Shown in pieces: positions 1 to 26,303 of a stretch of 26,303 bases of DNA. A model generated the notes under the pieces. That model did not search any database, was not told the origin of the DNA, and was given only the letters and a program-made list of their open reading frames with translations. This DNA comes from a virus. Location: IMG/VR virus record IMGVR_UViG_3300034166_000656, positions 1 through 26,303 of that record. One strand, given 5' to 3'. The translations under genes and the position numbers were made by a program. The stretch's first letter is position 1. Every line of letters starts with the position of its first letter.

Positions 1-53
1 GTCTGAATGATGGCAGGCTTTACGCCAGCCACCGCCGAAGTCGCCGCGCCCAC
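1..53 (-). CDS. 5' end of the next head/connector-region gene (partial)
   Basis: A GTG codon at 53-51 is preceded, about 4-5 nt upstream, by a strong Shine-Dalgarno (AAGGAGG). The frame then stays open to the window edge and reads MGAATSAVAGVKPAIIQ. It lies 40 nt downstream of the stop of the 153-residue gene and runs in the same direction, so it is most likely the next gene of the head/connector operon. Too little is present to assign a family. The start is well supported by the Shine-Dalgarno; the function is unknown. Confidence 0.55.
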   Translation of the reverse strand, partial: MGAATSAVAGVKPAIIQ

Positions 54-93
54 GGCTCCTCCTTCGTTGGAGTTGTCGTTCTATCGTCTTCGC

Positions 94-555
94 TCAGCCG
101 AGAACCACGCGGGTAGTGACGTTGGCATCAGACGCCGAATCGACACCCGCCTCGCCGCGACCCAGGCGGGCCGCCACGACGATGTCGTTGTTCGTGCCGT
201 TCGCCGACGCATCCGCAGACGGCGTGACCGCCACTTGCAGATACCGCTTGAGAGCCTTGGTCGAAATCTCAAAGCGAGTCACGTTTACCGTGGCCGTGTT
301 GCCAACGCCGGACAGCGTGTAGTCCGTGCCTTGGACCAGCCCGCTGATCGCCGCGTAGCTGCCGTCCGTGTCGCTGTGCTTGATGGTCACGACGCTGGGG
401 GCAGACGTGTTGGCGAGCGACCGGTAGCACACGTCGATGCTGACCGAGTCGTATCCGAGGCAGTCAATCGCCACGGTGTGCGTGCCCGCAGAGGCAACGC
501 CCGCAACGCCGGGGCTGATCGAGATGACGGACTTTTCGTTGGCCGCGTGGTTCAT
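94..555 (-). CDS. hypothetical protein downstream of major capsid
   Basis: This is a 153-residue protein encoded directly after the major capsid gene, with a 28-nt gap. The ATG start has AAGGA about 10 nt upstream. The sequence is rich in T, S, V and A with alternating hydrophobic residues (for example TATVNVTRFEIST and YLQVAVTPSADA), which suggests an all-beta fold. There is no signal peptide or membrane segment. In HK97-like phages this position is commonly held by head-decoration or head-tail connector proteins, so a structural role is an inference from position and composition. I do not recognise a specific family. Confidence 0.8.
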   Translation of the reverse strand: MNHAANEKSVISISPGVAGVASAGTHTVAIDCLGYDSVSIDVCYRSLANTSAPSVVTIKHSDTDGSYAAISGLVQGTDYTLSGVGNTATVNVTRFEISTKALKRYLQVAVTPSADASANGTNNDIVVAARLGRGEAGVDSASDANVTTRVVLG

Positions 556-583
556 GGATTCTGGTTCCTTGGGTTGGTTAGGT

Positions 584-1888
584 TCAGAGGATGAGAGCCA
601 CGACCGGGCCAGCCGTCGAAGCGTCGCCCACGTCCGAGGTCACCGCGTCGTAGGACACCGTGGCCTGGAAGTAGGTCTGATCGAACTCGATGTAGCGGTC
701 GGTGCTCGCCCGCACCGCCACGGCACGCCGCAGGGCGAAGTGGCTCGACCGCTTGAGGTCGCCGAACAACGCCACGCACTGACCGGCCGAGGCCGTCTTC
801 CGCATGACGTTGTTGAGGAACACCGGCCACCCTAGGAACGTCGGCCGGCGGGCACCGTCGAGAACCTCGTTGGCGAGGGCACCGCTGCCGCCGAGAGCCA
901 GCGACTGCATCGCCAGAGCGTGCATCTGCGGCGTGACGTACCAGCCGCAGGTCGGGCTCTGGGTCGCGTAGGTCGGAGCCTTGGCGACGGTGGCGAGGAA
1001 GTCATCGACCGTCAGGGCCGTAACCGCCGACTGCGAAGAGTCGTTGATGCCAGCCGTCAGCGTCTCGTTCTCAAACTTGTACTGGATGCCACGGATGCCA
1101 CCGTAAAGGCTGGCCCCGGTGCCGATGAAGCCGTCTTCGTCGATCCGCTGGGCGATGGCCAGAGCGAACTCTTCAGCCACGAGCCCGGCGAGGTCAATCG
1201 CCGAGTCGTCAATCAGCTGATTAGGGACGCGAGTGCCGACGCGAACTTCCTTGCTGGAAAGCATCACGTTGTCGGTCGCCATGTCGGTCGCCTGGGTTTC
1301 GGCATTGGCGCCCGTGTGGTACGCCGTGTTTCCGCCAACGCGACGCGGGATGTAGAGCGTGTCGCTCGTCATCTGCAGGTTGTTGGCCTGCGCCGGGAAC
1401 GCACCGAAGGACTCCACCAGCCGGATGACCGTCGAGGCGAAGGTGTCGGGAATGAACACGCCGCCCTTGTTGTTGTCGTTGGGCGACAACGCACGAGCCT
1501 CGACGTTCTTCTCGTACCACGAACGATCCTCGGCACGGCCGAGAACGTAGCCACGAATCCACCGGCCGCACGCCTCAGCGTCGCTGGACGAACGGAAGTG
1601 GCGGGCCTTGCCGCTCAGCGAACGCTCGGCAGCCGGGGCCGGGGCCGCATGAACGGCCGCAACCTCGACGGGCTTCGCAGTCGCGGCCACCTTGCCACGC
1701 AGGGCGGTGATCCGCTCGGCGATGGCGTGCTCGCGGGCGAGCTCCTTCTCGAGCTGCTCGGCTTCGCCGGCCAGCTTCTCCATCTCCGCGACCTGCTCGG
1801 CAGAACGCTCCTCGACCTTGGAGAGGTCATCGAGCATGGCGGCCACAGCAGCGGCCCGGTCCTGAAGCTTGGTGAGTTGGCTGGCCAT
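584..1888 (-). CDS. HK97-family major capsid protein
   Basis: This 434-residue protein forms the icosahedral shell. Residues about 1-75 are a charged, alanine- and glutamate-rich coiled coil, which matches the delta scaffolding domain of HK97 capsid precursors. A short linker follows, and the HK97-fold body begins around residue 110. Recognisable body segments include FIPDTFASTVIRLVESFGAF, VPNQLIDDSA, LVAEEFALAIAQRIDEDGFIGTG and CGWYVTPQMHALAM. The ATG at 1888 was chosen over a GTG three codons upstream because GGAG lies 8 nt before it. The order portal, protease, capsid is the standard HK97 arrangement, and the upstream protease would remove the delta domain. The start codon lies in a long hairpin, described as its own feature. 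Confidence 0.95.
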   Translation of the reverse strand: MASQLTKLQDRAAAVAAMLDDLSKVEERSAEQVAEMEKLAGEAEQLEKELAREHAIAERITALRGKVAATAKPVEVAAVHAAPAPAAERSLSGKARHFRSSSDAEACGRWIRGYVLGRAEDRSWYEKNVEARALSPNDNNKGGVFIPDTFASTVIRLVESFGAFPAQANNLQMTSDTLYIPRRVGGNTAYHTGANAETQATDMATDNVMLSSKEVRVGTRVPNQLIDDSAIDLAGLVAEEFALAIAQRIDEDGFIGTGASLYGGIRGIQYKFENETLTAGINDSSQSAVTALTVDDFLATVAKAPTYATQSPTCGWYVTPQMHALAMQSLALGGSGALANEVLDGARRPTFLGWPVFLNNVMRKTASAGQCVALFGDLKRSSHFALRRAVAVRASTDRYIEFDQTYFQATVSYDAVTSDVGDASTAGPVVALIL

Positions 1889-1955
1889 CCTTGGCACTCC
1901 GTAGTTGTGAACGGTGACAGTCCGTGTCTGTCGTTCACACTACGCCAAGGATGCC
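1883..1955 (-). promoter_or_regulatory. long hairpin over the capsid start codon
   Basis: Inverted-repeat arms at 1883-1920 and 1928-1955 can form about 28 base pairs. They are GACAG with CTGTC (7-nt loop 1921-1927), GTGAAC with GTTCAC, GTAGT with ACTAC, and a 10-bp block at 1886-1895 pairing with 1944-1953. Interruptions are 3-nt and 1-nt bulges and a 5-nt bulge at 1896-1900. In the mRNA (minus strand) the 5-nt bulge is GGAGT, the capsid Shine-Dalgarno, and the ATG at 1888-1886 lies inside the outer stem. The structure fills most of the gap between the zinc-ribbon gene and the capsid gene. Translational control or RNase processing is an inference. Confidence 0.75.
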
Positions 1956-1957
1956 AC

Positions 1958-2152
1958 TCAGCCTCGCCTAGTGTTTGTATTTACAAGGGACCGGCGGCAG
2001 ATGTACTCGGCCGGCACGACTTGCTTGGAGCGAAACGTGCAGCACTGGCACTCGATGTACCGTACCTGCGAATGTTCGCCGGCCTGCACGCTCGAGCGAG
2101 TGCGGATGCGACCCTTGCCGCACTGGGGGCAGATGTCACCCGGTCTTGCCAC
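1958..2152 (-). CDS. small zinc-ribbon protein
   Basis: This 64-residue protein has a GTG start. AGGAG overlaps the stop codon of the upstream protease gene (TAG then GAGC), which suggests translational coupling. Its body is a probable zinc ribbon: CPQCGKG near residues 8-14 and ECQCC near residue 36, separated by a basic stretch (GRIRTRS). The cysteine pairs and basic loop suggest binding of one zinc ion and perhaps nucleic acid, as in Ogr/Com-like phage zinc fingers; that link is an analogy only. It sits between protease and capsid, where small head-associated proteins or regulators occur. Function is unknown. Confidence 0.7.
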   Translation of the reverse strand: MARPGDICPQCGKGRIRTRSSVQAGEHSQVRYIECQCCTFRSKQVVPAEYICRRSLVNTNTRRG

Positions 2153-2160
2153 GCCTGCTC

Positions 2161-3561
2161 CTACTTGCGGTTGTCGTACACAAGGTCTTTGACTTCGTCG
2201 GTCGTGAGATTGGCGGTATGGCCACTGCTGTCGGTGACTTCGACCATGGTCACATAGCCCTTGCCGACTTTCTTCGTCTGGCTTTTTCCGACCTTGTAGC
2301 CCATCTTGCCCATGGCTTCCTTGGCGGTGTCGAGGTTGAGCTTCGACTTGCTCTTCGGCAGCGGCGTGTCGTGCTTCTTCGACGGTGACTTCAGTCCGCC
2401 AGGGGCGCTGCCAGATCCTTTTGCCGAACCTCCATCGCTTCCGCCTGATCCTCCACCATCGCCGCCGTCTCCACCGCCGCCACCGCCTTCTTTTCCGCAA
2501 CTGTTGTCGATCCCGCCGCCTTGCCCAGTTGGGCAAAAGCCACGCAGGAACGTGCGGAGAACCGCCGCCTTCAGACGCACAGCAATAGCCTGGGCGTCAA
2601 TTTCTGGCGCAGCGGCAGGCTGATCGGCCTGAGCCTCTTGGCAGCTGCACCTCTCTTCAGTTGCCTGCGACGCAAGCCACTCATTCATGCTTCGGCGAGC
2701 GATTGCCGTAGTGCTGCTGCTATATGCAGGATGGGTCACTACGCTTACATCGTAGAGGCCAGACACCTCGCGGATCGAGCGTCGCGGCTTGCCGTCTTCG
2801 CCTGGTGCCCACTGCTCGCCGCGTGGCTCCACGGTGAACGCGAACGACGATCCACGCAAATCGGAACGGGCCACGAGCTCGCCGATGGTGCGGCCCAGTT
2901 CCGTGTTGGGCAGCACGACCGAATACCTCAGCCCCTTGTCATCGCTTGTGAGCTCGAGCGTCCCGCTTGACGTGCGGCCCAGCAGTTGATTCGGATCGTG
3001 GTTGAACAGTGCCACCACGTCCTGCTTGCCACGCTGGCGGCTCAGCACCTTGTCGAAGGCACCCGGCAGGATGGTCTCGCGGAAGCCGCCGAGATCCACG
3101 CTCAGCGTGTTGTATCGCACCGCGTAGCCGGTCAGCACGGGCCGCCCGTCCGCACGGGTTTCAACCACGGCACCGCCGTCCTCGGCGAACTCCCAATCGC
3201 GGCGCTCAATGTTGCTGGCGTCCATGCTCTCGCTCCTCTCGGATTCGCGGTCCATCTGTTCGACTTTGTCTGCCGACCACGTGCGGCCAGCGTCGCCACC
3301 CCACAGCATCCACGCCACGAAGCCCGGCGTCTCGTCTCCCGGCTTGTTCCAGCCTGGCCTGCGGTCGGCCTCGTGCCGAGCAAACCAGGCGTTCATCTCG
3401 CGTACGTGATCTTCAGTGAGTTCTTCGCGGGCGGCGATGATGTTGGCCCGGCGCACCGTCTCAGGCTTGAGCCCGTCGCCACTCTTGCCTTCGTTGTGCA
3501 GCCGCAGCCCGGTGCGAGCAGCCTCGGCCATGCCAGCCGTGGGCTTGAGGTCAACCGCCAT
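2161..3561 (-). CDS. HK97-type prohead protease (U35) with extra N- and C-terminal domains
   Basis: This 466-residue protein has three parts. Residues about 5-100 form a helical domain ending in MLWGGDAGRTW, of a type I recall being appended to phage proteases. Residues about 120-290 are the serine protease: GYAVRYN, then FNHDP with probable catalytic His188, then RGSSFAF with Ser239 as likely nucleophile, then REVSGLYDVSVVTHPAY with Glu265 as probable third residue. The C-terminal part has FCPTGQGGGIDNSC at 342-355, a glycine/serine linker to about 390, and a small KTY-rich domain to the end. The ATG at 3561 overlaps the portal stop by 11 nt and has GAGGA 8 nt upstream; longer in-frame starts would run deep into portal. 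It should cleave the capsid delta domain during maturation. Most HK97 proteases are about 200-250 residues, so this one is unusually long. Confidence 0.92.
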   Translation of the reverse strand: MAVDLKPTAGMAEAARTGLRLHNEGKSGDGLKPETVRRANIIAAREELTEDHVREMNAWFARHEADRRPGWNKPGDETPGFVAWMLWGGDAGRTWSADKVEQMDRESERSESMDASNIERRDWEFAEDGGAVVETRADGRPVLTGYAVRYNTLSVDLGGFRETILPGAFDKVLSRQRGKQDVVALFNHDPNQLLGRTSSGTLELTSDDKGLRYSVVLPNTELGRTIGELVARSDLRGSSFAFTVEPRGEQWAPGEDGKPRRSIREVSGLYDVSVVTHPAYSSSTTAIARRSMNEWLASQATEERCSCQEAQADQPAAAPEIDAQAIAVRLKAAVLRTFLRGFCPTGQGGGIDNSCGKEGGGGGGDGGDGGGSGGSDGGSAKGSGSAPGGLKSPSKKHDTPLPKSKSKLNLDTAKEAMGKMGYKVGKSQTKKVGKGYVTMVEVTDSSGHTANLTTDEVKDLVYDNRK

Positions 3562-4810
3562 TGGCATCGTCCTCAACGTCTGCCGGCGTGTCCTTGCTCG
3601 TGCCGGCAGCCACCTCGGCCACGTCTTCGCCCATGTCGCCTGGCGTGTCTTCAACCTCGCCGGGCGAGTCATTCGTTGGCGACTGCATCGGCCCGAGGTT
3701 CTCCTTCTGCCGAACCTCTTCTGGCTTCATCCACCCGTTTCGGATGGCGATTTCGTACGCCTGATAGCGAGTCGTGATGTCGCCACGCAGCAGCCCTTCG
3801 ACCAAGAACTCGGCGTACAGATCGCCGTCCTCTGGCAGCACGTCACGCTCGATGGCACCCTCGATCCGCCGCAGCCACGGGGCAATGGTGAACTTCTCGA
3901 AGCTCACCATCTCGCTCTGCAGGTTGCCCCAGGTCGCCCGGCCCAACTCCTGAATCATGTGCGGCGGCATCCGCCAGCAGCGGCAGATGGCCAACAGCGA
4001 CTGCATCCAGAGCTCGGCCAGCTGACTCTCTTGATTCGTCGCCGAGACACTGTCGGCCTTGAGTCCGTTGCTGAGGATCGCCGTTCGCCCAGCCTTGGCC
4101 GGGCCACGATGGGCGCTCTCCCACTGGTCCCGCAGCTGCTCGCGGACTTCGCGGGGCAACGCCTGGTCCGTGTGCAGGATGATGCCGGGCTGGGCGTTAT
4201 TCCGGTAGAACGTCGCGGCGTACTGCTCGAGGGCACGGGCCAGCCCGATGGCGTCCTTGCCAAGCTCGACCGGCACCTCGCCGTGCACGCCGTCAAACGA
4301 CAGCCACCGCACGTGCATGATCTGGTCATCTCGGTACGCCTGCTGCCGGCCCGTGCTCGGGTCCGTGTAGACGTAAGAAAGAGACATGTCGTTTTCCTGC
4401 ACCACCTTCATGCCGGCCGGATTCAGCGGGTGCAGTTCGCTGACGCTGCCACGGTCGCCGGCCACCTTACACTGGTACGAATTTCCGTAGAAGCCAAGAT
4501 GAAGGCACATCTGCTCGACCCATTCGTAGCGTGTCTGCCACTTGTTGGGCCGGCGGGCCAGCACGTTGTAGAGCGGAAGATCCTTGGCCCGCTCGCTGTT
4601 GTGGTCATCAAGCCTGCGGTAGAGGTGGAGTGGAAGGCTCGCCACCGTCTCGGCCACAACGCGGGCACACGCGAAGTACGCCGCCGTCTTCATCGCCGTC
4701 TCGGGCGTGATCCTCACGCCACTCTCGCCGGCCATGGCCACGAGGTCATCCCAGCGGGACATGCGGGTATCGAGGAACTTGATTTCGGGCAGTGCTGCCG
4801 TCGCTTCCAT
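3551..4810 (-). CDS. HK97-family phage portal protein
   Basis: This 419-residue protein should form the dodecameric channel at the DNA-entry vertex. Family features include the N-terminal AMKTAAYFACARVVAETVASLPLHLYRR segment, a YGNSYQ region, the DDQIMHVRW region, ALEQYAATFYRNNAQPGIILHT, and a C-terminal segment with ATWGNLQSEMVSFEKFTIAPW, all typical of the HK97 portal group. The acidic tail (EVEDTPGDMGEDVAEV) is low complexity. The start lies 3 nt after the terminase stop (TGA CGC ATG), so translation is probably coupled. The length is normal for the family. Confidence 0.95.
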   Translation of the reverse strand: MEATAALPEIKFLDTRMSRWDDLVAMAGESGVRITPETAMKTAAYFACARVVAETVASLPLHLYRRLDDHNSERAKDLPLYNVLARRPNKWQTRYEWVEQMCLHLGFYGNSYQCKVAGDRGSVSELHPLNPAGMKVVQENDMSLSYVYTDPSTGRQQAYRDDQIMHVRWLSFDGVHGEVPVELGKDAIGLARALEQYAATFYRNNAQPGIILHTDQALPREVREQLRDQWESAHRGPAKAGRTAILSNGLKADSVSATNQESQLAELWMQSLLAICRCWRMPPHMIQELGRATWGNLQSEMVSFEKFTIAPWLRRIEGAIERDVLPEDGDLYAEFLVEGLLRGDITTRYQAYEIAIRNGWMKPEEVRQKENLGPMQSPTNDSPGEVEDTPGDMGEDVAEVAAGTSKDTPADVEDDANGG

Positions 4811-4813
4811 GCG

Positions 4814-6424
4814 TCACCAGAAGGAAATCTCGGGCATATCGGCGGGCTTCATGCTCTCGCCCATGTGAACGCCTACGGCCATGATGGTGGCTACCACCGC
4901 GTCCACACGTTCCGTGCTCTTGGCCTTGCTGACCTTCAGATTCCCGGCTGGATCTGTCTGGACGGCCGCATTGCCTAACTGCCAACCTACCAACGGATTC
5001 AAGCCAAACCGCACCTTTCCATCGACCACAAGAGCCTCTAGGCGGCGCGTCGGCGCTGTCATCGACGCAAAACCCTGCCCGTACAACGTCACCGGCAAGC
5101 CTTCGTCCGAGAGCTCGGTGGCCAGCTGCGTCGCGTTCCATCTGTCGATGGCCAACTTGCGGACGCGGTGCTTCTGGGCAAAATCCAGAATGTCGGCCTT
5201 TACTCGCTTGTAGTCCGTGCTGCGGCCCTCGGTGTACGTCAGCCACCCGTCCCGGTGCCACGCCGTGTACTGCACCCGGTCGTTGCGCTCCCGCTCAGCA
5301 GCGTTGTGCTCAGGTATCCACGCCATAACATGCACGTCGTAGCCACCCGAATCGTTGGGGGCCACAGCCGCGAAGCACGTGGTGTCATAGTTGCTGGCTA
5401 GATCGAGCCCGCACCACACCTCCCGGCCCTCAAGCGGCTCGGACAGCGGCCCCATGCACGCGGCGATTTGGTCTGGCCGCAGCCACCGCACGTCTGACGT
5501 AGTCGGGATGTTAAGCCGATACCGCAGGAACGAGTTCAGCTTTGTCGCGGAGTTCTCCGCCTCGCGGCAGTCGGCCGCGAAAGACTCCTCGCTGATCGTC
5601 TCGCCGAGGGACGGATTTGCACGGTGCCAAACTTTGGGAGACTTCCAGTCATCCTCGCGGTCGGCCGCGTAGATGCAGCCGAAGAACGATGGATCAAACG
5701 CCGGGTCGGCGATGCACCGCTCGGCGTAGTCGTGCTGCTCGTACCACAAGTGCGACTTGTTGGCCTCGCCGGCCGTCGTGATCGACACGGGGCAGAGCGG
5801 CTGTCGTCTGGCAGCGCCGCCGTAACGGAGCGCATCCCATAAACGCCTGTCGCCCCTTTGGGCATGCAGCTCATCGAATAGCAGGCAATGCACGTTCAGC
5901 CCCTCAGCCCGAAACGCATCCGCCGACAGCACCCGGTAGAACGAGTTGCTCGCCTTGTGAATGATCGTCTTCCGCGAGTCGAGCACCTCGAGCACCTTCG
6001 ACAGTGCCGGTGAAGAGCGGACCATCGACGCCGCCTCGCGGTAGATGATGCCGGCCTGCTCGCGGTCGCTTGCCGCACCGTAGATTTCCGCCCCGGCTTC
6101 GCCGTCTGCGAGCAAGGCGTACAGGCTGATGCCGGCGAGTAGCGTTGACTTCCCGTTCTTCTTCGGGATCTCGATGTACGCCTGACGGTATTGGCGAGTA
6201 CCGTCCGGCTTACACCGACCGAAGATTTCGCCGAGCACGTACTTCTGCCACGGGAGCAGCAGGAATGGTTGACCGGCCGTCTGGCCCTTTGAGTGCTTGA
6301 GCACCTTCTCAAAGAACTCATAGACCCGCTTGGCCTTCGCCTGGTCGAGCCCCGGCCGATGCTTATCCGTGGGCGGCGAAGAACTCTTCGAGCTCGTCTT
6401 TTTTGACTTCGACTTGCGTGGCAA
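4814..6424 (-). CDS. terL: terminase large subunit
   Basis: This 536-residue DNA-packaging motor resembles the Terminase_1 (HK97-like) group. The ATPase half has the deviant Walker A PKKNGKST at 87-94, Walker B LLFDE at 181-185 and the coupling motif SITTAGE at 214-220. The RNase H-like nuclease half has GLDLASNYD (Asp341, Asp347), AIDRWN (Asp427) and RVDAVVA (Asp508), all plausible metal ligands. The start is a TTG at 6424-6422 with GAGGA 6 nt upstream, giving a 62-nt overlap with the small-subunit gene. No later in-frame start with a good ribosome site was seen. The lysine/serine-rich first 20 residues may be a flexible tail. Confidence 0.95.
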   Translation of the reverse strand: MPRKSKSKKTSSKSSSPPTDKHRPGLDQAKAKRVYEFFEKVLKHSKGQTAGQPFLLLPWQKYVLGEIFGRCKPDGTRQYRQAYIEIPKKNGKSTLLAGISLYALLADGEAGAEIYGAASDREQAGIIYREAASMVRSSPALSKVLEVLDSRKTIIHKASNSFYRVLSADAFRAEGLNVHCLLFDELHAQRGDRRLWDALRYGGAARRQPLCPVSITTAGEANKSHLWYEQHDYAERCIADPAFDPSFFGCIYAADREDDWKSPKVWHRANPSLGETISEESFAADCREAENSATKLNSFLRYRLNIPTTSDVRWLRPDQIAACMGPLSEPLEGREVWCGLDLASNYDTTCFAAVAPNDSGGYDVHVMAWIPEHNAAERERNDRVQYTAWHRDGWLTYTEGRSTDYKRVKADILDFAQKHRVRKLAIDRWNATQLATELSDEGLPVTLYGQGFASMTAPTRRLEALVVDGKVRFGLNPLVGWQLGNAAVQTDPAGNLKVSKAKSTERVDAVVATIMAVGVHMGESMKPADMPEISFW

Positions 6425-6830
6425 GCTTCGTCCTCGAGGAAGGCGTCAGGCCGAACTCACTCAGCAGGCTAGCCTTCATGGCAACAAGTGAGCGGTAAAG
6501 CGGACCTGCCGGGTTGGGCTTCACGCCACCCAGGTCGGTGTGCATCACGGCACCGCCCGCCCGCAGCTGCAGCAGGCACGACTGCTCAGCCGAGTGCACC
6601 TCGCACAGCGTGGCCAAGGCTTCGCCGTCGCCAGTAGTCAGCACGCCCATCCGCGACAGGATGCCGGCAAGCTCGTGCCACTTGGCAGTGGCGATCTCGT
6701 CAACCTTCAGCCGCTCAGGCATCGGCGGAACTCCGACCGGTGCCGATGGCTCCCGCTTCGGCGGCCCTTTCACGGTGCCTTCGAGAATCCGAAGTGCTGT
6801 CGGCTTTGGTCTGCGTCCTGCTTTTGCCAC
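6363..6830 (-). CDS. terS: terminase small subunit, P27 family
   Basis: This 155-residue protein is the DNA-recognition subunit of the packaging terminase. The opening GRRPKPTALRILEGT is the hallmark of the P27-type small terminases. It is followed by a helical region (ATAKWHELAGILSRMGVLTTGDGEALATLCE) and a conserved C-terminal LLSEFGLTPSSRTKL segment. The GTG start has AGGTG a few nt upstream. Its 3' end overlaps the large-subunit gene by 62 nt. The 245-nt stretch in front of it has no gene and is a natural place for a packaging recognition site. Confidence 0.93.
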   Translation of the reverse strand: MAKAGRRPKPTALRILEGTVKGPPKREPSAPVGVPPMPERLKVDEIATAKWHELAGILSRMGVLTTGDGEALATLCEVHSAEQSCLLQLRAGGAVMHTDLGGVKPNPAGPLYRSLVAMKASLLSEFGLTPSSRTKLATQVEVKKDELEEFFAAHG

Positions 6831-7075
6831 GATTCACCTCGGGCCGATTGTTAGGAAACTCACGAAACTGCACGTTGCGTGCCGCTCTAAGGGGCCAACT
6901 TTGCCGGCTAAATTGTTAAAAAACCTCGGCAATTTCGATGCCGCGTACGCACGCTGCCCCGAACGCGGTTTATCTTCGACGGCCCAAAGTTTTCACGATG
7001 TAATTTTTTCAGCCGCACGTTTCGCCCTTGTTTTCTAGGCTTTTCTGCGTGTCGCGTGCGTTTTACCCTTGTTTT
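6831..7075. other. AT-richer intergenic region upstream of small terminase; possible packaging site
   Basis: No credible gene lies in these 245 bases on either strand. The stretch is visibly richer in A and T than its neighbours. It contains inverted repeats: GCACG TTG CGTGC at 6870-6882, and TTGCCG...CGGCAA with arms at 6901-6906 and 6927-6932. It lies between an HNH gene and the small terminase, the usual location of cos or pac in HK97-like phages. A packaging-site role is inferred from position. I found no convincing -35/-10 pair. Confidence 0.4.
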
Positions 7076-7087
7076 CTAGGGCTTTTC
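7025..7087. repeat. two-copy direct repeat at the end of the HNH-kinase gene
   Basis: CCCTTGTTTTCTAGG occurs at 7025-7039 and again at 7066-7080, followed in both by CTTTTC (with one extra G in the second copy). The copies start 41 bp apart. The second contains the stop codon of the HNH-kinase gene (TAG at 7078-7076) and the first lies just after it. In the transcript each copy gives a short GCCT...AGGGC-type hairpin possibility. It may be a duplicated 3' end, a weak terminator or a protein-binding site. Confidence 0.6.
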
Positions 7088-7900
7088 GCACTTGCGATGC
7101 ACGATCCGTTCGTCGCCAATTCGGCGTGTGTAGTTCGACCACCATTGGTTCGCCCTGCCTGACTGCATGGCACGCTCTGGATCTGTTGCGATGCGTGCTT
7201 CGCATTGAGAGGCAGGTGCCTCAACAACAATGATGCGGTCGCAGCCCAGCCGATCTGCCCACCATTGTCGCTGCATGGCTTCAGGTTCAGCGACCACAAG
7301 CCACGCACGTGCATGGCGTCTAGCCTCTGACTTGCTCAGCGTACCGATGATGTCATTCCGCTTTCGCACGGCAGGCCCGATCCACTTGGCTCCCCATGCG
7401 TGCAGCGTGGTGCCAGCCAAGCAAGAGGCGATCACGTCCAGGTCAATGACCAAGTCGGTCGGCCCTTTGTGCATGTCCACATAGGTGCTCTTGCCAGACG
7501 CAGGAGGGCCGCACACAAGCGTCACCGGGATGATGGCTGGCCGTACCCACTCAGGATGCAGCGTCCACTTCTGCGGTGCCTCGCGGCCCTGCATCTCACG
7601 CCGCGTCTTCTTGCTGTGGCAGGAGGCACACAGCGTCTGCAGTCCAGACACGTCGTCGCTGGGCAGTTCGCTCTTGCGCACGACATGATCGACGTGAGCG
7701 TTGCGGCCCGTCACGATACGGCCACAGCCAGGAGCCTGGCACTGGTAGTTATCACGCAGCAGCACCTCACGCCGTGCGGCCTTCCACCCCGCCGAGCAAT
7801 AGCCTCGAGCGGTTGCCGATGGCCGATTAGTGTCAGGTGCCCGTGGCCGCTTTCGCTGCCCAACCCATGGCGGCTTGAACGTCGGCAGCCTGTCGGGCAT
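7076..7900 (-). CDS. HNH endonuclease fused to P-loop (polynucleotide-kinase-like) domain
   Basis: This 274-residue two-domain protein has an HNH nuclease at residues about 35-100. Zinc ligands are C54, C59, C91 and C94, the catalytic segment is HVDHV (His69, Asp71, His72), and LCASCHSKKT closes the motif. Residues about 125-274 start with Walker A GPPASGKST at 131-139, then DLVIDLDVI and a helical region, resembling AAA_33/polynucleotide-kinase-like P-loop proteins. HNH proteins beside cos-type terminases assist packaging in several HK97-like phages; the kinase-like half could act on cut DNA ends. Both roles are inferred. The start follows the upstream stop by 1 nt (TGA C ATG), indicating coupling. 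Confidence 0.88.
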   Translation of the reverse strand: MPDRLPTFKPPWVGQRKRPRAPDTNRPSATARGYCSAGWKAARREVLLRDNYQCQAPGCGRIVTGRNAHVDHVVRKSELPSDDVSGLQTLCASCHSKKTRREMQGREAPQKWTLHPEWVRPAIIPVTLVCGPPASGKSTYVDMHKGPTDLVIDLDVIASCLAGTTLHAWGAKWIGPAVRKRNDIIGTLSKSEARRHARAWLVVAEPEAMQRQWWADRLGCDRIIVVEAPASQCEARIATDPERAMQSGRANQWWSNYTRRIGDERIVHRKCEKP

Positions 7901-7901
7901 G

Positions 7902-8258
7902 TCAGCCCTTGAACATCACCGTGCCAACGGTGCCAGTGCTGTTGGTGCTCGCGGACACGAACTTGATGAACTGGGCCGCAAACACCTCGTCGGGCATGGC
8001 ATACGCCCGACCGTCAGCCGTGGACGCCGACAGCGTGATCTTCACCACGGCCCCGTCCTTGTCGTACAGCTGGTAGAACGGCCCGGCCTCAACGTCTGCC
8101 ACAAACAGATTCAACTGCGTGGCGTTGGTGCTCATGGTGCCGACCTCAACGATGCCGCCGGCCATGTCGAACATGGGGATGGTGTTGGCCACCGCAGTGG
8201 CGGTCGAGAGCGTGAACGAGTGCACCTTGCTCTTGCGGCGGATCTTCGACTCTGACAT
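7902..8258 (-). CDS. hypothetical protein, probably structural
   Basis: This 118-residue protein is rich in T, S, A and V, with a beta-like pattern (NATQLNLFVADVEAG, AVVKITLSAST, NSTGTVGTVMFKG) and no membrane segment. Composition and position, next to the packaging and LamG genes, fit a small virion or decoration protein, but I do not recognise a family. The ATG has GGAGG 6 nt upstream within the leader ACGGAGGACGC. An identical 11-mer lies before the gene starting at 12232. Confidence 0.75.
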   Translation of the reverse strand: MSESKIRRKSKVHSFTLSTATAVANTIPMFDMAGGIVEVGTMSTNATQLNLFVADVEAGPFYQLYDKDGAVVKITLSASTADGRAYAMPDEVFAAQFIKFVSASTNSTGTVGTVMFKG

Positions 8259-8368
8259 GGCGTCCTCCGTAAATGGCCCGGCGTTGTGCCGATGCGTGGC
8301 CTGTCTTTAGCGTACGTGCAACACGCTGCTATCGGGCGGGTTTCGTGTCTCTAGGCTAGGGTGTGGGG

Positions 8369-8392
8369 GCGTTAGCCTTGCAGTGATAACGC
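8369..8392. terminator. weak inverted repeat in the 8259-8395 gap
   Basis: GCGTTA at 8369-8374 and TAACGC at 8387-8392 form a perfect 6-bp inverted repeat with a 12-nt spacer. It lies just past the stop of the 92-residue gene, in a 137-nt gap without genes. There is no following U-run, so it is at best a weak terminator; a protein-binding site is equally possible. Confidence 0.25.
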
Positions 8393-8395
8393 ACT

Positions 8396-8674
8396 TTAGT
8401 ACGGCGGTTGCGGCAAAGAGGCGCGGTAAGTCGCTGCGCTAATTTCTTCTACAGCACCTGTAGCCAGTAGGCCAGGCAGCACACTAGCGACCGCATCGTA
8501 CTCGCAAAACTCATTTGGAACGGCCAACAGACAACGCCCATCAGTGTCTTTGATTGCTTTGCTGGCCGGCATGTAACAAGTCTCTTGGCCGTTGGACGGG
8601 AGCCCCCACGCATTGTCTAGTTCACGCCTCACGCCTTCATAGACGGCGTCAGATGCCGTGCGAAAATATCTCAT
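8396..8674 (-). CDS. hypothetical protein after LamG protein
   Basis: This 92-residue protein begins MRYFRTASDAVYEGVRRELDNAWGLP. Its ATG overlaps the stop of the LamG gene (ATGA), and GGGGA lies about 6 nt upstream; a GTG four codons earlier is less likely. It contains CYMPASKAIKDTDGRCLLAVPNEFCEYDAV and has no membrane segment. The coupling suggests a partner of the upstream LamG protein, such as a small tail-fibre assembly or virion protein, but this is inference. No family recognised. Confidence 0.75.
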   Translation of the reverse strand: MRYFRTASDAVYEGVRRELDNAWGLPSNGQETCYMPASKAIKDTDGRCLLAVPNEFCEYDAVASVLPGLLATGAVEEISAATYRASLPQPPY

Positions 8675-9522
8675 TCTATTCCCCACTTGCCAATCATGTG
8701 CGACGTAAGTGCCGAAAGGTTGTGTGGCGAGAGAATTGAATCGTAAACAACGATCTCCGCTATATGTCCGCCGTGCCAGCGCGTCGCAGTGTTATTTGCC
8801 GCCCAGCCTCGCGCGCCAATGAATGCCCGGTGCAATCCGCTGCCGGCTAGCAAAAAATCTCCGGTCGGCAAATTTCCACTCCCGCTCGTGATGTCCTGCG
8901 TAAGGTCGGTGCCGTTGATTGAAACGGACAGAGTTCCATCGCTGCCAGACAACTCCCAAACGATTACGAACCTTGCAGATGCGCCAGCAAAAGAAAAATA
9001 ACGATCCGCATAATCACCGGCTGTGCTTCCGGCACCGTGCCCAAACGTCAACTGCATGGCAGTTGAGTCTGCGAGCCCGTAGTCAGTGGCAAGTCCCGTG
9101 AGGTAGTCGTCTCCATTGTCTCGCTTTAGCGCAAAAAAGTTTCCGTTTCCTGCGGACACATCAGCAACAATGCAAAGGGTAAGGTCACGCGTGCTGGCAG
9201 CGTCAATAGCCACGGCCGTCTCTAGGAAATCATCGGCACCATCAAACAGAATCGCACGCTTTCCGTTCCACAAAGCTGATTTAGCGGCGGGGCGGTTTAG
9301 GTTGACCGACTGCGTGGCGTGAACGCCGTTGCCGCTCTTGTCGCCCCAATACCCTACAGGATCGTCATTGCCTGCGACGCCTGTTCCGTCGCTGTTTTGA
9401 GCAATGGTCGTGGCGTCATCAGCATCGAACCAGACAAGCATTCCAGAAATGCTGCTTGGCAAAAAAGACGTATTTGCCTGACCGCTAGCCTTCGGCCGCA
9501 GCAGCTTCGGATTCATCGCCAT
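8671..9522 (-). CDS. LamG/concanavalin-like virion surface protein
   Basis: This 283-residue protein reads as one jelly-roll domain: LVWFDADD near residue 29, VGYWGDKSGNGVHATQ near 56-71, AILFDGADDFLET near 90-102, ARFVIVWELSG in the middle, and GGHIAEIVVYDSILS near the end. These WFDA, GDKSGNG and FDGxDDF signatures mark LamG-like domains in phage tail-fibre and surface proteins that bind carbohydrates. A role in host-surface binding is likely by family but not proven. The ATG lies 3 nt after the upstream stop, with GGAG 9 nt before it. It differs from its neighbours in having more A+T. Confidence 0.85.
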   Translation of the reverse strand: MAMNPKLLRPKASGQANTSFLPSSISGMLVWFDADDATTIAQNSDGTGVAGNDDPVGYWGDKSGNGVHATQSVNLNRPAAKSALWNGKRAILFDGADDFLETAVAIDAASTRDLTLCIVADVSAGNGNFFALKRDNGDDYLTGLATDYGLADSTAMQLTFGHGAGSTAGDYADRYFSFAGASARFVIVWELSGSDGTLSVSINGTDLTQDITSGSGNLPTGDFLLAGSGLHRAFIGARGWAANNTATRWHGGHIAEIVVYDSILSPHNLSALTSHMIGKWGIE

Positions 9523-9525
9523 GCG

Positions 9526-9765
9526 TTAGTTCTCCACCTTGGCTGCCTTGGCCTGCAGGGCGTACAGCAACTTCGTCTGTTCTGCCACGGCCTGGCTGAT
9601 CTCTCGCTGCGTCTCGCCCAACTGCTTCACGAAAGAGCGGTGCTCTTCCACTAACGGAAGCAGCACGTCGTTCCTGAGTATCCACCCGGCCGCAAGCGCC
9701 ACGAGCACTGGGAAGCCCCAACGCTCCATGATGCCGAAGACGGTGTCTTTCGCTGCCTCAGTCAT
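9526..9765 (-). CDS. small membrane protein with coiled coil (holin-like candidate)
   Basis: This 79-residue protein has one membrane segment (FPVLVALAAGWIL, residues about 18-30) after a short polar N-terminus. A C-terminal helix of heptad type follows (VEEHRSFVKQLGETQREISQAVAEQTKLLYALQAKAAKVEN). Small proteins with this layout are common in phage lysis regions and some act as holins. The neighbouring lipoprotein, second membrane protein and peptidase fit a lysis block, but the role is inferred. The start overlaps the upstream stop by 8 nt. Confidence 0.75.
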   Translation of the reverse strand: MTEAAKDTVFGIMERWGFPVLVALAAGWILRNDVLLPLVEEHRSFVKQLGETQREISQAVAEQTKLLYALQAKAAKVEN

Positions 9766-10108
9766 GGTGTCGGCTCTCGCGGACGAGTAGACGCATGGCG
9801 GCCTGGTTCTCTTGCCGTTCCAGCCACCAGCGTATGAGGATTTTCACCACCTCTTGCACCAGTGCCCCCAGCACGAGCGTCAGGATGATGCCCATGCCGT
9901 ACTGCTGCCGCACTTGTCGCTCGATGCTCTTGGCCATGTGATGGCCGACCACTTCGGACTCAGCAGCGTCGCATTGCTGCAGCACGGGGATAGGCCACGA
10001 TGCGACGGCACGACGAACAATGCGGCCGACGATCCGCCGGCCTGCGATGGTCCGCTGGACGGTGGGCACGCGGTCCCATGCGTACTGCTCGAGCTCGGTG
10101 ATCGTCAT
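9758..10108 (-). CDS. hypothetical membrane protein
   Basis: This 116-residue protein is basic in its first half (GRRIVGRIVRRAVASW). A strong membrane segment (GMGIILTLVLGALVQEVVKIL, residues about 72-92) and a charged tail follow. The ATG overlaps the upstream lipoprotein stop as ATGA. Proximity to a lipoprotein gene invites comparison with i-spanin/o-spanin pairs, but there is no clear coiled-coil ectodomain, so I leave the function open. Confidence 0.75.
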   Translation of the reverse strand: MTITELEQYAWDRVPTVQRTIAGRRIVGRIVRRAVASWPIPVLQQCDAAESEVVGHHMAKSIERQVRQQYGMGIILTLVLGALVQEVVKILIRWWLERQENQAAMRLLVRESRHHD

Positions 10109-10398
10109 GGCTTGCACTTCCCGTCTGGGCACACCACCACGCTCTTCGGCTCACGGCCCGTGCCTCCGCATGGCTGGCATGTGACTCGGATTCCGTTTCC
10201 ATCGCCGACGTAGCCTCGTCCATCGCAGTTGCGGCACTTGCCATCGCTCGGCGGTGCCGGCGTCGGTGCGATCTCTTGCCGCATCTGCACGACCATGCGG
10301 GCAGTCTCGGCGGCGAGGTCGGCGGTGAGCCCGTTGTCACCGGGCAGCGTGGCGACGCAACCGGCCATCACGACGAGAAAGGCGAGAATGAACCGCAT
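10105..10398 (-). CDS. lipoprotein with DnaJ-like zinc-finger motif
   Basis: This 97-residue protein has a lipoprotein signal peptide: MRFILAFLVVMAGC, with the lipobox cysteine at residue 14. A spacer rich in A and P follows. CRNCDGRGYVGDGNG and CQPCGGTG match the CxxCxGxG repeats of the DnaJ zinc-binding domain, and a last CPDGKC closes the protein. The mature protein would be anchored to a membrane and hold at least one zinc. It starts one nt into the upstream peptidase stop (TAATG). Placement between a peptidase and membrane proteins suggests an envelope role, possibly lysis or exclusion; this is inference. Confidence 0.82.
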   Translation of the reverse strand: MRFILAFLVVMAGCVATLPGDNGLTADLAAETARMVVQMRQEIAPTPAPPSDGKCRNCDGRGYVGDGNGIRVTCQPCGGTGREPKSVVVCPDGKCKP

Positions 10399-11321
10399 TA
10401 CATGATTCCCCTGAGCCAGTTCTCTGGCAGCTGCGTGGGCTTGAAGCCGCTGAAGCCGGCGTAGACGTAGGAATCACGGCCGGCACACATGCGATCGATT
10501 ACGTCCGCATCAGCCCAGAATGAGCAGTTGCGAACCGCCTCTGGCATGTCGTGCGGGTAGTGCTTTCCGACTGTGTTGGAGTCGCCCCAGCTGTTGAAGA
10601 TCAGCACGCCGGGACGCTTGCCGAATCGTACGCCGCCCCCAAAGAGGCAATGCCACCAGACTCCGCCGGCCCGGCAGAATCCATCCTCATCGCGGCTCAT
10701 CGAAAAGCCTTGGCCGCTGCAGAACACAATTCCGAAACCATTCGACAACGCCTTGGCGCACTCATCGAATGACGTGACGAGCGTGGTCTCTGAGCACCGC
10801 CGCTCCTTGGCGAACGGCTCGAGCACGTCGGGCACGCCGTTCCGGCCCCACTCCCGGTCTCTGGCCTGCTTTCCTTCCTCGCGGATCACCGTGCCGCCGT
10901 AGTCCACGCCATAGTGCAGCGAGCCGAAGTCTCTGATGGCCTTGGCGGCGTGGAATCCGGTTGACCCGTCGCCGCCCGTGTTGGCACGAATGCCACGGGC
11001 CTCGACCCGACTGAATCCGTACAAACTCGATTCAATCGTGCGGCCCTTCCACGCCTCTGGCTCCTTCCGCCAGTGAATGTCGGTGGCAGCGAGAACGTCC
11101 ACGGCGAGCGACGCACCCCAGCCGACGCAGCTGCCCACGTTGCCTTGCGAGCCACGCTTCCACTTGCTGTCGCAGGCCAGAAGGGCCGGATACAGCATCA
11201 CGTCCTCGCCAGCGGCCCGCAGGTCAGGCCCGGCCGAGGCCAGCGTCGGGTGCGGCAGAGTCGCCACGTACGACTCGGCACCGGCAGGATCGGGGATGTA
11301 CCCCATGCCACGGTCGGCCAT
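10398..11321 (-). CDS. papain-like (C1-type) cysteine peptidase
   Basis: This 307-residue protein has the papain triad in order: GNVGSCVGW with Cys65 (Gln59 nearby as possible oxyanion residue), WWHCLFGGG with His224, and IFNSWGDS with Asn243, followed by the usual glycine-rich end. There is no obvious signal peptide. Papain-fold enzymes cleave peptide bonds; in a phage this could cut peptidoglycan cross-links, S-layer protein or a virion precursor. Its flanks are a two-helix membrane protein upstream and a lipoprotein plus small membrane proteins downstream, so a lytic enzyme is a reasonable inference. No classical endolysin is seen in the window. The start lies 3 nt after the upstream stop. 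Confidence 0.88.
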   Translation of the reverse strand: MADRGMGYIPDPAGAESYVATLPHPTLASAGPDLRAAGEDVMLYPALLACDSKWKRGSQGNVGSCVGWGASLAVDVLAATDIHWRKEPEAWKGRTIESSLYGFSRVEARGIRANTGGDGSTGFHAAKAIRDFGSLHYGVDYGGTVIREEGKQARDREWGRNGVPDVLEPFAKERRCSETTLVTSFDECAKALSNGFGIVFCSGQGFSMSRDEDGFCRAGGVWWHCLFGGGVRFGKRPGVLIFNSWGDSNTVGKHYPHDMPEAVRNCSFWADADVIDRMCAGRDSYVYAGFSGFKPTQLPENWLRGIM

Positions 11322-11324
11322 GCG

Positions 11325-11930
11325 TCACCCTCTTCCGACGCCGGCCCACGCCACAGCACGACAGAACGCCACGTAGCGGCCACGCACGTCAGCGGTGACC
11401 GGAACCACGTCCGTGCCAACAGCGGCCCCGTAGGCGGCCTCCACGGCCTTCCTGAGCGGCTCATTGCTTCCCGGCACGTGCCCGCCAATCCGACGCCAGC
11501 CGATGTCGATGGCCAGGGCTGTGAACGCTCGCAGGCTGCGGGTGTCGGTGAACACCACCTCGGTGGTCACGGCATCGCCTGCCGCCACGGTCGCAGCCTT
11601 CGTCCACACCTCGGCCCACAGGGCACGGTCTACAGCCGACGCACCACGCAGGGCATCGGCAATCGGCTGAACCAGCGTCTGCATATCAGCACTCGGCGTC
11701 TCAACGGAAACACGGGCCGGCGCGGCCGGCAGTGTGGGCAGCGGCACCTTGCCCCACGCAGCGGCGATCAAGAGCCCGGCGGCGGCGAGCCTGCCGATGA
11801 GCCCGGCTTTCGCTTTGCCGGTTTCCATCGCACGGTTCGCTGCGGCTTGGATTTGTGCCCAATAGGGAGCAGCGAGTAGAGCCGCCGCAAGAGCGACGGC
11901 AGCGATGCGAAACAGGGCTTCATGGCTCAC
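11325..11930 (-). CDS. hypothetical membrane protein, two N-terminal helices
   Basis: This 201-residue protein has two hydrophobic segments, ALFRIAAVALAAALLAAPYW (about 4-24) and LIGRLAAAGLLIAAAWG (about 43-59). A proline/alanine linker and a soluble domain of about 130 residues follow. The GTG start forms a GTGA overlap with the upstream stop and has GGAGG 7 nt before it. A longer ATG start is possible but would overlap its neighbour. It lies directly upstream of the papain-like peptidase and may help it reach the envelope; function unknown. Confidence 0.75.
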   Translation of the reverse strand: MSHEALFRIAAVALAAALLAAPYWAQIQAAANRAMETGKAKAGLIGRLAAAGLLIAAAWGKVPLPTLPAAPARVSVETPSADMQTLVQPIADALRGASAVDRALWAEVWTKAATVAAGDAVTTEVVFTDTRSLRAFTALAIDIGWRRIGGHVPGSNEPLRKAVEAAYGAAVGTDVVPVTADVRGRYVAFCRAVAWAGVGRG

Positions 11931-12232
11931 CGCACGGCCTCCACCTGCAGGAGAATCCACCGCACAAGGGCTTCGCCCTGCGGCGTCTTGAGGAGGTCAG
12001 CCAGGAGCCGCACAAACTGATCGTCGGCCTGGGCCTTCGTCTGCGACGCAAGCCATTCGGACGCCTCAGCCACGATCAGGCTTTTGCGATACGGATCGAG
12101 CTCAGCCACAAAACGCTGGCCGTACCCGATTAGCGGCGACCACTTCTGCAGCAGCATGAGCGACTGCCACAGGTTCAGCGTGTTGCCGTACTGCACGACC
12201 TCGGCCGGCGTGGCTCCGAACTGCTCCGACAT
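11927..12232 (-). CDS. hypothetical protein
   Basis: This 101-residue, mainly helical protein begins MSEQFGATPAEVVQYGN and includes LWQSLMLLQKWSPLIGYGQRF and DDQFVRLLADLLKTPQGEALVRWILLQVEAVR. The chosen ATG has GGAGG 9 nt upstream in the leader ACGGAGGACGC, which is identical to the leader of the gene at 8258. An alternative ATG at 12361, also with GGAGG, would add 43 residues. I prefer the shorter form because that extension is arginine-rich and uses codons rare in this window (AGA, ATA, AGG). If the shorter form is right, 12233-12391 is a gene-free 159-nt leader. No family recognised. Confidence 0.65.
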   Translation of the reverse strand: MSEQFGATPAEVVQYGNTLNLWQSLMLLQKWSPLIGYGQRFVAELDPYRKSLIVAEASEWLASQTKAQADDQFVRLLADLLKTPQGEALVRWILLQVEAVR

Positions 12233-12391
12233 GAGATGCGTCCTCCGTGACGTGATGCGTCCGCGACCGTATCGGCCGTCGCTGTGGCTGATCCCGATAG
12301 CCCAAGGCGGTATCTCGACGCGGCGTCTGCCGCCGTCACGGTCCCGAGAGAACCCGGCCATGTACGGCCTCCGTGCCGCAGCACTTTCAAT

Positions 12392-13069
12392 CTACGCCGC
12401 CACGGGCGTCGGACGGCGGGTTTCCCCCATCACGACACGCCGCAGCATCTCGGTCTTGGCCTCAACACCGAGGCACCAATTGGCGTGCCACGCCACGCAA
12501 CCTTGCGGCATGTCGAAGTCTTCGCCCTGCCACACCGTGCGATTGCCGATGGTCGCCCAGTTGGCGACGCGGTCGCCCGGCAGCACCGTGATGGGCACCG
12601 GCAGTTCCCCGTGCCGCTGCTCGCACTGCCGCCGCAGCTGGTCAATCACGTCCTGGTCAGGAAGGTTCCAGACAGGCGACAGATCCGAGATGAGCCGCCA
12701 GAAGGCATGCGTCCTCGAGGTTGAGCGGAACAGCATCACGCCGGCGCACCACTGCACAACGTCGTCGCTCATGGCAATGCCGTCGAAGGCTTGCTCGGCA
12801 ATCTGCCGCTCGGCCCACTGCAGCAGGCCTGGCATCAACGCCACGTCCGAATCGACGTAGAGCGTGGGCTGGCCGTCCATCGGCACCCGCCGCAGGCAGT
12901 CGAGCTTGTCCAACATGCACTCGTTCCAGCCTTCGCCTTTGAACGACCCTGTCGGGCACCGCTGCGTGTACTCGACCGAGATGACTTCGCGGAACCCATA
13001 AGCCCTCGACAGCACGAACCGCTGGCACATGTCTCGGTGGGTCGGCGTGTAGTACGTGACAAGTCGCAT
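12392..13069 (-). CDS. glycosyltransferase-like protein (GT-A fold)
   Basis: This 225-residue protein looks like a nucleotide-diphospho-sugar transferase. It starts MRLVTYYTPTHRDM and has the DxD-type metal motif LYVDSDVAL near residues 70-78. A region with GIAMSDDVVQWCAGVMLF and then FWRLISDL and PDQDVIDQLRR follows, as in sugar transferases that decorate surface molecules. The C-terminal part has AWHANWCLGVEAK. The start lies 4 nt after the upstream glycosyltransferase stop, without a clear Shine-Dalgarno, suggesting coupling. Substrate unknown: virion protein, host surface sugar or modified DNA are all possible. Confidence 0.75.
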   Translation of the reverse strand: MRLVTYYTPTHRDMCQRFVLSRAYGFREVISVEYTQRCPTGSFKGEGWNECMLDKLDCLRRVPMDGQPTLYVDSDVALMPGLLQWAERQIAEQAFDGIAMSDDVVQWCAGVMLFRSTSRTHAFWRLISDLSPVWNLPDQDVIDQLRRQCEQRHGELPVPITVLPGDRVANWATIGNRTVWQGEDFDMPQGCVAWHANWCLGVEAKTEMLRRVVMGETRRPTPVAA

Positions 13070-13073
13070 GGAA

Positions 13074-13841
13074 TCAGCACGGGTGATGAGCCCGCAGTGC
13101 CCTCGTTTGTGTTGACGAAACCTCGAACCACTCATCTACGCGAGGGCCGGGCGTCGTCTCGATCCAGTGGCGGTTCAGGTGGTGCTCAGCGTGCCACGCC
13201 GCGCCGGGCACGTGAGCACCACCCTCCGCGCCAATGTTCTGCACGCGGGCCAGCATGGGGCGAACCTCAAACCGGTCACGCCGCGTGAGCTTGTCAATGA
13301 CGGTATCCCACGACACCTGCCGATCATCTGCCGGCCAGTGCTCGCGGATGCTTTCCCAGCGGTCACGCCACGTGGCCCAGCCCCACGGCGTGAACCACGG
13401 CTCTCGAAAGACGGCGTTGCGGTAACCGAGCTCCTCCACTGGCGTCCGCTGGTAACCGCAGATGGAAAACACCGTCTCGTCTTTCTGGTAGTTCGTCAGC
13501 CCCCAATCCACGAACCGCAGGAAGTCTCGGCCGGGCACAGTGTCATCCTCGAGGGCGATGACACGCTCGTGATGGTCGAACCCGTATGCCAGTGCGGAGT
13601 ACGTGTTGACGTTGCAGCCCACGCGGGCGCTGCCAACCATCACGAACGCCTTGACGTGCGGCAGCTGCGTGAACTGGGCGGCGATACTGATAACCTCATC
13701 ATTGACGGGCTCACACAGCAGGCCAATCGGAAATCGGTCCACGTCATCGCAGCGGGCCAACGCATCGAGCACCGCCTTGGTGTAGCCAGGTCGGTTGCAC
13801 AGCGTCATCACGACGCAGGTGTTTCTATGTCGATTCGTCAT
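13074..13841 (-). CDS. glycosyltransferase (GNT-I/GT2-like)
   Basis: This 255-residue protein starts MTNRHRNTCVVMTLCNRPGYTKAVL, typical of a GT-A N-terminus. It has the acidic motif ALEDDTVPGRDFLRF near residues 100-112. The hallmark PWGWATWRDRW near residues 155-170 is found in GNT-I-like and related sugar transferases. The chosen ATG overlaps the upstream HTH gene by 17 nt; a far longer frame upstream is ignored because its first 54 residues are basic shadow sequence. Together with the following transferase and the upstream methyltransferase it forms a three-gene modification block. The acceptor is not evident. Confidence 0.82.
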   Translation of the reverse strand: MTNRHRNTCVVMTLCNRPGYTKAVLDALARCDDVDRFPIGLLCEPVNDEVISIAAQFTQLPHVKAFVMVGSARVGCNVNTYSALAYGFDHHERVIALEDDTVPGRDFLRFVDWGLTNYQKDETVFSICGYQRTPVEELGYRNAVFREPWFTPWGWATWRDRWESIREHWPADDRQVSWDTVIDKLTRRDRFEVRPMLARVQNIGAEGGAHVPGAAWHAEHHLNRHWIETTPGPRVDEWFEVSSTQTRALRAHHPC

Positions 13842-14121
13842 AGCCCGTGATACTGCCGTAGATGGTGTGCGGCGTTCCTTGCCAGCGGAGTTTCCGGTCT
13901 GTCGGCGTCCAGTTTGTTTGTTGTGCCATGCACCGCAGCCGGATGACCTCTGGCGTCGGCGGGGCTTCGTCGTCGTCGGCTCCATAGCGCTTCTGCAACC
14001 CATAGATCATGCGGAGCTTCGCAAGCGTAGAGAACGAATAGCCGAGCGTGGCGGCGATGTCGGCCAGGCCGACGCCGTCCTTCCACATTCGCTCGAAGCG
14101 TTTGCGTGTGCGTAAGTCCAT
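13825..14121 (-). CDS. small helix-turn-helix protein
   Basis: This 98-residue protein has a probable HTH at residues about 10-42 (FERMWKDGVGLADIAATLGYSFSTLAKLRMIYGL), like GcrA/resolvase-type HTH modules in phages. A PPTPEVIRLRCMAQQTNWTP segment and a basic tail follow. The ATG follows the upstream methyltransferase stop by 1 nt. Its layout (HTH, then GL plus basic residues, then TPxxIxxR and W) resembles the 99-residue protein at 15661-15960, so both may come from one family of phage regulators. Target unknown. Confidence 0.75.
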   Translation of the reverse strand: MDLRTRKRFERMWKDGVGLADIAATLGYSFSTLAKLRMIYGLQKRYGADDDEAPPTPEVIRLRCMAQQTNWTPTDRKLRWQGTPHTIYGSITGYDEST

Positions 14122-14122
14122 G

Positions 14123-14656
14123 TCATTCGCCAATGATGACCCACCACGACGGGCACGGCTCGTGCGTGATGCCGCACGGGCCTCCGCATGTGACGGCGAC
14201 AGCCTTTCTCACCTCAAACGGCGGCTGGTTGTAGTAGTCATGCCCGGCCAGCACGCCGCCTACTTTGACCTTCGGTGCCCACGACAGGATGTCGCGGCGG
14301 CAGCCTTCAAACGAGTGGTCGGCGTCGATGTAGACGAAGTCCAGCGAGCGATCCTCAAACCGCTCGACGGCCTGCAGCGAATCACCACGCATGACGTGCA
14401 CACGGTCAGCGAACCTGCTCGCCACGGCCATGGCCTGGCGGAGCCTCTCCTCGTGCTCTGAGTCTGGCCCGTTCATCACGTCGTCGTAACCTTCGACGTG
14501 TGCCCAGCGGTCAACCATCACGTACTTGCCGGTCCACAGAGACAGGAACGTGGCCGAGTATTTCCCCTCGGCCACGCCAACCTCTACGGCTGTGCCGTTG
14601 AGCCCCATGGCCTGCAGGAACAGCGGGAACATATTGCGGTGCACTGGCTGAATCAT
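14123..14656 (-). CDS. class I SAM-dependent methyltransferase
   Basis: This 177-residue protein has the motif I loop AVEVGVAEGKYS near residues 23-34, acidic motif II VMVDRW near 46-51, DFVYIDADHSFEGCRRDI near 105-122 and GGVLAGHDYYN near 132-142. It resembles the Methyltransf_24 group, often found with glycosyltransferases in surface-sugar clusters. The next genes are two glycosyltransferases, so methylation of a sugar or of the same acceptor is plausible. There is no strong Shine-Dalgarno at the ATG; instead the start overlaps the stop of a 15-codon frame that begins at the resolvase stop. Confidence 0.83.
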   Translation of the reverse strand: MIQPVHRNMFPLFLQAMGLNGTAVEVGVAEGKYSATFLSLWTGKYVMVDRWAHVEGYDDVMNGPDSEHEERLRQAMAVASRFADRVHVMRGDSLQAVERFEDRSLDFVYIDADHSFEGCRRDILSWAPKVKVGGVLAGHDYYNQPPFEVRKAVAVTCGGPCGITHEPCPSWWVIIGE

Positions 14657-14700
14657 CGGATCCGCACGGTCGTGCGTGCCTCCTGCCCGGCCAAAGTCAT
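14653..14700 (-). CDS. 15-codon open frame bridging resolvase and methyltransferase
   Basis: The frame encodes MTLAGQEARTTVRIR. Its ATG forms an ATGA overlap with the resolvase stop and its TGA forms an ATGA overlap with the methyltransferase start. It fills the 40-nt gap exactly and contains an internal AGGAGG. It may act as a translational coupler rather than encode a functional peptide. A chance frame of this size cannot be excluded. Confidence 0.3.
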   Translation of the reverse strand: MTLAGQEARTTVRIR

Positions 14701-15179
14701 GGCGTCACCATGTGGAAGGTTGCCTCGTGCTCCGTTGAATCAATGTCGAACGCCGTGACGGCGACGGCCAACGCAGCCCACCTGTGCTGAGAGATGCCGT
14801 ACAGCGGGCCAGGCGTTTTCTTCGTGCCGACCGCTCCGCACCTGTCGATCAACGCCTGCCTGATGTTGCCGTCCTTGGCCCGTGGCGATTGGCACAGGTG
14901 CATCTTCACGTCACGACGCGGGACCAGCCGCAGGCGTTCGACGTGCCTGGAAAACATCCCGATCGCAAAGACCGTCTCAAACACTTCCCGCCCAACTGCC
15001 ATACCGAATGACTCAATCCACTCGCATGCGACAGGGCAGGAAGCCGAGTCAAGGTATAAGGCGAGATCGGCATTGCGAAGGTCGCCGGAATTGACAACCT
15101 GCGTGCCATCCCACACGACGTAGGACGATTCCCGTGGGCCGGGGTCAATCCCGACAACCGCTTGCTTCGTGATGGCCAT
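14697..15179 (-). CDS. RuvC-like Holliday-junction resolvase / RNase H-fold nuclease
   Basis: This 160-residue protein has RuvC-type acidic motifs: VVGIDPGPRESSY with Asp12, ACEWIESFGMAVGREVFET with an acidic residue near 53-56, KDGNIRQALIDRCG, and a C-terminal HRWAALAVAVTAFD where Asp144 is the likely last metal ligand. Phage RuvC-like enzymes resolve branched DNA before packaging. The window also holds an annealing protein and a terminase, so this fits phage recombination. No clear Shine-Dalgarno is seen; a 6-bp hairpin sits directly before the ATG. Confidence 0.85.
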   Translation of the reverse strand: MAITKQAVVGIDPGPRESSYVVWDGTQVVNSGDLRNADLALYLDSASCPVACEWIESFGMAVGREVFETVFAIGMFSRHVERLRLVPRRDVKMHLCQSPRAKDGNIRQALIDRCGAVGTKKTPGPLYGISQHRWAALAVAVTAFDIDSTEHEATFHMVTP

Positions 15180-15197
15180 GCCCGCAGGATGGCGGGC
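15180..15197 (-). promoter_or_regulatory. hairpin abutting the resolvase start codon
   Basis: GCCCGC at 15180-15185 and GCGGGC at 15192-15197 flank a 6-nt spacer, giving a perfect 6-bp GC hairpin in the mRNA. Its 3' arm ends immediately before the ATG of the resolvase gene, where a Shine-Dalgarno would be expected. The rest of the 134-nt gap up to 15313 holds no gene that I can support. Confidence 0.4.
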
Positions 15198-15313
15198 GTG
15201 TCAAGCAAGGCGGGCTTCGCCGCTCTTCTCTGCCGCCCTTGCGTCTAGCGGCCGTGAAACGCATTTCCGCGCCGTGTTAGGCGGCGAAGATGCCGTCGAA
15301 TACTGGTTCTGCG

Positions 15314-15559
15314 TCACTTTGCCCGACGCTTCTTCTTGCGGCGTGGTTTTGTTTCATCGCACAGGCGGTTCAACAGTTCACTTACCAGAAGTTGATCGCA
15401 GTCAATCGCCCGCATCGGCACACACCTGATCGCATCCAAAAACATCCGCACTGTCGCCTTCAGTCGCTCATGTTCCGGCATCTTGTCCAGCCGCCCGAAG
15501 CGACGAGCCTCTGACGGAGTCGGAATGAAGGGGTCTTCTTCGTCTTCAAGCATTCTCAT
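15314..15559 (-). CDS. hypothetical protein with lysine/arginine tail
   Basis: This 81-residue helical protein has an acidic start (MRMLEDEEDPFIPTPSEARRF), a middle reading KMPEHERLKATVRMFLDAI, and a strongly basic tail (KPRRKKKRRAK). GAGGTG lies 6 nt before the ATG. The tail suggests nucleic-acid contact, but I do not recognise the family. It overlaps the end of the preceding small frame by 14 nt. Confidence 0.7.
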   Translation of the reverse strand: MRMLEDEEDPFIPTPSEARRFGRLDKMPEHERLKATVRMFLDAIRCVPMRAIDCDQLLVSELLNRLCDETKPRRKKKRRAK

Positions 15560-15635
15560 GTCTCACCTCGTTTGGCGCAGAACCAGCGGATGCAGGAGAC
15601 GGCTCGGCCGCGTCCTGCGTGTTGTAATCGCTCAT
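15546..15635 (-). CDS. 29-residue miniprotein
   Basis: The frame encodes MSDYNTQDAAEPSPASAGSAPNEVRHENA. AGGAG lies 9 nt before the ATG. It fits between the HTH gene that stops at 15661 and the next gene, which it overlaps by 14 nt. The composition is polar and proline/alanine-rich, probably disordered. The longer in-frame upstream extension overlaps the HTH gene and is rejected. Plausible because the space would otherwise be empty in a tightly packed operon. Confidence 0.45.
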   Translation of the reverse strand: MSDYNTQDAAEPSPASAGSAPNEVRHENA

Positions 15636-15660
15636 TGTTCGCCGCTCCTGATCCTTCACG

Positions 15661-15960
15661 TTATGCCCGCCTCTGCCACCACGCCCGCTTGGTTGACGCC
15701 TCGTCGGTCTCGGCCCGCCTCTGTGCGTAGTGCCGCTCTCGGCACTCGGCCGCACGTCTGGCGATCTCATCCGGCGTAGGGTCAGCCATTGAGAACGCCC
15801 GGTGCGTGCGTCCTCGAGCACCGAGCCCGTGACGGCTGGCCAACCTTGTCAGCTGACCAGCCGTCACGCCCAGTTCTCGTGCCACCTCGGCCCGCGTCAG
15901 GCTCTCGTCATTCCAGAGCGAGAACAGACGGGCCACGTCAATCTTCACACGCATCGGCAT
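15661..15960 (-). CDS. small helix-turn-helix protein (GcrA-like layout)
   Basis: This 99-residue protein starts MPMRVKIDVARLFSLWNDESLTRAEVARELGVTAGQLTRLASRHGLGARGR, a clear HTH of the type that reads W-x-x-x-x-S-x-x-x-I/VA. It is followed by a DPTPDEIARRAAECRERH segment and a basic tail. Its ATG overlaps the sliding-clamp stop by one base (TGATG). The layout mirrors the 98-residue protein at 13825-14121. A regulator of later genes is a fair guess; no target is known. Confidence 0.75.
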   Translation of the reverse strand: MPMRVKIDVARLFSLWNDESLTRAEVARELGVTAGQLTRLASRHGLGARGRTHRAFSMADPTPDEIARRAAECRERHYAQRRAETDEASTKRAWWQRRA

Positions 15961-17069
15961 CAGTCGGCCGCCAGCGGCATGATGACGCCGGTGTAGGTGT
16001 CAGTCCGCATCACGACGGCCGATTGAGCGTCAGTCGCCTGGACGCTCACGGTCGGCTCGCCGTCTGCGGGCAGGCCAGCCAGCCACTCACGCACGAACAC
16101 CGGGTCGAGCTTCACCGTGCAGGCGTGGCCCGCCTCCACGATCTCGCACGTCACGCTTGACTCACCGGCCTCGGCCGACTGCCCGTGCAGGTGGATGCCT
16201 TCCTTGGCGAACGTGTACTGCACGCCCTTGCTGTTCTCGCTCGTCACGATTGCCGCCGCCCTGGTGGCCGATAGCAACTCGGTCGCCAGCACCGTGGTCG
16301 GCTCCTCGCCTTCTGCTGGGATCACGTCACGCCACTTCGGGAACCGGCCGTCGAGTAGCCGGGCCGTCACGGTCGTGCCGCCAATTGACGCGAGCAACTC
16401 GCTGGCCGTGGCCTCCAGCTGCACGGCATCCTCGCCGGCGGCCCCAGCGATGCGTGCCAGGATCTGCATCACCCTGCTCGGCACCAGCGTCTGCGAGTCA
16501 TCCACCGCCAGGTCGTGCTCCATCTCGCACGAGCACAGCCGGCGGCCGTCCGTGGCCACGAAGTTCACGACGCCATCGGCCACGTCCACAAGCACCGCCC
16601 CCAAGGCGTAGCGGCTAGACTCGCTGTCGGCGGCGAACACAACGCCACGCACGGCACGGCAGAACTGGTCGGCCGGCAGCCTAGTCACCGGCTTGGCGTC
16701 CGTCGGTTCCCACAGCGGGTACTCGGCCGCATCCTCGACGGGCAGCGTCCACGTGCCGTGGCCGCACCGCACGACGCACGACGTGCCCTTTGTCTCCAGC
16801 GTCACCTCCTCGCCACCGGCGGCGTTCAGAATCGCCATCAACCGTCCATGCGGCAGCAGCATCGCATCGCCGTGGTAGTCGATGGCGGCGTCGATCCGCA
16901 CCTCGAGGTCCGTGCCAGTGACGAGCCCGTCACCGAGACGCACGTTAGTCAGCACCGGTTTCGGAGCCCTGCTTGGGACTGCTGGGCTTACGGCGTGCAG
17001 AGCACTCTTCAAATCGGCGGCGCTCAATGTGATGCCACCACTCTTGCGACGTTCCTTCGTTGCAACCAT
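15960..17069 (-). CDS. dnaN: DNA polymerase III beta sliding clamp (phage-encoded)
   Basis: This 369-residue protein has the length and three-repeat layout of a DnaN clamp. The first domain starts ITLSAADLKSALHAVSPAVPSR with TNVRL and VTGTDLEVRI. The second contains FVFAADSESSRYALGAV-like sequence (VVFAADSESSRYALGAVLVDV) and FVATDGRRL, a classic DnaN signature. The third has TTVLATELLSATRAAAIVTSENSKGVQYTF and ends in MRTDTYTGVIMPL, equivalent to the clamp's final YxxMPM segment. The ATG at 17069 has AAGGA 6 nt upstream; a 21-residue extension is discounted. No DNA polymerase gene is in the window, so the clamp may serve the host replicase. Confidence 0.93.
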   Translation of the reverse strand: MVATKERRKSGGITLSAADLKSALHAVSPAVPSRAPKPVLTNVRLGDGLVTGTDLEVRIDAAIDYHGDAMLLPHGRLMAILNAAGGEEVTLETKGTSCVVRCGHGTWTLPVEDAAEYPLWEPTDAKPVTRLPADQFCRAVRGVVFAADSESSRYALGAVLVDVADGVVNFVATDGRRLCSCEMEHDLAVDDSQTLVPSRVMQILARIAGAAGEDAVQLEATASELLASIGGTTVTARLLDGRFPKWRDVIPAEGEEPTTVLATELLSATRAAAIVTSENSKGVQYTFAKEGIHLHGQSAEAGESSVTCEIVEAGHACTVKLDPVFVREWLAGLPADGEPTVSVQATDAQSAVVMRTDTYTGVIMPLAAD

Positions 17070-17178
17070 TGGAATTCCTTTTCTTCTGGAGAGAACAACC
17101 AACCAAAATGCCCAACACGAACGTGCAGGCAAGGCTTATGTGGCCGATGCTGATGAGGGCCAGGTGCTCGAACGTCAT
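16945..17178 (-). CDS. small membrane protein overlapping the clamp gene
   Basis: This 77-residue frame begins MTFEHLALISIGHISLACTFVLGILVGCSLQKKR. It has one strong membrane segment (about 8-29) followed by lysines, a normal positive-inside flank. Its ATG forms an ATGA overlap with the upstream stop. The membrane part lies in the otherwise empty 105 nt before the clamp start. The last 42 residues overlap the clamp gene by 125 nt in another frame. Real translation is plausible from the coupling and hydrophobicity; function unknown. Confidence 0.5.
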   Translation of the reverse strand: MTFEHLALISIGHISLACTFVLGILVGCSLQKKRNSNGCNEGTSQEWWHHIERRRFEECSARRKPSSPKQGSETGAD

Positions 17179-17414
17179 AGCGCCGCCCCCGGATCGTCAT
17201 CGCCAAGCAGCGGCCAGCGACGCGACGCCAACTCGGCCTCTACGATTTCCAGACAGGTGGCGTTGCTCGTCAGGCGGTCGCACAGGCCGTCGATGATGAG
17301 GCTGGCGCGCTCAAGCAGCACCCGGCTGCGGTCATCAACCTCGTCATCCCACGCACGACGCAGGCAGGCTTCGGCAACGGCACGAGGCGAGAGTCGATTG
17401 CGACGGCGGCTCAT
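17175..17414 (-). CDS. hypothetical protein
   Basis: This 79-residue helical protein starts MSRRRNRLSPRAVAEACLRRAWDDEVDD, with an acidic C-terminus (GDDDPGAAL). The ATG forms an ATGA overlap with the LexA-like gene stop. It sits in a run of three coupled small genes upstream of the clamp. No family recognised. Confidence 0.7.
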   Translation of the reverse strand: MSRRRNRLSPRAVAEACLRRAWDDEVDDRSRVLLERASLIIDGLCDRLTSNATCLEIVEAELASRRWPLLGDDDPGAAL

Positions 17415-17629
17415 GCGGTCACCTCGATTCCACGGGCCTGCCCAGGATGGCGAACGATGAGACCCTTTCGCTCCAGGGCGACGAGGTGGCACATGGCACC
17501 GTTGACGGACTTGAAGCCGAAGTGGTGCATAACCTCGCGGACGGTCGGCCCGGCCATGCGTGAACGCTCACGAAGGAAGTCGAGAATCTCTAGCTGGCGG
17601 TCGGTGGGTGGCAATTGCGTGGTGCTCAT
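17411..17629 (-). CDS. stand-alone LexA-type winged-helix DNA-binding domain
   Basis: This 72-residue protein matches the N-terminal domain of LexA: PPTDRQLEILDFLRERSRMAG, then PTVREVMHHFGFKSVNGAMCHLVALERKGLIVRHPGQARGIEV. The S24 self-cleaving peptidase half of LexA is absent, because the gene stops right after the wing and linker start. The NGAMCHL recognition helix resembles the planctomycete LexA form as I recall it. It could bind host LexA boxes or a phage site without being cleaved during SOS. The ATG forms an ATGA overlap with the replication gene stop. Confidence 0.82.
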   Translation of the reverse strand: MSTTQLPPTDRQLEILDFLRERSRMAGPTVREVMHHFGFKSVNGAMCHLVALERKGLIVRHPGQARGIEVTA

Positions 17630-18528
17630 GTGTTCTCGTCCTTGAGTTTGAGTGTCGTGGCAAGCGCCGTGGCGACGCCGCCAGCCCGCTGGTCTTTCCG
17701 CCACACGGCGTACTCACGCTCGGTCATGTTCTGACCGGCATCGCCACGCCAGTAGCGTTTCTTCGCCTGGTCAACCGGCTGAGGTGCCGGCTGGCGTGCA
17801 GCCTCTCGGTGGGTGCCACCACGATCTTGGCACTTGCTCAGCCACACCGTGGTGAGCCAGCGTCGCCAGTTCGATTTGCGTGCCTTCTTGGGGTTCGCCT
17901 TGAGCCACTGGTTGGCCTTGGCAAGTTCGACGGGAAGGTCAGCCGCCGGGTAAGCCTGTGACCATTCCGCATGGTCAGCGTCGGTGATTCCTTCCCAGCC
18001 CGATTCCGCAGACCACCGAAGCGGATCGGCCGGCTTCGAGCATCGCCGCCGCTGCGGCGTGCTCGGAGCACCCAAAGGATTAGAGGTAGAAGGATTAAAG
18101 GTAGAAGGATACAAGGCGCAAGAAGCCGGGGGATTTCCCGGCTCCAGCGTTGGATTTCCCGGCTTTGCGTTTCGCTCGGGAAAAACGATGGTTTCCGCCG
18201 ATTCGTCGGGTGGCGGCAGCCCTTCGTCACGCTCGTCTGGGTGACACCTCTGGTGCTCCCCGAAAGTCGGGATCTCGAGCACCTTCACGTCGCCCGATTC
18301 GTAGGCTCGGACGAAGCCCCTGTCGGCCAGCTGCTTGAGCAGGCCGACGATGTCGCAGTTCTCGTACGGGAAGAGCTCGGCCTTAATTCGCAGGGGGCGG
18401 AACTCCATCCGGCCCTGGCTGTCGGCCAGCGTCCAAAGCCCGACGAAGAGCAGCCGAGCCATCGGCTCGCACTCCGCCAGGTACTCGTTTTTAAAGAACG
18501 ACGGCTTGATGCTGCGTGTGCGGGCCAT
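17626..18528 (-). CDS. phage replication initiator-like protein
   Basis: This 300-residue protein starts MARTRSIKPSFFKNEYLAECEPMARLLFVGLWTLADSQGRMEFRPLRIKAELFPY, an N-terminal winged helix widely seen in phage replication (O-like/DnaD-associated) proteins. A proline/serine linker (residues about 110-165) carries PSTFN/PSTSN and PGNP repeats encoded by iteron-like DNA. The C-terminal part (GWEGITDADHAEWSQAYPAADLPVELAKANQWLKANPKKARKSNWRRWLTTVWL) resembles the tail of such initiators. It probably opens or marks the origin and recruits host helicase. AAGGA lies 8 nt before the ATG. The 12 nt before it separate it from the methyltransferase gene. Confidence 0.8.
   Translation of the reverse strand: MARTRSIKPSFFKNEYLAECEPMARLLFVGLWTLADSQGRMEFRPLRIKAELFPYENCDIVGLLKQLADRGFVRAYESGDVKVLEIPTFGEHQRCHPDERDEGLPPPDESAETIVFPERNAKPGNPTLEPGNPPASCALYPSTFNPSTSNPLGAPSTPQRRRCSKPADPLRWSAESGWEGITDADHAEWSQAYPAADLPVELAKANQWLKANPKKARKSNWRRWLTTVWLSKCQDRGGTHREAARQPAPQPVDQAKKRYWRGDAGQNMTEREYAVWRKDQRAGGVATALATTLKLKDENT
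18075..18164. repeat. 15-bp iterons and inverted repeat inside the replication gene (candidate origin)
   Basis: Three tandem 15-bp units start at 18075 (AAGGATTAGAGGTAG), 18090 (AAGGATTAAAGGTAG) and 18105 (AAGGATACAAGGCGC). The first two differ at one base. They are followed by an inverted repeat AGCCGGG (18124-18130) / CCCGGCT (18137-18143) and a 13-bp direct repeat GGATTTCCCGGCT at 18131 and 18152. The iteron stretch is more AT-rich than its surroundings. Iterons within an initiator gene are how lambda ori is built inside gene O, so an origin is likely but not shown. Confidence 0.6.
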
Positions 18529-18540
18529 CCGTGGATTCCT

Positions 18541-19569
18541 TCACGAAAAGAGCGGAGCCTTTGCGACTTCGTTTCCGTAGACCATCCAGTTGTCAACCGC
18601 CTCTCGTCCGTAAAGCTCGAGGTACGGCCCACGACTAACTGACTCAATAAGGCGTCGCACGTCTCTCGGCTTCTTACTGTGGGCCGTGCGGTCAAACTTC
18701 CCCCATGACATGCAATCGCGGCGGCGGAACTCTGGCTTGCCACGAATGCCAAGCAGCATGAACTCGTGGGAAACTCGCCAGTAGTTGCCGATCCCCATCT
18801 GCGGCTTCACCCACACGAAGCAGGACTTGTACTCAAATCCCCACGCCTCCATCACTCGCTTAGCGTCAAACAGAAATGCGTTGGTTGTCCATAGGTGAAG
18901 GTGGCAATCGTCTGCAGCCAACTGAGAAACAGGCTCTTGGCAAATCTCGTCCACGCTCATGGTGGACTTGTATGTGTCTTCAACGTTGGCCCGAGTCGCC
19001 TTGTTGCTGTAAGCCCAAGGCGGGTCCGCGTATATGCACCCGTATTTCAAGCCACGGCCGATTAAGTCGTGCAGGTTTGACACTGCCCCAGACTCGTAGT
19101 CGTCGAGAGAAGCAGCCGCCTCCTCGACGGCAGATTTAGCGGCAATCTTCAACAGACCAGCCTGAGTGATCTCGCTCCCGCGCTGAACGCAGCTCGTCAT
19201 GTATTCAACGAACGCCTCCTCTGGCACCATCGCCTCGCGTTGCCATCGTGACGACTGCTTTTCCGTTACGCCGAGATCGTCCAGCGATTTGGTTGCGGAA
19301 ACACCTGACAAGATGTCAGCGGTTTTCGATGGCCTTCCGCCCTTCGGCTTTTCCATCGCCGTGAGCATTTGGCCGGCCTTGCGTTCTGCCCGCAGCTTGA
19401 TCTCGGCCGCCATGTTCGCGGCGTCTAGGCTGTCGGATGCAGCCTTTATGTAGACCCGCAACGCTTCGGCCTGGTCCCGAATCTGAAGAACATCGTCTAG
19501 CGTCTTCGCTGCCGTTAGCGCCTTGTGGGCTTCGCTGATTCGTGCAAGCGTTGTTACGGGAGCAGCCAT
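18541..19569 (-). CDS. MT-A70 family adenine DNA methyltransferase
   Basis: This 342-residue protein has a catalytic C-terminal half of MT-A70 type: YGCIYADPPWAYSNK with DPPW at 182-185, then LHLWTTNAFLFDAKRVMEAWGFEYKSCFVWVKPQMGIGNYWR and SHEFMLLGIRG, then SVSRGPYLELYGR. The N-terminal 150 residues are helical and contain GRPSKTADILSGVSATKSLDDLGVTEKQSSRWQRE, a segment I recall from phage MT-A70 proteins that looks HTH-like. It likely makes N6-methyladenine, protecting phage DNA or marking the origin. AAAGGA lies 8 nt before the ATG, and the start overlaps the HNH gene by 16 nt. Confidence 0.88.
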   Translation of the reverse strand: MAAPVTTLARISEAHKALTAAKTLDDVLQIRDQAEALRVYIKAASDSLDAANMAAEIKLRAERKAGQMLTAMEKPKGGRPSKTADILSGVSATKSLDDLGVTEKQSSRWQREAMVPEEAFVEYMTSCVQRGSEITQAGLLKIAAKSAVEEAAASLDDYESGAVSNLHDLIGRGLKYGCIYADPPWAYSNKATRANVEDTYKSTMSVDEICQEPVSQLAADDCHLHLWTTNAFLFDAKRVMEAWGFEYKSCFVWVKPQMGIGNYWRVSHEFMLLGIRGKPEFRRRDCMSWGKFDRTAHSKKPRDVRRLIESVSRGPYLELYGREAVDNWMVYGNEVAKAPLFS

Positions 19570-20162
19570 GGTTCAAATCCTTTCCATCCGAGCCAGTGGG
19601 CGTAACGAACCGGCACGCCGCTAGGGAACTTAAGGCGGCAATCTTGATGCACTCGCGTATGGCAACCGTCGCACAACGTCATTAGGTCAACGAGCGGCTC
19701 GCTGAACAGGTTGGCGTATGAGACGTGATGGCACCGCAAGTCGTGCGCAGCCCAGCAGAGAACGCACCTGTGCAAGTCACGCGAAAGCCTCGACAGCCGA
19801 ACCGAGTTCCAGTGCGGCGTGGCGTAGTACGCCGCCTTCATTTCTGGCGTAACTCTCGCAAGCGTCGGCGACTGCCTCGTGTCATCCATGCTGTATGGAT
19901 TTCCAACAGTTCCGTCGCCAGAGATCGCAAACCCGTGTGCGTTTCGCAGTTGCTCAATAACTGGCGCAAGCCTGCTTCCGTTCTTTACGCTTGCCTCATA
20001 GCTCTTTTTTTCAATGCCACGCCCGGCCCTAAGCGTTGCAAGCACGTTATCCTGGGCCTCGTCACGCTCATGAAAAGTCCTAGCGTGCTTTGCAGCGGTC
20101 GCTGTATTGAATAGAGGCAGGTCGAGCCGAAGCGAATCTAGGTCAGGCCAGTAATCGCTCAT
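19554..20162 (-). CDS. HNH endonuclease-like protein
   Basis: This 202-residue protein has a C-terminal HNH-type zinc centre at residues about 137-175: HRCVLCWAAHDLRCHHVSYANL, then LMTLCDGCHTRVHQ. The middle (VIEQLRNAHGFAISGDGTVGNPYSM) resembles the small winged-helix segment that precedes HNH modules in other phage proteins. The ATG has AAGGA 5 nt upstream. It lies between the annealing-protein genes and the adenine methyltransferase, hinting at DNA cutting or repair in replication; a self-spreading nuclease is also possible. It is the second HNH protein in this window. Confidence 0.8.
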   Translation of the reverse strand: MSDYWPDLDSLRLDLPLFNTATAAKHARTFHERDEAQDNVLATLRAGRGIEKKSYEASVKNGSRLAPVIEQLRNAHGFAISGDGTVGNPYSMDDTRQSPTLARVTPEMKAAYYATPHWNSVRLSRLSRDLHRCVLCWAAHDLRCHHVSYANLFSEPLVDLMTLCDGCHTRVHQDCRLKFPSGVPVRYAHWLGWKGFEPWLLP

Positions 20163-20237
20163 AGGAATCCTTTCCGTGTATTTGCCCACGCGCTCTTGGG
20201 CTTAGCGCTTCGACAAGGGCTGTGCCGCCTGGAGGTG

Positions 20238-20492
20238 CTATCTCCCCATCCGTTCCCAGCGTGTCCACCGGTCCTGCTCGGCCTGGATGGCGTCGCGGTC
20301 TGCCCGGCTCGTGTGCATCCCGCGATCCACGACGAGCGGCGACGGCGCGTCCAGCACCTTGCCGATGTCGGTCTCAAACAACTGGGCCTCGGCCTTCTCG
20401 TCCGCGATCTCGCGGTCAACGTCATCGAGCAGGCGGTGCCACTGCCGCCGCTGCTCGCCGGGGTCATCGCTGAAGTGCACGGGGTATTTCAT
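20238..20492 (-). CDS. hypothetical charged helical protein
   Basis: This 84-residue protein is charged and helical (DPGEQRRQWHRLLDDVDREIADEKAEAQLFETDIGKVL, then DRDAIQAEQDRWTRWERMGR). The ATG forms an ATGA overlap with the annealing-protein stop, so it is probably translated with it and may be an accessory recombination factor. The 75 nt after it hold no gene. No family recognised. Confidence 0.7.
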   Translation of the reverse strand: MKYPVHFSDDPGEQRRQWHRLLDDVDREIADEKAEAQLFETDIGKVLDAPSPLVVDRGMHTSRADRDAIQAEQDRWTRWERMGR

Positions 20493-21151
20493 GCCGTCAC
20501 CTCGTGCTCAGCGGCCTCGTGGGTGAACTCCTGGCCGTTGTCCTCGGCCTCGATGGTGCGTGACGGCAGCCTCGGCTGATGCACGGTGGCGTGGTTCACC
20601 GTGACGCTGACAGCCGGCCGCATCCGGTCGGCCTCGTCAGGGTCAACGATGCCGCTGAACCCGAAGGCGTAGCGGATGGCCTGGATGGCGGCCTTGTGCC
20701 GCAGCATGCGGGCAGGCCATTTCTTCCAGGGCTCCGTGCCTTGCCGACACTCCGCCAGGTACTCGGTCACCTCAACTGGGTGGCTTCGGTCCTTGCGATG
20801 CACCTGGGCCGTGATGGCCACCAGCTGCCCGTCCTCGCTGAGACGGTCAACAAACGTGATGCCGTCATAGGCGGCGTGGTTGTTGGCCATCGTCATCCAG
20901 CCATCAATGCCCACGATGGGTTGGATGCCGCCGCCCCTTGTTGGGAAGGCGTAAATCTCCTTCGTGACGGGGTTGAGCCCGTACTCGTTGGCCACCAGCA
21001 GGAAGGCAGCGAACTGCTCCTTGGTGGCCTTGTCGCAGCCGCAGGTGGCCCTGACGGTCTGCTCAAAGGCAGCCGGCTCCATGCCGAATCTCGTCGCCAT
21101 CGACAGCAGGATGCTCTTGCGGTCGGTCGTGTTTGCAATCGTCGTGCTCAT
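20489..21151 (-). CDS. recT: RecT/Redbeta-family single-strand annealing protein
   Basis: This 220-residue protein carries the family core: FAAFLLVANEYGLNPVTKEIYAFPTRGGGIQPIVGIDGWMTMAN (residues about 48-90), close to the lambda Bet sequence GLNP...IYAFP...VVGVDGW. Later it has PVEVTEYLAECRQGTEPWKKWPARMLRHKAAIQAIRYAFGFSGI, also typical of this family. It anneals complementary single strands in phage recombination and replication. The ATG at 21151 has AAAGGA 8 nt upstream; a 29-residue upstream extension is discounted. No paired exonuclease gene is visible in the window. Confidence 0.92.
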   Translation of the reverse strand: MSTTIANTTDRKSILLSMATRFGMEPAAFEQTVRATCGCDKATKEQFAAFLLVANEYGLNPVTKEIYAFPTRGGGIQPIVGIDGWMTMANNHAAYDGITFVDRLSEDGQLVAITAQVHRKDRSHPVEVTEYLAECRQGTEPWKKWPARMLRHKAAIQAIRYAFGFSGIVDPDEADRMRPAVSVTVNHATVHQPRLPSRTIEAEDNGQEFTHEAAEHEVTA

Positions 21152-21179
21152 CGTTCGATTCCTTTCGTGTGGGTGTGGT

Positions 21180-21638
21180 TCAGGAGTGGAAGCCGTTGCT
21201 TTGGCAGTCAATGTCTGGCTCACAAATCGCAACGTCATCCATGCGCGCTAATGGCTTCTGGTCCGCAATTCGCTGAACGGCGTCAGCGATCTGCTCAATG
21301 GCCTGAATGAGCGTGAACTGGTTCGCAACCATCGCCGACAGCTTTTCAGTTAGGGCAGCAATGGCATCGGCCTTCTTGGCAGTCTGCGGCTCGTGGCAAT
21401 GCTCGCGCCTGTCGGCACGTCGACTCTTCGTTTGTTCGACGTGTTCGTCTAGCACAAACCAAGGCCCAGAATCGCCAATGCGAAACGCATCAACTTCGTG
21501 TCGTTCGCACAGTCGATTGAGTTGCCGATGCAGCCCAGGGTCTTTTTTGTGGAACGAACCGATGGCCACGTACTGACTAGGGATGTGCTCGCGCTTGCTA
21601 ACGATGCTGGGGCGATAAGTCTTTTTCGCTCTGCTCAT
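21180..21638 (-). CDS. hypothetical early protein
   Basis: This 152-residue protein starts MSRAKKTYRPSIVSKREHIPSQYVAIGSFHKKDPGLHRQLNRLCERHEVDAFRIGDSGPWFVLDEHVEQ, possibly a small DNA-binding fold. A polar linker and a helix with heptads (DAIAALTEKLSAMVANQFTLIQAIEQIADAVQRIADQ) follow, suggesting oligomerisation. AAAGGA lies about 10 nt before the ATG. A short palindrome lies about 34 nt upstream. No family recognised. Confidence 0.75.
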   Translation of the reverse strand: MSRAKKTYRPSIVSKREHIPSQYVAIGSFHKKDPGLHRQLNRLCERHEVDAFRIGDSGPWFVLDEHVEQTKSRRADRREHCHEPQTAKKADAIAALTEKLSAMVANQFTLIQAIEQIADAVQRIADQKPLARMDDVAICEPDIDCQSNGFHS

Positions 21639-21671
21639 CTGTCACGTCCTTTCGTAAGAAAACTTGCGTCA

Positions 21672-21686
21672 CTTTTCTTTGAAAAG
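21672..21686. promoter_or_regulatory. short palindrome upstream of the 152-residue gene
   Basis: CTTTTCtttGAAAAG is a perfect 6-bp inverted repeat with a 3-nt centre. It lies 34 nt before the ATG at 21638, in a 235-nt region (21639-21873) that has no gene I can support. It could be a repressor half-site pair. I see no convincing promoter around it. Confidence 0.35.
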
Positions 21687-21826
21687 CCCGCTCGGCGTCC
21701 TGCGTTGCGGGTGGTTCGTGCGTCCTTGCTCTGGTGTCTCCGACACCACTCCTTCCACCGATTGACTCCTTCTTGCGGCGGTCCTGAACGGTTGTCACCC
21801 ACCCGAATTGGCAAGGAGCGTAAGCA

Positions 21827-21840
21827 GGGGGGGGGGGGGG
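21827..21840. repeat. 14-base homopolymeric G tract
   Basis: Fourteen consecutive G residues lie in the 235-nt gap after the 72-residue gene, followed by CAACCCCC. On the minus strand this is a run of C. Such tracts mutate by slippage and are also prone to assembly error, so the exact length is uncertain. Any frame running through here would shift with its length. Confidence 0.8.
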
Positions 21841-21873
21841 CAACCCCCGTGCCAAACCGCTCGTGATTTCCGG

Positions 21874-22092
21874 CTAGTGCGTCACGTCCTTGGCCGACAC
21901 GGCCAGCCATCCGCCGTCGATCTCGATGCTCAGGCGGTCGCCGTCGATGTCCCAAATCCGGCCCTGCCAACGCTTGCCGCCAGACGTGCCGCTGACGTAG
22001 TCGCCGATGGCGTAGACGCGAGGGCCGGGCGTGTGCTCGGGCATAGCAGCGACGGCGGCGAGGTACTCGTTGTGATGGGGATCGTGGCTCAT
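21874..22092 (-). CDS. small SH3/KOW-like protein
   Basis: This 72-residue protein has a C-terminal beta-barrel-like stretch, YAIGDYVSGTSGGKRWQGRIWDIDGDRLSIEIDGGWLAVSAKDV, of the KOW/SH3 type. Its layout is a GD-V turn, then G-x-I, then a closing strand. The ATG has GGAGG 7 nt upstream, and a sigma70-like promoter lies about 35 bp upstream. It is the first gene after the double operator-like repeat. Small proteins like this are common in phage early regions; function unknown. Confidence 0.75.
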   Translation of the reverse strand: MSHDPHHNEYLAAVAAMPEHTPGPRVYAIGDYVSGTSGGKRWQGRIWDIDGDRLSIEIDGGWLAVSAKDVTH

Positions 22093-22122
22093 TTGTGGGC
22101 CTCCTTCGTGTGGCGGTGCGGC

Positions 22123-22150
22123 AGTGTAAATCCGTTCAGCCAATCGTCAA
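22123..22150 (-). promoter_or_regulatory. leftward sigma70-like promoter
   Basis: Read on the minus strand: TTGACG (22150-22145), a 16-nt spacer, then TACACT (22128-22123). Transcription would start near 22116, about 24 nt before the ATG of the 72-residue gene. It lies downstream of the paired CTAGCGGTAGTTGGG repeats and probably drives the recombination and replication genes. Confidence 0.55.
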
Positions 22151-22196
22151 GACGTGGTGTACAAGCATTCCAGGGTGACCAACCTTGCGGGTGTTG

Positions 22197-22233
22197 CTAG
22201 CGGTAGTTGGGCTATGGCCTAGCGGTAGTTGGG
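22197..22233. promoter_or_regulatory. paired operator-like direct repeats
   Basis: CTAGCGGTAGTTGGG occurs identically at 22197-22211 and 22219-22233, starts 22 bp apart, or two helical turns. A -35-like TTGACA (minus strand, 22245-22240) lies just upstream of the second copy, but its -10 is poor. The core CGGTAGTT recurs in the promoters at 22847-22875 and 23215-23242. This looks like the binding site of one early regulator. Confidence 0.6.
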
Positions 22234-22377
22234 TCATCGTGTCAAGGCACCGGCGAGGCCGGCCAGCAACTCGAGCAGGTCGTGGATGGCACGGGCAGCC
22301 GGCGAGTCGGTGCCGAGCTCCTGGCCGATGCGGACAAGGACGAGCGATTGCAGGGCAGCGTTCCAGCGGCGGCTCAT
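22234..22377 (-). CDS. 47-residue helical protein
   Basis: The frame reads MSRRWNAALQSLVLVRIGQELGTDSPAARAIHDLLELLAGLAGALTR, an amphipathic helical protein. Its ATG forms an ATGA overlap with the upstream stop. Its stop codon touches the paired operator-like repeats. Too short to classify; translational coupling supports it. Confidence 0.6.
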   Translation of the reverse strand: MSRRWNAALQSLVLVRIGQELGTDSPAARAIHDLLELLAGLAGALTR

Positions 22378-22619
22378 CGGCGGCCCCCTGTCCTGGCCCG
22401 GCTTTCCGGGGCGTATTCGCCGCACCCGTAGATGCGGTCCTCAATGTCTTGGAGCGTGGGCAGGAGCGACTTGAGATCCCCAACGTCACCCCACGTGGCC
22501 TGCTCCTTGCCGGATGCCACAGCGTCTTTAGTCGCCTTCAGCTGGCCAAGGATCGACTCAAGAAGGCCGATGACGTAGAGCGAATTGCGGGCGTGTTCGT
22601 TTTGTATTTCGTTGTTCAT
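22374..22619 (-). CDS. hypothetical early protein
   Basis: This 81-residue protein starts MNNEIQNEHARNSLYVIGLLESILGQLKATKDAV and continues with KSLLPTLQDIEDRIYGCGEY. It is largely helical and soluble. The start has only a weak Shine-Dalgarno; an in-frame upstream extension of 22 residues would overlap the preceding gene. It is coupled to the next small gene. No family recognised. Confidence 0.65.
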   Translation of the reverse strand: MNNEIQNEHARNSLYVIGLLESILGQLKATKDAVASGKEQATWGDVGDLKSLLPTLQDIEDRIYGCGEYAPESRARTGGRR

Positions 22620-22644
22620 GGTTTGTCTTGTTGTGACGGGATGG

Positions 22645-22794
22645 CTAGGACGCCATGGCCTCGGCGATGATCTGGCGGCACTCACGGATGCCGCAGAGCT
22701 TCAGCGTGTAGGCCATCCAGCGGGCGGTCTTCTCAACGTTGCCGCGATCCATCGCCACCCACTTCCGCACCTGCTCGACTGTCTTGGCGTCCAT
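22645..22794 (-). CDS. 49-residue early protein
   Basis: The frame reads MDAKTVEQVRKWVAMDRG, then NVEKTARWMAYTLKLCGIRECRQ, then IIAEAMAS. GGGAG lies 8 nt before the ATG, and a promoter with a 17-nt spacer lies upstream at 22847-22875. It is basic and helical, and the first gene expressed from that promoter. Found by reading directly because it is short. Function unknown. Confidence 0.65.
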   Translation of the reverse strand: MDAKTVEQVRKWVAMDRGNVEKTARWMAYTLKLCGIRECRQIIAEAMAS

Positions 22795-22846
22795 CGTTTT
22801 GTCTCCCGGCTGGCGTTGCGTCAGGTCTCATGTGCCCGACGCCCCT

Positions 22847-22875
22847 ACTGTATGGTATCGGTAGTTAGGCGTCAA
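22847..22875 (-). promoter_or_regulatory. leftward promoter with CGGTAGTT element in the spacer
   Basis: Read on the minus strand: TTGACG (22875-22870), a 17-nt spacer, then TACAGT (22852-22847). The spacer contains CCTAACTACCG (plus strand CGGTAGTTAGG, 22859-22869). A protein bound there would block RNA polymerase. It would transcribe the 49-residue gene and onward. The rest of the 128-nt gap (22795-22922) holds no gene. Confidence 0.6.
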
Positions 22876-22922
22876 GGGGATAAATAGGATTTTCGGGGGG
22901 TGAGTTTTCGCCGGGGAAAACG

Positions 22923-23198
22923 CTACTTCTGGCCGGGCTTCCGGCGGGCCGCCTTTTTCCGCTTGGCGGCTGGCCGCTTGGCCAGGTGCTTCTTGCCAAC
23001 CGACCGTGTGGTCAGGGCGTCTCGAGCCTGCTTGGCGGCCGACGTGGGGATGAGCCAGACACGCTGCCCGATCCGGCGTGCGCCCGGCAGCTTGCCCTCG
23101 CGGAGCAGGATTCGGACCCAGCCGTCTGTGCAGCCCATGAGCTCAACGGCCTCGGTGACCGTGAGGTATTCGCCGCCGTCAAGTTTTTGCGGTGCCAT
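22923..23198 (-). CDS. excisionase/MerR-like HTH protein with basic tail
   Basis: This 91-residue protein has a HTH_17-type winged helix at residues about 8-55: EYLTVTEAVELMGCTDGWVRILLREGKLPGARRIGQRVWLIP. A tail of lysine and arginine repeats follows (KKHLAKRPAAKRKKAARRKPGQK). It is divergent from integrase, the normal place for an excisionase or early regulator. The ATG at 23198 has GAGGG 9 nt upstream. An ATG at 23207 lies 7 nt after a TAGTAT -10, so leaderless translation from there is also possible. Its own promoter contains the CGGTAGTT motif, suggesting autoregulation. Confidence 0.82.
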   Translation of the reverse strand: MAPQKLDGGEYLTVTEAVELMGCTDGWVRILLREGKLPGARRIGQRVWLIPTSAAKQARDALTTRSVGKKHLAKRPAAKRKKAARRKPGQK

Positions 23199-23214
23199 TG
23201 CAACCATCCCTCAG

Positions 23215-23242
23215 ATACTACAGTTAGCCGGTAGTTGGTCAA
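23215..23242 (-). promoter_or_regulatory. leftward promoter of the HTH gene, with CGGTAGTT element
   Basis: Read on the minus strand: TTGACC (23242-23237), a 16-nt spacer, then TAGTAT (23220-23215). The element CGGTAGTTGG (23229-23238, plus strand) lies across the spacer and -35. Transcription would start near 23208, giving a very short or no leader. It is back to back with the integrase promoter. Confidence 0.5.
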
Positions 23243-23256
23243 ATCGACAACCCCCC

Positions 23257-23286
23257 TTGCCTCTCGCACTAGAAACGCTGTACACT
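23257..23286 (+). promoter_or_regulatory. integrase promoter
   Basis: TTGCCT (23257-23262), an 18-nt spacer and TACACT (23281-23286) form a sigma70-like promoter directed at integrase. The transcript would start near 23293 and have about 100 nt of leader. The -10 overlaps one copy of a repeated AACGC-TGTACAC element. Confidence 0.5.
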
Positions 23287-23354
23287 ATCAACCGACCCGC
23301 CAAGGGCCGATTGTTCAAACGGATGGGGTGCAGATTGAACGCCTGTACACCATC
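23274..23354. repeat. direct repeat in the integrase leader (possible arm-type sites)
   Basis: AACGCTGTACACTATC at 23274-23289 recurs as AACGCCTGTACACCATC at 23338-23354. Between them GTTCAA (23313-23318) and TTGAAC (23335-23340) form an inverted repeat. Repeats of this size beside integrase genes are often arm-type integrase sites or operators. The attachment core itself cannot be identified from this window. Confidence 0.4.
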
Positions 23355-23366
23355 GGATACATTCGC

Positions 23367-23386
23367 CCCTTTGGCACAACAAAGGG
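23367..23386 (+). promoter_or_regulatory. hairpin over the integrase ribosome binding site
   Basis: CCCTTTG (23367-23373) and CAAAGGG (23380-23386) form a perfect 7-bp stem with a 6-nt loop. The 3' arm includes the GGG of the integrase Shine-Dalgarno GGGAG (23384-23388), whose ATG is at 23396. Folding would lower integrase translation. Confidence 0.45.
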
Positions 23387-23395
23387 AGACGAAAG

Positions 23396-24310
23396 ATGAC
23401 GCTGCGAGACCTGCTGATTGATCGTATTGCCCCGCTGAAGAACTTGAACGACCGCTCGGTGGCGATGTACCTGAGCACGCTGGAGCGGTTCAGGGACTTC
23501 CTCGGCCACGAGCCTACGGTGGATGACCTTGATGACCTGACGGCCGCCAAGTTTCTCCGGTGGCGGGCCAGCACCGTGCACAGCAAGTGCCGTGGGCTGA
23601 TCTCGCCGGCCAGCCTAGCCAAAGACTCTGCTCACCTGCGGAGCCTGTGGACGTGGCTCGCAAAGAAGAGATGGAAGAAGTCGAACGGCGAACTGCTCGA
23701 GTTCCCCGACTACGCCCGGCCCCGCGTCCCAAAGCCCGTGCCGAAGGCGTACAAGGCCGATGAGCTCGCTAGGCTCATCAAGACGGCGCGGCACCGAAAG
23801 GGCCATGTAGCTGGCAAGCCGGCCGCCTGGTACTGGGTGACGAAGCTCTTGGCTATGTTCCAGACCGGCGAGCGGATCGGGGCCGTCCTTGCCCTCCGCT
23901 GGTCCGAGGTGGATCTGGAGCGGCATACCCTGACGTTCCTCGCCGCCACACGTAAAGGCCACAGGGAGACGATTACACGCCCGATCACGCCGCAGCTGGC
24001 CGAATACCTAGCCATGCACAAGGGGGCTCCTGGCGAGCGTGTGTGGCCCTGGTTGGATGACCGGGAATTGCTGTCGTGCTACTCGTCTCTCAGGGTGCTG
24101 TGCCGCACGGCTGGCGTGCCATACCTGCCGTTCCACAGCATCCGCAAGGCGACGGCCTCTTACCTGAAGCGGGCCGGAATCTCAGCCAAGAAGCAGCTGG
24201 GCCACAGCAGCGAAGAGATGGCCGAGACCCACTACTATGACGAAGACATCACTGGCCGGGAGTCCAACCTCGACTACCTGCCGGATATCAACGAGCCGCC
24301 GGCGGCTTGA
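23396..24310 (+). CDS. int: tyrosine recombinase (phage integrase)
   Basis: This 304-residue protein has an N-terminal SAM-like core-binding domain (residues about 5-100: SVAMYLSTLERFRDFLG, LTAAKFLRW, LRSLWTWL). The catalytic domain has Arg160 in TGERIGAVLALRW, Lys187 in TRKGHRET, His247 and Arg250 in FHSIRKATASYL, His270 in LGHSSEEM, and Tyr281 (or Tyr280) in ETHYYDED as nucleophile. It inserts and excises the phage at att sites. GGGAG lies 7 nt before the ATG. It is the only plus-strand gene I support here, divergent from the HTH gene and convergent with the small gene at 24375. Confidence 0.93.
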   Translation: MTLRDLLIDRIAPLKNLNDRSVAMYLSTLERFRDFLGHEPTVDDLDDLTAAKFLRWRASTVHSKCRGLISPASLAKDSAHLRSLWTWLAKKRWKKSNGELLEFPDYARPRVPKPVPKAYKADELARLIKTARHRKGHVAGKPAAWYWVTKLLAMFQTGERIGAVLALRWSEVDLERHTLTFLAATRKGHRETITRPITPQLAEYLAMHKGAPGERVWPWLDDRELLSCYSSLRVLCRTAGVPYLPFHSIRKATASYLKRAGISAKKQLGHSSEEMAETHYYDEDITGRESNLDYLPDINEPPAA

Positions 24311-24320
24311 ACCGAGCAAG

Positions 24321-24365
24321 CGGGGAGCGGCGTGGGGAAAGGATAAACCCGCGCCGCTCAACCCG
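24321..24365. terminator. strong hairpin between convergent genes
   Basis: GAGCGGC (24325-24331) pairs with GCCGCTC (24353-24359). Extension inward through G-C, T-G and GGG/CCC gives about 12 bp with an 11-nt loop, and CGGG/CCCG pairs outside with a 2-nt bulge. It lies in the 64 nt between the integrase stop and the stop of the opposite gene. A two-way terminator is the natural reading, although no U-run follows. Confidence 0.55.
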
Positions 24366-24374
24366 CCGCCCGGC

Positions 24375-24581
24375 TCAATCTCCACGGATGTGCGACAGCG
24401 ACGGCAACTCGTCCCGCTGGGCAATCGTTACGGCCAGCCGCCCCTTCACACGCGAGAGCTCGGCGAGCAGCCGCATGACGTGGCCGGCGAGCGTTCCAGC
24501 CGTTCCGGTGTAGGCACCCTGGAACTTGCGGGCGTCGAACTCGCACTGCTGCAGGTAGGCGTCAGAGAGTGGCTCGCTCAT
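24375..24581 (-). CDS. small hypothetical protein
   Basis: This 68-residue protein starts MSEPLSDAYLQQCEFDARKFQGAYTGTAGTLAGHVMRLLAELSRVKGRLAVTI. It is helical and soluble. Its ATG forms an ATGA overlap with the XF1762-like gene stop, so the two are likely translated together. No family recognised. Confidence 0.7.
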   Translation of the reverse strand: MSEPLSDAYLQQCEFDARKFQGAYTGTAGTLAGHVMRLLAELSRVKGRLAVTIAQRDELPSLSHIRGD

Positions 24582-25033
24582 TGCGTAACCTCAAACAGCA
24601 GTTTCTTCTGCGTCGGATGCTTGTCCACTCGAGGACGGCTCTGGCAGTTCCAGCTGCCGCCTCCACGCTGACCAAGGCACTTCCATCCAGCGGCCTTGAG
24701 AGTCACGCCAGGCTCGCAATCCAAGATGTACGTTATGCACCGCCTATATCCCAGGGATTTGGCCGAACGCCACGCAGCACTGTAGAGGCACGAGCAAGCG
24801 TTAGGGCATCCATCGCTGGCGAGTCTTGTGACTTCAAGCGTCCACCCATCGTCATTACCACGGGCCACCGGGCGTCCAACCATGCACACGCCTCGGACAG
24901 TGCCGGATTCGTCGGCCACGGCGAGTGAGAACTTACGGCCCACTGGCGGACGATGATGCCGATGGTGCTGACGTACAAAAGAAACAGCCTCCGAGAATTC
25001 GCACGGCACGACGTGTAGCCGTGGCTGCGTCAC
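24578..25033 (-). CDS. XF1762-like (GNAT-type) phage protein
   Basis: This 151-residue protein has the segments I recall from the phage protein family named after Xylella XF1762: HRHHRPPVGRKFSLAVAD, RGVCMVGRPVARGNDDGWTLEVTRLASDGCPNACSCLYSAAWRSAKSLGYRRCITYIL, GVTLKAAGWKCLG and GGGSWNCQSRPRVDKHPT. The arrangement suggests a GNAT-like acyltransferase fold. Substrate and biological role are unknown. The GTG start forms a GTGA overlap with the DUF1599-like gene. Confidence 0.83.
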   Translation of the reverse strand: MTQPRLHVVPCEFSEAVSFVRQHHRHHRPPVGRKFSLAVADESGTVRGVCMVGRPVARGNDDGWTLEVTRLASDGCPNACSCLYSAAWRSAKSLGYRRCITYILDCEPGVTLKAAGWKCLGQRGGGSWNCQSRPRVDKHPTQKKLLFEVTQ

Positions 25034-25542
25034 TTCGCCTTCTCCTCGCGGTGCAGCAACAGAGCGAGCAGCGAGTACGACGCCAGGTCAAAGAGATTGT
25101 CCTCCAGGCTCTCGTTTTCCAGTCGCCCGGTTGCGTTGTACGCGGCCAGCCTCGTCACCTTGTCGCTCAGCCTGACCATCGCGCCCTTCCATGAAGGGAT
25201 GCCGACAAACTTCGCACCGTTGCGGATATTCGCCAGCGGGTCTTCCCCGCTAGGACAGCCGTAGTCCCGGCTCTTCCTCCGGTGCATGTCCTTTAGGGCA
25301 TCACACAGTTCGAAGAACGCCTGGCTTGTTGGGTGCACGCCGGTCTGCGTCAGCCCGTCGCCACGCAGCCTGTCCCATTCGGCGTATGTCTCGCTCAGCA
25401 CGCCGTCGCCGCACATCCGCTCGCCTTCGCAACAGGACGGCTCGTATCCCACCATCTTCGGGTCATCGGCCGGCGTTGCCGCCATGCGGGCTGAAAATGC
25501 CGAGCGGATCGCTGCGGTGCTGTCCTCGAGGGTCGTGCTCAT
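25030..25542 (-). CDS. DUF1599 / nucleotide-modification-associated domain protein
   Basis: This 170-residue protein has the C-terminal core DMHRRKSRDYGCPSGEDPLANIRNG, IPSWKGAMVRLSDKVTRLAAYNATGRLENESLEDNLFDLASYSLLALLL, which matches the DUF1599 (Nmad1) family as I recall it. That family has an all-helical MazG-like look and is linked by association to modified-nucleotide metabolism. The first 60 residues are variable and include CCEGERMC, a possible metal site. The ATG forms an ATGA overlap with the metallophosphoesterase stop. Confidence 0.82.
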   Translation of the reverse strand: MSTTLEDSTAAIRSAFSARMAATPADDPKMVGYEPSCCEGERMCGDGVLSETYAEWDRLRGDGLTQTGVHPTSQAFFELCDALKDMHRRKSRDYGCPSGEDPLANIRNGAKFVGIPSWKGAMVRLSDKVTRLAAYNATGRLENESLEDNLFDLASYSLLALLLHREEKAK

Positions 25543-26303
25543 TCCTTGGCCTTTCGTAGGTCTCGGTCACAAAATATTCGGTACGCCTTCGTCATCTCGT
25601 TCCGATCGTGGTCAATCACGATGGCGGCCTGGCACGGATGCTCGCCGCCTTCGGCCTTGATCCTCACGCTGTACGCCGAAGGCCCGATGACACTGCCATT
25701 CGTGACGTAGTTGCGGCCGACGCTGAACTGGTGCCAATGTCCGATGCACGTCAAGTCGGCCCGCTGCGTCGTGTCCCACGCTGCAATGGCCTTCTTGAGT
25801 GGCACATGCACGCCACCGATTCCGCCCTGAAACTTCACGGCGTGGCCATGACAGAACCGCATGGCGAACCCGTCGAGGTCGAGATAGTTGAGATGCCCTT
25901 CTCCGATATGCCACCGCACGTTTTTCCGTGACTCGGCGGCCCGCATCGTCAGATACAGGTGCTGCTCGTAGGACGTGTCGGCCTCGTTGGTGCGGAGCTT
26001 CTCGGTAGTTCTCCCGTGGTTGCCGCACGACGTAGCGACGATGACTTCCTTGGCGTTGTCCGAGACGGCATCAAGAAACCCACGCAGCCGCTCGCCAATC
26101 CAACGGATGGCGGCCAGCGGGTGCAGGCTGTTCTCCTCGGCAAGTTCTGGGTGGATCATGCCAGAGATCATGTCGCCGCCAAGCCAGAGCACGACGCGGT
26201 CGATGCTGGCCAGCCCACGCTCGTGCTCAAGCATCGCCAAGAACCGCTGCTGCAGTTCAGCCATGCGGGCATCGCACACGTCGAGGTCATAGGCATTGGT
26301 GCC
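25539..26303 (-). CDS. calcineurin-like metallophosphoesterase (partial at 5' end)
   Basis: The frame is open to the window edge and reads GTNAYDLDVCDARMAELQQ at its visible start, so the true start lies outside. At least 254 residues are present. Metal-binding motifs include GGDMISG, SCGNHGR, CHGHAVKF and CIGHWHQF, typical of phosphoesterases of this superfamily. It may cleave nucleic acids or nucleotides; substrate is unknown. It is followed by three coupled genes (DUF1599, XF1762, small protein), which probably form one operon. Confidence 0.88.
   Translation of the reverse strand, partial: GTNAYDLDVCDARMAELQQRFLAMLEHERGLASIDRVVLWLGGDMISGMIHPELAEENSLHPLAAIRWIGERLRGFLDAVSDNAKEVIVATSCGNHGRTTEKLRTNEADTSYEQHLYLTMRAAESRKNVRWHIGEGHLNYLDLDGFAMRFCHGHAVKFQGGIGGVHVPLKKAIAAWDTTQRADLTCIGHWHQFSVGRNYVTNGSVIGPSAYSVRIKAEGGEHPCQAAIVIDHDRNEMTKAYRIFCDRDLRKAKE

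Follow-up and report, generated by a model that had tools for sequence, protein, structure and literature searches.

General features of the window

The window, that is, the whole stretch of DNA analysed here, is a 26.3 kb virus record from IMG/VR. Pfam and PHROG profiles recognise genes for a terminase, a replication initiation protein, RecT, a Holliday junction resolvase-like protein and an integrase, and on this gene content it is a tailed, presumably temperate phage. A Mom-like DNA modification protein is encoded at 24578-25033 on the minus strand (PHROG 2e-37; Pfam Mom below the cut-off). A blastn search of the window against annotated phages gave zero matches; with tblastn, the HTH protein matches over part of its length only and the integrase matches are distant. 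The HTH family is nearly absent from the bacterial genomes searched. One relative, phage contig L186, is held in a Planctomycetota MAG, and the window probably comes from an uncultured temperate phage of Planctomycetota. The features of its early region are listed in Table 1.

Table 1. Features of the early region and their positions in the window
Feature	Position	Strand	Sequence and remarks
P3 operator, second copy	22198..22208	-	AACTACCGCTA; exactly 22 bp downstream of the upstream copy
P3 operator, upstream copy	22220..22230	-	AACTACCGCTA
Possible -35 of P3	22240..22245	-	TTGACA; weak -10
P4	22123..22150	-	TTGACG-16-TACACT; upstream of 72-aa gene (ATG 22092) and recT/replication genes
LexA-type box at P4	22125..22138	-	TGAACGGATTTACA; 10.3 bits, second best in window
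Small conserved protein	22234..22425	-	ends just ahead of P3; ORF listed from upstream GTG
First open frame past P2	22645..22794	-	49 aa; GGGAGA ahead
Hairpin at predicted 5' end of P2 transcript	22818..22842	-	GCGTCGGG-CACATGAGA-CCTGACGC
P2	22847..22875	-	TTGACG-17-TACAGT
Operator at P2	22856..22866	-	AACTACCGATA; best matrix hit in window; conserved at ~+330 in relatives
HTH protein	22923..23207	-	94 aa; HTH_17/excisionase-like winged helix, basic C-terminal tail; Pfam HTH_17 6e-8; PHROG HTH and excisionase families
P1, HTH gene promoter	23215..23242	-	TTGACC-16-TAGTAT; conserved in relatives
Operator at P1	23217..23236	-	AACTACCG-GCTAA-CTGTAGT; imperfect dyad
Candidate attP core	23318..23340	+	by position only
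Pint, inferred integrase promoter	23335..23363	+	TTGAAC-17-TACATT; direct reading; region compared in relatives
LexA-type box at Pint	23336..23349	+	TGAACGCCTGTACA; 18.6 bits, best in window
Tyrosine integrase	23396..24310	+	divergent from HTH gene; Phage_integrase 6e-10; PHROG integrase 7e-29

The HTH protein belongs with the HTH_17 and excisionase-like proteins: its Pfam match is above the cut-off and it matches excisionase families of PHROG at 1e-4 to 6e-3. Its structure model (pLDDT 70) has a MerR-type winged-helix fold in which helix 28-37 is the predicted recognition helix. Fold matches of the model in the PDB include Xis of mycobacteriophage Pukovnik, BldC and Tn916 Xis, none of them below E 0.001; Pukovnik Xis and BldC have the MerR-type winged helix in common with it, but sequence similarity is weak (E 0.095 for Pukovnik Xis). 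The start codon of the gene, at 23207, lies 7 nt past the -10 of P1. As the ATG follows the -10 by 6-7 nt in most relatives, the HTH mRNA is predicted to be leaderless.

In relatives, 5 of 5 stem pairs of the hairpin past P2 show changes on both sides, and 96% of cells are paired, compared with 22-37% after sliding; the stem thus changes with compensation, while its loop, nnnTGAGA, is mostly unchanged. No family match was found for the 49-aa frame in profile searches. The small protein ahead of P3 is about 46 aa long in relatives, has members in 52 of them and carries the motif LVLVR[IL]GQELGTDS; no Pfam match was found for the window's member. P4 lies some 50-150 bp past P3 and is without a P3-type operator site.

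In many relatives the interval separating the HTH and integrase genes contains the 15-mer AGCGGAGGGCATGGG, and the same 15-mer is found at the 3' end of tRNA-Ser(GGA) on another contig of the MAG that holds L186. The integration site of a relative is at the tRNA-Ser(GGA) 3' end (L276, 1432-1514; L279, near 1500). The window differs from this 15-mer at its candidate attP core, and a search for an attB for the window's own attP-like core found none. An element, GTACANNGTTTCNAGT, adjoins the integrase promoter and in some relatives also lies between P3 and P4; its positions relative to the HTH start are -76 in L005, +1728 in L007, and others.

A conserved motif at the early promoters

Read on the minus strand, the motif is AACTACCG(C/A)TA and occurs at P1, at P2 and twice at P3. 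As CGGTAGTTRG it has four copies on the plus strand of the window, at 22201, 22223, 22859 (CGGTAGTTAG) and 23229, and no copies on the minus strand, so that the single orientation described in an earlier sequence-only reading holds; the reversed pattern, taken as a control, matches once. The twin 15-bp copies 22 bp apart described in that reading are also present, one base to the right of where it had placed them: the two copies of the 15-mer CTAGCGGTAGTTGGG begin at 22198 and 22220, not at 22197 and 22219. Direct 15-mer repeats at most 60 bp apart arise about 0.005 times per Markov-shuffled window, and an identical pair is very unlikely by chance. Exact matches to the 15-mer exist in other viral contigs. 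P1 and P2 had been called as promoters overlapping the motif; both calls are correct, and both promoters are on the minus strand. The shape of the sites needs correction: the motif copies stand, but in full the P1 site forms a dyad, ACTACCG-N5-CGGTAGT, and P3 is a double site resembling a promoter. A loose 10-mer search allowing 2 mismatches was uninformative, its 27 matches being barely above the 19.4 expected by chance.

Related loci were gathered from viral contigs in three overlapping sets of 80 each, found through the HTH protein, the integrase and the HTH alignment, respectively. The layout P1-P2-P3 is kept in relatives (about 90 viral contigs). It had been proposed that absence of the motif from matching promoters of relatives would count against an operator; the motif is there. 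Upstream of the HTH gene, most relatives have TTTGAC[C/T]AACTACCG-N5-CGGTAGTAT or a variant of it and then the ATG, and perfect CTACCG-N5-CGGTAG dyads are found at P1 of L008, L081 and L084. A second promoter with AASTRMCGATA follows about 330 bp downstream of the HTH start, and the P3 pair lies at +565 to +2376 bp, with a spacing of 22 bp in all 39 pairs found. In many relatives P3 looks promoter-like, with TTGAC 1-2 bp ahead of the first copy and TAGCCT 16-17 bp further. Nearly every match to the 11-base pattern in these loci falls at the P1, P2 or P3 place.

An operator matrix was trained on relatives, with window-like ones excluded, and about 52,000 window positions were scored. Its top three hits are the P2 site and both P3 sites (21.8, 20.3 and 20.3 bits); the fourth, at 26000-26010, lies within a coding frame. 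The P1 site is outside the top hits because its half-site is followed by GCTA, and not by CTA or ATA. It is plausible that these sites serve as operators in the choice between lysis and lysogeny.

Residue 36 of the HTH protein and the operator base

The operator exists in two forms, AACTACCG (ACCG) and AASTGACG/AASTAACG (GACG/AACG). P2 and P3 of one genome share the form, which differs between genomes and is predicted without exception at both places by residue 36, in the recognition helix of the HTH protein. At P2, where the search pattern admitted A, C or G but not T at position 6, Arg goes with C in 22 of 22 loci, Gly with a base other than C in 52 of 52, and Ile with A in 10 of 10 (84/84). 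At P3, Arg goes with C (14/14) and Gly with A (25/25), so that all 39 loci agree. The rule, first noticed in the initial 80 loci, was also obeyed by loci collected or inspected afterwards. Near-sisters split by residue 36 obey it (L236 and L247, with Arg and ACCG, against L141, L147 and L150, with Gly and AACG), and the distant L155, which has Arg, carries the perfect dyads CTCTACCG-CCTG-CGGTAGAG and TTTACCG-ATAG-CGGTAAA. Arginine reading the G of a C:G pair is a textbook contact.

Residue 36 has an uncertainty coefficient (U) of 1.0. The next HTH columns, 28 (0.69) and 33 (0.64), belong to the same helix, whereas the best integrase column reaches 0.34 and integrase columns do not track the operator form. 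Since the form of the operator follows a recognition-helix residue and not the integrase, the HTH protein is very probably the regulator that binds the motif, a role for which it had been only tentatively put forward. All 10 independent pairs with support on the integrase tree agree (p 0.002); the test is weakened because P2 adjoins the HTH gene and both can move together by recombination; P3 is further from the HTH gene than P2, yet still linked. On an HTH tree built without column 36 each trait changes 4 times, and the changes agree; the 3 supported pairs (p 0.25) are too few for significance.

P1 obeys the rule partly, with C at position 6 in 8 of 12 loci with Arg against 5 of 32 others (Fisher p 0.002, kinship ignored). 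The P1 spacers are quite different between some near-identical HTH proteins, such as those of L075 and L080. This variation had first raised the suspicion of a separate immunity repressor, which was overturned by the covariation at P2 and P3.

LexA-type boxes at P4 and the integrase promoter

The sequence-only reading saw no classical CI-type repressor in the window, and the same is true of 29 related records: neither HTH_3 above the cut-off nor Peptidase_S24 was found in these records, which may be incomplete, while control genomes were detected. These records show no sign of a switch built on a CI-type (HTH_3/S24) repressor.

P4 and the integrase promoter have TGNAC-N4-GTNCA in common. In the order of Planctomycetota to which the MAG belongs, TG[AT]AC-N4-GT[AT][CT]A is found in 24 of 29 usable lexA upstream regions (L281 and L293-L322) and in 0 of the reversed control, and for recA of that order 27 of 28 upstream regions outscore their reversed control. 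The one statement met in the literature searched is that the LexA of Planctomycetes does not use the E. coli motif (PMC3108266). Our LexA model is a palindromic matrix built from the Planctomycetota lexA boxes alone, and the order of this one MAG may not be that of the window's host; its two best hits in the window are those at Pint and P4, the third reaching 6.1 bits. The P4 box of the window is imperfect, with TTACA in place of GTACA. In 33 of the 34 relatives that have a P3 pair, the highest-scoring hit falls in the Pint or P4 region (3.6 with permuted models), and in 28 of them the two highest fall one per region (0.17 with permuted models). Judged by sequence, then, boxes of the host LexA type stand in early promoters of these phages at a computed excess, and host LexA likely controls the integrase gene and the early operon. 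Such control would account for the missing phage CI. This LexA-type layer, which the earlier reading had not seen, probably matters as much as the HTH layer.

Regulatory model and alternatives

The best explanation, which we hold to be probable, is that the motif is an operator half-site of the phage's excisionase-like winged-helix protein and that this protein forms a two-layer switch together with host LexA. At P1, its own promoter, and at P2 the HTH protein would sit between the -35 and the -10; at P3, which precedes the recombination/replication operon, it would bind both of the copies spaced by 22 bp. Arg36 lies close to the end of the recognition helix and would read the C:G pair in ACCG; relatives with Gly or Ile at this residue have another base at that place in the operator, nearly always A. 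While the conservation of sites and layout and the covariation of residue and base are computed, the physical binding, its sign and any part in excision are what we infer. Most likely the protein blocks RNA polymerase and acts, much as Cox or Apl do, as an early repressor that also regulates its own gene; this is the simplest reading because the operator fills the normal 16-17 bp spacers of P1 and P2. In the second layer, host LexA would act at P4 and Pint, and DNA damage would release the replication and integrase genes from it without a CI made by the phage.

It is also conceivable, though we think it unlikely, that the HTH protein uses the same sites in another role, either activating P1-P3 as MerR does or acting as the repressor that maintains lysogeny rather than as an early, Cro-like regulator. 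Its fold is also that of MerR-type activators and the -10 of P3 is weak. MerR promoters have 19-20 bp spacers. P1 and P2, with good hexamers and spacers of 16 and 17 bp, are not over-long in this way and need no MerR-type untwisting. A precedent for activation is the excisionase XisF4 of Pf4, which activates a replication gene (PMC7379572).

That another phage protein, such as the 46-aa protein ahead of P3 or an unrecognised repressor, binds the motif while the HTH residue merely travels along seems quite improbable. Exchange can move the whole stretch as one block, and a column of the 46-aa family and a column of RecT reach U values of 0.72 and 0.76. These columns are, however, highly variable and come from smaller samples; 1.0 is reached by HTH residue 36 only, with the two next-best HTH columns in the same helix. 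By eye, no further DNA-binding domain was found among the proteins conserved between P2 and P3, whose members in the window have no family match.

The position of the motif in the P1 and P2 spacers, beside TTGAC, could suggest that it is no phage operator but an extended promoter element, used by host RNA polymerase or by a host factor. We give this very little credence: the second P3 copy lies outside a -35/-10 spacer, the distance from TTGAC varies from 1 to 10 bp, and the form of the motif tracks a residue of a phage protein. Least credible of all is that these are excisionase sites for recombination only, near promoters by mere placement, as the excisionase-like fold and the position of P1 about 80 bp from the candidate attP core might indicate, for P2 and P3 are each in or beside a promoter, and their distance of 0.35-2.4 kb from the attP region, across variable genes, is more than a usual attP would span.

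Comparison with known systems and implications

The proposed autoregulated repressor resembles Apl of coliphage 186 and Cox of P2-like phages in being a small winged-helix protein of the excisionase kind beside a tyrosine integrase system, with an attP-like core between the HTH gene and the integrase gene in relatives, and in its proposed action on early promoters and its own region. The binding of Apl is strongly cooperative and of low sequence specificity, and its targets are direct repeats spaced by one helical turn (PMC7498355). Here, in contrast, the sites are strongly conserved, are dyads at P1 or direct pairs 22 bp apart, and follow a strict code of one residue and one base; a CI-type partner was not found in the records searched. 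We therefore do not file the system as a member of the Apl/Cox type. RdfS of ICEMlSymR7A is a winged-helix directionality factor that binds its own promoter and attP (PMC11963761); it is similar in having sites at its own promoter, which here are predicted, but it has no consensus motif, whereas the motif here is sharp. XisF4 of the filamentous phage Pf4 is an excisionase that also regulates replication genes (PMC7379572); in Pf4 a repressor C gene adjoins it, while no CI-like gene was found here.

For the LexA layer the closest likeness is the Bacillus phage GIL01, in which host LexA keeps lysogeny through LexA boxes in phage promoters and there is no dedicated phage repressor (PMC6182141). 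The phages studied here appear similar, having LexA-type boxes in phage promoters and no phage repressor that we could find. GIL01 uses gp7 and gp6 and does not integrate (PMC9700832); the present phages encode an integrase and an excisionase-like regulator, and their integrase promoter carries LexA-type boxes as well. By analogy, the system may be described as an excisionase-regulator in the manner of Apl, Cox and XisF4 combined with LexA-kept lysogeny like that of GIL01.

Excisionase-type regulators have been described as loose readers of DNA. Here there is apparently a sharp and evolvable code, open to swaps of a single residue and a single base. Of more doubtful standing, and put forward as speculation, is a wider view: integrating Planctomycetota phages of one large family would lack a repressor of their own, the whole lysis-lysogeny switch would consist of host LexA and the excisionase-like protein, and residue 36 would set the operator specificity and thus the immunity group. 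No repressor system of temperate Planctomycetota phages was described in the literature searched. The loci suggest how temperate phages of Planctomycetota may couple to the DNA damage of their hosts, and for one order of this phylum they supply a LexA box that can be put to use.
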